Positions 1 through 64,000 of a stretch of DNA of 64,000 nt are shown one piece after another. The position numbers and the translations under genes were made by a program. A model generated the notes under the pieces. It was not told the origin of the DNA. It did no database searches and was given only the letters and a program-made list of their open reading frames with translations. Source of the stretch: Bradyrhizobium diazoefficiens (GTDB lineage: Bacteria > Pseudomonadota > Alphaproteobacteria > Rhizobiales > Xanthobacteraceae); the NCBI RefSeq assembly GCF_016616425.1, contig NZ_CP067101.1, positions 2,728,001-2,792,000 on the forward strand, in the 5' to 3' direction. Every line of letters begins with the position of its first letter. Position 1 is the stretch's first letter.

Positions 1-475
1 CGTCGAGCGCGGGATCAAGGATCGGGCAACGGTCGATCGGGATGAGGTCGTACGAGCTCGTGGCCGAGAAGCCGACCTTGAGGATGTCGTGCGTGCCGAA
101 CCGGCCGTGCAGCGTGACGCGCCTGCGCCCGGCGCCATGGGCGTCGACCAGCGGCGCGACCTCGCAATCGATGCCGGCCTGCGCCAGCGTCTCCAGGACG
201 ACGTTGCGTTTCCAGGCACGATACGGCTCAGCCGCCCAGTGCTGGATGGCGCAGCCGCCACAGACGCCGAAATGCGGACAGAACGGCTCGACCCGCTCGG
301 AGCTTGCCACCTCCACCGCGAGCAGCTTGCGGCGGTCGGGATGGTTGCCCACGACGTGATCGACCTCGACGGTCTCACCTCGAAGCGTATAGGGCACATA
401 GATCGCTTCGCCCGTCGCAATCGAGACGCCGTCGCCGCGATGGCCGACGTGATCAATCGTTAGGCGTTCAACCAC
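1..475 (-). CDS. RlmD/TrmA-family 5-methyluridine RNA methyltransferase, N-terminal part
   Basis: The reading frame starts at a GTG at 475 and leaves the window at base 1, so only about 158 N-terminal residues are visible. The first ~60 residues look like a TRAM domain (a GHRGDGV segment near the start). They are followed by [11 protein letters not shown], a C-x5-C-x2-C arrangement, which is the [4Fe-4S] ligand pattern of the RumA/RlmD class. These enzymes methylate C5 of uridine in rRNA or tRNA using SAM. The catalytic methyltransferase domain lies outside the window. The GTG start overlaps the last bases of the tlyA-like gene by 8 bp, so the two RNA methyltransferase genes are probably co-transcribed. 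Which uridine is modified cannot be decided here. Confidence 0.85.
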
Positions 476-1202
476 GGTGCGCACCCAGGAAGAATTCGAT
501 ATTGCCGTCGCCGCCCGCAATCGAGGAGGGGAATATCTCGATATCGGTGCAGCCGAGCGAAGCGGCGAAGGCGGCGATGTCGTCGCAAACCTGCTGATGC
601 ACGGCGGCGTCGCGGACGATGCCCTTCTTGTTGTGCTTCCGATCCGCCTCGAATTGCGGCTTGATCAGCGCCAGCAGGCTCATCGGCGCGGCGGCGAGGG
701 AAAGCGCCACCGGCAACACGATCTTCAGCGAGATGAAGCTGACGTCGATGACGACGACATCGGGCCGCGCCGGCAGCCGTTTGCCGTCATAGCTGCGGAT
801 GTCGGTCTCCTCCATCGAAACGATCTTGGGATGCTCGCGCAGCGAGGGATGCAGCTGGCTGGTGCCGACATCGATCGCGAAAACCAGGCTCGCGCCGTTC
901 GCCAGCAGCACCTCGGTGAAGCCGCCGGTGGAAGCGCCGACGTCGAGGCAGACATGATCCTCGATTTCAATCGGGTAACGCTCCAGCGCGCCGGCGAGCT
1001 TGACGCCGCCACGGGAGACGTAGGGGTGCGCGGGCTCGGCCTGGATCACGGCGTCCTCGGCAATCGTCTCCGACGGTTTCGCGACCGGCTTGTCGTCGGC
1101 GGTGACGAGGCCGGCCTCGATCGCCGCGCGCGCCCGCGCTCGGCTCTCGAACAGGCCGCGCTCGACGAGCAATATATCTGCACGCTTGCGGGCAGGGGAC
1201 AT
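468..1202 (-). CDS. tlyA: TlyA family rRNA methyltransferase (S4 domain plus FtsJ-like fold)
   Basis: This 244-residue protein opens with an S4 RNA-binding domain ([18 protein letters not shown]...). The junction [13 protein letters not shown] leads into a Rossmann methyltransferase with SAM motif [16 protein letters not shown] and a later [11 protein letters not shown] segment, the typical TlyA order. TlyA proteins 2'-O-methylate rRNA (16S/23S cytidines in mycobacteria). Older annotations call them hemolysin A, which is not implied here. A GTG lies directly before the ATG used. In Bradyrhizobium-type genomes tlyA sits near dxs and xseB, as here, although NDT and dxs are separated by a repeat element. 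Length and motifs are normal for the family. Confidence 0.92.
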
Positions 1203-1229
1203 CACGCTCTCATGGGACGACTGATCTTC

Positions 1230-1784
1230 TTATGTAGCGATCAATTGCGCGGCCGCCATCCGGGCGCAAGCCTCGAACGCGGCAAGATCGTGCCAGACGT
1301 CGATCGGCATCGTGGCCGGTGTCACCAGCGGGCAGCCGTGCAGCTCCAGCGCATGGATCATCATGAGGTTGTCGACGAGGCCAAAGTCCTCGACGGTCAG
1401 CCCCTGTGCGTCGACCAGCCGTCCGTCCTCGGACGTGACGGCCATGAAGCGGCCGACGCGGTCGGCATAGACGGCGCCGTCATTGGAATAGGCGAGACAG
1501 AATTTGCGGCATCCGGCCATGTAGCCGAGCTCGTAGACGGTTCCGGGATCCGCGCCGGCGCCGCGGAACGGGGTGAGATTGGCGATGATGGCATCGGCTG
1601 CGTCCATCATCGCTTCGTTGCCGCAGAAGATCTGCCGCGAGGCGTCGGGCGCGGTGAGGTCGATCGCGTTGTCGAGGGAATAGAGGCCGGTGAGGCCGTG
1701 GGCAGCGCAGATCGCGACCTTCTGCCGGCCGATCTCGACCGCATCCGGCAGGAACACATCGGGGCCTGCCAGATAGATTTTCAT
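1230..1784 (-). CDS. Nucleoside 2-deoxyribosyltransferase family protein
   Basis: This 184-residue protein starts MKIYLAGPDVF and carries DAIIANLTPFRG and GTVYELGYMAGC, the conserved blocks of the nucleoside 2-deoxyribosyltransferase fold. The Glu in TVYELGYM is the expected nucleophile position and the Asn/Asp-rich ANL block faces the base. Such enzymes exchange or hydrolyse the N-glycosidic bond of deoxyribonucleosides (salvage) or related nucleotides. It lies 28 bp downstream-side of tlyA on the same strand, and a repeat element separates it from dxs. Substrate is not predictable; DNPH1-like nucleotide hydrolases have a similar fold. Confidence 0.85.
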   Translation of the reverse strand: MKIYLAGPDVFLPDAVEIGRQKVAICAAHGLTGLYSLDNAIDLTAPDASRQIFCGNEAMMDAADAIIANLTPFRGAGADPGTVYELGYMAGCRKFCLAYSNDGAVYADRVGRFMAVTSEDGRLVDAQGLTVEDFGLVDNLMMIHALELHGCPLVTPATMPIDVWHDLAAFEACARMAAAQLIAT

Positions 1785-1843
1785 GGAGGAAAAGCTCGAA
1801 AATTATGGGTCGACGCCCGAGCCCGCGGGGCGTGCTCTGCTTG

Positions 1844-1960
1844 CTCCCCCGCTTGCGGGGGAGGGTTGGGGAGAGGGTGTCTCCTCGATCGAGAACCCCT
1901 CTGAGAGGAAAGAGCCCTCACCCGACGCTTCGCGTCGACCTCTCCCGCAGGCGGGAGAGG
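1844..1960. repeat. Palindromic intergenic repeat, copy A
   Basis: A 117-bp element is bounded by hairpins, CTCCCCCGCTTGCGGGGGAG at the left and CCTCTCCCGCAGGCGGGAGAGG-like at the right. Between them lie GGTTGGGGAGAGGGTGTCTC and AGAGCCCTCACCCG. A second copy with the same internal words lies inverted at 56131-56250. It sits directly behind the dxs stop codon, so its right-hand hairpin could serve as a transcription end or mRNA 3' stabiliser. It resembles the short dispersed repeats common in Bradyrhizobium intergenic DNA. It has no coding capacity. Confidence 0.85.
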
Positions 1961-1966
1961 TGAACA

Positions 1967-3895
1967 TCAGGCCAGCTTGACCGTCTCGGTCTTCACGTCC
2001 TTGCCGAGCGCCTCGAACACCTTGGCGACGATACCCTTGGCGTCGAGACCGGCGCGGCCGTACATCGCGGCCGGGGTGTCATGGTCCTGGAATACGTCGG
2101 GCAGCACCATCGAGCGGAACTTGACCATGCCGGTGTCGAGCACGCCCTGATCGGTCAGGTACTGCGCGACATGCGAGCCGAAGCCGCCGACCGCCCCTTC
2201 CTCGATCGTGATCAGGATCTCGTGGTCGCGGGCAAGCTTGAGCACCAGCTCGGTGTCCAGCGGCTTCATGAAGCGCGCATCCGCGATCGTGGTCGACAGG
2301 CCAAGGGCCGCGAGCTCGTCGGCCGCCTTCTCGCATTCGGCGAGGCGCGTGCCGAAGGAGAGCAGGGCGATCTTGCTGCCCTGGCGGATCATGCGGCCTT
2401 TGCCGATCTCGAGCGGGATGCCGACCTCAGGCATCTCGATGCCGCGGCCTTCGCCGCGCGGATAGCGCAGCGAGCTCGGACGGTCATTGATCGCGACCTG
2501 GGTCGCGACCATGTGCACGAGCTCGGCCTCGTCGGCCGCCGCCATGATCACCATGTTCGGCAGGCAACCGAGATAGGCGTTGTCGAACGAGCCGGCATGG
2601 GTCGCGCCGTCGGCGCCGACCAGGCCGGCGCGGTCGATGGCAAAGCGGACGGGCAGGTTCTGGATCGCGACGTCGTGCACGATCTGGTCGTAGCCGCGCT
2701 GCAGGAAGGTCGAGTAGATCGCGCAGAACGGCTTGTAGCCCTCGCTCGCAAGACCGGCGGCAAAGGTCACCGCGTGCTGCTCGGCGATGCCGACATCGAA
2801 GGTGCGGTCGGGGAACGCCTTGTTGAAGATGTCGACGCCGGTGCCGGACGGCATCGCCGCGGTGATCGCGACGATCTTGTCGTCCTTCTCCGCTTCCTTG
2901 ACGAGGCTCTGGCCGAACACGTTCTGGTAGGCCGGTGCATTCGGCTTGGCCTTGGCCTGGGTGCCGGTGGCAACATCGAACTTGACGACGGCGTGGTACT
3001 TGTCGGCGGAAGCTTCCGCCGGGCCGTAGCCCTTGCCCTTCTGCGTCACGACGTGGACCAGGATCGGGCCGGTCTCCATGTCGCGGACGTTCTTCAGCAC
3101 GGGCAGCAGATGGTCCAGATTGTGGCCGTCGATCGGGCCGACATAATAGAAGCCGAGCTCTTCGAACAGCGTGCCGCCGTCCATCATGAAGCCGCGGGAA
3201 TATTCCTCGACGCGGTTGGCACGGTTGGCGATGATCTTGGGCAGGCGCTTGTTGATCTGCTTGGCGGCATCGCGCAGCGTGCGATAGGTCTTGCCGGAGT
3301 AGAGGCGCGACAGATAGGCGCTCATGGCGCCGACCGGCGGCGCGATCGACATGTCGTTGTCGTTGAGGATGACGATCAGGCGCGAGTTCATCGCGCCGGC
3401 ATTGTTCATGGCCTCATAAGCCATGCCGGCCGACATCGCACCGTCACCGATGACGGCGATAACGTTGTTCTTGCCGCCGGAGAGGTCGCGTGCCACGGCC
3501 ATGCCGAGGGCGGCGGAGATCGAGGTCGAGGAATGCGCCGCGCCGAACGGATCGTAATCGCTCTCGCTGCGCTTGGTGAAGCCGGACAGGCCGCCGCCGG
3601 TGCGCAGCGTGCGGATGCGGTCGCGCCGGCCGGTGAGGATCTTGTGCGGGTACGCCTGATGGCCGACATCCCAGATCAGCCGGTCGCGCGGCGTGTCGAA
3701 GACGTAATGGATCGCGGTGGTGAGCTCGACCACGCCGAGGCCCGCGCCGAAGTGACCGCCGGTCACCGAGACGGCATCGATGGTCTCCTGCCGCAGCTCG
3801 TCGGCGACCTGGCGAACCTGCTCGATCTTGAGCTTGCGCAGGTCTTCCGGCGTCCGGATGGTGTCGAGAAGCGGCGTTTTACTGTATGCGTTCAC
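1967..3895 (-). CDS. dxs: 1-deoxy-D-xylulose-5-phosphate synthase
   Basis: This 642-residue TPP enzyme condenses pyruvate and glyceraldehyde 3-phosphate to DXP, the first step of the MEP isoprenoid (and thiamine/pyridoxal) pathway. The TPP motif [18 protein letters not shown], the N-terminal [12 protein letters not shown] histidine region, the central [15 protein letters not shown] block and a C-terminal transketolase domain are all present in order. The frame is open up to a TTG at 3907. I chose the GTG at 3895 (product beginning [10 protein letters not shown]) because GGAAA lies about 7 nt before it. In hopanoid- and carotenoid-making rhizobia dxs usually lies near xseB and a prenyl transferase gene. 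Here a ~600-bp non-coding stretch separates it from xseB. Confidence 0.95.
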
Positions 3896-3914
3896 GGCGA
3901 TTTCCAATTTGTCA

Positions 3915-3937
3915 GCGCCGGAAGGTCATTCCGGCGC
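3915..3937. promoter_or_regulatory. Leader hairpin just upstream of dxs
   Basis: A perfect 9-bp inverted repeat, GCGCCGGAA / TTCCGGCGC, with a 5-nt loop lies 20 nt before the chosen dxs start. If transcription begins upstream it would form a stable stem in the 5' leader. No T-run follows, so an intrinsic terminator is unlikely. Function is inference. Confidence 0.4.
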
Positions 3938-4504
3938 GCGATGGGTTTGCACAATATCGGCGCAGCGCGAGTCCTTAAACCGCCGGAGCCACCTGCATGG
4001 GGCAAAGCCCCGTCTTCAAGCTTAGGTGAGCTTAGGTGCGCTCCGGTTCAGTCTCTGTGATCCCTGTCACTTAGATCGGCTTCGTCCGTCCCAACCAATT
4101 TCATTAGCAGTTTGAAGCACTTGTCGTCGGTCTTCGGTGCCCACGCAAGGCTAACAAAAAGCCACACTCCGCGCAGCTTTACACCAAAGCTTGGGCCAAA
4201 GCCAACCCGCCGGGCCGTTTAGGGGTATGCAGGTGCAGCGAGCGGGCCGGAGTAGTTAACCGCGGCCCGCGACGACGGGTTCCCGGCTTGCCCGGTTCCT
4301 TGGCAGGCTTTTTTACCTGAATGAGATATTTCCTCAGCGGGCGGGTTCGGAGCGGACGGCATCAACCCGTCCACAGGAACCCGCGATGCGTCGCGGGACG
4401 GCGCCGCGCAATCATGAAAACGACGCGGCGGCTACGGTCCCCGCGTGAAGACGTTTGGGGGCCTGCGCCGTCAGGAGGCTGAGCGGGAAAGTCTCGGCTT
4501 TCGT
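3938..4504. other. Intergenic stretch without a supported gene
   Basis: About 570 bp between the dxs leader and xseB. No frame shows a recognisable protein or a start with a good ribosome site. It contains several G+C-rich short palindromes (for instance around 4380-4400) and probably holds the dxs promoter and the xseB transcription end. I see no RNA gene in it. Confidence 0.4.
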
Positions 4505-4756
4505 TTACTGGACGTCGAGCGGGGCGGTGCCGGTCGCTTGGCCGCTGGCATCGGTGGTGATCTTGTCGACGCGCGCCTCGGCCTGGCGCAGCAACTCCTC
4601 GCAGCGGCGCTTCAGTGCCTCGCCGCGCTCGTAGATCGTCACGGATTCCTCGAGCGGCACCTTGCCGTCTTCGAGCCGTTTCACGATCGTCTCGAGTTCC
4701 TCGATCGCGCGCTCGAAGGTGAGCCTGGAGACGTCGACTTGAGTGTTTTCGGCCAT
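4505..4756 (-). CDS. xseB: Exodeoxyribonuclease VII small subunit
   Basis: An 83-residue acidic helical protein with the XseB pattern: LTFERAIEELETIVKRLEDG, then PLEESVTIYERGEAL and a C-terminal coiled segment with ...RVDKI. It binds the large subunit XseA to form the single-strand exonuclease VII, which digests to oligonucleotides in recombination and repair. Family length is 70-90 residues. It lies 73 bp downstream of the deacetylase-like gene on the same strand, an association often seen in rhizobia. xseA is not in the window. Confidence 0.93.
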   Translation of the reverse strand: MAENTQVDVSRLTFERAIEELETIVKRLEDGKVPLEESVTIYERGEALKRRCEELLRQAEARVDKITTDASGQATGTAPLDVQ

Positions 4757-4829
4757 ATCCGTTTCCGATTGCCCGATTCGCTTTGCGTCAGAGAAAGCAG
4801 AGTTTTGCGGGCGTAATGTGGCGGGTCCG

Positions 4830-5759
4830 TCAAGCGCCCATCAGGGCGCCGACATGCGCCGTAACAGATTCTTTCAATCCTTGCAGGTCATAGCCGCCCT
4901 CGAGCACCGAAACAACGCGCCCCCCCGCGGTCTTGTCGGCGAGATCCATCAGCTTGCGCGTCACCCAGGCATAATCCTCTCCGCGCAAATTCAGCGAGGC
5001 CAAGGGGTCGCGGTAATGCGCATCGAAGCCGGCGGAGATGACCACGAGCTCGGGGCTGAATTTTTCCAACTGCGGCAGGATCAAATTCTCGAACGCTGAG
5101 CGGAACTCCGGCCCGCCGTCTTCGGAGGCGAGCGGCGCGTTGACGATGGTGTCGTGGTCGCCACGTTCGCTCTTCGCGCCGGTGCCCGGAAACAGCGGCA
5201 TCTGGTGCGTCGAGCAGTACATCACGGTCGGGTCCGACCAGAAGATGTCCTGCGTGCCGTTGCCGTGATGCACGTCGAAATCGACGATGGCGGCGCGCTT
5301 GATGCCGTATTTGCGCTGCGCATGGCGCGCGGCGATGGCGACGTTGTCGAAGAAGCAGAAGCCCATCGGCTTGCCGATCTCGGCGTGATGGCCGGGCGGG
5401 CGCACCGCGACGAAGGCGTTGCGATGCTCGCCCGCCATCACCGCTTCGGTCGCCGCGACCGCGCCGCCGACGCCGCGCATCACCGCTTCCCACGTGCCCG
5501 GCGACATCGAGGTGTCGCCGTCGATATAGACCTGTCCGCTGGTCGGCGCGATGTGGCGCAGCTCGGTGACGTAATGCTCGTTGTGGCACAGCGTGACGAG
5601 ATCGAGATCGCCCTCGGGGGCCTGGTCGCGCACCAGAAACTGGAAGCGCTCATGCGACAGGGCTTCCTCCACTGCCCGCAGGCGATCGGGCCTTTCAGGG
5701 TGTCCCGGCGGCGTGACATGGTCGAGGCAGGCCTTGTGCGAAAGGAGAAGCGTGCTCAT
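4830..5759 (-). CDS. Histone deacetylase-like / acetylpolyamine amidohydrolase family protein
   Basis: A 309-residue zinc hydrolase of the HDAC/AcuC/APAH superfamily. Visible motifs in order are GHPERPDRL at the start, [20 protein letters not shown] (the two catalytic His), the metal-binding [23 protein letters not shown] and a closing EGGYD. Bacterial members deacetylate polyamines or acetyl-lysine of proteins such as acetyl-CoA synthetase. The ATG at 5759 is preferred over an upstream in-frame extension, which is basic, low-complexity and lacks the family sequence. It shares its strand with xseB. Substrate is unknown. Confidence 0.88.
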
Positions 5760-5893
5760 CAGGTCGGCCTCACAGGAAACGGGCTCTTGACGTCGCTTGG
5801 CGCATCCGGCGCGAAAACGCAACGCAAACCCCAATCTATGCGCTTGGACCGGAATGGCAAAGGGTCGTCCGGGGCTTCGCCGTTTGATCCGGA

Positions 5894-7555
5894 TCAATTC
5901 ACGCGCAGGATGCGGCCCGGAGGCAGCGGGCCGATCGGGCCGTGCGCCCGGAAGAACGCGAACAGTGCATCCGCGTCATAGCCGCCATATTGCGGCGCCG
6001 TGCCCTGTTTGGCGACGGTAAAACCGTCGCCGCCGACGGCGAGGTAATGGTTGAGCGTGACGCGGTAGCCGCTTCCGGGTTCGATCGGCCTGCCGTTGAC
6101 CGTCATCTTCTCGAGGCTAACGCGCTCGCCAAAGAGCTTCGACGCATCCCAGGCATAGCTGAAGCCATTTGACACCTGGAGGATCCGCGGCCGCTTCGGG
6201 TCTAGCCATTGCTGCTCGAGCATGTCCTTGAGCTGGCTGCCGGTCAGCGTCATCGTGACGAGGCGGTTGCGGAACGGTTGGCTGGCGAAAACATCGCCGA
6301 AGGATATCGCGCCGTTCGCCTTCGGGACGAGGTCCGTGCGGATCCCGCCGGGATTGGTGAGCGCGATGACAGCGCTGCCATTCTTGGCGTCCCTCGTCGC
6401 TGCCAGCTGCGCGTCCGCGATGACGTCGCCGAGCGCACTTTCGCCGGCCTCGTTCGGCACGCGCGACAGCGTCTGCGTCACCGATCCGGCCGGCCGGTCG
6501 GCGATTGGCGCCGAGAGCTTGTCGTAGGCCTCGATCAGCGCGGTCTGCTCCGGGTCCTTCGCCAGCGAGGCATTGGCGACGATGACGTTCTGGGCCCTGG
6601 CGCTGACGATGTCGCGCGTCGTGGGATCGAGCTTGAGATCAATCGCGGTAACCAGCGTGCCGTATTTGTCGCCGCTGGTGACGAGCCGTCCGTCGATGTC
6701 GCAGACATAGGCGCGATGGGTGTGACCGCTGACGACGACGTCGACGGCACGGTCGAACTTTTTCACGATATCGACGATTGGCCCCGTAATATCAGGGCAT
6801 TCATTGTAGTCGCCGGCGGGCTCGCCGCCCTGGTGGATCAGCACCACGATCGCCTCGACGCCGCGCGCCTTCAGCTGCGGCACCAGCGCGTTCACCGTCT
6901 CGGCTTCGTCGCGGAATTCGAGACCGGCAATGCCCGCGGGCGAGACGATGCCCGCAGTCTCCTTCAAGGTCAGCCCGATGAAGGCGACGGGAATGCCGTC
7001 GAATTCCCTGATCTCGAAGGGCGGCAGCACGCTCTTTCCCGTCGCAGTCTCGATGGTGGAGGCCGCGAGATAACGGAATTTGGCGCCGGCGAAGGGATGC
7101 GGTCCCTGGCAGCCGTCGAGCGGATGGCAGCCGCCGTTCTGCATCCGCAAGAGCTCGGTCTTGCCCTCGTCGAATTCGTGATTGCCGACCGAGCTGATCG
7201 CGAGCCCCATCATCGAGAGCGATTCAATCGAAGGCTCGTCGTGAAACATCGCCGACAGGAACGGGCTTGCGCCGATCAGGTCGCCGGCGGCGACGAAGAT
7301 CGTGTTCTTGTGTCCTTCGCGCAGCTGCTTGACGAGCGTTGCCATGTATTCGGCGCCGCCGGCCGCGACCATCACCTTCTTGGCCTTATCCTCGGGATCT
7401 CCGATGCGAATGCCACCCGGCGGCGGGCGCAGATTGCCGTGGAAATCGTTGATCGCGAGGACGCGCAACTCGACCGGCGCTGCGGTTTGCGCCGAGGCGG
7501 GAAGGATACAGGTCAGCGCGAGTGCGGCAAGGATGAGTGAGGCGGGATATCGCAT
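5894..7555 (-). CDS. Secreted 5'-nucleotidase / 2',3'-cyclic phosphodiesterase family (UshA-like)
   Basis: A 553-residue periplasmic metallophosphoesterase. The start at 7555 gives an N-terminal signal peptide ([22 protein letters not shown]). Metal-binding motifs are [29 protein letters not shown] and [12 protein letters not shown]. The C-terminal 5'-nucleotidase domain carries [19 protein letters not shown] and [11 protein letters not shown]. UshA-type enzymes dephosphorylate nucleotides outside the cytoplasm for nucleoside and phosphate scavenging. It stands alone between the deacetylase-like gene and the enoyl-CoA hydratase-like gene. No Pho box was recognised. Confidence 0.9.
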
Positions 7556-7641
7556 GGAACCAAGATTAGTCGTTCGGCGCGAAGATTTCACGAAGCTTGT
7601 TGTCGCCCCGGAATGGCGGATGAAGGTGATGGACTAGCGCG

Positions 7642-8397
7642 CTACCGCCTCTTCCGGTTCGCAAACGCATTGAATGCGGCGATCGCTTCGTCGGACTTCA
7701 GCCGCTCGCCGAACAGATGGCCTTCCTGGTCGATGCGGCGGGTGAGTTCTTCGGCCGGAGCGCGTAGCAATTTGCGCGAGATTGCGATCGCTTCGGCCGG
7801 CAGCCGGCAGATCTCGCGCGCCACCTTGCGCGCTTCGACCTCGGTATGTCCCGGCGACACCACGGTATTGACGAAGCCGGCGGCATGCGCCTCGGCGGCC
7901 GAGAAAGTCCGTCCCATCACCAGCATTGCAAAGGCGCGCTGATATCCCATCGTGTTCGGCATCAAGAGGCTGGCAGCGCCGACCGGCACCAGCCCGAGAC
8001 GGGTGTAGGGCGCGGAAAACGTCGCAGCGTTCGAGGCGAGCACGTAGTCGCAGTGGAACAGCATCACTGTGCCCATCCCGATCGATACGCCGTCGACGGC
8101 CGCAATGATCGGCTTGACGTTGAGGGCAAGCGAATAGAGAAATCTTGCACCATCCGACAGCGTCTCAGGCTTGGACTCGGCCTGCATGAAATCGTCGAGG
8201 TCGTCGCCGGCGGTGAATACGCCGGAGCCGCCGGTGATGATCAAGCAGCGGATGTCCGGGTCGGTCTGCGCCGTGTCGATCGCGCGGCTCATCTCCCGGT
8301 ACATGTCCTGGGTGATCGCGTTCTTCTTGCCCGGGCGGCGCAGGGCGATCACGCGCGTTCCGCGCTCTTCGGTGATGACGATGTTGCCATTCGGCAT
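7642..8397 (-). CDS. Enoyl-CoA hydratase/isomerase family protein
   Basis: A 251-residue crotonase-fold protein. The ATG at 8397 is supported by AGGGAG 6 nt upstream. The first oxyanion-hole region reads GSGVFTAGDDLDDFM and the second GVSIGMGTVMLFHCDYVLA. After them, RLGLVPVGAASLLMP replaces the usual LGL-x-PE-GG pattern, so the classic hydratase Glu is missing. This suggests an isomerase, a thioesterase-like activity or another acyl-CoA reaction rather than plain hydration. It neighbours an acyl-CoA dehydrogenase gene about 0.6 kb upstream, separated by a decayed MFS gene, which fits a fatty-acid or aromatic-acid degradation setting. Confidence 0.87.
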   Translation of the reverse strand: MPNGNIVITEERGTRVIALRRPGKKNAITQDMYREMSRAIDTAQTDPDIRCLIITGGSGVFTAGDDLDDFMQAESKPETLSDGARFLYSLALNVKPIIAAVDGVSIGMGTVMLFHCDYVLASNAATFSAPYTRLGLVPVGAASLLMPNTMGYQRAFAMLVMGRTFSAAEAHAAGFVNTVVSPGHTEVEARKVAREICRLPAEAIAISRKLLRAPAEELTRRIDQEGHLFGERLKSDEAIAAFNAFANRKRR

Positions 8398-8677
8398 GAA
8401 AACTCCCTGCACTCACCGCGATGCCTGCCGCCTCGCGCGCCAAGCATCAGCTCAAGCTTCAGCCTACATCATCTCGCAGGCGTGCCAATGCGCTGGCTCA
8501 ACCTTTTCGGCGCGAATTCCCGCAGGGCCGGCGTATGGCAGCCGCCACTGCGGCGCGCCGCAACAATTGGCTACAATGATTCATTTGAAGAACCAGCGGT
8601 TGTAGTGCGCGATCTCACACGGTTCCTTTGACCGATTGCTCGATTGATGATTTGCCGCAACCCGTGTCGGCGAATCC

Positions 8678-8960
8678 TCGCTGCACTACCGGGGCTGGCG
8701 CGTCGTGCTGGCCTGTTTCCCCGATGGCCTTCCTCATGTTCGGCTTCGGCCTGTACGGCGAGGGCGTCTATCTCGCCGAGTTCCAGCGCGCCCATGGCTG
8801 GCCGGGTAGGCCAGCACCTTCTCGTTTCTCCCGACGTCCGTGCTCGTCGTCTTCACCGACGATCTGCTGGCTGTGCGTCGGGCTCGATCTCGTGGCGGCT
8901 GGCGTCGCGCTGTGGCCGCCGGCAGAAGCGCCCGGATCGCACGACCTACCACCGTCGCCC
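8678..8960 (+). pseudogene. Decayed N-terminal fragment of an MFS transporter
   Basis: Three frames are needed to read one MFS N-terminus. HYRGWRVVLACF appears from about 8684, then MAFLMFGFGLYGEGVYLAEF in the next frame from 8724 after a run of C at 8719-8722. A further shift near 8805 is followed by TFSFLPTSVLVVFTDDLLA. Frameshifts and loss of the remaining ten or so helices show it is not functional. The transcript direction is opposite to both neighbours. Confidence 0.65.
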
Positions 8961-9022
8961 TGAAGCGCTCGCCTCTTCGGCGAGCCTCGCAGCCAGGATG
9001 ACGGTTTGGCCGTGCGTCGGCT

Positions 9023-10801
9023 TTACCCCAACAATACCGCATCCGCCGCCGCGACCGACTCCGCGCTCTCCGTCACGGTGCGCTCGAGCGCGCCCGCCTG
9101 CACCGTGATGTTCTCGGCGAAGAAGCGCGCGAGCGAGACGTAGCGCGCAGCGTCCGTGTTGCCGTCGGCCTTTGCGGCGAGCGCCTCGGAGGCGAGCAGG
9201 CAGCCGCCGAGTGTGGCGCCGAACTGCTGCAAATAGGGCGTCGCCCCGGCAAGCGCCTCGTTCGGCGCGGCCGCAACGCGCTCCAGCAGCCATTTGCTGG
9301 TGCGCGTCAGCGCCTCGAGCGCCTCATGCAGCTTCGCACCCGCAGTGCCGAAAGCGGGATCGTTGGAGGCCTCGATTTGGCTGACAGTTGCCGACAGTTC
9401 GCCGAGCAGCGCCCAGACGGCAGCGCCGCCATTGGCCGCGAGCTTGCGCGTGACGAGGTCGATCGCCTGGATGCCGTTGGTGCCCTCGTAGATCGCGGTG
9501 ATGCGGGCATCGCGGTAGTGCTGCGCCGCACCAGTCTCCTCGATGAAGCCCATGCCGCCATGCACCTGCACGCCGAGATAGGCGACCTCGTTGCCGATGT
9601 CGGTGGAATAGGCCTTGGCCATCGGCGTCAGCAGCGCCGCGCGCGCGGCGGCATCCGCCCGCACCTTGGGATCCCGGGCGCGCGTCGAGACGTCGATCGC
9701 GACCGCGGTCGCATAACAGATGGTGCGCGCGGCGGCGGTCTGCGCCCGCATCCGCATCAGCATGCGCTTGACGTCGGGATGGACGAAGATCGCGTCCGAT
9801 TCGTCGCCCTTGCTGCCAACCGCGCGGCCCTGCTTGCGCTGCTGCGCGTATGACAGCGCCTGCTGATAAGCCCGGTCGGCAACACCGACGCCCTCCAGGC
9901 CGACGCCGAGGCGGGCCTGGTTCATCATCGTGAACATGCAGCGCATGCCCTGGTTCTCTTCGCCGATCAGGAAGCCGACGGCACCGCCATGATCGCCCAT
10001 GGTCATGGTGCAGGTAGGCGAGGCGTGCATGCCGAGCTTGTGCTCGACGCCGCTCGCATGGATGTCGTTGCGCTGCCCCAGCGAGCCGTCTTCATTGACC
10101 ATGAACTTCGGAACGAGAAAGAGCGAGATCCCCTTGGTGCCGGCGGGCGCATCGGGCAGACGTGCCAGCACGAAATGCACGATGTTGTCGGTCATGTCGT
10201 GCTCGCCATAGGTGATGAAGATCTTCGTCCCCCTGATACGATAGCTGCCGTCGGCCGTCTTCTCGGCGCGGGTGCGCAGCGCGCCGACGTCGGAGCCGGC
10301 CTGCGGCTCGGTGAGCTGCATCGTGCCGGTCCATTCGCCGGAGACGAGCTTCTTGAGATAGATCTTCTTCAACTCGTCGCTGCCATGCGCCTCCAGCGCC
10401 TCGATCGCCGAGGCCGTCAGTAGCGGGCAGAGGCCGAAGGCGACGTTGGCCGCGCTCCAGATTTCGGTGCAGGCGGCGTTGATCGCGAGCGGCAGGCCCT
10501 GGCCGCCGAAATCCTCGGGGCCGGAGACCGCGTTCCAGCCGCCCTCGGTCCAACGCCTGTAGGCATCCGGCCAGCCCGGCGCGGTGGTGACCTTGCCGTC
10601 GTCGAGCTTGATGCCGTGCTCGTCGCCGACCTTGTTGAGCGGCGCCAATACGTCGGATGCGAACTTGCCGGCTTCCTCCAGCACGGCCGCGACAATGTCC
10701 GCGTCGAAATCGCCGTAATGACCAGCCTCCACGGCGGCCTTGAGGCCGGCGCCATGGTTGAGCGACAGCAGCATGTCGTTGATCGGCGCGCGGTAGGTCA
10801 T
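9023..10801 (-). CDS. Acyl-CoA dehydrogenase, long (DmdC/FadE-like) type
   Basis: A 592-residue flavoprotein that oxidises an acyl-CoA to the enoyl-CoA. It passes electrons to ETF if it follows the family rule. Start MTYRAPINDMLLSLNH is the typical N-terminal extension of the ~590-residue subgroup. LTEPQAGSDVGAL is the FAD/substrate signature and AIYEGTNGIQAIDL contains the catalytic Glu. A C-terminal helical domain of ~120 residues follows. GGGAG-type ribosome site (GGGAG) lies 7 nt before the ATG. Members of this subgroup include methylthiopropionyl-CoA dehydrogenase DmdC and general acyl-CoA dehydrogenases, and substrate cannot be fixed from sequence alone. Confidence 0.92.
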   Translation of the reverse strand: MTYRAPINDMLLSLNHGAGLKAAVEAGHYGDFDADIVAAVLEEAGKFASDVLAPLNKVGDEHGIKLDDGKVTTAPGWPDAYRRWTEGGWNAVSGPEDFGGQGLPLAINAACTEIWSAANVAFGLCPLLTASAIEALEAHGSDELKKIYLKKLVSGEWTGTMQLTEPQAGSDVGALRTRAEKTADGSYRIRGTKIFITYGEHDMTDNIVHFVLARLPDAPAGTKGISLFLVPKFMVNEDGSLGQRNDIHASGVEHKLGMHASPTCTMTMGDHGGAVGFLIGEENQGMRCMFTMMNQARLGVGLEGVGVADRAYQQALSYAQQRKQGRAVGSKGDESDAIFVHPDVKRMLMRMRAQTAAARTICYATAVAIDVSTRARDPKVRADAAARAALLTPMAKAYSTDIGNEVAYLGVQVHGGMGFIEETGAAQHYRDARITAIYEGTNGIQAIDLVTRKLAANGGAAVWALLGELSATVSQIEASNDPAFGTAGAKLHEALEALTRTSKWLLERVAAAPNEALAGATPYLQQFGATLGGCLLASEALAAKADGNTDAARYVSLARFFAENITVQAGALERTVTESAESVAAADAVLLG

Positions 10802-11066
10802 GGCTCACTCCCGTGGACAAATATTGGCGCCGTATTCTCACGAAACGGGGGAGGTCTCAATGGCCGGGCGGCGCGGCGGGCGCCGGCCCGGAGCCACCCC
10901 GCTCTCTTAGTACAGTGATAACAGAGTGAGGAGCGGCGGGGCGTCGGGTCCGTGTGGTATTTTGCCCCTCCAGGCGGTTGAAATGCCGCGCCGCTCCCTA
11001 TAGACCGGCTGCGACCGGAGGGATTCCGCGCCGGCCAGTTCTCTGGCCATTCCGTCCGTCGCCTGT

Positions 11067-11141
11067 TGGGGCGTAGCCAAGCGGTAAGGCAGCGGATTTT
11101 GATTCCGCCATTCGGAGGTTCGATCCCTCCCGCCCCAGCCA
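11067..11141 (+). tRNA. tRNA-Gln (anticodon UUG), CCA encoded
   Basis: The cloverleaf reads cleanly: acceptor TGGGGCG (11067-11073) pairs with CGCCCCA (11131-11137), the discriminator is G, and the CCA is encoded at 11139-11141. The anticodon stem GCGGA/TCCGC encloses loop TTTTGAT with anticodon TTG at 11099-11101, decoding CAA (and CAG by wobble). The T arm GGAGG-TTCGATC-CCTCC is perfect. The opposite strand is covered by a spurious ORF. Confidence 0.97.
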
Positions 11142-11769
11142 GAATTAACGCGCTGATTTTACTAAGCAAATGGCCTCGACTGCGCCGGAATTTCCAGCGC
11201 ATTTGGAAATTCAGTTTGCCCCTCATTTGGAAATTCTGTGCTGGTTTCGTTTTGGCCGACGGCCGACGCAAGGCGTTGCGCGGGTTGAACGCCGCTCAAT
11301 GTATCAAAATACGAATTGAGCGTGTGAACGCTATCTGCGCGTTGCAAGCTTTCGATCGCTGCCGTTGACGCCGCGGGATCACCGCAAAACGCCTTCGCCT
11401 TTTGCAGCGTTCAACGAAGCGCGAGGTTTATCTTTGCGATCCGACACGGGTCTTCGACATTTGGGAAGGTCGGCTGCATTTTCGTCTCGAAGTGATGCTG
11501 CTCCATCAGCATTCTGCTGATCGAGCTCCTTCTGCGCCAGGAGACGTGCATGTCGCTTGCGGGTCGCAGCGAGCGCCCGCATCATCGTTTCCTTCCGGAT
11601 TAGCCCCCGTGGTGCGCCTTGCTCTGTTCCTTGCCGTGACGCCATGAGGTACAGCGCGCAGATCAATTGGTACAGGTCGGTCCGATGCGCATCAGGGCGA
11701 GCAAAACGGACTCGCGAGCGTCGTGCTGTCGCTCGGCTTCGATCCGCTCGCTTTTGGCCGCATGCGGCC
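11142..11769. other. Non-coding stretch behind tRNA-Gln
   Basis: About 630 bp between the tRNA and the TRAP permease end. It holds a 13-bp direct repeat, CATTTGGAAATTC, at 11200-11212 and 11224-11236. No integrase, protein family or RNA could be recognised. Open frames exist but have no convincing ribosome site or family resemblance. Confidence 0.5.
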
Positions 11770-14382
11770 TCACGTTGAGCCAGATGCTGCATTGGCCGCA
11801 ATTCTCCGGCGTCGTTGCAGCCAGAAGATCAGGCCCAGCAGCAGGATCGCCGGAAGAGCGAACCAGTAGCGTGAAGGACGATCGGCGGGCACGAGAATCT
11901 CGGTGATGTTGTCGCCGGGCCGCAGGCCGAACTTGGCCGCCTGGCTGCCTAGCCGCACAACGCCGACAGAAACGCTGTCGCCCAAAGCACTGATGCTCAT
12001 GCCCGTTCCCTGGAGCCGCTCCTTCGGCGTCTTTCCGGGACCAAGCTCAAGGCGAACCAGCTTGCCGATCTCCTCGCCGTTGAGGCCTATTGTGGTGAAT
12101 CGCAGGCGAATCGCGGCGCCCGTTGGCGTCTGCTCGATGATGCGGTCGAGGTCCGTCACTGGAGCGGAGGTATAGGGTTCGCTGATTTGGTCGAGCCAGA
12201 ACCCCGGCCTGAATAGCGTGAAGCAGATCAGCAGTAACCCGACGGTCTCGTACCAGCGGTTGCGTGTCAAAAACCAGTTCTGCGTCGCTGCGACGAAGGC
12301 GGCCATGGCAAGAACCGACGTGACCACCATTGCGACGAGGTCGAATGGTCCGGTAAGGCCGATCATCAAGAGGCCGGTGTTGAAAACGAAGATGAACGGC
12401 AGCAAGCCGGTGCGGATCTCGTACTTGAAGCCCTGGAAGCCGGTTTTGACCGGATCGGCGCCCGAGATCGCCGCCGCCGCATACGCCGCCAGCCCGACCG
12501 GCGGCGTCACGTCCGCCATCAGTCCGAAGTAGAAGACGAACATGTGCACGGCTACCAGCGGCACGGCGATGTCGTTCTGCGCCGCCAGGTTGACAAGGAC
12601 CGGCGCCATCAGCGTAGCGACCACCACGTAGCTCGCTGTCGTAGGCATGCCCATGCCCAGGATGATGCAAATGAAGGCGGTGAACAGGAGCATGATGATG
12701 AAGCTGCCGCCTGAAATGAATTCGACAAGCTCCGTCATCACCAGGCCGATCCCGGTCAGAAGGACGGTACCGACGATGATCCCGGCGGTCGCGGTAGCGA
12801 TGCCGACGGTTGTCATGTTGCGTGCGGCGGCGGAAAGGCCGTCGAACAGGTCATGGAAACCGTGACGGAATGGCACGGTCAGGTCGTTTTCCCTACGGAA
12901 GAAGGCGGTAAGCGGCCGCTGTGTGACGATCAGCGCCATCAGCGCGACCGAGCCCCAGAAAGCGGAGAGACCCGGCGACAGTTCCTCCACCATCAGGCAC
13001 CAGATGAGCAGGATGACAGGAAGCAGGAAATGCAGGCCGGTGCGCGCCGTCTCGCCGAAGTTCGGCACCTTGACGATCTCGCCTTCGAGATCTTCGAGCG
13101 GCAGGTCGGGATGCTGCGCCCGATAGGCGACTAGGCCGAGATAGACAACGACGAGTGCGGTACCGATGATCCAGGTCGCGGCCGCGCCGAACACAATTTT
13201 GGTCCAGCCGATGCCGTAATAGACCAGGCCGGCAAGAATGATAAAGCCGCAGATGCCCATGATGCCGCGCAGCGCCCCTTGCAAGAAGGTGTGCCGACTC
13301 TGCGAAGGCAGGCCCGTCAGCCCCAGCTTCATCGCCTCGATATCGACGATGTAGAACAGCGAGCCGTAGGTCAGCAGCGCCGGGAAGAAGGCGTGCTTGA
13401 CCACTTCGGCGTAGGGAATGCCGACGTATTCGGCGATCAGGAAAGCCGCCGCGCCCATGACCGGTGGCATCAACTGGCCGTTGACGCCGGCGGCGCATTC
13501 GATGGCACCCGCCTTGACGGCGCTGTAGCCGACACGCCGCATCAGCGGGATGGTGAAGGTGCCGGTGGTCACCACGTTGGCGATCGAGGAACCGGAGATC
13601 ATGCCGGTCAGGCCGGACGCGACCACGCCAGCCTTGGCCGGGCCGCCGCGGTATTTTCCAAGCAGCGAGAAGGCGAGCTGGATGAAGAACCCACCCGCGC
13701 CCGCGCGCTCGAGCAGCGTGCCGAACAGCACGAACATGAACACGACATTGGTCGAGACGCCGAGTGCAACCCCGAACACGCCCTCCGACGTCAGCCACAT
13801 CTGGGACGCCGCCCGCAGCAGGCTCGCACCTTTGTGCGCGAGCAGACCGGGCAGATACGGTCCGGCGAAGATGTAGGCCAGCATGATCGCGGCAATAACA
13901 GTAATCGCCGGCCCGACCGCGCGCCGCGCGGCTTCGAGCAGGATCAGAACGCCGAGGATGGAGGCGATGAGATCGGCCGTGGTTGGCAGGCCGGGCCTCG
14001 TCGCGATGTCCTCGTAGAATACGACGAGGTAAAGTGCTGAAGCTGCGCCCGCAACAGCCAGAACCCAGTCGGGCAGCGGCACGCGGCTGCGTGACGAGTT
14101 CTTGAATGCCGGGAAAGTCAGCATCACCAGGAAGAGCGCGAAGGCAAGATGGATCGAGCGCGCGATCCCGTCGCTGATCACACCAAAATTGATGATGAAT
14201 GGAATGGGCGACGAATACCAGATCTGGAACAGCGACCAGGCCAGCGAGACGGCAAAGATGAGTCGGCCGGTCGTGCCGGCCGGCTTGCGCGCGCCGGTAT
14301 CGGCCTCTGCGACGATTTCGTTGAGCGCTTCGATGTCGTAGGCGCGTTCAGGCGCCTCCGCCAGTTCGCGTTGATCTGTCAT
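11770..14382 (-). CDS. TRAP transporter permease, fused small+large subunit, with C-terminal DUF3394
   Basis: An 870-residue inner-membrane protein joining the 4-helix DctQ-like and 12-helix DctM-like parts of a TRAP-TAXI transporter. The DctM-like core shows GVVASGLTGMISGSSIANVVTTGTF, GVNGQLMPPVMGAAAFLI and GMGMPTTASYVVVATLMAPV, all hallmarks of the family. It drives solute uptake with a sodium or proton gradient using the TAXI binding protein encoded just upstream. The last ~150 residues carry a DUF3394-type soluble domain with a PDZ-like VGVVRLGSQAAKFGLRPGDNI segment and a final membrane helix followed by QRRRR. The ATG at 14382 has GAGGGG about 4 nt upstream. It is the last gene of the RpiR operon. 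Confidence 0.93.
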   Translation of the reverse strand: MTDQRELAEAPERAYDIEALNEIVAEADTGARKPAGTTGRLIFAVSLAWSLFQIWYSSPIPFIINFGVISDGIARSIHLAFALFLVMLTFPAFKNSSRSRVPLPDWVLAVAGAASALYLVVFYEDIATRPGLPTTADLIASILGVLILLEAARRAVGPAITVIAAIMLAYIFAGPYLPGLLAHKGASLLRAASQMWLTSEGVFGVALGVSTNVVFMFVLFGTLLERAGAGGFFIQLAFSLLGKYRGGPAKAGVVASGLTGMISGSSIANVVTTGTFTIPLMRRVGYSAVKAGAIECAAGVNGQLMPPVMGAAAFLIAEYVGIPYAEVVKHAFFPALLTYGSLFYIVDIEAMKLGLTGLPSQSRHTFLQGALRGIMGICGFIILAGLVYYGIGWTKIVFGAAATWIIGTALVVVYLGLVAYRAQHPDLPLEDLEGEIVKVPNFGETARTGLHFLLPVILLIWCLMVEELSPGLSAFWGSVALMALIVTQRPLTAFFRRENDLTVPFRHGFHDLFDGLSAAARNMTTVGIATATAGIIVGTVLLTGIGLVMTELVEFISGGSFIIMLLFTAFICIILGMGMPTTASYVVVATLMAPVLVNLAAQNDIAVPLVAVHMFVFYFGLMADVTPPVGLAAYAAAAISGADPVKTGFQGFKYEIRTGLLPFIFVFNTGLLMIGLTGPFDLVAMVVTSVLAMAAFVAATQNWFLTRNRWYETVGLLLICFTLFRPGFWLDQISEPYTSAPVTDLDRIIEQTPTGAAIRLRFTTIGLNGEEIGKLVRLELGPGKTPKERLQGTGMSISALGDSVSVGVVRLGSQAAKFGLRPGDNITEILVPADRPSRYWFALPAILLLGLIFWLQRRRRIAANAASGST

Positions 14383-14489
14383 CGGTCCCCTCGGGCATCT
14401 TGTTACTTTATTTTCTTTATTCTCTTCTGATAACGCAGGCGTCGAAACCGGAGGGCGGGGCATCGCCCCGCCCTCGCAATGATCAAGGC

Positions 14490-15455
14490 TTACATCCAGC
14501 CCTTTTCCTTGTAGTATTTCACGGCGCCTGGATGCAGCGGCGCTGACAAGCCGGCCTTGATCATCTCCTTTTGGTCGAGATTGGCGAATGCCGGGTGCAG
14601 CTTTTTGAATTCGTCGAAGTTCTCGAACACGGTCTTGACCAATTCGTAGACCACGTCATTGGGCGTGCTGGCGGTGGTCACCACCGTTGCGCGCACGCCA
14701 TAGGTTTTCGTCGGATTGGGATTGTTGGCGTACATGCCGCCCGGGATGGTGGCCACCGAATAGTAGGGATGCTCCTTGATCAGTGCATCGACGGCCGGTC
14801 CGGTCAGCGGGATGAGCTTGGCTCCGCAAGCCGTGGTCGGATCCTGGATGGCGGCCGACGGGTGGCCGACGCCATAGAAGAACCCGTCGATCTTGTTGTC
14901 GCAGAGTGCGCTACCCTGCTCGTCGGCCTTGAGTTCGGCGGCGAGCGAGAAGTCCTTCAGCGTCCAGCCCATCTGCTTCAACAGCTCTTCCATCGAGGAT
15001 CGCGTGCCGGAGCCGGGATTGCCGACGTTGAAGCGCTTGCCCTTGAAGTCCTCGAACGTCTTCACACCGGCGTCGGGACGCGCCAGAACAGTGAAGGGTT
15101 CTGGATGTACGGAGAACACGGCGCGCAGATCCTTGAACGCCTTGTCCTTGAAATTGCCGGTGCCGTTATAGGCTTGGTATTGCACGTCGGACTGGCTGAG
15201 GCCGAAATCGAGGTCGCCCGACCGGATGGCGTTGACGTTGAACACCGAGCCACCCGTCGATTCGGTCGAGCAGCGCATGCCCGTGGTCTTGCGATCCTTG
15301 TTCATCAGCCGGCAGATGGCGCCGCCCACGGCATAGTAGACACCCGTGACCCCGCCGGTGCCGATGGTGACGAAGCGCTGTTCGGCCGCGCTCGCCGGCA
15401 GTGCCAGCAGCGCGCAAGCCGCCGCGCCGAAAAGAGTTTTCACGGATCTGTACAT
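14490..15455 (-). CDS. TAXI-family TRAP transporter solute-binding protein
   Basis: A 321-residue periplasmic binding protein. The start at 15455 gives a signal peptide ([24 protein letters not shown]). The mature start [26 protein letters not shown] is the TAXI signature (TIGTGG-x-TG-x-YY-x-GG). Later blocks include [13 protein letters not shown] and [10 protein letters not shown]. It captures the substrate for the fused permease 107 bp downstream. TAXI proteins elsewhere bind glutamate, glutamine, 2-oxoglutarate and similar acids. The adjacent aminotransferase hints at an amino or omega-amino compound, which is inference. Confidence 0.93.
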
Positions 15456-15535
15456 GGTGCTTTCCTCTCTGTTGGATGTCCTGGCCGTTCGCCAGTGACG
15501 GTTGGACCTGCCTGGCGGCCCGTGGGCCGCTCGCT

Positions 15536-16864
15536 TCACGCCGCGTCGGTCGCCGCGTCGATGGCCTCGCCGAGCCGCTTGACGATCTGGTCGATGTCGT
15601 GCTCGGTGACGATGAAGGGCGGCGCCAAAAGTACGTGGTCGCCGCGAATGCCGTCGATCGTGCCGCCCATCGGATAGACCATCAGTCCACGCGCCATCGC
15701 CTCGCGCTTGACCCGGGCGTTCACCTTGAGTTTTGGATCGAAGGATTCCTTGCTGCCCCGGTCAAGGACCAACTCCACGCCGCGGAACAGGCCGCGGCCG
15801 CGAATGTCTCCCACGTGGTGATGGTTGTCAAAGCGCTGGTGCAGCCGAGCATCGAGACGCCTGCCCATTGCTTTGACATTGTCGAGCAAACGGTCGCGGC
15901 GGATCACCTCCTGGACGGCGAGCCCCGCCGCCGCCGCCATCGGGTGGCCCATATAGGTGTGCCCATGCTGGAAGAAGCCGGAGCCGTTGGCGAAAGCGTC
16001 GAAGACGTGCCGGCCAAGCAGAACTGCACCGATCGGCTGATAGCCGCCTCCGAGTCCCTTTGCGATCGTCATCAGGTCGGGGACGATGCCGTCCTGTTCG
16101 CAGGCGTGGAGCGTGCCGGTGCGGCCCATCCCGCACATCACCTCGTCCAGGATGAGCAGCACGCCATATTTGTCGCAGATAGCGCGGATGCGCTTGAAAT
16201 AGTCCGCCACAGGCGGCACCGCGCCCGCCGTCGCGCCCACCACCGTCTCGGCCATGAAGGTCATCACCCTGTCGGCGCCCAGCTCGATGATCTTGTCTTC
16301 AAGCTGCTGTGCCGCGCGCGCGGCATACGCCTCGTCGCTCTCGCCGTCCTGCTGGAACCGGTATGCGAAGCATGGGTCGATGTGATGCGTCTCGATGAGC
16401 AGTGGCCGGAACTGGGCTCGCCGCCATTCGTTGCCGCCGGCCGCCAGTGCGCCCAGCGTATTGCCGTGGTAACTTTGACGACGTGCGATGACATGACGGC
16501 GCTGCGGCTCGCCCTTCTCGACGAAATACTGCCTTGCCATCTTCAGCGCGGCCTCGACCGCCTCCGAGCCGCCGCTGACCAAATAGACGTGGTCGAGACC
16601 ATTCGGCGCGTCTTCGACCAACCGATCGGCGAGTTGCTCGGCCACCTCGGTGGTGAAGAAGCCGGTATGGGCGTAGGCGACCGTGTCGAGCTGCCTATGC
16701 AGCGCTGCGATGACGTCCGGATGGCCATGGCCGAGGCAGGAAACGGCCGCGCCGCCGGATCCGTCAATATAGGCCTTGCCTTCGGAGTCGAACAACTCGA
16801 TTCCCCTGCCATATACCGCAACCGGAGGCTTTGAGTGGATCGCGCGATGCAGGAGACTCGTCAT
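15536..16864 (-). CDS. Class III (omega-type) aminotransferase
   Basis: A 442-residue PLP enzyme. [17 protein letters not shown] near the N-terminus, [19 protein letters not shown] for phosphate binding, [14 protein letters not shown] (PLP-pyridine Asp near residue 240) and [16 protein letters not shown] (Schiff-base Lys near 268) are all intact. Enzymes of this class move amino groups between omega-amino acids, amines or diamines and pyruvate or 2-oxoglutarate. It starts 2 bp after the RpiR gene ends and lies 80 bp before the TAXI binding protein. It probably acts on the imported substrate or its product. Exact substrate is unresolved. Confidence 0.92.
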
Positions 16865-16866
16865 GG

Positions 16867-17766
16867 CTAGACCCTTCGCGTGTGTTTCTTCGGTGGGCGT
16901 CGGTCCAGATGAGTCCTCAATGCCGCGCCCTGTTCGTCAAATCGTCTGAGTGCATTCACGGCGCTTTCGCCTGCTTGTCCGGCGACAAGAGCGCCAAGAA
17001 TCTCGGCCACGATGAAAGCCGGCGTCATGGTGTGGAAGAACGAGGGGCTGGCGGTAGACACGACGATGAGGTGACTCGCGAGTTGCGCCAGCGGCGCAAT
17101 TTCGGAATCGGTCAACGCGATGATCGGCACACCCCGCTTGGCCGCGAATTCAGTCAGCTCGACAGTCAGGCGTGTATAGGGAAGGACGCTGGTTGCGATC
17201 AGCACGTCTTTCCCGGTGGCGCGGCCAAGCGCGTCACCGTCCGTCCCACCAACCCCGTGCAGCAGCACGGATTTCTCGCCGATCAGTGACATGATGTAGT
17301 GCAGGTGCCAGGCGACGGCGTGGCTGGAGCGCAGGCCGAGGCAGTATACGCGGCGGGCTTTCGTCAGCGCCGTGGCGATCGCGACGATCCGATCGATGGT
17401 GTCCGGCTCGGCAAGATAAGCGAGTTGCCTGTCCAGGGAATGCAGCATGTCCGCCGCCAAGGCATGGTCGCCCTTAAGCTTGCGGCTTGCCACCTGGGCG
17501 TCGGCCTTGCCGGCAAAGCCGATTCCGCCACTGCGCATCGCCGCGGCATAGATGTCGCGCACCTGGTCATAGCCGGCGAGCCCGAGGTGCTTGGCCAGCC
17601 GCGTCATCGTCGCCGGCTGCACGCCGGCTTGGCGGGCCTGCTCGCGCATGGTCAGCAGCGCCACATCGTGCGGCTTGTCGAGGACATAGCGGGCAGCGCA
17701 CTGCAGTTGCGCCGACAAGCCGTCAAAGGCGCTGATGATTTGGCTGGCGAACTGTCCCTGGTCCAT
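16867..17766 (-). CDS. MurR/RpiR family transcriptional regulator
   Basis: A 299-residue regulator with an N-terminal RpiR helix-turn-helix (ALLTMREQARQAGVQPATMTRLAKHLGLAGY) and a C-terminal SIS sugar-phosphate-type domain (VYCLGLRSSHAVAWHL, VLIATSVLPYTRLTVEL, GVPIIALTDSEIAPLAQLA). An ATG at 17805 would add 13 residues. I prefer 17766 because a perfect TATAAT lies only 5 nt before 17805, which would put the transcription start at or inside that upstream ATG. It is the first gene of the operon with aminotransferase and TRAP genes and is the likely regulator of it. The inducer is unknown. Confidence 0.88.
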   Translation of the reverse strand: MDQGQFASQIISAFDGLSAQLQCAARYVLDKPHDVALLTMREQARQAGVQPATMTRLAKHLGLAGYDQVRDIYAAAMRSGGIGFAGKADAQVASRKLKGDHALAADMLHSLDRQLAYLAEPDTIDRIVAIATALTKARRVYCLGLRSSHAVAWHLHYIMSLIGEKSVLLHGVGGTDGDALGRATGKDVLIATSVLPYTRLTVELTEFAAKRGVPIIALTDSEIAPLAQLASHLIVVSTASPSFFHTMTPAFIVAEILGALVAGQAGESAVNALRRFDEQGAALRTHLDRRPPKKHTRRV

Positions 17767-17796
17767 GTGTTTTGCTAACTCAACGGAAGGAGCGTT

Positions 17797-17816
17797 GCAA
17801 CACATGTTTCATTATA
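17797..17816 (-). promoter_or_regulatory. Promoter -10 and overlapping palindrome of the RpiR operon
   Basis: On the minus strand TATAAT occupies 17816-17811, directly followed by the imperfect palindrome TGAAACATGTGTTGCA (17812-17797) and an embedded perfect GTTGCAAC (17801-17794). A repressor on this site would cover the -10 and the start point. No good -35 is seen 16-18 bp upstream (GATTCA at 17 bp). Auto-control by the RpiR protein is inference. Confidence 0.5.
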
Positions 17817-18041
17817 CTCAAAAATAATTCAGTTGAATCTTTTGGCTCGCGAATACGCAGGAGCTCACTTGGCTAACTGGCATGATCGATGGCCGTCATT
17901 GCCGTCGCACCGAACGGCCGCCGGCCGGCGAGGCCGCCCGCCTTAATGAGCCAATCGAGATCCATGGTCATTTTCGGGCGACGAACGCTCCATCACGCAC
18001 GCCGTTTCGACCGATCGAAGCGGCCATAGCCCATGAGGCCG

Positions 18042-18755
18042 TCACATTTTCTCTTTCAATCCGGTCTTGAGCAGCCATTCGTTCACGGGATAACTGGTCG
18101 CAAATCCGAATAGCATCGCTATCTGCATCATGAACCAAAACTCGAACGAGCTGACCTCGAGCTCCAAACCGAGCCATCTTCGGAAGAGCAAAAAATGCGC
18201 AAGGGCCATGAAGCCGTACATGCCGATCTGCCAGGCAGTCAGCGATAGCGTATCCGCCTTGATTGCGGCCCAGAGACCGTCGATGGGCCCAAGGCCTCGC
18301 ATCGGCGCAATCGTATAATATTGAAAGACGATACCGAACGCGTAGGCGAAGAGGAAATCAAGGATCCAGATTGCGAACATCTTTTCGCCAAAGATCGCTC
18401 TCCAGCCTAACCATGTCGCAATCACGGGAAACCCGACCGCCAGCCATTCCGCGCAGATATCGCCGAGTGTGCATCCCGCGCCACAGTGTGACGTGCCCTC
18501 AGCGACCATGATTCCGAATGGCTTCGTTCGAGTCGCTTTGGCCCGGTGATCGCTCGTACGGACCGAGAGACGCCCGTAATGGAAGTATCCCCAAAGCCAG
18601 GCGACGGTGCCGAACAAGGCCGAGATCGGCCAGACCACGTTCATGATCCACATGCGTTGTGGATGTCGCCATTCGTCCACGGCAATTACGATGGCGCAGC
18701 ACAGCCCGAGCGAGACACTTGCAATGGATATTCGATGTATCCAGAGAGCCATCAT
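18042..18755 (-). CDS. DUF4396 membrane protein
   Basis: A 237-residue multi-helix membrane protein with five to six hydrophobic segments. The marker sequence SHCGAGCTLGDICAEW (near residue 90) and the following GEKMFAIWILDFLFAYAFGI match the DUF4396 family. The paired Cys and His suggest metal contact but no function is established. The start is the first of two consecutive ATG codons; GAGG lies 8 nt upstream. It stands alone between the RpiR operon and a long gene-poor stretch. The Cys/His motif sits in a loop before a helix. Confidence 0.82.
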   Translation of the reverse strand: MMALWIHRISIASVSLGLCCAIVIAVDEWRHPQRMWIMNVVWPISALFGTVAWLWGYFHYGRLSVRTSDHRAKATRTKPFGIMVAEGTSHCGAGCTLGDICAEWLAVGFPVIATWLGWRAIFGEKMFAIWILDFLFAYAFGIVFQYYTIAPMRGLGPIDGLWAAIKADTLSLTAWQIGMYGFMALAHFLLFRRWLGLELEVSSFEFWFMMQIAMLFGFATSYPVNEWLLKTGLKEKM

Positions 18756-19257
18756 GCGGGGTTCCTCGTGGTCAGCAGTAGAGGGTCAAATCGAGACTTC
18801 GAGTCCTAAACGTTCGTCGAGCACGACGTTTCCCGAGGCATCGGTGCGACAGTGGTTTTAGCCGCAATCAGTGAGCATCGCCGTACGATGACGCGTCGTC
18901 GGCGCCGTCCGGCAGATGATCGCGAAGGTTGTCAGGAGGCCGTATTCACGTGGGGCGCAAGAGTAGCCCGTTTGAGCTGAGCGGCAGTGACGGTTGCCTG
19001 TGCCACATGGGGCATTCACGTAAGCGAGACAAGTATGGCGATCCATTTCGCGATGGTCAGGACGCTGGCTATGCGTGGATCGATCGGTCGTGGGGATACC
19101 AGGATTCACATGTCCAGGGGTCGCGCTATGACGACGGCCAGCTTAGCATTCGGCGCGGGCGTGCGATAGAAGATGCCGTTCAACCTCCAACCTCGCCGGA
19201 TGCACGATGCCAGCCGGAGGTGCCGGTCAGAACGCAAGCCATGTCGCTCCGCCGTCC
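18756..19257. other. Gene-poor stretch
   Basis: About 500 bp without a supportable gene. Frames of up to 115 codons exist on both strands but show no domain, no biased codon use and no ribosome site. It may contain the promoter for the DUF4396 gene. Confidence 0.4.
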
Positions 19258-19407
19258 CTACGTTTCATTTCTGTGATAGCGATCACGCGTGACTTCCTCG
19301 CCGATGCGGTCAGCGGCCCGGTTCCGGTGGCGGTAGCTGACGACGCCGTAGATCAGCGCCAGCAGGAGCACGACGGCTCCCACGAAATAGACGACTTCGA
19401 GGCCCAT
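19258..19407 (-). CDS. Small single-helix membrane protein, 49 aa
   Basis: The reading frame starts MGLEVVYFVGAVVLLLALIY, one hydrophobic transmembrane segment, and ends with a charged cytoplasmic-type tail containing SYRHRNRAADRIGEEVTRDRY. GGAG lies 7 nt before the ATG, and the ORF ends with TAG. Composition and the ribosome site support it as a real gene. Function unknown. It resembles the many short membrane peptides of Bradyrhizobium that are left unannotated. Confidence 0.65.
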   Translation of the reverse strand: MGLEVVYFVGAVVLLLALIYGVVSYRHRNRAADRIGEEVTRDRYHRNET

Positions 19408-19887
19408 GACAAATCTCCGATCCAACTGACGTTGCTATGCGGCGCGACGATTTCCTTTGCGCTATGGCGATCGTCCTCTTCTTCCATGTCGAGTCCAGGC
19501 CCCCTTGTTCTCTCCGACATGCGTTCTTTGTTCACTGTCGCCCGAGTGCGCCGCTCCGCTTCCTTCTCGGGAACTCCACGATCTTCGTTGCTATCCGCGA
19601 CATAGCTGGTTTGCCGCTTCCGCTTGTCTGTCGCCAGCGAGCAGCCGCCTCTGCAGGTTGCTCCCAACCACCAAAGAACCGAGTACGAAGCGTGTTGGTT
19701 CCCAAGTGCCTGAAGGTCGCTCTCTCCTCACAAAAAGCTGAGATTGCGATGAAGCGCTGCGGTGCTCAGGTTTGGAACTATCCCGGCGCCATCTGTTGAT
19801 TATGGAAGCCGCTGCATCCTGCGGCGTTTTCCGCGCGGCCCGCGCCCTCAGCGGCGGCCGCCACTGCCCCCGACCGGAGCGCCTGCG
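19408..19887. other. Upstream region of the aldehyde oxidoreductase operon
   Basis: About 480 bp. A 104-codon minus-strand frame (19353-19667) is present but has no domain and weak start signals, so I do not call it. The promoter of the 19.9-23.6 kb operon must lie here; no clear sigma-70 pair was identified. Confidence 0.35.
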
Positions 19888-20397
19888 ATGATAAAAGTGT
19901 CCTTTGACGTGAACGGCACGTCTTATGAACTCGCACTCGACACCAGGACCACGCTGCTCGATGCGCTACGCGAGCACTTGCATCTGACCGGCACCAAGAA
20001 GGGCTGCGACCATGGTCAGTGCGGCGCCTGCACGGTTATCGTCGATGGGAGGCGCATCAATTCGTGCCTCACGCTCGCTGTCATGCATGAGGGTGACGAG
20101 ATCACCACGATCGAGGGGCTGGGCTCGCCGGAACACCTGCATCCGCTGCAAGCCGCCTTCGTCGAGCACGACGGCTATCAGTGCGGTTATTGCACGCCGG
20201 GACAGATTTGCTCGGCGGTTGCCGTGCTTGACGAGATCAAGGCCGGAATCCCGAGCCACGTGACGGCGGATCTGACCGCGCCGGTACAACTGACCGATGC
20301 CGAGTTGCGGGAGCGCATGAGCGGCAACATCTGTCGCTGCGGAGCCTATTCGAACATCGCCGAAGCGATCGGTGAGGTCGCCGGGAGGAATGCATGA
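19888..20397 (+). CDS. Aldehyde/xanthine oxidoreductase small subunit, two [2Fe-2S] clusters (PaoA-like)
   Basis: A 169-residue electron-transfer subunit. The N-terminal plant-ferredoxin domain has [21 protein letters not shown], and the C-terminal four-helix domain has [12 protein letters not shown] and ICRCGAYSN. It carries electrons from the molybdenum subunit to the FAD subunit. The ATG at 19888 matches the family start, [16 protein letters not shown]. coli PaoA has a Tat signal peptide and is periplasmic. No such leader is present with this start, so a cytoplasmic enzyme is indicated. The stop overlaps the next gene's start by 4 bp (ATGA). Confidence 0.93.
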
Positions 20398-21344
20398 GAT
20401 CCTTCACCTACGAGCGCGCGCATTCCCCTGCCGAGGCGGCCGATGTAGCCGCACACACCAAGAATGCGAAGTTCATCGCCGGCGGCACCAACCTCCTTGA
20501 CTTGATGAAGCTCGAGATCGAGACGCCGGCGCATCTGATCGATGTCAACGGCCTCGCACTCGACAGGATCGAGGCGACGCCGGATGGCGGCTTGCGGGTC
20601 GGCGCGCTGGTCCGCAATACCGATCTGGCGGCGGATGCGCGGGTGCGCCGCGACTACGGCGTGCTGTCGCGGGCGCTGCTCGCCGGCGCCTCCGGGCAGT
20701 TGCGGAACAAGGCGACGACTGCTGGCAATCTCTTGCAGCGGACGCGCTGTCCCTATTTCTACGACACCAACCTGCCTTGCAATAAACGCAGGCCCGGCAG
20801 CGGCTGTGCTGCAATCGGCGGCTTCAGCCGGCAGCATGCCGTGATCGGTGCGAGCGAGGCCTGTATCGCGACTCATCCGAGCGACATGGCGGTGGCAATG
20901 CGTGCGCTCGACGCAACGGTAGAAACCGTGCGGCCCGACGGTTCCACGCGAAGCATCCCGATCGCTATGTTGCACCGCTTGCCAGGCGACACACCGGAGG
21001 TCGAGACCGTGCTCGAGCCCGGAGAACTGATCACCGCAGTGGTGCTACCAAAACCCGTCGGCGGCACCCAGGCCTACCGCAAGGTCCGCGACCGTGCGTC
21101 CTATGCGTTCGCCTTGGTCTCGGTCGCCGCGATTGTGCAGCATGATGGCACTGGCCGCGTTGCAGTCGGCGGCGTCGCGCACAAGCCGTGGCGCGTCGAG
21201 GCGGCGGAAGCGGAATTGCCGCGCGGCGCCAGGGCCGTCATCGCGCGTTTGTTCGCCGACGCCAAGCCGACGTCGGACAGCGCATTCAAGCTGCAGCTCG
21301 CCGAGCGAACACTCGCTGCGGTGCTGCGCGAGGCAAGGGGTTAA
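20394..21344 (+). CDS. Aldehyde/xanthine oxidoreductase FAD-binding subunit (PaoB-like)
   Basis: A 316-residue FAD subunit of the xanthine oxidase family. [15 protein letters not shown] is the FAD pyrophosphate-binding loop. A Cys-rich insertion [20 protein letters not shown], followed by a further Cys in GCAAIGG, is the place where E. coli PaoB ligates an extra [4Fe-4S] cluster. A CO-dehydrogenase-flavoprotein C-terminal domain follows. The insertion separates it from plain CoxM/HcrB-type subunits. It is translationally coupled to the small subunit gene and lies 3 bp before the large subunit gene. Confidence 0.93.
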
Positions 21345-21347
21345 AGC

Positions 21348-23555
21348 ATGCGGTTCGAACATCCAGCTACCTTCAACCCGATCGACCAGCTCAGGACGAT
21401 CGGCCGTCCAACCAGCCGGATCGAGGGGCCGCTGAAGACGACAGGCACCGCGCCTTATGCCTATGAGCGCCATGATGTCGCACCAAACCAGGCCTATGGC
21501 TATGTGATCGGCGCGTCGATTGGCAAGGGACGGATCGCCGCGATGGACCTCGGTGCGGCAAATGCCGCGCCCGGCGTGCTCGCCGTCGTCACATCCGACA
21601 ATGCGGGCAAGCTCGCGAAAGGCGAACGCAACGCGGCGCCGCTGCTTGGCGGCCCCGACATCGCACACTACCACCAGGCCGTCGCCGTCGTCGTGGCCGA
21701 GAGCTTCGAGCAGGCTCGCGCGGCGGCCCAGCTGGTTCGGATCGACTATGTCAAGGGCAACGGCAAGTTCGATCTCGCTGCGGACATGGATGCCGCCGGC
21801 ATTCCCGAGCCTTCGTTCGGTGGGCCCGCCGATACCGCCACGGGCGAGTTTGCATCTGCGTTCGCGGCGGCGCCGGTGCGGCTGGACGCCACCTACACCA
21901 CGCCCGATCAGGGACACGCGATGATGGAGCCGCACGCGTCGATTGCGGCCTGGGAGGGCGACAAGTTGACGGTCTGGACCTCCAACCAGATGGTCGCGTG
22001 GGCCGTTGATGACCTTGCAAAGACGCTCGGAATCTCCAAGACGAATGTCCGCGTGGTGTCGCCCTATGTCGGTGGTGGCTTTGGCGGCAAATTGTTCCTG
22101 CGTGCCGACGTGCTGCTTGCCGCGCTCGGTGCGCGCGCGGCGGGACGGCCGGTCAAGGTGGCACTCCAGCGCCCGCTGATGTTCAACAACACCACGCACC
22201 GGCCGGCCACGATCCAGCGTATCCGCATCGGTGCCGAACGCGATGGCAGGATCACCGCGATCGGGCATGAGAGCTGGTCCGGCAATGTCGAGGGCGGCGA
22301 GCCCGAAATGGCGGTGAGCCAGACGCGGCTGCTCTACGCTGGCGCCAACCGGATGACGGCGACGCGGATGGCGGCGCTCGATCTGCCCGAAGGCAATGCA
22401 ATGCGTGCCCCGGGCGAGGCATCGGGCATGATGGCGCTGGAGATCGCGATCGATGAGCTCGCCGATGAGCTCGGCATCGATCCGGTCGCGTTGCGCATCA
22501 CGAATGACACCCAGGTCGATCCCGAACATCCGGAGCGGCGGTTCTCGCAGCGGCAGCTCGCCCGATGCCTCCGCGAAGGTGCAGACCGCTTCGGTTGGAG
22601 TCGGCGCAACCCACGACCCGGCCAGGTCCGCGATGGGCGCCGGCTTATCGGCATGGGCGTCGCCGCCGCCTTCCGCAACAATCTCGTGACCAAATCGGCG
22701 GCGCGCGTTCGTCTTGATCGGAGCGGCCAGGTGACGGTCGAGACCGACATGACCGACATCGGCACCGGCTCCTACACAATCATCGCGCAGACCGCCGCCG
22801 AGATGATGGGCATCGGGCTGGAGAAGGTCACCGTTCGGCTCGGCGACTCCGACTTTCCGGTCTCCTGCGGCTCCGGCGGACAATGGGGCGGCAACAATTC
22901 GACCGCGGGCGTCTACGCCGCCTGCGTGAAGTTGCGCGAGACGATCGCGCAGAAGCTCGGCTTCAACTCCGCCGAGGCGGTCTTCTCCGATGGCGCAGTC
23001 CGATCAGGCAATCGCAGCGTGCCGCTGGCGCAAGCCGCCGGCGAGGAAGGCCTGATGGCCGAGGACGCCATCGAATATGGCGACCTCGCCAAGACCTATC
23101 AACAATCGACATTTGGCGCGCATTTCGTGGAGGTAGGCGTCGATGCCGACACTGCGGAGATCCGCGTCCGGCGGATGCTAGCGGTCTGCGCCGCGGGTCG
23201 CATCCTCAACCCGAAGGCGGCGCGCAGCCAGGTGATCGGCGCGATGACCATGGGCGTCGGTGCGGCACTGATGGAGGAATTGGTGGTCGACAAGCGCTAT
23301 GGCCTGTTCGTCAATCACGACCTCGCAGGCTACGAGGTACCTGTCCATGCCGACATTCCGCATCAGGACATGATCTTCCTGGACGAGACCGATCCCATGT
23401 CCTCGCCAATGAAGGCCAAGGGCGTCGCCGAGCTCGGTATCTGCGGTGTCGCCGCGGCCGTCGCCAACGCTGTCTACAACGCCACCGGCATCCGCGTGCG
23501 CGACTATCCCATTACCATCGACAAGTTGCTCGACCGGATGCCCGATGTCGAATGA
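21348..23555 (+). CDS. Aldehyde/xanthine oxidoreductase molybdenum subunit (PaoC-like)
   Basis: A 735-residue catalytic subunit binding molybdenum cofactor. GYVIGASIGKGRI in the hammerhead domain, GGGFGGKLFLRADV, RAPGEASGMMALE and the C-terminal KGVAELGICGVAAAVANA are conserved, the last carrying the active-site Glu. With the two preceding subunits it forms a heterotrimer that oxidises aldehydes to acids, with electrons passing through Fe-S and FAD. PaoABC-type enzymes detoxify aromatic aldehydes. The physiological substrate here is unknown. No molybdenum cofactor insertion chaperone (PaoD/XdhC) follows, so it must be encoded elsewhere. Confidence 0.93.
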   Translation: MRFEHPATFNPIDQLRTIGRPTSRIEGPLKTTGTAPYAYERHDVAPNQAYGYVIGASIGKGRIAAMDLGAANAAPGVLAVVTSDNAGKLAKGERNAAPLLGGPDIAHYHQAVAVVVAESFEQARAAAQLVRIDYVKGNGKFDLAADMDAAGIPEPSFGGPADTATGEFASAFAAAPVRLDATYTTPDQGHAMMEPHASIAAWEGDKLTVWTSNQMVAWAVDDLAKTLGISKTNVRVVSPYVGGGFGGKLFLRADVLLAALGARAAGRPVKVALQRPLMFNNTTHRPATIQRIRIGAERDGRITAIGHESWSGNVEGGEPEMAVSQTRLLYAGANRMTATRMAALDLPEGNAMRAPGEASGMMALEIAIDELADELGIDPVALRITNDTQVDPEHPERRFSQRQLARCLREGADRFGWSRRNPRPGQVRDGRRLIGMGVAAAFRNNLVTKSAARVRLDRSGQVTVETDMTDIGTGSYTIIAQTAAEMMGIGLEKVTVRLGDSDFPVSCGSGGQWGGNNSTAGVYAACVKLRETIAQKLGFNSAEAVFSDGAVRSGNRSVPLAQAAGEEGLMAEDAIEYGDLAKTYQQSTFGAHFVEVGVDADTAEIRVRRMLAVCAAGRILNPKAARSQVIGAMTMGVGAALMEELVVDKRYGLFVNHDLAGYEVPVHADIPHQDMIFLDETDPMSSPMKAKGVAELGICGVAAAVANAVYNATGIRVRDYPITIDKLLDRMPDVE

Positions 23556-23911
23556 GCTGCCTCGGGCATAATGTGCAATTGCGCTGGATCACGAACTCCA
23601 TGACTCCGTGAAAAATTGGAATCGGCCGAATGTGGCGAGAGAGCTGTCCTGCCTCCAATCCCGACGGGTCGCATTCGGCCGTGTCCGCCTGCGCCAGCAT
23701 ATGGCGGCGGTGCTGTGCTTCCGGGAACAAAATCATCCAGCCTGCGTCAATCTGACAACCTCGCTGTTTCAGGTGAGGATCGCCTCCATTCCATCAGAAT
23801 GGCAAAGCGGAAGGCAGGTGCACTGAATGCGGCGGTGCCGCCAGAGCTTTGTGGCACCTTGCCAAGAAAAGACCGCCGGCGGCCCAACCTCTACCTCTCC
23901 CGGACCGATTC
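23556..23911. other. Intergenic stretch before the GH15 gene
   Basis: About 355 bp with no supported gene. A short frame starting at the ATG near 23802 (MAKRKAGALNAAVPPEL) looks protein-like for some 17 codons and then loses any pattern, so it may be a gene remnant. Confidence 0.3.
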
Positions 23912-25729
23912 ATGTCGCACCGCAACCATCACCAGCGACCCGGCATCAAGGATTACGCCATCATCGGCGACTGCCGCACGGCTGCGTTGATTTCGAGGGA
24001 GGGATCCATCGATTGGCTGTGTCTTCCCGATTTCTCCAGCTCCAGCGTGTTCGCCCGTCTGCTAGATCCGCGCGGCGGTCACTTTTCTATCGCGCCCAGC
24101 GCGGAATTCGCCACCAGACGAAGGTATCTGTCCCGCTCCGCAGTCCTGGAAACGGTCTTTGAGACCGAGACCGGTCGGGCCAGGCTCATCGATCTTTGCC
24201 CGATCGTCGACGGCGTCGGATCGCTCGAGCCGATGCGAGAGATACTGCGCATCATCGAAGGTATTGAAGGCTATGTAGATCTGGAGATCGAATTTACGCC
24301 ACGTCCGGATTACGGCCACGCAAAGCCCGAGCTCCGTCGCGTTACCGACGATGTCTGGCGCTGCGGCTGGAACGAGTTGTTGCTGCTCAACAGCAGGCTT
24401 CGATTGGCCGAATGCGGGGCGTCATTGCGCGGAGCGGTTCGGCTGACTGCCGGAATGCGCGAACATGTCAGCCTTGCCTATGTCGATCGCGACATCGGCA
24501 CCATTGCGCCATTGGGCACGGAAGCTGATGCTCGCTGTGAGCGTACGCTTGCGTGGTGGCGGGATTGGAGCAGGGCCTGCCGATATGACGGACCGGAGCG
24601 CGACATCGTGCTGCGAAGTGCAATTACGCTCAAGCTCCTGACCTTCTGTCTTTCCGGCGCTGTCGTGGCGGCGCCAACGACATCGATCCCGGAAGCGATC
24701 GGCGGGAGCCGCAATTGGGATTACCGCTACTGCTGGCTACGCGATGCCGGATTGACCATGAGCGCCTTTCTCGGATTGGGATTCCACCAGGAGGCCTCAA
24801 TGTATCTCGGCTGGCTGCTGCACGCCACGCGGCTCGGCCGTCCAAAGCTGAGCATTCTCTACGATGTCTACGGGCGCACAAACCTGCGCGAGCGAAAACT
24901 GGACTGGTTCGCCGGTCATTGCAACTCGTCTCCCGTCCGGATCGGGAATGACGCGGTCGGGCAGTTTCAGCTCGATGTTTATGGTCAGGTTATTGCGGCC
25001 GCGCAATCCTATGCCGCATCGGGGCATGAACTCGAACCGGCCGAAGCGCGTATGCTCGCCGGGTTTGGCAAGGTCGTGTGCGCGAGGTGGCGAGAGCCGG
25101 ACAACGGGATCTGGGAAATCCCGGGACGACGTCGTCCGTATACGTTTTCGAAGGTGATGTGCTGGGTCGCATTGGACAAGCTGCTTTGGCTTCACGAAAA
25201 GGGAATTGTGCGCCTTGGATCCAACGAAAAGCGGTTCCGGCGGACTTGCGAAGACATCGCAGAATGCATTGAGAGCCAGGGCTTCGATGCGGATCTCGAG
25301 AGCTACACGGGTACGCTCGGCGCAAAGAATGTCGATGCGGCATCATTGCTGATGCCTTTCTTTGGATATCGGGAATACTCGGACCCACGCGCGGTGTCGA
25401 CCTATAACCGTGTCCAGGCGGAACTCGGTTCGCATGAGCTGCTGTACCGATACGCGCCGGGGTACGATGGACTGCCGGGCAAGCAGGGCGCATTCGGGAT
25501 GTGCAGCTTTTTCGCTGTCGGTCATCTGGCGATGCGCGGCCTCGTCGGCGAAGCGCAATGCCTGTTCGAGCATCTGTGCTCGTTTGGAAGCGACCTCGGC
25601 CTTTTTGCGGAGGAGATCGAGCCGGAGTCCGCCAGAGCTCTTGGCAACTATCCTCAGGCCTTCACGCATGCAGGCTTGATCTATTCCGCACTATCGATCC
25701 AGCGGGCGCGGGCGGGAGGTGGTCGATGA
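23912..25729 (+). CDS. Glycoside hydrolase family 15 protein (glucoamylase/trehalase type)
   Basis: A 605-residue protein with an N-terminal beta-sandwich domain (IKDYAIIGDCRTAALISREG, SIDWLCLPDF) and a C-terminal alpha/alpha barrel. The signature NWDYRYCWLRDAGLTMSAF lies near residue 268. FAEEIEPESARALGNYPQAF near 567 holds the proposed catalytic base. Bacterial relatives act as trehalases or glucoamylase-like enzymes on storage sugars or glucans. No signal peptide is seen, so it is cytoplasmic. It is translationally coupled to a membrane protein gene (ATGA overlap). GH15 genes of this type often sit in stress or trehalose contexts in rhizobia. Confidence 0.92.
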   Translation: MSHRNHHQRPGIKDYAIIGDCRTAALISREGSIDWLCLPDFSSSSVFARLLDPRGGHFSIAPSAEFATRRRYLSRSAVLETVFETETGRARLIDLCPIVDGVGSLEPMREILRIIEGIEGYVDLEIEFTPRPDYGHAKPELRRVTDDVWRCGWNELLLLNSRLRLAECGASLRGAVRLTAGMREHVSLAYVDRDIGTIAPLGTEADARCERTLAWWRDWSRACRYDGPERDIVLRSAITLKLLTFCLSGAVVAAPTTSIPEAIGGSRNWDYRYCWLRDAGLTMSAFLGLGFHQEASMYLGWLLHATRLGRPKLSILYDVYGRTNLRERKLDWFAGHCNSSPVRIGNDAVGQFQLDVYGQVIAAAQSYAASGHELEPAEARMLAGFGKVVCARWREPDNGIWEIPGRRRPYTFSKVMCWVALDKLLWLHEKGIVRLGSNEKRFRRTCEDIAECIESQGFDADLESYTGTLGAKNVDAASLLMPFFGYREYSDPRAVSTYNRVQAELGSHELLYRYAPGYDGLPGKQGAFGMCSFFAVGHLAMRGLVGEAQCLFEHLCSFGSDLGLFAEEIEPESARALGNYPQAFTHAGLIYSALSIQRARAGGGR

Positions 25730-26232
25730 CGCCAGTCCACGGTGCCTCTCCTTACCTTGCGCTGTGGGGGCTCATCGCCACACTGGCGATGACATCTATC
25801 CTCGAAGCAAGTCGAGGGCTTGGATTGTCGCGGCTCAGTTTGCCTTTCCTGATAGGCACGTTTTTCACCAGCCGTCGCCGGTGGGCGATCATTCTCGGAT
25901 TTGTACTTTACACGATCGGCGGCTGGATATTTGCGTTCACCTATTTTGTGCTCTTTGCGAGTGTCGGCGTCTACACGTGGTGGTTCGGAGCTCTTGCCGG
26001 CCTGGTCCATGGTTTCATTCTGCTGACCTGCGCGCTGCCGCTTTTGCCCTTTGTGCATCCGCGAATGGCCTCAGAGTATCATTCGGCATCGGCGATCCGC
26101 CAGCTTGAGCCTCCGGGATTTCTTGCATTGAACTACGGCTATCACACGCCTCTGAGCACGCTGATCGCCCTCATCGTCTACGGCGCAGCTTTGGGCGGAT
26201 TCGAGCAAGTTGAACGCGCGGCCGGCCTCTAA
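25726..26232 (+). CDS. Membrane protein coupled to GH15, unknown function
   Basis: A 168-residue protein with about four transmembrane segments (ALWGLIATLAMTSILEA, WAIILGFVLYTIGGWIFAF, GVYTWWFGALAGLVHGFILL and TLIALIVYGAALGGF). Its ATG overlaps the stop of the GH15 gene by 4 bp, so the two proteins are made together. No known domain was recognised. Its 3' end overlaps the 3' end of the convergent broken SDR gene by about 60 bp. Confidence 0.75.
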   Translation: MTPVHGASPYLALWGLIATLAMTSILEASRGLGLSRLSLPFLIGTFFTSRRRWAIILGFVLYTIGGWIFAFTYFVLFASVGVYTWWFGALAGLVHGFILLTCALPLLPFVHPRMASEYHSASAIRQLEPPGFLALNYGYHTPLSTLIALIVYGAALGGFEQVERAAGL

Positions 26233-27192
26233 CGCCGCCGCGGGCATTTGCCATTCTTTGGCCCAGTAGGCCAATCGCCAACAGGGCGGCTCCGCATGCA
26301 GCCACCGATGCCACGCGCGCAAGAGGACCGGGCGTGACGAGCGCTTGATTGGTCGCCTCGTTGCCGAAACGGCCATGCGTGCGATGCAGGTCATGAACCG
26401 GGTTGATCAAATTATCTCTTCGGTCCTGCGCCACGGGTGTGCGCGTCTCCTGTCCGGTAACCGTCGTTCTGGCGAGATATTGATCCAGGTAGCCAGGCAG
26501 CAACATATTTCCGAGGATCACCTTCAACGTGCTAAATCCGATCCAGTACTCCCGCGCCGGATGTTGCGCCGCCCTGAAGATCGCGTCCGCAATCACTTCC
26601 GGCTGCACGACGGGTGCCACGGGGCGCGGTTCGTGGGCCATGTGCGTGCGCGCCCAATCGAATTGCGGAGTATTGACCGCCGGTAGCTCCACGATGATCA
26701 GCTTGATTCCGCTCTTGGAATGGAGGAGCTCCGAACGCAGCGAATCGGTGAAGGCGCGGATCGCGTGTTTCGCTCCGCAATAGGCCGCCTGCAGTGGAAT
26801 GCCGCGATACGCCAAGGCTGAGCCAATCTGGACGATGGTGCCGCGGTTGCGCGGGCGCATGTGCTGCAGCGCGGCCATCGTGCCGTGGACTGTCCCGAGA
26901 TACGTACCGTCACCATCGCGTCATTGATCCAGACGTCGATCGCGCCGAGCTCCCGGACGATCGCCGCTGCCGCTGCAAACACTTCGTTCGGGTTGGAGAC
27001 GTCCGCCGGCGCAACGAAAGCCGTGCCTCCGAGCTGCTCGACTTCCTTCTTGACGTCATGCAGCGCGTCCGCATCGCGGGCGATCAGCCCGACCCGCGCG
27101 CCGGCCCGCGCAAACCGATGAACGGCGGCACGTCCGACACCCGCGGATGCCCCGGTAACGACGACGTTGCGATTTCGAAGCTCGCCGGACAT
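26171..27192 (-). pseudogene. Short-chain dehydrogenase/reductase broken by an internal deletion
   Basis: The first frame (from 27192) encodes the NAD(P)-binding half: NVVVTGASAGVGRAAVHRFA, then IDVWINDAMVTV. Near 26905-26911 the sequence jumps frame and continues as GTYLGTVHGTMAALQHM, then IGSALAYRGIPLQAAYCGAKHAI with the catalytic Ser and Y-x3-K. In intact relatives some 15 residues lie between these parts, so a non-multiple-of-three deletion removed them and shifted the frame. The downstream part extends to a C-terminal region with a hydrophobic helix. The gene cannot make a full SDR without recoding. Confidence 0.8.
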
Positions 27193-27204
27193 GTGGGCGA
27201 GGCC

Positions 27205-27642
27205 TCAGAGTTCGATCAGCGCAAGGCCGCTCTCCGGGTCTTTCTTCTTGCGGAGGTGGGCCGGGCTCTCGGTCACGATCACCTCGAGCGTCGGTCGCAC
27301 ATGTGCCTCTCCAAGATGACCCGCCATAGCGGAGCCGTCCCGCTTACCGACGACGAGATGAATGTGAAGGGCCGGCTGCCCTGAAGGATCTTCAGCGATG
27401 TCGCCGATCAGCGAGGCGACCTCGACCTGCTCCTTGATCGGAATGCGTATATAGTCCTTCTTGTCCCAATCGAAGTACAATAGGACGACGTCACTCAGCG
27501 CCCCGATCGCCGTAAGCTGGGCCGCCGCGATGTTCTCGGCGGCCATGAAGCGTTTCAGACAGGCCGTGACTTCGTCGCCGGCTTTGAGCACCACCGCGTA
27601 GGTGCGCTGGCCCCCGGATTGATGCAAAAGCTTGTGCCGCAT
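27205..27642 (-). CDS. PPC (DUF296) domain protein
   Basis: A 145-residue protein consisting almost entirely of a PPC/DUF296 domain. YAVVLKAGDEVTACLKRFM opens it, AQLTAIGALSDVVLLYFD follows, and ALHIHLVVGKRDGSAMAGHL is the conserved His-containing strand. In plants the domain accompanies AT-hook DNA-binding proteins. Stand-alone bacterial copies form trimers of unknown function. It is 12 bp upstream of the broken SDR gene and divergent from the TPP enzyme gene. Confidence 0.88.
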   Translation of the reverse strand: MRHKLLHQSGGQRTYAVVLKAGDEVTACLKRFMAAENIAAAQLTAIGALSDVVLLYFDWDKKDYIRIPIKEQVEVASLIGDIAEDPSGQPALHIHLVVGKRDGSAMAGHLGEAHVRPTLEVIVTESPAHLRKKKDPESGLALIEL

Positions 27643-27780
27643 TGTTCAACTCGCCTTATCCGCACACCAACCTCAGGCCTTGCTGAAAAGTTCCTGCAAT
27701 TTGGAAAGCGTAATGGAACGGGCGCGGAGGCGGCCCGTTCTTCAGTGGGGCGAGGTCGCAATCGTTTTTGGACCCATCCT

Positions 27781-29538
27781 ATGGCATCTTCCACCGCATC
27801 AGACATCCTGGTCGAGACGCTGCTCGACTGGGGCGTCGACACCATCTTCGGTCTCCCCGGCGATGGCATCAATGGCATCATCGAGGCGCTGCGTACGCGC
27901 CAGGATCGGATCAAGTTCATCCAAGTCCGCCACGAGGAGGCCGCGGCATTCAACGCCTGCGCCTACGCCAAATGGACCGGACGGCTCGGTGTGTGCATTG
28001 CAACCTCAGGTCCCGGCGGCATTCACCTTCTCAACGGCCTTTATGACGCCAAGCTCGACGGGCAGCCGGTGCTCGCAATCACCGGCCTGCAATTTCACGA
28101 TCTCTTGCAAACCCTGACGCAGCAGGACGTAGAACTCGACAAGCTGTTCATGGACGTGTGCGTATACAACACCCGCGTGATGGGCCCGCAGCACGTTCAA
28201 AATGTCGTGGAACTGGCCTGCCGAACGGCGCTTTCGTATCGCGGCGTTGCCCACGTGACCATTCCGGTCGACATGCAATCGCAGCCTGTGAGCGCCGACA
28301 AGAGATCCCCGCGCAATGTGCCCCATCATGTTTCGGACGTGATGGCGCATTCGGCCCAGGACGCCAGCGAGGAGCAACTCGCGAGGGCCTCGGATGTCCT
28401 CAAGGCCGGCAAAAAGACAGCGATTCTCGCCGGCCGCGGGGCGCTCGAGGCGCGCAACGAGGTTCTCGCCGTGGCGGAGCGCCTGGGCGCCCCGGTGATC
28501 AAACCGCTTCTGGGTAAGGGCGTCATTCCGGATGACAGCCCGTATTCGGCCGGTGGTATCGGCCTGCTTGGCACCAAGCCGGCGCAGGAGGCGCTCGAAA
28601 ACTGCGATACCCTTCTGATTGCCGGCAGTACCTTCCCTTATATCGAGTTCTATCCGAAGCCGGGGCAGGCACGTGCGGTGCAGATCGATCTCGATCCGAA
28701 GCGGATCGGATTGCGATATCCAGTCGAAGCAGGCTTGGTGGGAGATGCCGGCAACGTTCTCCGGTCGTTGCTGCGGCGGCTCGATTATAGAGACGATCGT
28801 TCATTCCTCGAGCAGACCCAGAAGGGCATGAAGGAGTGGAACGAGTTGATGATCCAGCGGGGTACCAACGGCCAAAAGCCGATGAAGCCCGAGGTCGTTG
28901 CGCACGAGCTCAACAAGCTCCTTCACGACGACGCGATTGTTGCGACCGATTCCGGCACCATCACGACATGGATCGCGCGGCACCTCGTGATGCGCGGCAA
29001 TATGATGTTCTCCTGTTCCGGCAATCTCGCCACGATGGCCTGCGGTTTGCCTTATGCGGTCGCCGCAGCGGTGGCTCACCCTGGCAGACAGGTCGTTGCA
29101 TTCGTCGGCGACGGCGGTCTCACCATGCTGATGGGCGAGCTTGCGACTTGCGTCAAATACGGCCTCGACGTGAAGATCGTCGTTATCAAGAACAACGTGC
29201 TGGGGCAGATCAAATGGGAGCAGATGGTCTTTCTGGGAAATCCTGAATATGTCTGCGACCTGCAGCCGATCGATTTTGCTGCGGTCGCACGGGGCTTTGG
29301 CGTCCACGCCTGCAGCGTCGATGACCCCGCGCGTTGCGGCGAGGTCTTGCGCGAGGCGCTGAACATGCATGGGCCAGCCCTGATCGAGGCCGTGGTCGAT
29401 CCGCACGAACCGCCAATGCCGCCGAAGGCGACCGTCAAGCAGATCACGCATTTAGCCGAAGCTCTCGTTCGGGGCACGCCGGCGCGCGGCAAGATCGCCC
29501 TGACGATCGGCTCGGATGTGGTGCGCGAAATCGTCTGA
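27781..29538 (+). CDS. TPP-dependent enzyme, acetolactate synthase/pyruvate oxidase superfamily
   Basis: A 585-residue enzyme with the three-domain layout of the family. The N-terminal pyrimidine-binding domain has the activating Glu in VRHEEAAAFNACAYAK near residue 50. A central domain includes TAILAGRGALEA. The C-terminal TPP-binding domain has VAFVGDGGLTMLMGELATC through VIKNNVLGQ near 440-470 (the GDG...NN motif). It resembles pyruvate oxidase/dehydrogenase (PoxB-type) proteins more than the biosynthetic IlvB in its KNN-x-LGQIKWEQ stretch. No regulatory subunit gene is adjacent. The downstream FAD/Fe-S oxidoreductase suggests organic-acid oxidation, which is inference. Confidence 0.88.
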   Translation: MASSTASDILVETLLDWGVDTIFGLPGDGINGIIEALRTRQDRIKFIQVRHEEAAAFNACAYAKWTGRLGVCIATSGPGGIHLLNGLYDAKLDGQPVLAITGLQFHDLLQTLTQQDVELDKLFMDVCVYNTRVMGPQHVQNVVELACRTALSYRGVAHVTIPVDMQSQPVSADKRSPRNVPHHVSDVMAHSAQDASEEQLARASDVLKAGKKTAILAGRGALEARNEVLAVAERLGAPVIKPLLGKGVIPDDSPYSAGGIGLLGTKPAQEALENCDTLLIAGSTFPYIEFYPKPGQARAVQIDLDPKRIGLRYPVEAGLVGDAGNVLRSLLRRLDYRDDRSFLEQTQKGMKEWNELMIQRGTNGQKPMKPEVVAHELNKLLHDDAIVATDSGTITTWIARHLVMRGNMMFSCSGNLATMACGLPYAVAAAVAHPGRQVVAFVGDGGLTMLMGELATCVKYGLDVKIVVIKNNVLGQIKWEQMVFLGNPEYVCDLQPIDFAAVARGFGVHACSVDDPARCGEVLREALNMHGPALIEAVVDPHEPPMPPKATVKQITHLAEALVRGTPARGKIALTIGSDVVREIV

Positions 29539-29577
29539 TCCGAGTTATCGTTATCGCGATGGGTGAGGTTGCAAGAA

Positions 29578-29812
29578 CCGGACGTGTGACGGCGCCGCTG
29601 TCGGCGCACACCGACCAAGTCTGCATCTACCGGTCTGCTGTGCTGCGCCGCGGGTCCGCAACATCGAATGGTTCCATGATCACGTCCGCATCGAGGGTGC
29701 GGTGTTCGACGGTGCGCCGCAGCCGCGAAACGGCGTGCTTCGCCCCGATCCCGCCCAGACCGGTCACGGCCTCGCATGCAAGGAAAAAGATGCCGAGCGT
29801 CTGGCTGCCTGA
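29578..29812 (+). pseudogene. C-terminal remnant of a mandelate racemase/enolase-superfamily gene
   Basis: From about 29660 to the TGA at 29810-29812 one frame reads IEWFHDHVRIEGAVFDGAPQ and then NGVLRPDPAQTGHGLACK, a common C-terminal end in enolase-superfamily proteins. Just upstream, in a different frame, APLSAH corresponds to the expected preceding strand. No upstream barrel is present. The fragment fills the gap between the TPP enzyme and the FAD/Fe-S oxidoreductase. Confidence 0.6.
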
Positions 29813-29844
29813 GTTGTTGGGGGATGTTACGGCGAGGTACTCCC

Positions 29845-32811
29845 ATGAGTCACGTCATCGATATTGATCACCGCAGGCGGCCCGCTTCCCCTCGTGGGGT
29901 CGATAGATCCCCCAGCGGCAGGATCGCGAATGAAAGCGCAGCGCGGCCGCCGGACGAATATCAACAGCTGGGCCGCGAGCTCGCTCACGCTGTGGACGGA
30001 GAGGTGCGCTTCGACGCAGGCGGTCGGGCGCTCTACGCCACGGATGCATCGAACTACCGGCAGGTGCCGATCGGCGTCGTCATTCCGCGCTCGGTGGCAG
30101 CGATCGCCAAGACCCTCGAGCTGTGTCGCAAGTTCCAAGCGCCCATCGTGATGCGTGGAGGCGGCACCAGCCTTGCCGGGCAGGGATGCAATGTGGCCGT
30201 TCTGATCGACTGCTCGAAGTACCTCAATCGCGTGATTTCCATTGACGCCGTCTCGCGGCTTGCCGAGGTCGAGCCGGGATGCATTCTCGATGATCTGCGC
30301 TCCAACGCAGAGCGGCATCGACTGACCTTTGGGCCCGATCCGGCGACGCACGATCACAACACGCTCGGTGGCATGATTGGCAACAACTCATGTGGCGTGC
30401 ATTCGGTGCTGGCGGGCCGAACCTCCGATAACGTCGAAGCGCTCGATGTCCTGACGTATGATGGCGTTCGCCTCGAACTCGGGCCGACCGGGGACCATGA
30501 ACTTCGGCAGCACCTGGCCGCCGGTGGAAGGCGGGCCCAGATCTTCCGACAGCTCGATGATTTTCGCCACCGCTACCGCGATCTCATCCTGGCGAAGTAT
30601 CCGAAAATTCCCCGCCGGGTGTCCGGCTATGAGAACCTGGATTATCTGCTGCCGGAACGCGGCTTCAACGTGGCACGCGCGCTGGTCGGAACGGAAGGCA
30701 CGTGTGCAGTCGTCTTGCGCGCGACCCTCAATTTAATACCAAGTCCCAGGCACCGCGTGCTGGTCATCATCGGATTCGAAGACATCTATACGGCCGCTGA
30801 TGCCGTCCCCGAGGCGCTCGCATTCGAGCCGATCGGGCTCGAAGGCATTGACGAGTTGCTGGTCGAGTTCATTCTGAAGAAGCATCTCCATCCCGACGAC
30901 GTGAAGATGCTGCCCGCGGGCAAGGGGTGGCTGGTGGCGGAATTCGGCGGCGAAAGGCCGGAAGATGCCACGGATAAAGCCAATCCGCTCGCCGAGCACT
31001 TCAAGCGCCGTGGGTGCGACGCCAGGCTTCTCGGCAAGCCGGAGCAGCAAAAAAAAATCTGGGAAGTTCGCGAGGCGGCACTCGCGGCCACCGCGCACGT
31101 GCCGGAATGGCCCGAGACCTATCCGGGATGGGAAGACAGCGCCGTCCCTCGCGAGGATCTGGGGCGCTATCTGCGCGAGCTGAAGGCGCTCTATCGCAAG
31201 CACGGCTATGATGCATCCGTCTACGGCCATTTTGGCGATGGTCTCGTGCATTGCCGCGTGCCGTTCGATCTTCGCACCGAAGACGGCTTGACGAATTGGC
31301 AGCATTTCCTGGACGAGGCCGCCGATCTCGTGGTCCGCTATGGCGGATCGCTGTCGGGCGAACACGGTGACGGCCAGGCTCGCGCTTCGCTCATCGAGAA
31401 GATGTATGGGCCGGAGCTCATGCAGGCGTTCCGCGAGTTCAAAGCGATCTGGGATCCGGATGGCAGGATGAATCCCGGCAAAGCCGTCGATCCGTTTCCA
31501 CCGGTCTCGAACCTGCGGATTGGTCCGAGCTACCAGCCGCCGGATGTGTCGACCTATTTCGCGTACGAGGAGGACGCCCACAGTTTTGCCAAAGCGACGC
31601 GCCGCTGTGTCGGCGTCGGCGCCTGTCGCCGGCGCGACAGCAACAAGAGTGTCATGTGCCCAAGCTACATGGCCACCAACGAGGAGAAGCATTCGACTCG
31701 CGGGCGCGCGCGCCTCCTGTTCGAGATGCTTCACGGAGGGCCGATCGATGATCTCTGGCGAAGCGCGGAGGTGGAGGAAGCGCTTGATCTCTGTCTGGGC
31801 TGCAAGGGCTGCAAGCACGATTGCCCCGTCCAGGTCGACATGGCGACGTACAAGGCGGAATTCCGCGCGCACCATTACAAGGGGCGCTTGCGGCCGCGTG
31901 CCGCCTATTCGATGGGCCTTATTCACGAATGGTCGCGTCTTGCCAGTCATGCCCCCTGGCTCGTCAATGCCGCCCTTCAAGCGCCGGGATTGTCGGCCGC
32001 TGCCAAATGGCTCGGTGGCATCGCGCCGGAGCGAAGGATACCGAGCTATCCAAGTCAGTCGTTCGTGCAATGGTTCCGGCGGCGCGATCGGCGCGTCGAC
32101 GGCAAACAGGTCATGCTGTGGCCGGACACATTCAACAATTACTTCCGGCCGCAAACGGCGATTGCCGCCACGCATGTCCTTGAGAAGCTCGGCTATTCGG
32201 TGCTGATCCCCGATCGGCCCGTTTGCTGCGGGCGCCCGCTGTATGACTGGGGTATGCTCGATCGCGCGAAGGCGCTGTGGCAGAACGCATTCGATGCGCT
32301 TGCGATGCCACTCAAGACCGGCATTCCCATCGTGGGCCTCGAGCCTGCCTGCGTCGCCGCCTTTCGTGACGAGCTGCCCGGCCTGTTTCCCGGCAACGAG
32401 CATGCGCAGCGTCTGGCGCATCAGGCCCGGTTTTTCACCGAGTTTATCGATCAGGAGACGAAGCTTGAAGAGCTCGGACGATCGCTGGGTCCGGCGCTGG
32501 TTCAGTTTCACTGTCATCATCACGCCGTGCTCAAAGTAGAGAGCGAGCAGCGTGTGCTCGACGGTCTTGGCCTCGACTACGAAGTAATGAAGTCGGGTTG
32601 CTGCGGAATGGCCGGAGCGTTCGGCTTCGAGAAAGAAAAGTACGAGGTCTCAATGGCCGCGGCGGAGCGCGTCCTGTTCCCGACGATACGCGAGGCGAAA
32701 AGCGAAACGATCCTCTTGGCCAACGGCTTTAGTTGCCGCGAACAGATCGAGCAGGGCACCGGTCGCCGGACGAAGCACGTTGCAGAGCTGATGGCAGAGG
32801 TGATGGGCTAA
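29845..32811 (+). CDS. Fused FAD-linked oxidase / Fe-S oxidoreductase (glycolate/D-lactate dehydrogenase type)
   Basis: A 988-residue protein. The N-terminal FAD_binding_4 domain shows PIVMRGGGTSLAGQGCNVAV and TLGGMIGNNSCGVHS. An FAD-oxidase C-terminal domain includes YGHFGDGLVHCRVPFD and GEHGDGQARA. The Fe-S part has Cys clusters around residue 587 (RRCVGVGACRR ... MCPSY) and 650 (CLGCKGCKHDCP). Two CCG repeats lie near 793 (CCGRPLYDWG) and 918 (SGCCGMAGAFGFE). This joins GlcD-like and GlcF-like functions in one chain, as in D-lactate or D-2-hydroxyglutarate dehydrogenases, feeding electrons to the respiratory chain. GAGG precedes the ATG. Substrate unknown. Confidence 0.9.
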   Translation: MSHVIDIDHRRRPASPRGVDRSPSGRIANESAARPPDEYQQLGRELAHAVDGEVRFDAGGRALYATDASNYRQVPIGVVIPRSVAAIAKTLELCRKFQAPIVMRGGGTSLAGQGCNVAVLIDCSKYLNRVISIDAVSRLAEVEPGCILDDLRSNAERHRLTFGPDPATHDHNTLGGMIGNNSCGVHSVLAGRTSDNVEALDVLTYDGVRLELGPTGDHELRQHLAAGGRRAQIFRQLDDFRHRYRDLILAKYPKIPRRVSGYENLDYLLPERGFNVARALVGTEGTCAVVLRATLNLIPSPRHRVLVIIGFEDIYTAADAVPEALAFEPIGLEGIDELLVEFILKKHLHPDDVKMLPAGKGWLVAEFGGERPEDATDKANPLAEHFKRRGCDARLLGKPEQQKKIWEVREAALAATAHVPEWPETYPGWEDSAVPREDLGRYLRELKALYRKHGYDASVYGHFGDGLVHCRVPFDLRTEDGLTNWQHFLDEAADLVVRYGGSLSGEHGDGQARASLIEKMYGPELMQAFREFKAIWDPDGRMNPGKAVDPFPPVSNLRIGPSYQPPDVSTYFAYEEDAHSFAKATRRCVGVGACRRRDSNKSVMCPSYMATNEEKHSTRGRARLLFEMLHGGPIDDLWRSAEVEEALDLCLGCKGCKHDCPVQVDMATYKAEFRAHHYKGRLRPRAAYSMGLIHEWSRLASHAPWLVNAALQAPGLSAAAKWLGGIAPERRIPSYPSQSFVQWFRRRDRRVDGKQVMLWPDTFNNYFRPQTAIAATHVLEKLGYSVLIPDRPVCCGRPLYDWGMLDRAKALWQNAFDALAMPLKTGIPIVGLEPACVAAFRDELPGLFPGNEHAQRLAHQARFFTEFIDQETKLEELGRSLGPALVQFHCHHHAVLKVESEQRVLDGLGLDYEVMKSGCCGMAGAFGFEKEKYEVSMAAAERVLFPTIREAKSETILLANGFSCREQIEQGTGRRTKHVAELMAEVMG

Positions 32812-32898
32812 GAATCTTTCCAGGTGCGACGCCGGCCGGCGCTCCGCTTCCCCGGAAATTGCCGACGAAACCGACCCCGGCACAGAGCCTTGGCGGTC

Positions 32899-33216
32899 TT
32901 ATCGCGGCGTAGCGGCGGCCCAAGGCCGCCGCAACCGCATCGGCACGCCGCCGCGAGGCGGCGGGTCGTCGTCGTCGAGTTCGCGCAACGCGGCGAGGAT
33001 GTCTGCAAGCCGGATCGGGTGATCCATGCCCGGAATCTCGCGCAGCGCCGGGTGGGATTCGACGGCGTACATGTCCGAGGCCCACGACGATAATATGATC
33101 CGCTTCTCCGCTGTCGAGAGCTTGCCGTCGTCGAGGACGGCATTCGGCGACGCATAATGCGCGGCGGGATGAAACAGCGGGCCCCAATCGCCCGTGGTCG
33201 CGTTGGCATTGGTCAT
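32899..33216 (-). CDS. Conserved small protein, 105 aa, unknown function
   Basis: It starts at 33216 behind a GGGAG ribosome site. The product reads GDWGPLFHPAAHYASPNAVL, then LSTAEKRIILSSWASDMYAV and HPIRLADILAALRELDDDD, ending in a basic Arg/Pro-rich tail. It looks like a helical cytoplasmic protein, and I recognise no domain. It lies 109 bp downstream of hsp20 on the same strand and could be part of its transcript, suggesting a stress role (inference). Confidence 0.7.
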   Translation of the reverse strand: MTNANATTGDWGPLFHPAAHYASPNAVLDDGKLSTAEKRIILSSWASDMYAVESHPALREIPGMDHPIRLADILAALRELDDDDPPPRGGVPMRLRRPWAAATPR

Positions 33217-33325
33217 CTTTCGTCTCCCTCTACACTCCTTTCGAAGGGATGGTTTTTGATCGGCGGACGCCGAGGAGGTCGCCATCCGCCGTCGTCGTTG
33301 CAAGTCGGTTGAACGCGTCCCGCGA

Positions 33326-33781
33326 TCAGGCCGCCTTCTTCTGCTCGATCTGCGGTGACGCAGCCCCCGCGATCTGGATCCGGCGCGGCTTCATGGCTTC
33401 CGGAATCTCGCGCAGGAGGTCGATGATCAGAAGGCCGTCCTGGAAAGCTGCCTGCTTCACCTGGACGTAGTCTGCGAGATTGAACACGCGGCGGAACGGG
33501 CGTGCCGCGATACCCTGATAGAGATATTCGCGCGTGGCGCCGTCGGGTTTCCGGCCCTCGATGGTGAGCGCGTTCTGTTCGGCGGTCACGGTGATGTCGT
33601 TGACGCCGAAGCCTGCCACGGCCAGCGTGATCCGGTACTGGTCTTCACCGGAGCGCTCGATGTTGTAGGGCGGATAGTTGTCCTCGCCCGCCTGGCGCAG
33701 CGTGCTGTCGACGAGGTCGGCCAGATGATCGAAGCCGATGGTGGAGCGCCACAGCGGCGCGAAGTCGAAGGTGGTCCTCAT
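33326..33781 (-). CDS. Small heat shock protein, Hsp20/IbpA family
   Basis: A 151-residue class A-type rhizobial sHsp. The N-terminus MRTTFDFAPLWRSTIGFDHLA and YPPYNIERSGEDQYRITLAVAGF lead into the alpha-crystallin domain. It ends with a conserved DGLLIIDLLREIPEAMKPRRI segment containing an I-x-I-like RRIQI. These proteins hold unfolding proteins for ClpB/DnaK. GGAGGA lies 6 nt before the ATG and is masked by the thermometer described separately. The long in-frame upstream extension is rejected because of this leader. Confidence 0.95.
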   Translation of the reverse strand: MRTTFDFAPLWRSTIGFDHLADLVDSTLRQAGEDNYPPYNIERSGEDQYRITLAVAGFGVNDITVTAEQNALTIEGRKPDGATREYLYQGIAARPFRRVFNLADYVQVKQAAFQDGLLIIDLLREIPEAMKPRRIQIAGAASPQIEQKKAA

Positions 33782-33876
33782 ACCAAGTCCTCCAAAGAGC
33801 AAGATGGATACGAAGGAGCGCAAGACAGGGAATCGGAAGCGGATCCGAAGACCCGGCCCGGCGCCCGCGCCGGACC
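33782..33876 (-). ncRNA. ROSE-type RNA thermometer in the hsp20 5' leader
   Basis: Directly before the hsp20 ATG the minus strand reads CTTGCTCTTTGGAGGA (33803-33788), the conserved 3' ROSE stem in which TTGCT pairs imperfectly with the GGAGGA ribosome site. Further 5' is a strong hairpin, GGTCCGGCG / CGCCGGGCC (33876-33855), and other short stems lie between. ROSE elements in Bradyrhizobium melt at heat-shock temperature and free the ribosome site. The 3' stem is seen directly; exact 5' boundary is estimated. Confidence 0.85.
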
Positions 33877-33918
33877 CGATCGGGCATCCGGCACACCGCT
33901 CTCGCGGCGAAAAACGAG

Positions 33919-33946
33919 TTAGAGCGGCGCGATGATCTTGCAAGAG
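33919..33946 (-). promoter_or_regulatory. Possible heat-shock promoter of hsp20
   Basis: On the minus strand CTTGCAAG (33946-33939) and CTCTAACT (33926-33919) form a weak sigma-32-like pair. A start near 33910 would give a leader of about 130 nt, enough to hold a ROSE element. Assignment is tentative. Confidence 0.35.
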
Positions 33947-34006
33947 GGGGACGAAAATTTTTTTCGGGGGCCGCCGGCGGCATCGGAGAAGCGGCGAAGG
34001 AGTGTC

Positions 34007-34034
34007 TTGACAGGGCAACGAGCCGGAATATTTT
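34007..34034 (+). promoter_or_regulatory. Sigma-70 promoter of the small-protein pair
   Basis: A perfect TTGACA (34007-34012) and TATTTT (34029-34034) are separated by 16 bp. The start would fall near 34041, leaving a leader of about 65 nt to the first gene, which has AGGAG at 34095-34099. It is back-to-back with the hsp20 promoter region. Confidence 0.6.
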
Positions 34035-34107
34035 TTGCGTCGGAAGATGCTTCTTCCGTCACCGCAAACTCGAGAAGGACCGTGAAAGACCGTCAGGAGT
34101 GACGACG

Positions 34108-34332
34108 ATGCTCAATCAGGATTTTGCCCGCATTCGCGTGCACCGCAACAATCTCTCTCGTTATCGACGCCTGCTGAAAACCAGGCTGTCGGACATTGAG
34201 CGCCAATTTGTCGAACGACGCCTGGCCGAGGAGCAGACCGCGCTCGAGGCTCTTACCAGCGATACCTTCCCGGCCGCATTCAGCCTTCCGAACACGCCAT
34301 CGGTTTCTACTGCCGCGGGAGCGGAACGATGA
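34108..34332 (+). CDS. Small helical protein, first of a paralogous pair, 74 aa
   Basis: The ATG at 34108 is preceded by AGGAG at 8 nt spacing. The core VHRNNLSRYRRLLKTRLSDI followed by ERQFVERRLAEEQTALEAL is a charged helical hairpin without membrane segments. The next gene encodes a related helix pair, and the two genes overlap by 4 bp (ATGA), so they are co-translated. No domain was recognised. The position beside hsp20 suggests stress association, which is inference. Confidence 0.72.
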   Translation: MLNQDFARIRVHRNNLSRYRRLLKTRLSDIERQFVERRLAEEQTALEALTSDTFPAAFSLPNTPSVSTAAGAER

Positions 34333-34508
34333 CTGACGTGCGCAACCTCCTCATCAGCGGCAGTGAAAAGGTGATCGGGCATTATCGCATGTTGCTGGCC
34401 AACGCCAGGAGCGAGAGCGAACGCGAACTCTATCGCGCCCGGATCGCGCGCGAGCAGCGCCTGCTCGGCACCTTGCAGGGCGGCTTCCCGGATCGGTCTG
34501 CGGCGTGA
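34329..34508 (+). CDS. Small helical protein, second of the pair, 59 aa
   Basis: The product contains GSEKVIGHYRMLLANARSES, then ERELYRARIAREQRLLGTL. Aligned with its upstream neighbour, YRxLL, the SExE/SDIE stretch, the ER and the x-EQxxL endings coincide, so the genes are probably an ancient tandem duplication. The start overlaps the preceding stop. It ends in a TGA at 34506-34508. Confidence 0.72.
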   Translation: MTDVRNLLISGSEKVIGHYRMLLANARSESERELYRARIAREQRLLGTLQGGFPDRSAA

Positions 34509-34532
34509 ACGGGCATCGGTGCCTTGAAGCGT

Positions 34533-35126
34533 TCAGGAAGACGCGGGATGCTCCGGGCCCCCGAGCGCTCTCCGGCGCGCGGGCGTCGACCGGACGCAGC
34601 TCGCTCTAGCCCTCGTACCGGTCCGGCTCCATCGCCCAGAACGACTGATCGTGGCCATACGCATAATTCCGGTTATTGAGCGCCGGATTGCGATTGACCA
34701 TCGGCCGCATGAACATCGGATGGGGCGCTGAGCGCACCTCGTGCTCGACCGTGAACAGCGGCTTGCCGCTGTCTCGCGCGGGGACAGCGCAGCAAGGGCG
34801 TTCGCAAGGGCGGTTTTCTCTCGTTCACGATCGCTCGCCTCCAGCAACAGGGTCTCAGGGTCGGGAGAGGTATCCACGAGGCGATCCTGCCATTCATCAC
34901 CTTCAGTATCGACGCTGAGCGGAACGTTGAGGGAGATGTCGCCGCGCCGCCTGGCATCCATCTCGATCACGTCGCATTCCCTCACATCCAGACTGCCGGC
35001 GATCTGTCTGAGCTGATCGGCGCGCAGATCGCCGTCCTCCGACACGCCGAAATGACATTGTTGGCTGCTCCTCCTTGCGGCGGACCGTACCTTGAATCGC
35101 AAGGTCTTCGTTCTACTTTGCTCCAT
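34533..35126 (-). pseudogene. Truncated rpoH (sigma-32) remnant fused to unrelated sequence
   Basis: Residues ~25-118 of this frame match the middle of RpoH. SEDGDLRADQLRQIAGSLDV, then RECDVIEMDARRRGDISLNV and GDEWQDRLVDTSPDPETLL, end at ALANALAALSPRE. Sigma region 2 is absent upstream and the region 4 helix-turn-helix that should follow PRERR is absent downstream. The ORF instead runs on in Arg/Ser-rich shadow sequence. In another frame of the same strand, DSGKPLFTVEHEVRSAPHP followed by MFMRPMVNRN and ending TAG at 34606-34608 looks protein-like and may be the end of an unrelated gene. No functional sigma factor can be made. Confidence 0.8.
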
Positions 35127-35194
35127 GCACGCCGCGGCTTGCGTACACCGAGCGAGCGGCCTGGGTACCGGACAGCCTGTGCTTGGTTCGTCGG

Positions 35195-35428
35195 ATGGAT
35201 AACTATCGTGATCTCGTCAGCGCGGCTCTCGCGCTGCTGTGCGCCGGCGCGATGTTGGTGGCCAGCCACCTCTTGATCGAATGGCGCGCAAGGCAGTCCG
35301 ATCTCGGGATGGAAGTTGAGCCGCCCAAGAGCGAAGACCGGCCTTTGCCGGCGATCTCGAACGGTTCGCCATCAAACGGGAAGATGATCGAACTTCCAGC
35401 GGAACTGAGGCGGAAGCGGCCGGTGTGA
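35195..35428 (+). CDS. Small membrane-anchored protein, 77 aa
   Basis: The protein begins MDNYRDLVSAALALLCAGAM, then LVASHLLIEW, one transmembrane helix, followed by a hydrophilic tail with EVEPPKSEDRPLPAIS and MIELPAELRRKRPV. No domain was recognised. It is convergent with ftsH, 44 bp apart. The start is chosen because it puts the helix right at the N-terminus; the ribosome site is weak. Confidence 0.55.
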   Translation: MDNYRDLVSAALALLCAGAMLVASHLLIEWRARQSDLGMEVEPPKSEDRPLPAISNGSPSNGKMIELPAELRRKRPV

Positions 35429-35472
35429 CCCCTCTGTCACGCCATCGAATGCCGGCGCGTTGATTGCCAAGC

Positions 35473-37314
35473 TCAAATCGCGCGCAGGCCCTCCTTGGGC
35501 ATTTCCCGGATCAACCCGTCGATATCGCTCTGCTCCAGGGTTTCCTTTTCCAGAAGCTTCTTGGCGGCGCGATCCAGGATCGGCCGCCGCGTCGTCAGGA
35601 TGCCCTGGGTGCGTTGGAAGACCTGGTCGACAATGGACTTCACCTCGCGGTCGACCGCGGCTGCAGTCTCTTCCGCATAGTCGCGCTCGCGAACCGGATA
35701 GGGGCGATCGGCGCCTGCAAGGAAGTTGCCGGGATCGCGCTCATAGGCGACGCCGCCGAGTCTGTCGGACATGCCGTAACGCGTCACCATGCTGCGCGCG
35801 ATGTCGGTCACCCGGCGCAGGTCGTCGGCCGCACCCGTGGACAGATGCCCGAACACGATCAGCTCGGCCGCCCGGCCGCCGAGCAGCACGGCCATCTTGT
35901 TCTCCAGCTCTTCCTTGGTCATCAGGAACCGGTCTTCGATCGGGCGCTGGATGGTGTAGCCGAGCGCTCCCACGCCGCGCGGGATGATCGAGACCTTGTG
36001 CACGGGGTCGGTCCCGGGCAGTGACAGGGCGACGAGGGCGTGCCCCATCTCGTGATAGGCGACGATCTCGCGTTCCTTGGCATTGAGCAGGCGGTTGCGC
36101 TTTTCGAGGCCGGCGACCATGCGTTCAACCGCATTGGTGAAGTCGCTCATGCTTACCGCGTCGGCCGCACGACGTGTCGCCAGGAGCGCGGCTTCGTTGA
36201 CGAGATTGGCAAGGTCCGCGCCGGTGAAACCCGGGGTCAGCGCGGCAACGGCGTCTGCGTCGACACTGTCCGCCAGCCGCACCTTCTTCATATGAACCTT
36301 GAGGATCTCGGTGCGGCCCCGCTTGTCGGGCCGGTCGACCAGCACCTGCCGGTCGAAGCGGCCGGCGCGGAGCAGGGCAGGATCGAGGATTTCCGGCCGG
36401 TTGGTGGCGGCGAGGATGACAAGTCCGGAGCGCGAGTCGAAGCCGTCGAGCTCGACGAGCAGCTGGTTGAGCGTCTGTTCCTTCTCGTCGTGTCCTCCGG
36501 CGAAGGGACCGATGCCGCGGGCGCGGCCGAGCGCGTCGAGCTCGTCGATGAAGATGATCGCCGGCGCCTTTTCGTGCGCCTGCTTGAACAGGTCCCGCAC
36601 CCGTGCGGCGCCGACGCCGACGAACATCTCGACGAACTCCGAACCCGAGATCGAGAAGAACGGCACTTTCGCCTCGCCGGCGACGGCCTTGGCCAGCAGG
36701 GTTTTGCCCGTGCCCGGCGGGCCTACCAGCAGCACGCCTTTGGGCATGCGGCCGCCGAGCCGGCCATAATCAGTGGGGTTCTTCAGGAAATCGACCACTT
36801 CGCGAAGCTCGTCCTTGGCCTCATCCACTCCAGCAACGTCGCCAAAAGTGACGCCGGTATTGGACTCCACATAGATCTTGGCCTTGCTCTTGCCGATCGC
36901 CATCAGCCCGCCGCCGATCCCGCCGCCTTGGGCGATGCGGCGGCCGATGTACCACCAGACGCCGAAGAACAGCAGCACGGGCATGACCCACGACAACAGG
37001 TCGCGGAGAAACGTACTCTCGATCTGCCCGGTGAAGCGGACGTTGTATTTCTCCAGTTCCTGCGCGACGTCCTGATCCACGCGCGTGGTGACGAACTGCT
37101 TCTTTCCGTTGGACAGCGGCTCCTTCAGGGTACCCTGCACGGTCCGATCGGAAATGCCGACCGAATCGACTTTCCCTTGACGCAGCAATTGCTGGTACTC
37201 GCTGTAGGGGATCACGGCGACGTGGCTGGCCGTCGAGATGAGATGTTGGATCAAGAAAACCGCGAAGATTGCGGCAACGGCATATCCGAGGTTGAAGCGG
37301 ATATTTTTGTTCAT
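35473..37314 (-). CDS. ftsH: ATP-dependent zinc metalloprotease FtsH-like
   Basis: A 613-residue membrane AAA protease. Two N-terminal membrane helices flank a periplasmic domain ([17 protein letters not shown] and [20 protein letters not shown]). Walker A is [18 protein letters not shown], Walker [12 protein letters not shown], and the second region of homology [17 protein letters not shown]. The zinc site is HEMGH within [14 protein letters not shown]. It degrades membrane and short-lived proteins such as RpoH. The length and sequence differ from the ~640-residue housekeeping FtsH of rhizobia, so this is probably an additional, accessory copy. Neighbouring hsp20 and the rpoH remnant place it in a stress cluster. 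Confidence 0.93.
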
Positions 37315-37510
37315 GCGGGAGCAGATCCGATATTGTTGCGCTGCCGGGTCGTATCGAGGCGCCTTTTGCGGGCGCGATTGGGCCCGCTACGCGTCCGGAC
37401 CTACAGGATGTCGATAGAACTTTTCCCCCTGCCTTCTGTTCCTGACGTCGCCCGCGCTCGCGGGGCAGGAGTGCGGCGGAATATGACAATCGCGGCCTTG
37501 GCCTGCGATA

Positions 37511-37535
37511 AAGGCCCGACCGAAGGCCGGGCCTT
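37511..37535. terminator. Hairpin behind the Tyr/Pro-rich protein gene
   Basis: AAGGCCCG / CGGGCCTT with a 9-nt loop lies 9 nt past the stop of the minus-strand small gene. There is no clear T-run, so it may be a rho-assisted terminator or a 3' stabiliser. Confidence 0.45.
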
Positions 37536-37543
37536 GCCTGAGA

Positions 37544-37822
37544 TCACCAGGGGTACCAGTAGGGATATACCGGTGGGTAATAGCGGGCAGCCCGATAATA
37601 ACGGGGTCCGTAATAATAGGCCGGCGGACCATAGACCGGCGCGTAGTAGACCGGCGGTGCAGCAGCGGCCGCCAACGCTCCGCTGAACAGCCCTAGCGCG
37701 ATGGCCGGACCGATGTCCGGGCCACCCCAATGATAATGACCTCGCCAGTGAGCCGAAGCCGGCGCAATCGTTCCGATGAGGAGCGTTGCTGCCGCAGCGA
37801 TTGCAAGAGCAAGCTTTCTCAT
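37544..37822 (-). CDS. Secreted Tyr/Pro/Gly-rich small protein, 92 aa
   Basis: A signal peptide, MRKLALAIAAAATLLIGTI ending at ASA, precedes HWRGHYHWGGPDIGPAIALG, a hydrophobic GLFSGALAAAAAPP segment, and a C-terminal tail rich in Tyr and Pro (YYAPVYGPPAYYYGPRYY). Such short exported proteins are common in Bradyrhizobium and have no known activity. The start at 37822 is fixed by the signal peptide. It is probably periplasmic or surface associated. Confidence 0.8.
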   Translation of the reverse strand: MRKLALAIAAAATLLIGTIAPASAHWRGHYHWGGPDIGPAIALGLFSGALAAAAAPPVYYAPVYGPPAYYYGPRYYRAARYYPPVYPYWYPW

Positions 37823-38175
37823 GTGACTTCCCTCGTAATGCGCGCCCGCCGAGTGCGGGCTGTTCTGTCCTTTGCATGAGTTTGGTTTCGCCGAGCACGC
37901 GGCCCGGCAGCGTCTGAAGTTAGGGTTGGCGGCAAAGACTTCAAGTCTCGTGCTTCGCCTCCTTACGGATTTGACGTTTGGTCGCAGTGCAGAGCGAAGG
38001 CTGACCCGCCGGCAATTCCGGAATCGTGAGGCTGGTCGTCTCTGCCATGAGAGCGGCGGCCGTACCTCCCAATTCCGTCCGCCGAAACAGTCGCCATTCA
38101 TCGTGAGCGTCCGTTGTCGCCTTGCCGTGGCAGCCAGTCCCTGTAATCTGACCGAAAGCAGCAGGGAAGGGATCG
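37823..38175. other. Divergent intergenic region
   Basis: About 350 bp between the secreted small protein and the CoA transferase. It contains a short hairpin GCCCGC/GCGGGC at 37844-37860 in the small gene's leader and no supported gene. Confidence 0.4.
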
Positions 38176-39363
38176 ATGGGAGGAGTCTTGGAGGGCGTGC
38201 GCGTGCTCGATTTCGGGCGCTATATCGCAGGACCTTATTGCGCGACATTGCTGGCCGAATTCGGCGCCGAGGTCATTCGCGTGGAGAAGCGCGACGGCAG
38301 CGAAGATCGCTTCGTGGCGCCGGTCGGCGAGAATGGCGAGGGCGCGCTGTTTCTTCAGGTCAACCGCAACAAGAAGTGCATCACGCTCGATCCGATGACG
38401 GCGGAAGGGCAGGAGGTGATGCGCCGCCTGATTGCCACCGCGGACGTCGTGGTCGCCAATCTGCCGCCGCAAACCCTGCGTGCGATGAAGCTCGACTACG
38501 AGCAGCTTAAGGCAATCAAGCCGGACATCATCCTGACGACTGCGACCGCGTTCGGCGGGCCGGGCCCCTGGTCCGACCGCGTCGGCTTCGACGGTGTCGG
38601 GCAGGTCATGTCGGGATCGGTCTATATGACAGGCGCCGGGGATCCGCCGTACCGCGCCGCGGTGAACTGGGTCGATTTCGGCACCGCGCTGCATTGCGCG
38701 TTCGGCACGCTCGCCGCGCTGATCGAGCGCGGCAAATCCGGGCGCGGGCAGATCGTCGAGGGCGCGCTGCTTGCAACCGCGCTGTCCTTCACCAATGCCA
38801 CGCTGATCGAGCAGGCGGTGATCAACGTCAACCGCGTGCCGACGGGAAATCTCGGTCAGACCGCAGCGCCGGCCGACATCTACCGCACCCGGGACGGCTG
38901 GGTGCTGTGCCAGGTCACCGGCCATCCGCTGTTCAAGCGCTGGGCGAGGCTGATGGGCGAGGAGGAGCTCTGGCTGAACGATCCGCGCTTCGCCGACGAC
39001 ATTAGCCGCGGCAACAACGGCCCCGTCATCAGCGAGCGGATGGCGCGCTGGTGCGCCGAGCGCACCACGCAGGAGGCCGTCGATGCGCTGGGCCAGGCCA
39101 TGATTCCGACCGGGCCCGTGCTCTCACCGCAACAGGCGCTGGATCATCCGCACATCCGCGCCGCCGGCTTCATGCAGGACGTCGACTATCCCGGTCTGCC
39201 GAAGCCCGCACCGGTGACCCGTGCTGCCGTCCGGCTGTCGGAAACGCCGGGTGAAATCGCAAGCCGTCCGCCGACGCTCGGCGAGCACACCGATCTCGTC
39301 CTCGCCGAGCTCGGCTATGACGCGGCCGCGATCGCGGCGCTTCGACAAGGGGGCATCATCTAG
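38176..39363 (+). CDS. CaiB/BaiF (family III) CoA transferase
   Basis: A 395-residue enzyme moving CoA between carboxylic acids. VRVLDFGRYIAGPYCATLLA, followed by EFGAEVIRVEKRDGSEDRF, is the conserved N-terminus. NRNKKCITLDPMTAEGQE and GFDGVGQVMSGSVYMTG follow, and the C-terminal part shows LDHPHIRAAGFMQDVDYPG. The AGGGAAGGG stretch provides a ribosome site. Typical substrates are carnitine, bile acids, oxalate or branched acyl groups, and this one is unassigned. It ends 3 bp from the end of the convergent DUF72 gene. Confidence 0.9.
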   Translation: MGGVLEGVRVLDFGRYIAGPYCATLLAEFGAEVIRVEKRDGSEDRFVAPVGENGEGALFLQVNRNKKCITLDPMTAEGQEVMRRLIATADVVVANLPPQTLRAMKLDYEQLKAIKPDIILTTATAFGGPGPWSDRVGFDGVGQVMSGSVYMTGAGDPPYRAAVNWVDFGTALHCAFGTLAALIERGKSGRGQIVEGALLATALSFTNATLIEQAVINVNRVPTGNLGQTAAPADIYRTRDGWVLCQVTGHPLFKRWARLMGEEELWLNDPRFADDISRGNNGPVISERMARWCAERTTQEAVDALGQAMIPTGPVLSPQQALDHPHIRAAGFMQDVDYPGLPKPAPVTRAAVRLSETPGEIASRPPTLGEHTDLVLAELGYDAAAIAALRQGGII

Positions 39364-39365
39364 CG

Positions 39366-40088
39366 TCACAGCAATTGCTTCAGCGCCAGCGCGTCGGCGG
39401 GTGCCGCGCTCTTCTGGTCGTTGTCGAAATAGACATAGACGTCGCAGCCCTGCCGCTTCCAGGACTTGATGCGCTTCGCCCATTGCGCCAGCGTGGCCTT
39501 TCCATAGTGCCCGTGATAGCGCCCGCTGGGTCCGTGTCCGCGCACATAGACGAAATCCGCCGTGCGCTTCCACGGCGCCGGCGCATCGTGATGGTCGGAC
39601 AGGCACAGCGAGATGTTCTCGTCCGCCAGCATTCGCAAGATGCGCGGCTGATACCAGCTCGGATGACGAAACTCGAAACTGTATCGCCGCTTCCGCGACA
39701 ACAGCTTGAAGAAGGCGGCGAGGCGGTCGGCGTTCGCCTCGAATTGCGGCGGCAACTGGAACAGGATCGGACCGGCCTTGCCGCCGAGCCGCGAGATGCG
39801 GTCCTCCAGCAGCTCGAGGCTGTTGACGGAGCGCTCCGACAGGCGCTTCCAGTGCGTGATGAATTTTGACGCCTTCCAGGCGAAGACGAAATCGCGGCCG
39901 GTCTGCTCGCGCCAGCCTTTCACCGCTTCGGGCGTCGGGGTGCGGTAGAACACGCCGTTCAGCTCCGTCGTGTCGAACTGCCCTGCGTAGTAGCGCAGCT
40001 GTTGCTTCAGCGTCACGCCCTCGGGAAAGAACGGGCCGCGCCAGGAGGCGTAATGCCAGCCGGAAGTTCCGATCAGAACGCGCGCCAT
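39366..40088 (-). CDS. DUF72 domain protein
   Basis: A 240-residue TIM-barrel-like protein. VLIGTSGWHYASWRGPFFP, then YYAGQFDTTELNGVFYRTPT and FVFAWKASKFITHWKRL are the family's N-terminal blocks. RRYSFEFRHPSW and VYVYFDNDQKSAAPADAL close it. DUF72 proteins are widespread and share a fold with endonuclease IV-type barrels, but no activity has been settled. The gene converges on the CoA transferase and diverges from the 71-aa ORF. Confidence 0.92.
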   Translation of the reverse strand: MARVLIGTSGWHYASWRGPFFPEGVTLKQQLRYYAGQFDTTELNGVFYRTPTPEAVKGWREQTGRDFVFAWKASKFITHWKRLSERSVNSLELLEDRISRLGGKAGPILFQLPPQFEANADRLAAFFKLLSRKRRYSFEFRHPSWYQPRILRMLADENISLCLSDHHDAPAPWKRTADFVYVRGHGPSGRYHGHYGKATLAQWAKRIKSWKRQGCDVYVYFDNDQKSAAPADALALKQLL

Positions 40089-40179
40089 CTTTCACGTGCC
40101 ATCCGTTCCATTTGCCGGAGGGAACGTCCTTGCGGCCGATACGTTGCTCGTGAGCTTGTTCAACGCAGGACCGGAACCG

Positions 40180-40395
40180 ATGTACGCGCTGTTCGAAGGC
40201 AACAAGCAGATCGGCAACCCCTTTCCGACCGAGAAAGAGGTGTGGGAAGCCGCCTTGATCGAGGGGCTGGTGACCGACGTTCCGGTCGCCGACGAGGAGG
40301 GCGGTCACCTTCTGCCCGACGGATATCACGTCGAGCGCGTCGAGGAGACGTTCGCGCCGCGGCCGGACTGGAAGCTGCCGCGCGAGATCTCATAA
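40180..40395 (+). CDS. Conserved small protein, 71 aa
   Basis: Starting at 40180 the product reads MYALFEGNKQIGNPFPTEKE, then VWEAALIEGLVTDVPVADEE and HLLPDGYHVERVEETF. It is hydrophilic without membrane segments. AGGA lies about 8 nt upstream of the ATG. The longer frame from 40096 adds a poorly supported N-terminus. Function unknown; the composition suggests a small soluble beta/alpha protein. Confidence 0.7.
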   Translation: MYALFEGNKQIGNPFPTEKEVWEAALIEGLVTDVPVADEEGGHLLPDGYHVERVEETFAPRPDWKLPREIS

Positions 40396-40456
40396 CAGGG
40401 GGTGAGGACGCCCAGGTCGCATACCCTGTTCGGCATCGCCATTTGTCCGACAAGCT

Positions 40457-41863
40457 TCAAAAGCCTGTAGCGACGATGGCGTGCAGCAGTTTCGCGTTGC
40501 TATAGCCAATATCTTCACGCGTTAATCCCATGCGCAGGATCACCAATTTGCGCGAGGGAATGACCGTGATTGTCTGGCGGAGATGCCCATTCAACATGAA
40601 CGTGTCGGCAGGAAGGGAAAATCCGAGGCCCGGGGCCAACCAAAGCTGTCCACGACCATAGACAGGACCATGGCCCTGATCGGACGCCGGCGCGGGCGAG
40701 CGCATGTAATCGACGAAACCCGGTGGCAAAAGCTGTTGGCCATTCCATTCTCCGCCCAAGCGCAAGAATTCGCCAAAACGCGCCCAATCATGGGCATTGG
40801 CGTAGAGAAAGGCTTCGCCGAGGAATGTACCTGACGGGTCAGCTTCGAATACCGCGCTGGTCATGCCCAAGGGCTTGAACAACCGCTCCTGCGGGAACGT
40901 CCGCGCAGCCGCTCCGATCGCGTTCTGCCAAATCCGCGCTAACAGGACCGACGATCCCGACCCATAATGAAATGTCCTCCCGGGCGCGGCGACGAGCACT
41001 TTGTCCCTCGCAAAAGCCGCCGCATCTCTTACCAGGAATTCCATACGCGCGGCGTCGTTGAGGATGCCCTCGTCCTCGTTGAATTCCAGACCGCTGGACA
41101 TGGCCATCAAGTCGGCGACCGAAATATCCGCGCGAGCGTCCTCGGCCCATTGTGGAAACAGATCCTTCCGATCCAGCGAAAGCTTGCCGTCCTTGATCGC
41201 CATTCCGACCAGGGCGGCATTGATGGTCTTCGTCATTGACCACCCCAGCAAGGGCGTCGAAGCGTTGAAGCCTTCGCCATAGGCCTCGCCGACAATGCGC
41301 CCGTCATGGACGACGACGATCGCACGCATCCCCGGTCCCTGAAGAACTGGATCGTTCAGCACCGCCCGCAAACGACGATCGTCGGACAATTGCGCCGCCT
41401 CGCCGACCGGCCAAAGCGCGTCAGCCCTCACCGGAGCTAGCAACAGCGGCGCGGCGGAGCGAGCCGGGATTTCGTCTTTCGAAACCAGTGTGCAACCACG
41501 CCCCTCGGCGTATGCGGCGTAACGCTTGCCGAACAGGCCAAAAAGTGCGGCATCGATACGCCGGTTGGCCGTGTCGATGTCGATTTTCATGAGCTTGACG
41601 ACGCGATGTTCCGCGAACTGTACGTCGGTTCGTATCACCGCGTCTGCGTCGCGTTTCGCGATGAATACGTTCGAGCACACGGTTTTTGCCGCATAAGCGG
41701 AGGCGAGCGACAGCAATTCCTGACGGGCGAAGCCGAGCCAACTGCCCAGCCCCAAAATCCCCAGAAGTAGAATCGCTACGAGAAATTTGAAAAATGTTAG
41801 AACTCTACGCATTCTTCTCCGCCGCACGGCCTCGTTCACTTTTGTGAGTGAAGCGGACATCAT
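40457..41863 (-). CDS. Serine hydrolase of the beta-lactamase/class C (AmpC, EstB) family
   Basis: A 468-residue protein with an N-terminal membrane helix (VLTFFKFLVAILLLGILGLG) and an extracytoplasmic domain. The S-x-x-K motif is in LLGWSMTKTINAALVG, and the second motif lies in FHYGSGSSVLLARI. The third motif is not obvious: HLRQTI sits in the expected H/K-x-G region. Such proteins act as esterases, peptidases or carboxypeptidases rather than true beta-lactamases. Two consecutive ATG codons begin the gene. It lies 33 bp downstream of an M20 amidohydrolase gene on the same strand. Confidence 0.87.
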   Translation of the reverse strand: MMSASLTKVNEAVRRRRMRRVLTFFKFLVAILLLGILGLGSWLGFARQELLSLASAYAAKTVCSNVFIAKRDADAVIRTDVQFAEHRVVKLMKIDIDTANRRIDAALFGLFGKRYAAYAEGRGCTLVSKDEIPARSAAPLLLAPVRADALWPVGEAAQLSDDRRLRAVLNDPVLQGPGMRAIVVVHDGRIVGEAYGEGFNASTPLLGWSMTKTINAALVGMAIKDGKLSLDRKDLFPQWAEDARADISVADLMAMSSGLEFNEDEGILNDAARMEFLVRDAAAFARDKVLVAAPGRTFHYGSGSSVLLARIWQNAIGAAARTFPQERLFKPLGMTSAVFEADPSGTFLGEAFLYANAHDWARFGEFLRLGGEWNGQQLLPPGFVDYMRSPAPASDQGHGPVYGRGQLWLAPGLGFSLPADTFMLNGHLRQTITVIPSRKLVILRMGLTREDIGYSNAKLLHAIVATGF

Positions 41864-41896
41864 CGCGTTACGCCACCACGTTTATAAGTCCGCGCT

Positions 41897-43045
41897 CTAG
41901 TTCGAAGCCAGCGCCACCTTGGCGACCTCGGCCATCCAGCCCGATGCCACCGGCAGGATCGCGTCGTTGAAATCGTAGCGCGGGCCGTGCAGCTCGGCGC
42001 CGTCGCGCAATTCGCCGTTGCCGATCCAGACGAAGGCTCCCGGCCGCTGCTGGAGATAATGGGCAAAATCCTCGCCGGCCATGCTGGGCGCGAGGTCGCG
42101 CCGCACCTCGGCCTGCACCCTCTCGGCGGCGATGCGGGCAAGGCCCGCTTCATCAGGCGTGTTGATCACCACACCCACGCCCCAGACGATCTCCGGCGTC
42201 ACCTTGACGCCAAAGCTCGTCGCAATTCCCGCGCAGGTCCGTTCGATGCCGTCGAGGATGACGTGCTTGACCGCCTCGCGGTGGTACCGCAGCGTGCCGC
42301 GGATGGTCACGCGTCCGGCGATCTGGTTCGGCGCGGTGCCGCCTTCGATGGTGCAGAGCGAGAGCACGGCGGTGTCGAGCGGATCGACGCTGCGCGAGGC
42401 GATCGCTTGCAGCGCCACGATCAGATGGCCGGCCGCCATCACCGGATCGCGCGTCAGGTGCGGCATGCCGGCGTGCCCGGCATGGCCCTCGATGGTGATG
42501 GTGACGCGGCCGCCGGAGGCCATCACGACGCCGTCATGCACGGCGATGGTGCCGGCGGCAAGGCCCGGCCAATTGTGAAAACCGAACACGCGTTGCATCG
42601 GAAAGCGGTCGAACAGCCCGGCCGCGACCATCGCGCGCGAGCCGCCGAAACCTTCCTCCGCGGGCTGGAAGATGAAATCGACCGTGCCGCTCCAGCTGGT
42701 GTCCGCAGATAGCAGCGCGGCGGCGCCGAGCAGCGAAGCAGTGTGTCCGTCATGGCCGCAGGCATGCATCACGCCCGATGTCCTGGAGGCGTAGGCAAGT
42801 CCGGTATCCTCGGCGATCGGCAGGGCGTCCATGTCGGCGCGCAGGCCGACGCGGCTCTGCGCATGGCCGCGCGTCAGGGTCGCGACGATGCCGTGGCCGC
42901 CGATGCCTGAGATGAAGGGAATGCCGAGCTCGGTGAGCTTGTCCTGCACGAAAGCGGCGGTCTCTTTCTCCTGGAGCGACAGCTCCGGGTGGGAATGAAG
43001 GTGCCGGCGCCATGCGGTCAGTTTCTGGTGCAGCTCGGGTGTCAA
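41897..43045 (-). CDS. M20D amidohydrolase (hippurate hydrolase/IAA-amino acid hydrolase type)
   Basis: A 382-residue zinc hydrolase. RRHLHSHPELSLQEKETAAF, VGLRADMDALPIAEDTG, HACGHDGHTASLLGAAALL and QPAEEGFGGSRAMVAAGLF are the standard M20D blocks. MAGEDFAHYLQQRPGAFVWI is the last metal region. They cleave N-acyl amino acids, such as hippurate, N-acetyl amino acids or auxin conjugates. The start is a TTG at 43045, since no in-frame ATG precedes the conserved region; exact start uncertain. Confidence 0.9.
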   Translation of the reverse strand: MTPELHQKLTAWRRHLHSHPELSLQEKETAAFVQDKLTELGIPFISGIGGHGIVATLTRGHAQSRVGLRADMDALPIAEDTGLAYASRTSGVMHACGHDGHTASLLGAAALLSADTSWSGTVDFIFQPAEEGFGGSRAMVAAGLFDRFPMQRVFGFHNWPGLAAGTIAVHDGVVMASGGRVTITIEGHAGHAGMPHLTRDPVMAAGHLIVALQAIASRSVDPLDTAVLSLCTIEGGTAPNQIAGRVTIRGTLRYHREAVKHVILDGIERTCAGIATSFGVKVTPEIVWGVGVVINTPDEAGLARIAAERVQAEVRRDLAPSMAGEDFAHYLQQRPGAFVWIGNGELRDGAELHGPRYDFNDAILPVASGWMAEVAKVALASN

Positions 43046-43149
43046 GGTGGGGATCTCTCGGATGGTGGCGATCCCGCCACCATAACGAATTATCCGCGCC
43101 CTGCATCAGGCGCCTTGGAATGCCTCGGGTGCGGCAACGCGCGGGCGCT

Positions 43150-44238
43150 TTACGCCGAGAGCTTCGCGAGCCCCGTCCAGTCAAAGCTGATGCCGTGACC
43201 CGGACGGTCCGGCGCGAGCGCCAGACCGTCCTGCAGCACCAGCGGATGCTCGATGTACTTGTCGAGCCCGAAACCGTGCGCCTCGAGATAGGAGCGGTTC
43301 GGGCAGGCTGCGAGCAGGTGCACGGTGATGTCGTGCGCGCCGTGGCTGGTGACGGGCAGGTTGAACGCTTCCGCCAGCCGCGCGATCTTCATGAAGGCAG
43401 AGACGCCGCCGCAATTGGTGACGTCAGGCTCGGGATAGGACACCGCGCCACTGGCGATGTAGCTCTTGAACTCCCACAGCGAGCGTAGATTCTCGCCTGC
43501 GGCAATCGGCACGCCGCCGGCCTGCATGATGCGGGCGTGGCCGGCGACGTCGTCGGGAATGATCGGCTCTTCGAGCCAGGTGAGGTCGAAGGATGCGAGT
43601 GCGCGCGCGGCGCGGATGGCCTCCTCCACCGTCCACTTCATGTTGGCGTCCGCCATCAGCGGAAAGCCGTCGCCGAGATGCTTGCGCATCGCGGCGACAC
43701 GCGCGACGTCGGATTTCAGGTCGGGCCGGCCGACCTTCATCTTGATGGCCCGGAAACCCCTGGCGAGATTGCCGTCGGTCTGCGCAAGCAGTGCCTCGAT
43801 GGAGAGATCGAGGTCGATGCCGCCGGCATAGCACGGCACGTGCGCGTCGAAACCGCCGAGCAGCCGGAACAGCGGCAGCCCGGCGCGCCGCGCCTTCAGG
43901 TCCCACAGCGCGATGTCGAGCGCCGAGAGCGCCAGCACCACCGGCCCGCCGCGGCCGCCATAATGCAGCGCCCACCAGACGTGATGCCAGATCGCCTCGG
44001 TATCGTCGGCCTCGCGGCCCTCGATCAGCGGCGGGATCTCGCGTTTGAGAATGTCCGCGACAGCGCCGCCATTGCGCCCGACCGTGTAGGTGTAGCCCAC
44101 ACCCTCTGCGCCGTCGGCATCGCGGATGCGGCAGGTGATCAGCTCGAACGCAGCCATCTCGCCATGCATGGAATCGGAGAGCGTGACGGGGAGGGGGATC
44201 CGGTAGAGGGCTGATTCGATATGCGCGATGCGTGCCAT
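43150..44238 (-). CDS. Mandelate racemase / muconate lactonizing enzyme family protein
   Basis: A 362-residue enolase-superfamily protein. Catalytic elements are AIKMKVGRPD (the K-x-K base), MADANMKW and WLEEPIIPDD plus PIAAGENLRS as three metal ligands, and HGAHDITVHLLA (the His/Asp partner region). This is the mandelate-racemase subgroup, whose members dehydrate sugar acids or racemise alpha-hydroxy acids. GGGAGG immediately upstream of the ATG is a strong ribosome site. It lies between two M20 peptidase/hydrolase genes on the same strand, which may mean a pathway for N-acyl or peptide-like substrates. Confidence 0.92.
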   Translation of the reverse strand: MARIAHIESALYRIPLPVTLSDSMHGEMAAFELITCRIRDADGAEGVGYTYTVGRNGGAVADILKREIPPLIEGREADDTEAIWHHVWWALHYGGRGGPVVLALSALDIALWDLKARRAGLPLFRLLGGFDAHVPCYAGGIDLDLSIEALLAQTDGNLARGFRAIKMKVGRPDLKSDVARVAAMRKHLGDGFPLMADANMKWTVEEAIRAARALASFDLTWLEEPIIPDDVAGHARIMQAGGVPIAAGENLRSLWEFKSYIASGAVSYPEPDVTNCGGVSAFMKIARLAEAFNLPVTSHGAHDITVHLLAACPNRSYLEAHGFGLDKYIEHPLVLQDGLALAPDRPGHGISFDWTGLAKLSA

Positions 44239-44286
44239 GTGGCCTCCCTTTCTCGCTTCTTCTTGGCAGAAGGTCCTACGAATGTC

Positions 44287-45480
44287 TCACCGCATCGTCG
44301 CAAGCTGCAGCGCCAGGGCGCAGGCGCGGTCGTATTCGTCGAGATTGATCCATTCGTCGACCGTGTGGGCCTCGTTCTGCCCCGCGCCGAAGGTCACGGT
44401 CGGAATGCCGTGGCGGACCATCCAGTTCGCATCCAGGCCGCCATTGGCGGCGCGCACGTTCGGAGTGCCGCCCACGGCAGATACCGCCTCGATCGCGCGT
44501 TTAACGACGGGAAGGCTCTCCTTCATGCGGAACGGATAATAGTCGGTCTCGGCCTTGAACTTGACCTTGCCGGACTTGCCTTGCGCGTTGGTGACCTTCT
44601 TGGCGGCCTTCTCGAACGCGGCCTTGTAGGCTTTCGTGATCTCCTTGAAGAACTTTCCGTCATGGCTGCGGCATTCACCGCGCACATGCACGTAGTCGGT
44701 GACGACGTTGGTGGCATCGCCGGCGGGGCGGCCCTCGCCGCCGGTGACCGGACCGACATTGCTGGTGCCTTGCCGCTTGCCCTTCACGACCTTGCCGAAC
44801 CAGCCGCCGGCCTTCACATCGGCAAGGGCGAGAGCCATGATCATGGTCGAAGAGATGCCGCGCTCGGGGGCGACGCCGGCATGCGAGGCGCGGCCGAAGA
44901 TCTCGACGGTCCAGCGGTCGGCGCCCACCGCGCCGATCACGACGTTGGAAGCGGGGCCGCCGTCATAGTTGAAGGCCATCACGGGCGAGCCCAGTTCGTC
45001 CAGCTTGACGTGACGCGCGCCGTAGAGTCCGCTCTCCTCGCGGACGCAGAACAGGAGCGTGATCGGCGGATGGTCGAGCTTCTGCCTGGCGAGCTCGGCC
45101 GCCAGCGTTACGAGCACGCCGCAGCCGCAGCGATTGTCGCCGCCGAGCGCGGTCCTGGCGGAGTTGACGATTCTGCGCCCCGATTTCTTCGGCTTGGCGC
45201 CGGCGCACAGCGGCACGGTGTCCATGTGGGTCATGAACATGATGCGCGGCTGGTTGTGCAGCGCGCCGCGGCCGGGCAGGTCGACGATGAGGTTGCCGGT
45301 CTCGGTCGGCACGGGAATGCGCGTATTGGCATCGTCGAACCGGATCGCCTTCGCCGGCACGCCGCTCTCCTTCAGCGCGGCCGTGAGCTCGCGTCCGATC
45401 GCCGCCTCCTGTCCGGTCACGCCCTCCACGGTGAGGAAGCGCATGAGGCGGCCGGTGGCGGCTTTGGTGTCGACGGGCAT
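44287..45480 (-). CDS. M20 family metallopeptidase (PepT/tripeptide aminopeptidase-like)
   Basis: A 397-residue protein. GVTGQEAAIGRELTAAL, MFMTHMDTVPLCAGAK, ALGGDNRCGCGVLVTLAAEL and LLFCVREESGLYGARHVKLD are the metal-ligand and catalytic blocks of the family. VRGECRSHDGKFFKEI and GGLDANWMVRHGIPTVTFGA follow in the C-terminal part. It probably trims small peptides. AAAGGAACG upstream of the ATG at 45480 supports the start. The frame is open further upstream but without family sequence. It is followed by the enolase-superfamily gene 48 bp downstream. Confidence 0.88.
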   Translation of the reverse strand: MPVDTKAATGRLMRFLTVEGVTGQEAAIGRELTAALKESGVPAKAIRFDDANTRIPVPTETGNLIVDLPGRGALHNQPRIMFMTHMDTVPLCAGAKPKKSGRRIVNSARTALGGDNRCGCGVLVTLAAELARQKLDHPPITLLFCVREESGLYGARHVKLDELGSPVMAFNYDGGPASNVVIGAVGADRWTVEIFGRASHAGVAPERGISSTMIMALALADVKAGGWFGKVVKGKRQGTSNVGPVTGGEGRPAGDATNVVTDYVHVRGECRSHDGKFFKEITKAYKAAFEKAAKKVTNAQGKSGKVKFKAETDYYPFRMKESLPVVKRAIEAVSAVGGTPNVRAANGGLDANWMVRHGIPTVTFGAGQNEAHTVDEWINLDEYDRACALALQLATMR

Positions 45481-45596
45481 GAATCGTTCCTTTGGGGTGC
45501 ACGGGGCCCGCCAGCATCTCCTGCAGCACGCCGCAGCGCAAGGCCTCGGGCACTCCGCATGCAGCCCGGACAGATCGGCACCCCGACGACAAGCGC

Positions 45597-45836
45597 CTAG
45601 ATTTCGAGAACTTCCTGCACGGTCTCGAAGATGTCTTCGGCGTTTCCGCCTATCCTGCCTTCCGCCCAGGCCTGGAACGCCCTGGCGTAGACGACTTTTT
45701 CCGCATCCTGATCGTTCGTTGGGTTGATCTCCGCTTCGCTCTCGCTGCGCGTGACGGCCTTTGCCTCGATCGCGATCGTTGTAATCGTCGCCACGCGGCT
45801 TTCGTGCTCGTCGTAAACAGTCCTTGCAGTGCTCAT
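45597..45836 (-). CDS. Small acidic protein, 79 aa
   Basis: GGAG lies 8 nt before the ATG. The product begins MSTARTVYDEHESRVATITT and ends EDIFETVQEVLEI, with YARAFQAWAEGRIGGNA between. It is hydrophilic, with beta-prone then helical character, and no domain was recognised. It lies 116 bp from the M20 peptidase gene on the same strand and is divergent from the Cox11-cytochrome gene. Confidence 0.6.
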   Translation of the reverse strand: MSTARTVYDEHESRVATITTIAIEAKAVTRSESEAEINPTNDQDAEKVVYARAFQAWAEGRIGGNAEDIFETVQEVLEI

Positions 45837-46045
45837 GACAGCAGCTCCGTTTCGTCAAGTTGCAACAGGTGCCCCGGCATAACGGGCGATGCGGAGATGC
45901 CCGGCTTAGTTCGGGATCACAACATCGTCAAACCCGACAAAAGACGGCTCCCGGTTCTGGCGTGACGGCACTTGCGGGACTATCGCAGGGATCGCAAACC
46001 GATCCAGGCACTGCGATGGCACGACCATCGTTTCGGGGAACGACG

Positions 46046-46966
46046 ATGAAACCGCGTTATCGGAAGAACTTGAACATTGTCATACCTTGCCTTGCTGCCC
46101 TCGCTGTCATGACCGGTCTGGTCGCCTATTCGCCGGTGCTCTACCGCGTATTTTGCGGCGCAACCGGATATGGGGGGACGACGCAAAGAGCCTATTCCGA
46201 GCCGGCGACCAGCTCCAAGCGAACGGTGACGGTTGCATTCGATGCCAACGTCGCGCCCGGGCTGCCCTGGCGGTTCGCACCGGAGCAGCGCTCGGTACAG
46301 GTTCATCTCGGCGAGCAGAAGCTCGTCTTCTTCAGTGCCGAGAACCTCGCTGACGAGGCGACGGTCGGACACGCGACGTTCAACGTCACGCCGGAAACAA
46401 GCGGCATCTACTTCAACAAGATTCAGTGCTTCTGCTTCAATGAGGAGCGGCTTGATCCGCATCAGAAGGTGGACATGCCGGTCGTGTTCTATGTCGATCC
46501 GGCCTTCGGCAAGGACGCCGACACGGAGCACGTCGACACGATCACGCTGAGCTATACCATGGGCCGCTCTCCGAGCCCGTCCGAAGCCAAGAACCTGTCG
46601 CGCTTTCTTGCCGGTGCTCCGCCCGATGTCGTCCATGGCCAGGAGCTCTTCGCCCAACGTTGCAGCACCTGCCACGCCCTCGACCGGAACATGACCGGCC
46701 CGGAACTGGGCGGGGTGGTGGGCCGCCCGGCGGGCTCTGTCGCAGGATACGACTATTCGCCGGCGCTCAGAACGGCCCACCTGAGCTGGAGCGGGGACAA
46801 GCTGGACGCCTGGCTGGCCGGCCCGCAAAAGCTGGTGCCCGGAGCGAGAATGCCGGTGCGCGTGCTCGACGCGCCGTCGCGCCACGACATCATCGCCTAT
46901 CTGGCGACACTCGGGCCCAAGCATGACGCGACCGCGCCCGGGGGCGGACCGGCGCCGGAATACTAG
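46046..46966 (+). CDS. Cox11/CtaG-like copper protein fused to a C-terminal cytochrome c domain
   Basis: A 306-residue protein. One N-terminal membrane helix (NIVIPCLAALAVMTGLVAYS) anchors a Cox11 domain of ~150 residues, with PVLYRVFCGATGYGGTTQ, TFNVTPETSGIYFNKIQCFC and the copper-binding CFCF in KIQCFCFNEERL. After a short linker (EAKNLSRFLA) comes a class I cytochrome c domain with the heme motif CSTCH (QRCSTCHALDRNMTGPEL) and ARMPVRVLD holding the Met ligand. Cox11 delivers Cu to CuB of cytochrome c oxidase; cytochrome c transfers electrons. The two are normally separate genes. GGGGAA precedes the ATG. No cox genes adjoin it. Confidence 0.88.
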   Translation: MKPRYRKNLNIVIPCLAALAVMTGLVAYSPVLYRVFCGATGYGGTTQRAYSEPATSSKRTVTVAFDANVAPGLPWRFAPEQRSVQVHLGEQKLVFFSAENLADEATVGHATFNVTPETSGIYFNKIQCFCFNEERLDPHQKVDMPVVFYVDPAFGKDADTEHVDTITLSYTMGRSPSPSEAKNLSRFLAGAPPDVVHGQELFAQRCSTCHALDRNMTGPELGGVVGRPAGSVAGYDYSPALRTAHLSWSGDKLDAWLAGPQKLVPGARMPVRVLDAPSRHDIIAYLATLGPKHDATAPGGGPAPEY

Positions 46967-46982
46967 AGCGTGCTCAAACAAC

Positions 46983-47022
46983 CTAAAGCGCGATGACGAT
47001 CATTGATCGCATCGCGCTTTAG
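46983..47022. terminator. Long inverted repeat behind the Cox11-cytochrome gene
   Basis: A 12-bp perfect inverted repeat, CTAAAGCGCGAT / ATCGCGCTTTAG, with a 16-nt centre and an outer GTGCTC/GAGCAC pair (46970-46975, 47022-47027), lies just past the stop. It is palindromic, hence usable in both directions between the convergent Cox11-cytochrome and CLC genes. Confidence 0.6.
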
Positions 47023-47120
47023 AGCACGGTATCGAATCGGCGCTCTGCAGGCACCGGTTCACCAATCCCCTGCGGGAGAAATCCATTTGCCCAAGGGGTA
47101 AACCCGGCGCGCGGCGCGGA

Positions 47121-48938
47121 TCAATCCTCATAGCTGCCAATGACGGCATCGGCGATGACACGCTTGGTGACGATGCCGACGATGTCGTCGACGCGCGGAC
47201 GCGAGCTGCCGCGAAAGACGATCGCCGCACCGGCGCGGTGGCGACGCAGTCTCGCAAGCACGAGACTCAGGAGATCCTCATCCCGGCAAATGACGAGCCG
47301 CCGTTCGGCGAAGCGTTCGACGAGAATATCGGGGTTGGTGTGAGACTCGACCCACAGGCCCGAGCGCGGCGGGATGAGTCCCACGATCCGGCCGTCTCTT
47401 TCGACCACGATGGCGCGGGCGTCGTCGGTATCTTCCGCAGTCATGGTCTGTTTCAGGGTCGTGCCCGCCTTGGCGACGATGAAACGGCGTTCCATGATGT
47501 CCTGGGCCTGTTTGACCAGGTAGAGATTGATGTGTCGTTCCTTCGGAATGCGATGCCCGCGATGGCGCAGCTTCACGGTGTATATCGTCTCGTTGACGAG
47601 CGCACGCCGCACGCCGGCAGCCAGTGCGACCGCAACGATCACGGGAACGATGATCGCGTAGTCGCGGGTCATTTCGAACACCATAACGATCGCCGTCATC
47701 ACGCCACCCGTTCCGGCACCGACGATGGCCGCCATTCCGACGATGGCGGCGGAAGACGGCGTCAGGCCGGAATGCGGAAGGATCGAACTGGTCGCGGCCG
47801 CAAAAGCTGCGCCCAGGGTGGCACCGAGGTAGAGCGACGGCGAGAAGATGCCGCCGGAGGCGCCGCAACCGAGGCTCACGGTCGTTGCAACGAGCTTGAG
47901 CGCAAACAGCAGCGCGAGCAGGCCGGCTGCCGTCATCTTGTGGTCGAGAATATCCTGGATGACCGAATAGCCCACGCCGTCAACGTAGGAGTGTCCGAAG
48001 GTGCGGGTGAGGCCCACCATCATCAGCCCGATCACCGCCATGCCGAGAACGTTCTGGACGTACTCGTTCTGCGTCAGCCTTGGAAATCCGTCCTCCATGA
48101 AAACGAGCACCCGGATGAAGGCCCAGGCCGCCACGCCGCAGATCAGTCCGAGCAGCACAAACGCGATCGCCTCCTGAATGTTGAAGGAGGCGACCATCGG
48201 GAATCCAATATCGGGCACGGCAAAGGCGGGATCCGGGCCGATCAGGATGCGACCGATCGTCGTCGCGGCTCCCGTGGCGACCACGACGGGAAGGAAGGTG
48301 CGGTTTGATACCTCCGGCAGAAGGATTTCGAGAGCGAACAAGACGCCGCCGAGCGGCGTGTTGAAGGTCGCGGCGATGCCTGCGCCCGCTCCGGCGGACA
48401 GCAGCGTGATCTTCTGCCGCGTCGATAGTCCGATCAACTGCGAGAAGGCCGAGCCGAGCGCCGAGCCGATCTGGATGATCGGCCCTTCGCGTCCGACGGC
48501 TGCACCGCTGCCGATCGATATCGCCGAGGCCAGGGCCTTGATCACCGCCACGGTGCCGCGAATGTTGCCGCGCTTGTAGAAGATTGCGTCCATCACCTCG
48601 GGAACGCCATGGCCCTTGGCCTCCGGGGCAAAGCGCCTCACGAGAAAAACGACGATCAGCCCGCCGATGATCGGCGCAAACAGGACGAGATCGCCGAATC
48701 GGCTGGCGCCTTCGCTGACATTGGCGTCGTACACCAGGCTCAATCGGCCATTGTAGAACAGGTTGTGCACCAGTCCGATCAGGGCCCGAAACGCCACCGC
48801 GCCCATGCCCGTCATCACCCCGATCACCAGCGCAAGGCCACAGAGCACGAGCAGGCTCACGCGCCGCTCCTCGGACAGCGGCTTGCGGCCGCTGGATGCA
48901 ATCAGCTTTGCTGTTTCGGACACATTTGCTGCGGACAT
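47121..48938 (-). CDS. CLC-family chloride channel/transporter with C-terminal CBS domains
   Basis: A 605-residue membrane protein. GHGVPEVMDAIF, GREGPIIQIGSALGS near residue 147 (the gating Glu) and FNTPLGGVLFALEILLPE near 203 are the CLC blocks, and SLGCGASGGIFSPSLY is the later selectivity region. The position of the E. coli CLC proton Glu (E203, in the IIEEM motif) is Ile here. Two CBS domains occupy the last ~150 residues. Whether it is a channel or an antiporter is discussed under findings. The ATG at 48938 is used; a GTG lies 9 bp upstream. Confidence 0.92.
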   Translation of the reverse strand: MSAANVSETAKLIASSGRKPLSEERRVSLLVLCGLALVIGVMTGMGAVAFRALIGLVHNLFYNGRLSLVYDANVSEGASRFGDLVLFAPIIGGLIVVFLVRRFAPEAKGHGVPEVMDAIFYKRGNIRGTVAVIKALASAISIGSGAAVGREGPIIQIGSALGSAFSQLIGLSTRQKITLLSAGAGAGIAATFNTPLGGVLFALEILLPEVSNRTFLPVVVATGAATTIGRILIGPDPAFAVPDIGFPMVASFNIQEAIAFVLLGLICGVAAWAFIRVLVFMEDGFPRLTQNEYVQNVLGMAVIGLMMVGLTRTFGHSYVDGVGYSVIQDILDHKMTAAGLLALLFALKLVATTVSLGCGASGGIFSPSLYLGATLGAAFAAATSSILPHSGLTPSSAAIVGMAAIVGAGTGGVMTAIVMVFEMTRDYAIIVPVIVAVALAAGVRRALVNETIYTVKLRHRGHRIPKERHINLYLVKQAQDIMERRFIVAKAGTTLKQTMTAEDTDDARAIVVERDGRIVGLIPPRSGLWVESHTNPDILVERFAERRLVICRDEDLLSLVLARLRRHRAGAAIVFRGSSRPRVDDIVGIVTKRVIADAVIGSYED

Positions 48939-49088
48939 TCGGACCACGGAAAACGAGGAGGGTGAGACGTCAATAGCCGGAAATCGCGCCGCTCGAAAGG
49001 CGGGGTGACTGCACTTTATGGCTAACTGATGAGACTTTCGTTTGTTTCGCAGCAGTGAAGGCCTGAGGGCTCATCATATGCCCGGCTG

Positions 49089-49132
49089 CAAGCTTGGCCT
49101 CTTCGGGTGACAAGCTTGGCCTCTTCGGGTGA
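49089..49132. repeat. 22-bp tandem duplication
   Basis: CAAGCTTGGCCTCTTCGGGTGA occurs twice head to tail, without mismatches, between the CLC and MFS genes. It is probably a replication-slippage product; no coding role is seen. Confidence 0.9.
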
Positions 49133-49197
49133 AATGGCTCGCTCTGAACAGGGCGGCGACGTTGCCGGGTATCCCGGGTTGACCGCGCGGCCGACGC

Positions 49198-50442
49198 TCA
49201 GACGGTTCGCGTGTAGGCCAGAAAGATCAGGGCGCCCACGAGAAGCGCCACCGCCATGAAAAGCAGCACGGCCGGCAATCCTGCGAGCACTGCCACCGCG
49301 CCCGTCATCGACTGCATCAGCGCCGCGCCGAGGAAGAAGGCGAGGTTCACGGCGGCGAGCGCCTTGCCTGCGGTCTGCGCGTCGACCAGCTGCCGTGACA
49401 TGCCGAACAGCAGCGGCTGGGCGGAGGTCGCAAAGCCAATCAGCACGAACAGCACGAGGTCGTATTGCGGCGGCATCACGGGCACGCCGAACAGGAGGGA
49501 TATCGCGTAATGCGGTGCTCCGAACGCCATCAGCGCCAGCAGCAGCGCCCCGACCATATGCGTGCCCGCCACCAGATCGCGGCGGCGGCCGAACCTGCGG
49601 TCGATCATGCCGATGAGAAGCGGCCCGGCGATCATCGCCAGCGTGAACGCGCCGAGCTGGTTGCCGGCCTCGACGCGCGACAGTCCCTTGACCTGCATCA
49701 GCCACGGCCCGCCCCACAGGCCGCGTAGCACCAGAGAGGTCGCCAGCGACACCATCGCCAGCGCGATCAGGCCGCGCAAGGGACGCGAGAGGCCGAGCCT
49801 GAGCACCTCGATCATCTGCGCCAGCGGCGAGGAGTCGTCCTTGTGTTCGGCCGGCTGGTGCGGCACCAGCGCGAACACGGCGAGCGCGACCGCAACGCCG
49901 CCGAGAGCAGACATCCAGAACCCGGCTCGCCAGCCCCAAGTGTCGACCACGAAGGCGAGCGGGCTCGACGACAAGAGCATGCCGGTATTGCCGATCGAGA
50001 GGATCGCGCCCGACCACAGCCCAAACCGCGCCGCCGACAATTGCTTGGCCGCCAGCGTCATCGGGCACATCAGCATGCCCGAGGTGGCAACGCCCAGCAG
50101 AAGCTGTCCGACCGCAAAGCTCGCAGGGCCGGTTGCAAACGCCGAGGCAATAGCGCCGATCACGGTTCCCGCGAGCAGGCTGAGCGACACCGGGCGCACG
50201 CCAAACCGGTCCATCGCCGCCCCGACGGGGATCTGCGCCGCGGCAAAGGCGAAAGGATAGACCGAGGTGAGGCTGGCGAGCGCCTGCGGCTCGATGTGGA
50301 AATCCGCCGCCATCAGGTCGAGGCTGACCGCCGGAATGGTGCGCAGCAAGGTCGAGAGCATGTGGCCGCACGCAAGCGCAAGCAGCGCGAAGATCAGCGC
50401 GCGGGTCGCGGTACCCGCGTCGTTTGTGGCGGCGGTGGTCAT
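49198..50442 (-). CDS. Major facilitator superfamily transporter, 12 helices
   Basis: A 414-residue permease from the ATG at 50442. The helix 2-3 loop has GAAMDRFGVRPVSLSLLAG (the family's GxxxDRxGxR motif), and the middle loop, rich in Glu and Lys, is LVPHQPAEHKDDSSP. Twelve hydrophobic segments can be counted. Substrate unknown; the family covers sugars, organic acids and drug efflux. An extra 13 residues are possible from 50481 but without a ribosome site. Confidence 0.9.
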   Translation of the reverse strand: MTTAATNDAGTATRALIFALLALACGHMLSTLLRTIPAVSLDLMAADFHIEPQALASLTSVYPFAFAAAQIPVGAAMDRFGVRPVSLSLLAGTVIGAIASAFATGPASFAVGQLLLGVATSGMLMCPMTLAAKQLSAARFGLWSGAILSIGNTGMLLSSSPLAFVVDTWGWRAGFWMSALGGVAVALAVFALVPHQPAEHKDDSSPLAQMIEVLRLGLSRPLRGLIALAMVSLATSLVLRGLWGGPWLMQVKGLSRVEAGNQLGAFTLAMIAGPLLIGMIDRRFGRRRDLVAGTHMVGALLLALMAFGAPHYAISLLFGVPVMPPQYDLVLFVLIGFATSAQPLLFGMSRQLVDAQTAGKALAAVNLAFFLGAALMQSMTGAVAVLAGLPAVLLFMAVALLVGALIFLAYTRTV

Positions 50443-50682
50443 GGGCGTCCCGTCCCGAGGAGGTTTCGGATCGGCGTACATGATTGAGAGAATGGCGCCA
50501 ATGGCGGCAGCGCGACCCCCTCATTCCGGAATGTGGCTTCTCTGGATCACCGGGCCACTATGGCGCTTGCCAAGTGTCTGCCGGCCGTCACGACGACGGA
50601 CATGGACCGGCCGACGTTATGTCCCGGGAAATGTGATATCCTGCCAAGCAGGAAGCGTCTTGATCTGCGGCTAGCGACGGCA

Positions 50683-52113
50683 ATGTCTTCGTCCGAGAGT
50701 ACAAGTCCGACCAGCGAGGCGGCCCGCCGGGAGCGGAGGAGGAGCAATTCCTTGCTCTTGGTTCTCGCCGTGGGATTTCTTGTTTTTGGTGCCGCAGCGG
50801 GCGCACTCTATTACGCGTTGCGGCCGGACGTTCTCCGGATCGCGGTTGGGCCGCCCGGCAGCGATGATTCCAAAGTCATTCAGGCGATGGCCGATGCGTT
50901 TGCCAGCGAAAGCCGAACTGTCAGGCTGCTTCCGATCAAGGCCGGCGGGGCCGTGGAGGCCCTCGCCCTGCTTGAGGCTGGCAAGGCCGACCTTGCGGTC
51001 GGCCGCGGCGATCTGGACATGCCCGCCGAGGCGCAGACCGTCGCTGTCGTGCGCAAGAACTTCGTTGTGCTGTGGGCCCCGTCCGGACCTGCCGGCAAGC
51101 GTTCGAAAAGAAAGCATTCGCCGAAAATCAAGGAGGTTGCCGACCTCGCAGGGCGCCACGTCGGCGTGATCGGCCGGACCCCGGTGAACGCTGCGTTGCT
51201 GCGCGTCATCCTGAGCGCCTCCGGAGTGGACGCCGACAAGGTCGCGGTAACGCACTTTGGCACCGACCAGATCGAGGAGCTTGCGCGCGATCGCACGCTT
51301 GATGCGTTCATGGCGGTCGGGCCTCTCGACAGCAAGATCACATCCGATGCTGTGCGCGCAACGGCGCGGATACGCGGCGAGCCGAAGTTTCTCGCCATCG
51401 AGACATCGGAAGCGATCGCCCTGAAGCACCCCCGATACGAATCGGAGGAAATCCCGCCCAGCGTCTTCAATGCGGATCCGGCTTGGCCGGGTGACGAGGT
51501 CGAGACGCTCAGCGTCAGCCATCTCATCGTGGCGAGAAAAAGCTTGCCCGAAACGACGGTGGCCGCGTTTTTCCGGCAGCTTTTCGCCGTTCGTCAGACG
51601 ATTGCGAGACAAGTACCGGGCGCTGCACACATCACCAAGCCGGACCTCGAGAAGGACACCGAGCTGCCGGTACATCGAGGGGCGGCGGCCGTCATCGACG
51701 GCAACGAACGAACCTTTCTCGACCGGTACGGCGATTACTTCTGGTTCGGGCTCCTGCTTCTTTCCGGGATCGGCTCGGCCGCCGCCTGGTTGCGTCGCTA
51801 TTTGAATCGCGGCGAAAGGGTGGACAACACCAGCCATCGCAAGCGGATCCTGGCCATGGTCTCCAGCGCGCGAACCGCGGACTCCAATCAGGAATTGCTG
51901 AGCTTGCAGCGTGAGGCCGACGCCATCATTGCTGAAACGCTGGAGTGCTATGATGACGGCGCTATCGAGGGAGAGGAGCTCGCGGCATTCGGGCTGGTGC
52001 TGGGCCTGTTGAGCAATGCCATCGCCGAAAGGCGAGCCATGTTGCAACGTGGCAGCTTCGAGACCGTCCGAGGAGCGGCATCAGGCCATGGTCTTGCGCC
52101 GCGCAGTTCTTGA
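50683..52113 (+). CDS. Membrane-anchored TAXI-family solute-binding protein
   Basis: A 476-residue protein. After a basic N-terminus (AARRERRRSN) comes a membrane helix LLLVLAVGFLVFGAAAGALY, then a periplasmic binding domain with LRIAVGPPGSDDSKVIQAMA and GKADLAVGRGDLDMP. This matches TAXI/NMT1-like binding folds. A second membrane helix (YFWFGLLLLSGIGSAAAWL) and a cytoplasmic coiled tail follow. No TRAP permease gene is next to it, in contrast to the operon at 11.8-17.8 kb. It may be a sensor-like or orphan receptor. Function unknown. Confidence 0.82.
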   Translation: MSSSESTSPTSEAARRERRRSNSLLLVLAVGFLVFGAAAGALYYALRPDVLRIAVGPPGSDDSKVIQAMADAFASESRTVRLLPIKAGGAVEALALLEAGKADLAVGRGDLDMPAEAQTVAVVRKNFVVLWAPSGPAGKRSKRKHSPKIKEVADLAGRHVGVIGRTPVNAALLRVILSASGVDADKVAVTHFGTDQIEELARDRTLDAFMAVGPLDSKITSDAVRATARIRGEPKFLAIETSEAIALKHPRYESEEIPPSVFNADPAWPGDEVETLSVSHLIVARKSLPETTVAAFFRQLFAVRQTIARQVPGAAHITKPDLEKDTELPVHRGAAAVIDGNERTFLDRYGDYFWFGLLLLSGIGSAAAWLRRYLNRGERVDNTSHRKRILAMVSSARTADSNQELLSLQREADAIIAETLECYDDGAIEGEELAAFGLVLGLLSNAIAERRAMLQRGSFETVRGAASGHGLAPRSS

Positions 52114-52167
52114 AGAACCTCCCGATCGGCGAATCATAGGAGCGAAAGGATATCCATCGCTCTTACT

Positions 52168-52548
52168 CTAGCTCCGCTCGAACGTATCGACGTTCGTGGT
52201 CACGGCGCGCCACCAGTTCACCGGCTTCAGCTTCGCTGGCTCGCCCTCCCTGGATGCACTCAGCGCTTGGTCGACAATCACGAACCAAGCGGTCTCCATC
52301 TTTCCGTGACGCAGCAGCCCGGTGTAGGAGACGGCGCGGTCGCCCGTCGCTGATGCGCCTACTGCGACGAAGGCGATGCAATTGCCCCTGTGAAAGCCGG
52401 TGACAGGTACCGCTTGTCCGAAAAAGCCGCTGTCTTCGAGCGCTGTCTCGAAGTTCCCCTCGATGCGACCGTTTGCATCATCGGTGATGCGCAAGATAGA
52501 GCCGAATTGATTTCGCCAGTTGCCGACCCAAGCGTTATCGGTTCCCAT
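52168..52548 (-). CDS. Divergent avidin/streptavidin-family protein, 126 aa
   Basis: The product VGNWRNQFGSILRITDDANG matches the first strands of streptavidin, where W-x-NQ-x-GS holds biotin-binding Asn23 and Ser27. GNFETALED corresponds to strand 3, with Tyr43 replaced by Phe. FHRGNCIAFVAVGASATG, AVSYTGLL (Trp92 replaced by Tyr), METAWFVIVDQ (Trp108 kept) and NWWRAVTTNVDTFERS (Trp120 and Asp128 kept) complete an eight-strand pattern. The ATG has AGGAGAA 6 nt upstream. There is no signal peptide, unlike secreted avidins. Fold assignment is from my reading of the sequence and needs a structure-based check. Confidence 0.7.
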   Translation of the reverse strand: MGTDNAWVGNWRNQFGSILRITDDANGRIEGNFETALEDSGFFGQAVPVTGFHRGNCIAFVAVGASATGDRAVSYTGLLRHGKMETAWFVIVDQALSASREGEPAKLKPVNWWRAVTTNVDTFERS

Positions 52549-52564
52549 GTCGGTTCTCCTGCGC

Positions 52565-54079
52565 TCAGCCAGCCGGCACGGCGCGCAGCCTGCGCAACCG
52601 ATGCAGTTCCTTGGCTGCGTCCTTCATCAGGCCGTCGGCGGCCTCGCGCTCCTGGCCGACGATGACTCCCGATGCGAAAGCCTGGGCACGGCGGTTTGAA
52701 GGCGGCGCCGTCAGCGCCGCGTCCGTTGCCAGTTGGCGGTGCGCCATGAAGTCGTTCAGCGATCCCAAGGCGGATTGGATCTGCTTCAACCGGTCGGAAA
52801 GATCTGCGAGCTCCTTCTGGTCGCGATCGCCGTAGAGGCTTCTGAAGAAGTCGACAGCATAGCGAATTTTCTTGATCTTGATGCGCAGTTTGTGCCGCTG
52901 TCTCGGCTCGAGATCGTTCAGGCGCTTGCCCTGCTTGCGCGCCTTTCTGATCCGCCGGTCGAGCACCTCCGCGGCGTAGGCGGCGATCGAGCGGTCGTCT
53001 TCGACGCGCGGTCGGCCGGTTTCGATCCACTCGATCACGTCGATTAGCAGGCGGCGGTAGCGCGCCGACATGGCCGCGTCGCGGGCACGCCTGAACGCCG
53101 CCGTTCGTTGTCGGGAAAACCTCTTGCGGATCGCGCGAGCGCCGCGCTTCGGTACCCCTTGCTCGGTGATCGGTTGAATGCTTTCCTTCAGGAACACGTC
53201 GATTTCGCGCGCCGGCGCCAGTTCGTCCGTGAGCCATTTCAGCTCGGCCTTGATTCGGGCCGTGCTCGCCCGCGGCAGGATATCGGCGAACAGCGAGATG
53301 GCCGCACGCAAGCGCCGCAGCCCGACGCGCATCTGATGAACCCCCTCGGCATCCATCTCCCGTACGGGATCGGCATTCGCCGTAATGTGACGGAGCGTCG
53401 AATGCGCGATCGCGTGGAAAGCATCGCAGGGTGACAGGTCGGGCTTCAGCGCGATCGGCTCGGCGTGCTGCGCGCCACCGCCGCTGCCCGGGATGAGCTG
53501 GTAACCCCGCTCCGCCTTGGAGCGCAGATCGAGCTCGGCCTCGGTTTTGCGTTCGAGATCGCGGGCGAGACGGAACAGGTCCGCGACGTGTCCGGACTTC
53601 AGTTCGAGCTCCAGCTCGGCAACGGGGCGTGATCTGCGCCCGGCGCTGATGCGGCCACGGTCAACCGCAATTTCGACCTCGCTCTTTTGGAGCCGCCGCG
53701 CCTGCGCCACACGATGGATGTTGGTCCGAAAGACCGGCTTCAGCTTGCGGGAAAGTTTTCCGCTTCTAAGGCGCCGGAGCGGCGTATGCCTCGTTTTCTT
53801 CAGGTCGGGGTTTGCACCAGATACCTCATGCTCCCATTCGCCGCGCGTCACGCCTGCCGCGCCGCCCGCCTTCACGGTCTGCACGTAACGTCCCTCCGTC
53901 TTGCGGACGCGCAGTGTCAGGCCATGGCGCCTGAGCTTGTGCTTGTTCGTGTCGTAGTAGGTCGACACGAGCATCTGCTCGGATCGGGCGCGGCTCCGTC
54001 CTCTCAAACCGCCGTCCCGCAACACTGACGACAATTTTCGCGGCGCGATGCGGAATTTCAGTTCCGTTTCTGTAGTCAT
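52565..54079 (-). CDS. CYTH-CHAD protein (inorganic triphosphatase-like)
   Basis: A 504-residue protein. The N-terminal CYTH domain has the E-x-E-x-K motif in TTETELKFRI, then STYYDTNKHKLRRHGLTLRV and FRTNIHR. A C-terminal CHAD domain of ~280 residues begins near AEPIALKPDLSPCDAF and contains VREMDAEGVHQMRVGLRRL and KLRIKIKKIRYAVDF, His- and basic-rich helices. CYTH enzymes hydrolyse triphosphate and CHAD domains bind polyphosphate, so polyphosphate or nucleotide-triphosphate metabolism is likely. It precedes the avidin-like gene by 16 bp on the same strand, so the two may share a transcript. Confidence 0.92.
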   Translation of the reverse strand: MTTETELKFRIAPRKLSSVLRDGGLRGRSRARSEQMLVSTYYDTNKHKLRRHGLTLRVRKTEGRYVQTVKAGGAAGVTRGEWEHEVSGANPDLKKTRHTPLRRLRSGKLSRKLKPVFRTNIHRVAQARRLQKSEVEIAVDRGRISAGRRSRPVAELELELKSGHVADLFRLARDLERKTEAELDLRSKAERGYQLIPGSGGGAQHAEPIALKPDLSPCDAFHAIAHSTLRHITANADPVREMDAEGVHQMRVGLRRLRAAISLFADILPRASTARIKAELKWLTDELAPAREIDVFLKESIQPITEQGVPKRGARAIRKRFSRQRTAAFRRARDAAMSARYRRLLIDVIEWIETGRPRVEDDRSIAAYAAEVLDRRIRKARKQGKRLNDLEPRQRHKLRIKIKKIRYAVDFFRSLYGDRDQKELADLSDRLKQIQSALGSLNDFMAHRQLATDAALTAPPSNRRAQAFASGVIVGQEREAADGLMKDAAKELHRLRRLRAVPAG

Positions 54080-54253
54080 GGGCGGCTTCCACTTGCCGAA
54101 TTCAAAGTGGCGCCAGCGCGGGAAGTTCCGATGCCCACGAGCATTTCAATCCAGACCATCGCTGCGGGCAACACGTCATGGAAACTTCACGGAACACGGC
54201 GCGCGCGTGCTCGATTGAGCCCGCAACATTCGCGCAACTGAGGGAGGGCGTCC

Positions 54254-54391
54254 TTGAGTCGAACGAACGCAATCGCGATTCTGGTCATCGTGCTCGTCCT
54301 CGCCGGCGGTGCTGCCGCGCTCTATCGTCTGGATACCGGTGAGGGAACCCGCACCAGCCAGGCGGATTCGACGAGGACCGCATCGGATTGA
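54254..54391 (+). CDS. Tiny membrane protein with TTG start, 45 aa
   Basis: AGGGAGG at 54241-54247 is followed by a TTG at 54254 that opens a frame encoding SRTNAIAILVIVLVLAGGAA and ALYRLDTGEGT, ending TGA at 54391. One transmembrane helix and a polar tail are evident. The ideal ribosome site makes translation likely. Function unknown. It points away from the CYTH-CHAD gene. Confidence 0.6.
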   Translation: MSRTNAIAILVIVLVLAGGAAALYRLDTGEGTRTSQADSTRTASD

Positions 54392-54519
54392 ACAAGCCAC
54401 GGCAGCGCCAGGAGCCAGGCGCCGACAGCGGCGGCGCCGACCGGCCCCTTCGGTTAGCTGACGTGGCAAATCGTTGCTCTAGTCGGTTAGAAAGCGACAG
54501 CTTTGGGAAAGGACAGGCC

Positions 54520-54696
54520 ATGAAAAAGCTCGCAATTCATCCAGACGAGTTTCCCGTTGAAGCCAGCGAGACCACCGTCAAGACCAACAAGGGCTAACCG
54601 CTTGCAGACGCGGAAAGCGAGCCCGTAACCGAGGATATTGCCGATCGTCTCAACGAGCAGGCCAATCGCGAGGACCACGATCGATGGTCGCCATGA
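54520..54696 (+). pseudogene. 58-codon small ORF interrupted by in-frame TAA
   Basis: An AGGA ribosome site precedes the ATG at 54520. The frame reads MKKLAIHPDEFPVEASETTV, KTNKG, then TAA at 54595-54597, and continues in the same frame with PLADAESEPVTEDIADRLNE and QANREDHDRWSP to a TGA at 54696. Both halves look like one short acidic protein, so the TAA is probably a recent nonsense change. If translation stops there the product is a 25-residue peptide. Sequence error or recoding cannot be excluded. Confidence 0.55.
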
Positions 54697-54714
54697 CGCC
54701 GGAGTAGCTCGCTT

Positions 54715-54999
54715 TCAATCCTGAGGTGCCCCCTCCAGCTCCAACAGCAGCTTCCCCGCCTGGTCCAGCAGCGTCCGGATCGCCCTTCGCTCCGCAATCC
54801 GCTCCTGTGTGAAGGCGCCGTGTTTCTGCGCATTGCGGTTTCCCCATGGTGCGCCCGATCCCGGGGCGCCGCCGTGCATGCGGCAGCGGAGCTTGCCGCG
54901 CACGGCCGGCGCGCGGCAGGCGAGGCCGCCGCGCGTGCCGGCGCCGCAGCGCGGGCTCGCCGACATCGCGCTCGTGTTGCGGATGTGATCGGCACTCAT
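54715..54999 (-). CDS. HGG-x-P-x-G motif protein, phage-like, 94 aa
   Basis: The product contains RMHGGAPGSGAPWGNRNAQK, a Cys-rich start (CGAGTRGGLACRAPAVRG) and HGAFTQERIAERR. The HGGxPxG-(x)n-GNxNAxKHG pattern is frequent in short proteins of prophages and in Bradyrhizobium islands. Its ATG overlaps the stop of the gene at 54996-55649 by 4 bp, so they are coupled. Function unknown. Confidence 0.78.
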   Translation of the reverse strand: MSADHIRNTSAMSASPRCGAGTRGGLACRAPAVRGKLRCRMHGGAPGSGAPWGNRNAQKHGAFTQERIAERRAIRTLLDQAGKLLLELEGAPQD

Positions 55000-55649
55000 G
55001 CGCTGACGCCTTGCAACGCCTCGGCACGACCGTGTTCGCGTTCGCCGGCTTCGCGGGATGGGACCACTCCCGCCTCTGGCGCGGTGCCCGGCTCGGCAAC
55101 GATCAGCTGCGCATGTTGCGCGACATTTCCCACGATCGCGCTGCCGCCGTCTTGCACCGACAGATTCTGCACCGTGATCGGACGCTCGCCGTTGCCGCGG
55201 TGGCGATTGAGAGCCTCCATCTGGGCTGTGAAGGTGCGGGCCAGCCGGGTCAATGCACGCGTGATGCCTTCCTGCTTTGCAATGTCCTCGGTGAGAGCGA
55301 GGCGGAAGGCCGAGCGCATTGTGGCGACGTGAACGGACACCATCTGTGCCGTCAGCATGGCCTCAAGGGAGTCCCGGGGCGCGATGCTCTTCATCATCGA
55401 GATCATGAAGGCGAGATTGGCTTCATCGGGCTCTTGCAGGATCACGCTGGCTTTCATCAATTGCTTGAGGATGCCGTGCAGCGCGTCGCGGTCGACGGCG
55501 CCGAGCGCGTCGGCCAGCAGCCGTTCTCCGGCCTGCGCGTCGGGATGCTGGATCACCATGCGTCGTCGGGTGAGCTTGACCCGCGGGCTCGGCCTGCTGC
55601 GATCGGCCGCGACGGACGTCGTGCTGTTGCGTGTCAGGGCTGTCGTCAT
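54996..55649 (-). CDS. Uncharacterised protein of phage/island type, 217 aa
   Basis: AAGGAGATATC directly precedes the ATG, an excellent ribosome site. The product is helical: LLADALGAVDRDALHGILKQ, MISMMKSIAPRDSLEAMLTA, RALTRLARTFTAQMEALNRH and RPITVQNLSVQDGGSAIVGN. The last segment with alternating V and G resembles the end of a DUF found in rhizobial prophage-like loci. Translationally coupled to the HGG protein. Confidence 0.72.
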   Translation of the reverse strand: MTTALTRNSTTSVAADRSRPSPRVKLTRRRMVIQHPDAQAGERLLADALGAVDRDALHGILKQLMKASVILQEPDEANLAFMISMMKSIAPRDSLEAMLTAQMVSVHVATMRSAFRLALTEDIAKQEGITRALTRLARTFTAQMEALNRHRGNGERPITVQNLSVQDGGSAIVGNVAQHAQLIVAEPGTAPEAGVVPSREAGEREHGRAEALQGVSA

Positions 55650-56017
55650 GCGATATCTCCTTGGGCCGGTGCGGGCGCGAAGGGCTCGCTGTGCGAGACC
55701 AATCGCGCACTTGCCGTGCCGCGGTTGCGGTTTTCAGATGTCGATGAGGGGTTTACGCGAATCCGCCTCGCGGCCCGACGGGCGGGACGACGGTGGATGC
55801 CGGCGGCTTTTGCGATGATGCCAATATGCCCCTGTTTTGCCCGACGAGTCAAACCGACTTCGCATGATCCGAAGAGCGGTGGTGGTGGCCGTAAGTCCTT
55901 GTTCCGACAGGGGCCGGCTACTGTGCATGGGGTTGTTTTCGCGTTTTTGTTTTGGATGAGGCTCTCTCGTGCCGTCGCGGAATGCTGGCGCGAGACGCAG
56001 GGCGTCGTCGCGTGCTG
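55650..56017. other. Intergenic stretch with no supported gene
   Basis: About 370 bp. Open frames of up to ~200 codons on the minus strand overlap the TctC remnant and repeat copy B; they show no family pattern. It likely contains the promoter for the 54996-55649 gene. Confidence 0.4.
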
Positions 56018-56104
56018 AGCCCGTCCGACTACGCCGCGAAGATCGCGAAGGAGACCAAGGAGCTCGCCGGGGTCGTAGCTGCCGCAAACATCAAGGCGGA
56101 GTAG
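56018..56104 (+). pseudogene. C-terminal remnant of a TctC/Bug-type binding protein
   Basis: The last 28 codons before a TAG read SPSDYAAKIAKETKELAGVV, then AAANIKAE, the usual C-terminus of tripartite tricarboxylate transporter receptors (DYA...I..E...W..V..A.NIK.E). Nothing further upstream resembles the rest of the protein. It ends 27 bp before the second palindromic repeat. Confidence 0.5.
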
Positions 56105-56130
56105 GCCTTCGCGCGCCGCGGGCTCCTTAA

Positions 56131-56250
56131 CCTCTCCCGCTTGCGGGAGAGGTCGCGCCGAAGGCGCGGGTGAGGGCTCTTTTCTCTGGGGGATTGTCCC
56201 GTCGCGGAGACACCCTCTCCCCAACCCTCTCCCGCGAGCGGGAGAGGGGG
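56131..56250. repeat. Palindromic intergenic repeat, copy B (inverted relative to copy A)
   Basis: Flanking hairpins CCTCTCCCGCTTGCGGGAGA-like at the left and CTCTCCCGCGAGCGGGAGAG at the right enclose GGTGAGGGCTCTTTTCTC and GGAGACACCCTCTCCCCAAC. Read on the minus strand it follows the order of copy A. It lies just past the stop of the LivMGF fusion gene. Confidence 0.85.
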
Positions 56251-56272
56251 CGCATCGCCTGCGCGGCAACCA

Positions 56273-58813
56273 TTACAACCACAAAATCTGCTTGCGATAG
56301 CCGAGGTCGTCGCGCAGCGGAGCGGCCGGTCCCTGGTGGAACACGGCGCCGCGCTCCAGCGCGAAGACGCGGTCGGCAAGCGCCAGCACGAGGTCGAGAT
56401 TGTGCTCGACGATCACGATCGACATGTGCCGGCGAAGCTGATCGAATACCTTGAACAGCTCCAGCGTCACCGCCGGCGCGAGGCCCTCGAACGGCTCGTC
56501 GAGCAGCAGCAGGCGCACATTGCCCGACATCGCGCGGGCGACCGCGACCATCTGCTGCTCGCCGCCGGAGAGATAGTCGGCCGCGATGTTCATGCGCTCC
56601 TTCAGGCGCGGGAAGGTGTGCAGGATCTGCTCCTCGTCCCAGACCACGCCGTCGCTGCCGTCGGTCTTGCGCGCGAGGCGCCCGAGCGCGAGGTTTTCGC
56701 GCACGGTCATGCCGGCGAACAGCCCGCGGCCCTGCGGCACATAACCGACGCCGCGCCGCGCGATGTCGGGGGCGGGCAGGCGTGCCAGATCCGTGCCGCG
56801 ATAGTCGATGGTGCCTGATGCCGCCGGCACGAGGCCGGCGATGGTCTTCAGCAGCGTCGACTTGCCGGCGCCGTTGCGGCCCAGCAGCGCGACAATCTCG
56901 CCCTCGCGCACGTCGAGCGCGGCGTCATTGAGGATGTGGCTCTTGCCGTAGAACGTATTGACGCTGTCGAGACGCAGTACGGTCTCGCGCTCATTGCCCG
57001 CCTCATCGCTGCGCCGGCGTGCCACGGCGGGAATGCCCTTTCCGGTATAGATCTCCTGCACGCGCAGATCGGCCCGCACTGCGCTCGGGCAGTCGGACAT
57101 CAGCACCTCGCCCTGGTTCATCACGGTCACGACCTGGGAGAAGCCGAGCACGCGGTCGATGTCGTGCTCGACGATCAGCACGGGAATGTTGGCCGCGATG
57201 TTCTTGACGAGGTTCGACACGCGTTCACGTTCGGCCGCGGCAAGTCCCGCGAGCGGCTCGTCGAGCAGCAGCACCTGCGGCTTGGAGCCGAGCGCGATGC
57301 CGAGATCGACCAACCGCTGCCCGCCGTAGGAGAGCTCGCCGCCTTCGATCCCTTCGATGCCTTCGAGCCCGAGGAATTTCGTCAGCGCGGCGGTCTCGGC
57401 ATGGATGTCGTCATACTCGTCGATGTCGTTCCAGATGTTGAAGCGCATCGGCCGCTGCGCCTGTAGCGACAGGCGGAGGTTCTCGTAGATGGTCAGCCCG
57501 CGAAACAAATTGGTGATCTGGAACGAGCGTGCCAATCCCTGGTGGCAGATCAGATTGGCTGGCACGCCGGCAATGTCGCGGCCGTTCAGGCAGATCGCGC
57601 CCTGGTCGGGTGCATAGAGACCGGAGACGAGATTGAACAACGTGGTCTTGCCGGCGCCGTTCGGCCCGATCAGCGCATGGATCTCGCCGGCGGCAACCTG
57701 GATGCTCGCATTTTCGACCGCGCGGATGCCGCCGAATTTTCGGGAGACGCCGCGCACCTCCAGCACGGTGCCTTGCAGCGCATCCGGCCGCAGGAAATCG
57801 GGGAGCGGCAGACCGTCATAGATCTTCCGCCTGCTCATCGCCGCGGTCTCTTCCGCAGGAGGACGCAAGCGCCGCATGACCAGCGCGCCGATGCCGACGA
57901 GGCCGCCGGGCGAATACATCACAAAGGCCACGAAGGTGAGGCCGAACCAGAACAGCCAGTCCGACGTCCAGATCGAGAACAGTTCGCGGAACAGGATGAA
58001 GAACAGCGCACCGGCCGCTGGCCCGAGCAGGCTGCGCATGCCGCCGATCACGACCATCGCCAGCAGCTCGCCGGCAAACGGCACCGACACGGCCTCGGCC
58101 GAGACGAGATAGTTCAGGAAGCCGATCAGCGCGCCGGCAAGGCCGGTGACGACGGCCGAGATCACGAACACAGTGAGCTTGTAGCGCTCGACCGGATAGC
58201 CCTGAAAGCTCGCGCGCAGCTGGTTCTCGCGGATCGCGACCAGCACGTGCCCGAACGGCGAGCGCACCAGACGCATCAACACATAGAGCACGACGAGCCC
58301 GACCGCCGCGACCACGACGTAGTAGTTGAGCGCATTGTCGAGATTGAGGGGGCCGATCGCGCCGCGCTTCAAGCCGCCGAGCCCGTCCTCGCCGCCGGTG
58401 ACGTTGGTCCAGCGGAAGGCGGTGGTGTAGACGAGCGCGGCCAGCGCCAGGGTCAGCAGCGAGAAATAGACGCCGCGCCGGCGCAGGATCAGCATGCCGG
58501 CAACGGTTGACGCGATCGCGACGACGACCATCGATCCAACCAGCGGCAGCCAGATCTCGCCGGGGAAGACGTGAAGCTGGATCAATCCGGCAGCGTAGGC
58601 GCCGATGCCGAACCAGGCGCTGTGGCCGAACGAGACAAGGCCGGTATAGCCGATGCAGAGATTAAGCCCCATGGTCGCGATCGCGAGGCCGACGATCCAG
58701 GTGCCGGTGTTCAGCGACAGGCCGAATGCCGTCAGCACGAAGGGGAGCGCGATGATCGCGACAGTCGCGATCAACAGCGGCCTCAGCCTGTCGATGGCGG
58801 AAGCGCGTCTCAT
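56273..58813 (-). CDS. Fused LivM permease - LivG ATPase - LivF ATPase of a branched-chain amino acid-type ABC importer
   Basis: A single 846-residue chain. Residues 1 to ~320 are a LivM-like permease ([20 protein letters not shown] is the marker). Residues ~350-590 are a LivG-like ATPase, Walker [20 protein letters not shown], with [18 protein letters not shown] as signature and [10 protein letters not shown] as Walker B. Residues ~605-846 are a LivF-like ATPase with [34 protein letters not shown] and [12 protein letters not shown]. Normally these are three genes. The start overlaps the LivH stop by 4 bp. The two ATPase halves probably pair with each other or another copy on the inner face of the membrane. 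Confidence 0.95.
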
Positions 58814-59685
58814 TCGAACTTCTCGATGCGCTCGCCGAGCAGGCCGCGCGGTCGCACCAGCAGCACCAGGAACATCAGGATGTAGATCGAGGCTTCGCCG
58901 GCCGCAGGCTCGAAGTGAATGGCGATGCCGCGCACGACGCCGACGAGGAGCGCGGCGATGACGACGCCCCAGAAGCTGCCGAGGCCGCCGATCACGACGA
59001 CGACAAAGGCGATGGTCATGATCTCGGCCCCCATCGCCGGGTGCACGGTTGTGATCGGCGCGAAGAAGGCCCCGCCGAGCGCGGCCATGCCGACGCCGAG
59101 CATCACGATCGCGGTCATGTAGGGCTGCAGGCGGATGCCGAGCGCGGCCACCATGTCCGGCCGCTGGATGCCGGCGCGCACCACGCGCCCGAACGAGGTC
59201 TTTTGCAAGAGCAGCCAGACGCCGAGCAGGATCGCGGCGACCACGGCCAGGATCAGCAGCCGATAGCGCGAGAACAGGAAGTCCCCGACGATGATCGAAC
59301 CGCGAAGGCGTTGCGGGATCTCGGTCGAGACGGGCGCGGCGCCCCAGATCATGCGGATCGCCTGTTCGGCGACCATCGCAAGGCCGAAGGTCACGAGCAG
59401 GCTGAGGATCGGATCGGCGCTATAGAATCGTCGCAGGATGAAGCGTTCGAACAGGATGCCGAGCGAGGCGACCGCGAACGGCGAGATCACCACGGCGGCG
59501 CCGAAGCCGAACTGTTTCGTCAACTCGACGCAGACATAAGCGCCAAGCGCATAGAAGGCGCCGTGGGCGAGATTGACGATGCCGCCCACGGAGAAGATCA
59601 GCGACAGGCCGAGCGCGATGAGCAGGTAATAGCCTCCTAGCACGAGGCCATTCACCACCTGTTCCAGCAAGAACTCGAACTGCAT
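58810..59685 (-). CDS. LivH-type ABC importer permease
   Basis: A 291-residue inner-membrane permease. GYYLLIALGLSLIFSVGGIV and NLAHGAFYALGAYV at the N-terminus are standard, as are the loop GRVVRAGIQRPDMVAALG and the C-terminal GGLGSFWGVVIAALLVGVVR. It pairs with the LivM part of the downstream fusion to form the transport channel. Gene order is binding protein, livH, livMGF fusion. It starts 19 bp after the binding-protein gene. Whether substrate is amino acid, amide or aromatic acid depends on the binding protein. Confidence 0.95.
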   Translation of the reverse strand: MQFEFLLEQVVNGLVLGGYYLLIALGLSLIFSVGGIVNLAHGAFYALGAYVCVELTKQFGFGAAVVISPFAVASLGILFERFILRRFYSADPILSLLVTFGLAMVAEQAIRMIWGAAPVSTEIPQRLRGSIIVGDFLFSRYRLLILAVVAAILLGVWLLLQKTSFGRVVRAGIQRPDMVAALGIRLQPYMTAIVMLGVGMAALGGAFFAPITTVHPAMGAEIMTIAFVVVVIGGLGSFWGVVIAALLVGVVRGIAIHFEPAAGEASIYILMFLVLLVRPRGLLGERIEKFE

Positions 59686-59704
59686 GTTGCGTCCAGGCCG
59701 CGTA

Positions 59705-60949
59705 TCAGGCCTTCATCTCGCAGGGATTCTGTTGCCGGGTCGGATAGATCGTCTCCAGCGGATCGCCTGGCGCCGGCACTGCATCGCCGAGCACCAGCAT
59801 GTCCCACTGGTCCTTCATCTGGTCCTTCGGCTTCACGGTGAAGGGATAGGCCTCCTGCACCAGCTGATGGTCCCAGTTGCGGAAATAGGCTTTTCGCGCT
59901 TTGCCGATGTCGAACTGCGACTGCTTCTCGAAATAGGCGATCAGCTCATGGCTGTCGGTCGACTTGGTGGTGTTGATCGCTTCCGCCAGCAGCTTGAGCG
60001 TGATGTAGTCGATCCAGGCGTGATTCTCCGGCGGCTTGCCGTATTTCTTGGTGAAGGCCGCGACGAAGGCTTTCGACGTCGGATTGTCCAGCGTGTGATA
60101 CCAGACCGTCGGCCAGGTCCCGCTGAGATTGCCGGCGCCTGCGGCCCAGGCATCGCCGGTGTTGAGGTTGAAGCCGACCAAGGGATAGGGAAAGCCGAAC
60201 TCGGCATATTGCTTGACGAGGTTGGTCACCTGGTTGCCGGCGAGATTGCAGCAGACCACGTCGGGCTTGGCCTGCCGGACTTTGAGCAGATAAGGGCTGA
60301 AATCGGTGACGTCGGTCGCGATCAGCTCGTCGCCGATCAGATTGGCATCGTGCGTGCCGAAGAACACCTTCGCCGCCTTCAACAGGTCATGGCCGAAGAT
60401 GTAGTCGGCCGTGAGCGTGAAGAACTTCTTGCCCTTCACCATCCCCTTCTGCGACAGCGCGGTGCCGACCGCGTTCACCATCACGGTGTTGGGGATGTCG
60501 CAGTGGAAGGAATATCTGTTGCAGTTCTTGCCGCGCAGCGCGTCCGAGCGCGCGCCGGTCGAGAAGAACACCTTCTTGTTGCGCTCGGCGACCTGCATGA
60601 TGGTGAGCGAGGAGGCCGACGAGATTTCGCCGAGCAGCAGCGCCGCGCCATCCTGCTCGAGCATGCGCTGCGCCTTGGTCGCGGCGGTGGCCGGGTTGAT
60701 CGAATCTTCCGAGATGAGGTCAATCTGCTTGCCGAGAACGCCGCCGGACTGATTGACCTCCTCGACCGCGAGCTTCACGCCCAATTGGGCGTAGCCGCCG
60801 ATCACACCGAGAAAGCCCGTCAGCGGCGTCAGGTGCCCGATCCGGATCTTCTCGGACTGGGCCCTCACGATCGCCGGAAATCCCAATGCGGACGCGCCGA
60901 CCAAGGCTGCGCCCGCCCGTAACACCGTTCGTCGCGGATAGCGGATCAT
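59705..60949 (-). CDS. ABC transporter substrate-binding protein, Tat-exported, LivK family
   Basis: A 414-residue periplasmic protein of the type I Peripla_BP_6 family. The start at 60949 gives the twin-arginine signal YPRRTVLRAGAALVGASALG; GGAGGAG precedes it. The mature domain starts IRIGHLTPLTGFLGVIGGYA, then LAVEEVNQSGGVLGKQIDLI. NKKVFFSTGARSDAL and YSFHCDIPNTVMVNA follow. It delivers the ligand to LivH and the fused LivMGF chain. Related proteins bind branched amino acids, urea, amides or aromatic acids, and the ligand is not decided. It is the first gene of the operon and lies next to an IclR regulator gene. Confidence 0.93.
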   Translation of the reverse strand: MIRYPRRTVLRAGAALVGASALGFPAIVRAQSEKIRIGHLTPLTGFLGVIGGYAQLGVKLAVEEVNQSGGVLGKQIDLISEDSINPATAATKAQRMLEQDGAALLLGEISSASSLTIMQVAERNKKVFFSTGARSDALRGKNCNRYSFHCDIPNTVMVNAVGTALSQKGMVKGKKFFTLTADYIFGHDLLKAAKVFFGTHDANLIGDELIATDVTDFSPYLLKVRQAKPDVVCCNLAGNQVTNLVKQYAEFGFPYPLVGFNLNTGDAWAAGAGNLSGTWPTVWYHTLDNPTSKAFVAAFTKKYGKPPENHAWIDYITLKLLAEAINTTKSTDSHELIAYFEKQSQFDIGKARKAYFRNWDHQLVQEAYPFTVKPKDQMKDQWDMLVLGDAVPAPGDPLETIYPTRQQNPCEMKA

Positions 60950-61001
60950 GTCTGTCTCCTCCCGGGTGCATCGCGTGCCTCTCTTCAAAATCGGGTATGC
61001 G

Positions 61002-61010
61002 ATATTGTGA
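61002..61010 (-). promoter_or_regulatory. TCACAATAT motif upstream of the importer operon
   Basis: The minus strand carries TCACAATAT 53 bp before the binding-protein start. The same nonamer occurs on the plus strand at 62109-62117 upstream of the TPP gene, in the same gene-relative orientation. It is a candidate site for the IclR regulator encoded between them. Confidence 0.5.
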
Positions 61011-61090
61011 GAGACGTTTTTTTAATGCTGGAGGATAATCCCGAACGCCGTCGCCGGTGTCAACCGGCAAAATCGCGGTTTGCGCGCAGC

Positions 61091-62002
61091 TCAGACTTTC
61101 TGCTTGAACGCCTTGTGGGCCCGGTCCTTGGCGCCGAATTCCGCCGACAGCTTGTCGGCGGCGGCCTGCACGACCTGCGCGCCTTCGTGCAGCGCCTGGT
61201 TGGAGAGGCGCCATATCGGCCCCGAAATGCCGAGCGCGCCGATCACCTGTCCGGTGAAATCCGTCACCGGCACGGCGACGCAGCGCACTTCCGGATTGAA
61301 CTCGCCATCGTCGAACGCAACGCCGGTGCGCTGCACTTCGACGATCTCGCGCGCGAGTACGGCGGCATCGGTGATGGATTTCGGCGTCGACGGCTTCAGA
61401 TCCGCGCGATCGAGAAACCGCTTGAACTGATCGGGCCGGAGCGATGCCAGAATGATCTTGCCGAGCGCAGTGCAATGGGCGGGGCGCACCACGCCGACGC
61501 GGTCGGTCAGTTGGAACGCGCCGGGGCCGCTGGTGCGGGCGATGACGATGACGGCATCGCCCATCCGCACGGCAAAATGGCTGCTTTCGCTGGTCTGGCG
61601 CGAGAGTTCCTCCAGCACCGGCGTTGCGACATTGACCATCTCGATTTCGTCTAGCGCGGATGCCGCGAGTGCGAACAGCGGCCGCCCGATCCGGTAGCGC
61701 TTGTTGTCCTTTCCCTGGCGGAGGTAGCCGAGCGAGACCAGCGTCTTGGCGAGATGAAAGGTGGTCGAGTTGTGCAGGCCGACGAGCTTGCTCAGTTCCG
61801 CCAGTCCAATTCCCTCGCGATGGCGCGCCACCTCTTCGAGGATCGAGAAGGCGCGGCCGAGCGACTGAACGCCGCCGCCGCGCTGCTTGTCCTCGGCCTC
61901 ATCGTCGCTATCGGCTTTGGGGGCAGGGACCAGTTTGGCAATCGTGGTCTTGCGCGGGCTTGCAGGTTTCTCGCCGGTTGTAGGCTTGGTACGCGATCTC
62001 AA
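61091..62002 (-). CDS. IclR family transcriptional regulator
   Basis: A 303-residue protein if started at the TTG at 62002, which has AGAGGGGG about 8 nt upstream. An open frame to a TTG at 62089 has no support. Helix-turn-helix: GLAELSKLVGLHNSTTFHLA near residue 65, then KTLVSLGYLRQ. The ligand-binding domain follows from VNVATPVLEELSRQTSESSH to RCVAVPVTDFTGQVIGALGI and ISGPIWRLS. A basic Lys/Thr/Pro-rich N-terminal arm precedes the HTH. It lies upstream of the importer operon on the same strand and divergent from the TPP gene; it is the probable regulator of both. Confidence 0.9.
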   Translation of the reverse strand: MRSRTKPTTGEKPASPRKTTIAKLVPAPKADSDDEAEDKQRGGGVQSLGRAFSILEEVARHREGIGLAELSKLVGLHNSTTFHLAKTLVSLGYLRQGKDNKRYRIGRPLFALAASALDEIEMVNVATPVLEELSRQTSESSHFAVRMGDAVIVIARTSGPGAFQLTDRVGVVRPAHCTALGKIILASLRPDQFKRFLDRADLKPSTPKSITDAAVLAREIVEVQRTGVAFDDGEFNPEVRCVAVPVTDFTGQVIGALGISGPIWRLSNQALHEGAQVVQAAADKLSAEFGAKDRAHKAFKQKV

Positions 62003-62055
62003 GGCCGAGGCCCCCTCTGGCAAATCCGTCGTGACTCGATGCTGCGACAGTAGCA

Positions 62056-62067
62056 CGCAACGTTGCG
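62056..62067. promoter_or_regulatory. 12-bp perfect palindrome in the iclR-TPP gene intergenic region
   Basis: CGCAACGTTGCG is self-complementary and lies between the divergent IclR and TPP genes, 53 bp before the IclR start. It may be an operator for regulator autocontrol. Confidence 0.4.
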
Positions 62068-62108
62068 GTTGTCGGAGTTGAGCCCGCAATTTGGCTTGTC
62101 ACAGCCTA

Positions 62109-62149
62109 TCACAATATAAATTGACGTACAGCATTATGAGAAATAGGGT
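62109..62149 (+). promoter_or_regulatory. Putative promoter of the TPP gene with TCACAATAT site at the -35
   Basis: TCACAATAT (62109-62117) ends 3 bp before TTGACG (62121-62126); the spacing of 17 bp leads to TAGGGT (62144-62149), a poor -10. A strong -35, weak -10 and an adjacent motif fit a regulated promoter. CAAT...ATTG at 62112-62123 forms a small inverted repeat over it. Confidence 0.45.
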
Positions 62150-62228
62150 GCCCGCGGCCTAACGACGACCGTGCCGTGTTCTCCGCCTCGGTCCACAAGA
62201 AGTCGTGGGCCGAAAGGGAGACCGGTTG

Positions 62229-64000
62229 ATGTCGAAGAACATGCTCAATGGCGCCCAGGTCATTGTCGATTATCTGATCCAGGAGAAGGTGCCGCAGGTG
62301 TTCGGGCTCTGCGGCCACGGCAACATCCAGTTCATCGACGCGCTGTACGAGCGTTCATCAGAAATCAAGACGATCTCCGTGCATCACGAGAGCGTCGCCG
62401 GTTTCATGGCCGATGTCTATTATCGGGTCTCAGGCAGGCCGACCGCGACGTTCACCTCTTGCGGTCCGGGTTCGGCGAATCTGCCGATCTCGCTGGCCAA
62501 TGCCTTCCTCGACTCCGTGCCGTTCATGGCGATTACCGGCAACGTCCCGACCAGCCAGTTCAACCGCGGCGCATTCCAGGAGATGTACCGGCACTATCAG
62601 GCGGACTTCCCGTCGTCGGTTCGCACGATGTGCAAGAAGGTGTTCCAGCCGACGCGCGGCGAGATGGTGCCGCTCGCGGTGCGACAGGCGTGGAAGACCA
62701 TGGTCACGGGACGACCGGGACCGGTGGTCGTCGACGTCCCCTTCGACGTCTTCATGGAATCGGCGGCGGAGGAAGCGCCGAAGGCAATCGAGTGGAGCGC
62801 CAACATCTCCAGCCGCTGCGGCGCCGATCCCGACGGGGTCGAGAAGGCCGTTGACATGCTGCTCTCGGCGGAGCGGCCGGTGATGCTGGTCGGGCAGGGC
62901 GTGCGCTATGGCGGGGCTGCCGACGAATTGCGCAAGCTTGCCGAGCGGCTTCAGATCCCGGTCGCGGCATCCGCCAGCGGGCTCGGTGCGATCGACGTCA
63001 ATCATCCGCTGGCGCTCGGCCTCGTTGCGCGCGCCGGTCACTACCAGGCCAATCACGCAACGCGCCAGGCCGACGTGCTGCTCGCGCTCGGCGTTCGCTT
63101 CGACGACCGCACCTCGAGTTCGTGGATTCCGGGTTATTCCTTCACGATCCCGCCGACCAGGCTGATCCACGTCGACATCGATCCCGAAGAGATCGGCCGC
63201 AACTATCCCGTCGCACTCGGATTGATGGCCGATGTTCGCACCTTTTTGCGTCAGGTCCATGCCGAGCTCGATCGCCGCGACAATCTGTTCAAGAAGTCCG
63301 ATGCGCGCAAGAAGTGGCTGGCCCAGATCGACGGCTATCGCAAGGAGTGGGACAAGTTCGTCGCGCCGGGCTTCTCCGACGATACCACGCCGATCAATCC
63401 GCAGCGCGCGGCAGTCGAGATCGACAACGCGCTGCCGGAGGACGCTATCCTGGTCTCCGACATCGGTGTGCACCACAACTGGCTGCTCGGCTTCTGCAAG
63501 CCAAAGCGGCCGGATTCGCTGATCGGCTCGATGGGCTTTGGCCCGATGGGCTTTGGCGTCGCCGGCGTGATGGGCGCGAAATTTGCGGCGCCCGACCGTC
63601 CCTGCGTGTCGGTGTGCGGCGACGGCGCCTTCTTCATGCACGCGAACGTGCTCGGAACGGCGGTCGAATACAATCTGCCCGTGGTCTGGGTGGTCTGGAA
63701 CAATTACGCCTACGCCTCGATCCGCGGGCTTCAGCGCGGCTATCTCGGCGGGCGCGAGCTCGCGACCGACTTCAAGCACCCGGAGACGGGCGAGCGCTAC
63801 AATCCGGATTTCGCGGCGATGGCGCGCTCCTGCGGCGTCGAGGGCGTGCGGGTCGATCGCGCCGGCGATCTCGGCGAGGCGATCCGGAAGGGCATTGCCG
63901 CCAACCGGCCTTATCTGATCGACGTCGACATCGCCGCCGACGTCAATCCGGCGGGCGCGGGCGTTTGGGAGTTGCCAGGCCTCGGCCAGAGCAAGGCCGG
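62229..64000 (+). CDS. TPP-dependent decarboxylase/carboligase, runs off the window end
   Basis: About 590 residues are visible without a stop. The N-terminal domain has KTISVHHESVAGFMADVYYR with the catalytic Glu near residue 54. A central domain contains PVMLVGQGVRYGGAADELRK. The C-terminal TPP domain has CVSVCGDGAFFMHANVLGTA near 464 and VVWVVWNNYAYASIRGLQRG, the GDG...NN motif. It is related to acetolactate synthase, benzoylformate decarboxylase and glyoxylate carboligase proteins; the exact reaction is not fixed. The ATG at 62229 is the first good start after the promoter region. Position beside an IclR gene and an ABC importer suggests a catabolic 2-oxo acid or aldehyde substrate. Confidence 0.87.
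   Translation, partial: MSKNMLNGAQVIVDYLIQEKVPQVFGLCGHGNIQFIDALYERSSEIKTISVHHESVAGFMADVYYRVSGRPTATFTSCGPGSANLPISLANAFLDSVPFMAITGNVPTSQFNRGAFQEMYRHYQADFPSSVRTMCKKVFQPTRGEMVPLAVRQAWKTMVTGRPGPVVVDVPFDVFMESAAEEAPKAIEWSANISSRCGADPDGVEKAVDMLLSAERPVMLVGQGVRYGGAADELRKLAERLQIPVAASASGLGAIDVNHPLALGLVARAGHYQANHATRQADVLLALGVRFDDRTSSSWIPGYSFTIPPTRLIHVDIDPEEIGRNYPVALGLMADVRTFLRQVHAELDRRDNLFKKSDARKKWLAQIDGYRKEWDKFVAPGFSDDTTPINPQRAAVEIDNALPEDAILVSDIGVHHNWLLGFCKPKRPDSLIGSMGFGPMGFGVAGVMGAKFAAPDRPCVSVCGDGAFFMHANVLGTAVEYNLPVVWVVWNNYAYASIRGLQRGYLGGRELATDFKHPETGERYNPDFAAMARSCGVEGVRVDRAGDLGEAIRKGIAANRPYLIDVDIAADVNPAGAGVWELPGLGQSKA

Follow-up and report, generated by a model that had tools for sequence, protein, structure and literature searches.

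A conserved avidin-family branch without an export leader in Bradyrhizobium, with a predicted biotin site changed at its sulphur and tail end

Described avidins and the window protein

Avidins are very tight, practically irreversible binders of biotin, and what they do for bacteria is unsettled. A branch that lacks a signal peptide and retains the ureido contacts of the biotin site, having lost much of the remainder, would offer a natural way to test how the choice of ligand depends on the parts of the pocket. It could also yield reversible binders of the biotin type, and is relevant to the presence of several avidins in rhizobia. The member studied here, P0001, is encoded in the window, which is the whole stretch of 64,000 nucleotides of Bradyrhizobium diazoefficiens DNA that was analysed.

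The described avidins from the same genus and the same Pfam family as P0001 are bradavidin (BLR5658) and bradavidin 2, the structures of which have been solved, and both types were found among the loci collected (a bradavidin-type copy, L176, matched PDB bradavidin with E 6.6e-61, and a bradavidin-2-type copy, L212, matched PDB bradavidin 2 with E 1.7e-55). The copies of these types that were examined have a hydrophobic leader, a Trp at the position of streptavidin W92 and a Thr at T90, and they fall outside the P0001 clade with support of 100/99. Rhizavidin of Rhizobium etli is, like the P0001 clade, a rhizobial avidin, but four rhizavidin-like copies are unlike P0001 in having a leader, Trp at both W79 and W92, and Thr at T90. 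The best sequence match of P0001 in the PDB was wilavidin (7ouq, 7our and 7p8y; E 4.7e-6), which has the same barrel and the same N-Q-x-G-S motif, but in the alignment has Trp where P0001 has G64 and Y75; as the PDB sequence matches are all distant (best E about 1e-6), no close member of the clade has a structure there. Fibropellins are eukaryotic, extracellular proteins in which avidin domains are parts of larger proteins. These domains have the avidin fold, but are said not to bind biotin in the accessible text of a 2021 survey of avidins (PMC8033661).

The survey, which includes Bradyrhizobium strains, describes a clade called Metavidins, in which the residues of the biotin site are altered the most, and one called Bradavidins3, and it may already have sampled the P0001 clade; Bradavidins3 are said there to look like potent biotin binders, which, compared by description only, fits the P0001 clade less well. 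The phenotype of a rhizavidin mutant has been interpreted as loss of biotin storage, according to the accessible text of PMC8914248. Our literature searches found no paper on wilavidin and none joining avidin and the CHAD domain, returned only matches unrelated by title and abstract for the Y43F/W79 terms, and for an avidin in the Bradyrhizobium bacteroid proteome found only the 2021 survey and an immunoassay review.

The gene, its product and its clade

The genome carrying the window is a single contig of 7.14 Mb, and the gene under study is given here with the evidence on which it rests:

52168..52548, minus strand: coding sequence of the putatively cytoplasmic avidin-like protein P0001, 126 aa, ATG start (open reading frame, translation, Pfam and dN/dS)

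The Pfam family Avidin (PF01382) matched P0001 with 29.2 bits against a curated cut-off of 24 (E 1.3e-6), covering residues 8-60 only, and with E up to 1 it was listed for all 22 members of alignment A1 (best E 2.4e-9), so the match of P0001 is not due to chance. The NCBIfam model Stavidin scored 21.5 bits against a cut-off of 300, which means that P0001 is not an equivalog, and NCBIfam holds no model above its cut-off for the signal-less clade. Since nothing better than avidin/streptavidin was found for P0001 in Pfam and NCBIfam, an alternative fold or family was rejected; DUF3991, a weak Pfam match in 4/22 relatives (best E 0.0053), was set aside. P0001 contains the motifs W11-R-N13-Q-F-G-S17, G-N-F33-E-T35-A, T-A-W88 and W-W113-R-A-V-T-T-N-V-D121-T-F, and its predicted structure is an eight-stranded avidin-like barrel of moderate confidence, built on 20 rows with 80-93% identity to the window protein and with a pLDDT below 50 at residues 107-120; the best Foldseek match of this model is wilavidin. 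The preliminary description of the locus had called the product an avidin-family protein of 126 residues with motifs in the order of streptavidin (W-x-NQ-x-GS, TAW and the terminal W/D), and had proposed a Pfam Avidin profile search and a structure prediction as checks. Motifs, profile score and model all agree with it, and neither of the outcomes it had named as contradicting it, another fold or a better family, was found. P0001 is accordingly placed in the avidin family and, as far as the moderate-confidence model goes, probably in the avidin-like fold class.

With regard to export, there is no other ATG, GTG or TTG start upstream of M1 in the frame of P0001 in the window, and its N-terminus is not hydrophobic. 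No more than 15 residues can precede the first Trp of the barrel in 34 of the 62 clade copies counted, and in the remaining 28 the longest conceivable extension has a hydropathy of at most 1.9, compared with 2.1-3.2 for 11 leader-bearing avidins; this test is a hydropathy count rather than a signal-peptide predictor, and L122, L123 and the copies that are split or broken (L075-L078, L080-L082 and L084) are not among the 62. The N-terminal signal peptide of the secreted Bradyrhizobium avidins was thus found in no clade member examined, and the upstream frame and the 62-copy count led us to reject a signal peptide missed through a wrong start. Avidins outside the clade can lack a leader too: two of the 22 comparison avidins, the streptavidin-like rows L154 and L156, have no evident one. 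The absence of a signal peptide from P0001, as previously claimed, is borne out by these observations, but the accompanying view that known avidins are mostly secreted is not, as the accessible text of PMC8033661 predicts signal peptides for only about 50% of putative bacterial avidins and none for the other half. Judged by its sequence, P0001 apparently remains intracellular.

A tree of 54 avidin rows has a long branch, supported at 100/99, that separates 32 signal-less members of the clade from the rows of bradavidin type, bradavidin 2 type, rhizavidin-like and streptavidin-like avidins, so that none of these members grouped with the bradavidin or bradavidin 2 types. The signal-less clade was recovered in 100% of 200 bootstrap trees, and the tree tool warned of meeting long branches. 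Alignment A1, the 10 further members and the 22 comparison avidins are a selection from the fetched loci and not a full census, with L163 left out of the comparison set for having no match to the seeds. All 19 related loci found in named genomes are from Bradyrhizobium, and the clade as a whole spans Bradyrhizobium, Rhizobium and further members of the order. P0001 had matches (E 1e-3 or better) in 61/265 Bradyrhizobium genomes, 54 of which have a near full-length copy and the other seven split or fragmentary copies only. A family-level draw gave matches at 1e-5 in 25/391 genomes, with a single weak one (E 5.4e-6) outside Bradyrhizobium, and an order-level draw gave matches in 11/397 genomes, eight of them outside Bradyrhizobium; three plasmid records from two Rhizobium strains also carry clade members, with 40.5-41.3% identity. 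A phage or viral origin was rejected, as there was no match to P0001 in 50,697 phage records and none of 12 pattern matches in viral contigs was confirmed by tblastn; among the 50 BFVD matches listed, one is named avidin, a pithovirus protein with E 2.1e-3.

The dN/dS ratio (NG86) of P0001 and 17 near relatives was 0.034-0.131, which shows that the gene is maintained by selection where it is intact. This sample covers the 19 named loci except L040 and L045, all of them near relatives, and NG86 worked for 17/17 pairs, whereas YN00 failed for 4/17. With an intact open reading frame and purifying selection, a pseudogene reading of the window copy was rejected; the gene is broken or fragmentary in several other genomes. 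By its sequence relationships, the clade is an avidin-family branch that is conserved, uncharacterised and distinct from the bradavidin, bradavidin 2 and rhizavidin types.

The CYTH-CHAD neighbour

The region directly upstream of the avidin gene contains the following features:

52549..52564, minus strand: gap of 16 bp between the stop of the CYTH-CHAD gene and the start of the avidin gene (ORF list and sequence; no terminator-like site reported)

52555..52560, minus strand: AGGAGA, ribosome-binding-like site 6 bases before the ATG (read from the sequence)

52565..54079, minus strand: CYTH-CHAD gene, 504 aa, directly upstream of the avidin gene (Pfam CYTH 67.3 bits, CHAD 174 bits)

A leader similar to that in the window (GGAGAACC..ATG) recurs before many relatives. 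A scan of 51900-54400 gave no promoter-like site, and two terminator-like sites on the opposite strand, about as many as in shuffled sequences. Of 54 Bradyrhizobium avidin copies, 27 have the CYTH-CHAD gene directly upstream, all of them in one sub-clade, corresponding to 27/31 copies with at least 75% identity and 0/23 below this, and no member of the CYTH-CHAD cluster was found in the 5-6 kb flanks of 10 copies outside Bradyrhizobium. The conserved adjacency that a functional pair would be expected to show is therefore absent from the family as a whole, and the genes preceding distant avidin copies encode GDPD, PepSY, FAD-oxidase, EamA, LacI and other domains (10 neighbours scanned).

In three of the four exceptions within the near group the avidin gene follows a CBS-domain-like gene (L033/L005, L038/L012 and L010; Pfam was run for L033 only), and in the fourth a 99-aa gene of unknown function (L043/L016). 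In all four, the 44-79 bases just upstream of the avidin gene match the 3' end of the CHAD gene plus leader with 75-89% identity, and this remnant indicates that the avidin gene was kept after the two separated, either by loss of the CHAD gene or by movement of the avidin gene. At E 1e-60 the CYTH-CHAD protein had no match in three of these four genomes (G183, G047 and G113), and in the fourth, G244, the CHAD gene is elsewhere in the genome with a 29-residue avidin remnant behind it. The reverse occurs in four other loci (L077, L080, L083 and L084), where the CHAD gene has been kept and the avidin is damaged or reduced to a remnant. Where CHAD genes lack this avidin, three (L124, L125 and L127) are followed by a frame which reads like what we take to be a PiT phosphate permease, and the others by other sequence. 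The presence of a CYTH-CHAD gene 16 bp upstream, as had been described, is confirmed by Pfam, but the view that the pairing is informative is not supported (27/54 copies, and 0/23 of the distant ones): being present only in the near sub-clade and lost both ways, it is a local state rather than a functional module. The CYTH-CHAD linkage is dispensable for the avidin gene, and gene neighbourhood is a poor guide for this avidin.

Ligand pocket and possible function

The streptavidin numbering used for the pocket is the one we take to be correct, and was transferred to P0001 through the wilavidin alignment and the alignment used for the tree. The following codons of P0001 correspond to pocket positions, with residue counts for 32 sampled clade members:

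52450..52452, minus strand: F33 codon, streptavidin Y43 position; F in 32/32 (family residue counts)

52357..52359, minus strand: G64 codon, streptavidin W79 position; no Trp in 32/32 (wilavidin alignment, family counts)

52324..52326, minus strand: Y75 codon, streptavidin W92 position; Y/F in 32/32 (wilavidin alignment, family counts)

52285..52287, minus strand: W88 codon, streptavidin W108 position; W in 32/32 (wilavidin alignment, family counts)

52186..52188, minus strand: D121 codon, streptavidin D128 position; D in 32/32 (wilavidin alignment, family counts)

When these 32 members were compared with 22 other avidins, the residues which we take to hold the ureido ring of biotin, as in high-affinity avidins, were found to be retained in the clade (N23 in 31/32, S27 in 32/32, S45 as Thr in 32/32 and D128 in 32/32), although Y43 is Phe throughout, as it is in 5/22 of the other avidins. 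The aromatic box of W79, W92, W108 and W120 is not retained as a whole: the W79 position is non-aromatic in 32/32 (12 Phe and 10 Trp in the other 22), the W92 position is Tyr in 28 and Phe in 4 (Trp in 22/22 others), and W108 is conserved in all 32. The W120 position is Trp in 25/32 members and in 9/22 other avidins, and since Trp is absent from 13/22 of the latter this column does not discriminate. At T90, presumably the contact to the biotin sulphur, the clade has Val, Ala or Cys in 32/32 where all 22 other avidins have Thr, and S88, which we assume to be a contact near the valerate tail, is retained in only 4/32. Other replacements are themselves conserved, namely F33 and T35 (each 32/32), Tyr or Phe at 75 (32/32), and in the L3,4 loop Asp (30) or Glu (2) at position 39 with Ser at position 40 (32/32), a combination which sets the clade apart. 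The preliminary description had rightly reported the positions of Trp79 and Trp92 as lost from P0001, which has G64 and Y75 there, and all 32 members are altered; only its use of Trp79 as an avidin universal fails, as 12/22 other avidins have Phe. By alignment, the ureido end of the predicted biotin site survives and its sulphur and valerate end is rebuilt, and the retained contacts favour a biotin-like ligand.

This combination of a kept ureido end and a changed sulphur and tail end leads us to propose, with a probability of roughly 0.45, that P0001 binds biotin or a biotin-like ureido ligand inside the cell, probably in a reversible way; its ligand, affinity, oligomeric state and physiological role are the parts of this proposal that we infer. 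The protein would be a single avidin-type beta-barrel, translated from just before the first strand and without an export signal, with a pocket that would retain the ureido-ring residues (N23, S27, D128, and S45 as Thr) and the W108 wall, give up W79, W92, T90 and mostly S88, and gain the acidic D39 in the L3,4 loop. Its ligand inside the cell could be biotin, biotinyl-lysine, desthiobiotin or a biotin degradation product, bound with lower affinity than by secreted avidins and for that reason reversibly, and its role would be that of a biotin buffer or reserve rather than an irreversible scavenger. Several observations count against this proposal: the Phe at the Y43 position (32/32) removes a hydrogen-bond donor, a pocket without W79 and W92 might not bind biotin at all, and the distribution is patchy (61/265 genomes, 7 with damaged copies only). 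A Y43F streptavidin-biotin complex, to judge by its title, exists as a structure entry. No biotin gene was found among the 13 proteins scanned with Pfam beside P0001 or near other avidin copies (3 + 10); the genome of P0001 has bioB and a BioY-family gene.

A ligand other than biotin, which the preliminary description had also considered, might be a hydantoin, a legume-nodule ureide of the allantoin type or a carbamoyl metabolite. It is suggested by the fact that the pocket has kept just the half that recognises the ureido group (S27, D128 and W108 in 32/32, N23 in 31/32, with the sulphur contact, W79 and W92 changed in all), and the conserved replacements (F33, T35, D/E39, S40 and Y/F75, each in 32/32) look like the outcome of selection for one specific ligand and not of decay; 0/10 scanned neighbours point to a ureide or hydantoin pathway, and we regard such a ligand as doubtful. 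A slightly less doubtful, still tentative idea is that a near-irreversible biotin sponge was converted in this clade into a cytoplasmic receptor that binds another ureido ligand reversibly and has conserved pocket residues of its own; the ligand may then be the biotinyl-lysine of carboxylases, a catabolite of biotin or a ureide of the nodule. An ordinary high-affinity storage avidin, differing from rhizavidin only in not being exported, would agree with the avidin fold and the kept ureido contacts, but is improbable in view of the replacement of W79 and W92 and the loss of T90 in 32/32 members, as loss of residues of this kind strongly lowers the affinity for biotin. The biotin storage read from the rhizavidin mutant phenotype (PMC8914248, accessible text) is in its favour, and the near abolition of binding in chicken avidin by two charged substitutions at Trp70 and Trp110, as given in the accessible text of PMC8033661, is only a partial parallel, as other residues are changed in P0001.

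Two further explanations are both very improbable. One is export without a signal peptide through a dedicated secretion system, with an antibiotic or anti-grazer role outside the cell, which would be in line with the leaders of the bradavidin and bradavidin 2 types in the same genus and with the defence role proposed for secreted avidins (PMC8033661, accessible text), but P0001, with ten residues before W11 and five after D121, has hardly any room for a targeting part, and 0/10 scanned neighbours is a secretion gene; a few relatives (e.g. L004, L015 and L110) have short C-terminal additions. The other is that the avidin acts with the CYTH-CHAD protein on polyphosphate granules or in phosphate metabolism, for which the 16-bp gap on the same strand, the pairing in 27/31 near sub-clade copies and the binding of polyphosphate by CHAD domains (PMC6537752, accessible text) could be cited; against it, the pairing is found in none of 23 distant Bradyrhizobium copies nor near 10 copies outside the genus, the avidin is retained behind a short CHAD 3' match in 4/4 such loci examined, the CHAD gene is retained with a decayed or remnant avidin in four, and CHAD genes without this avidin are followed by the phosphate-permease-like frame or other sequence.

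The genome of P0001 has a second avidin gene, of bradavidin type (L001, C1:6055469-6055705, minus strand), which looks broken, with its first part and conserved end in different frames and a stop codon shortly before; this leaves P0001 as the only intact avidin found by Pfam in its genome. Several genomes (G207, G257, G161, G064, G162 and G210) have the cytoplasmic avidin together with one or more other Pfam Avidin loci. In one genome (L083, 2408-2779 and 7001-7087) an intact cytoplasmic avidin gene lies behind a CBS-domain-like gene and a 29-residue avidin remnant behind the CYTH-CHAD gene, as if the avidin gene had moved or been duplicated. Within the window, the minus strand also encodes a 94-aa protein with the motif HGG..GAP.GN.NA..HG (54715-54999) and a 217-aa protein (54996-55649), relatives of which recur near many avidin/CHAD loci, and the plus strand, convergent to the avidin gene, encodes a TAXI-type solute-binding protein of a TRAP transporter (50533-52113), the family match of which stops at residue 385 of 526.
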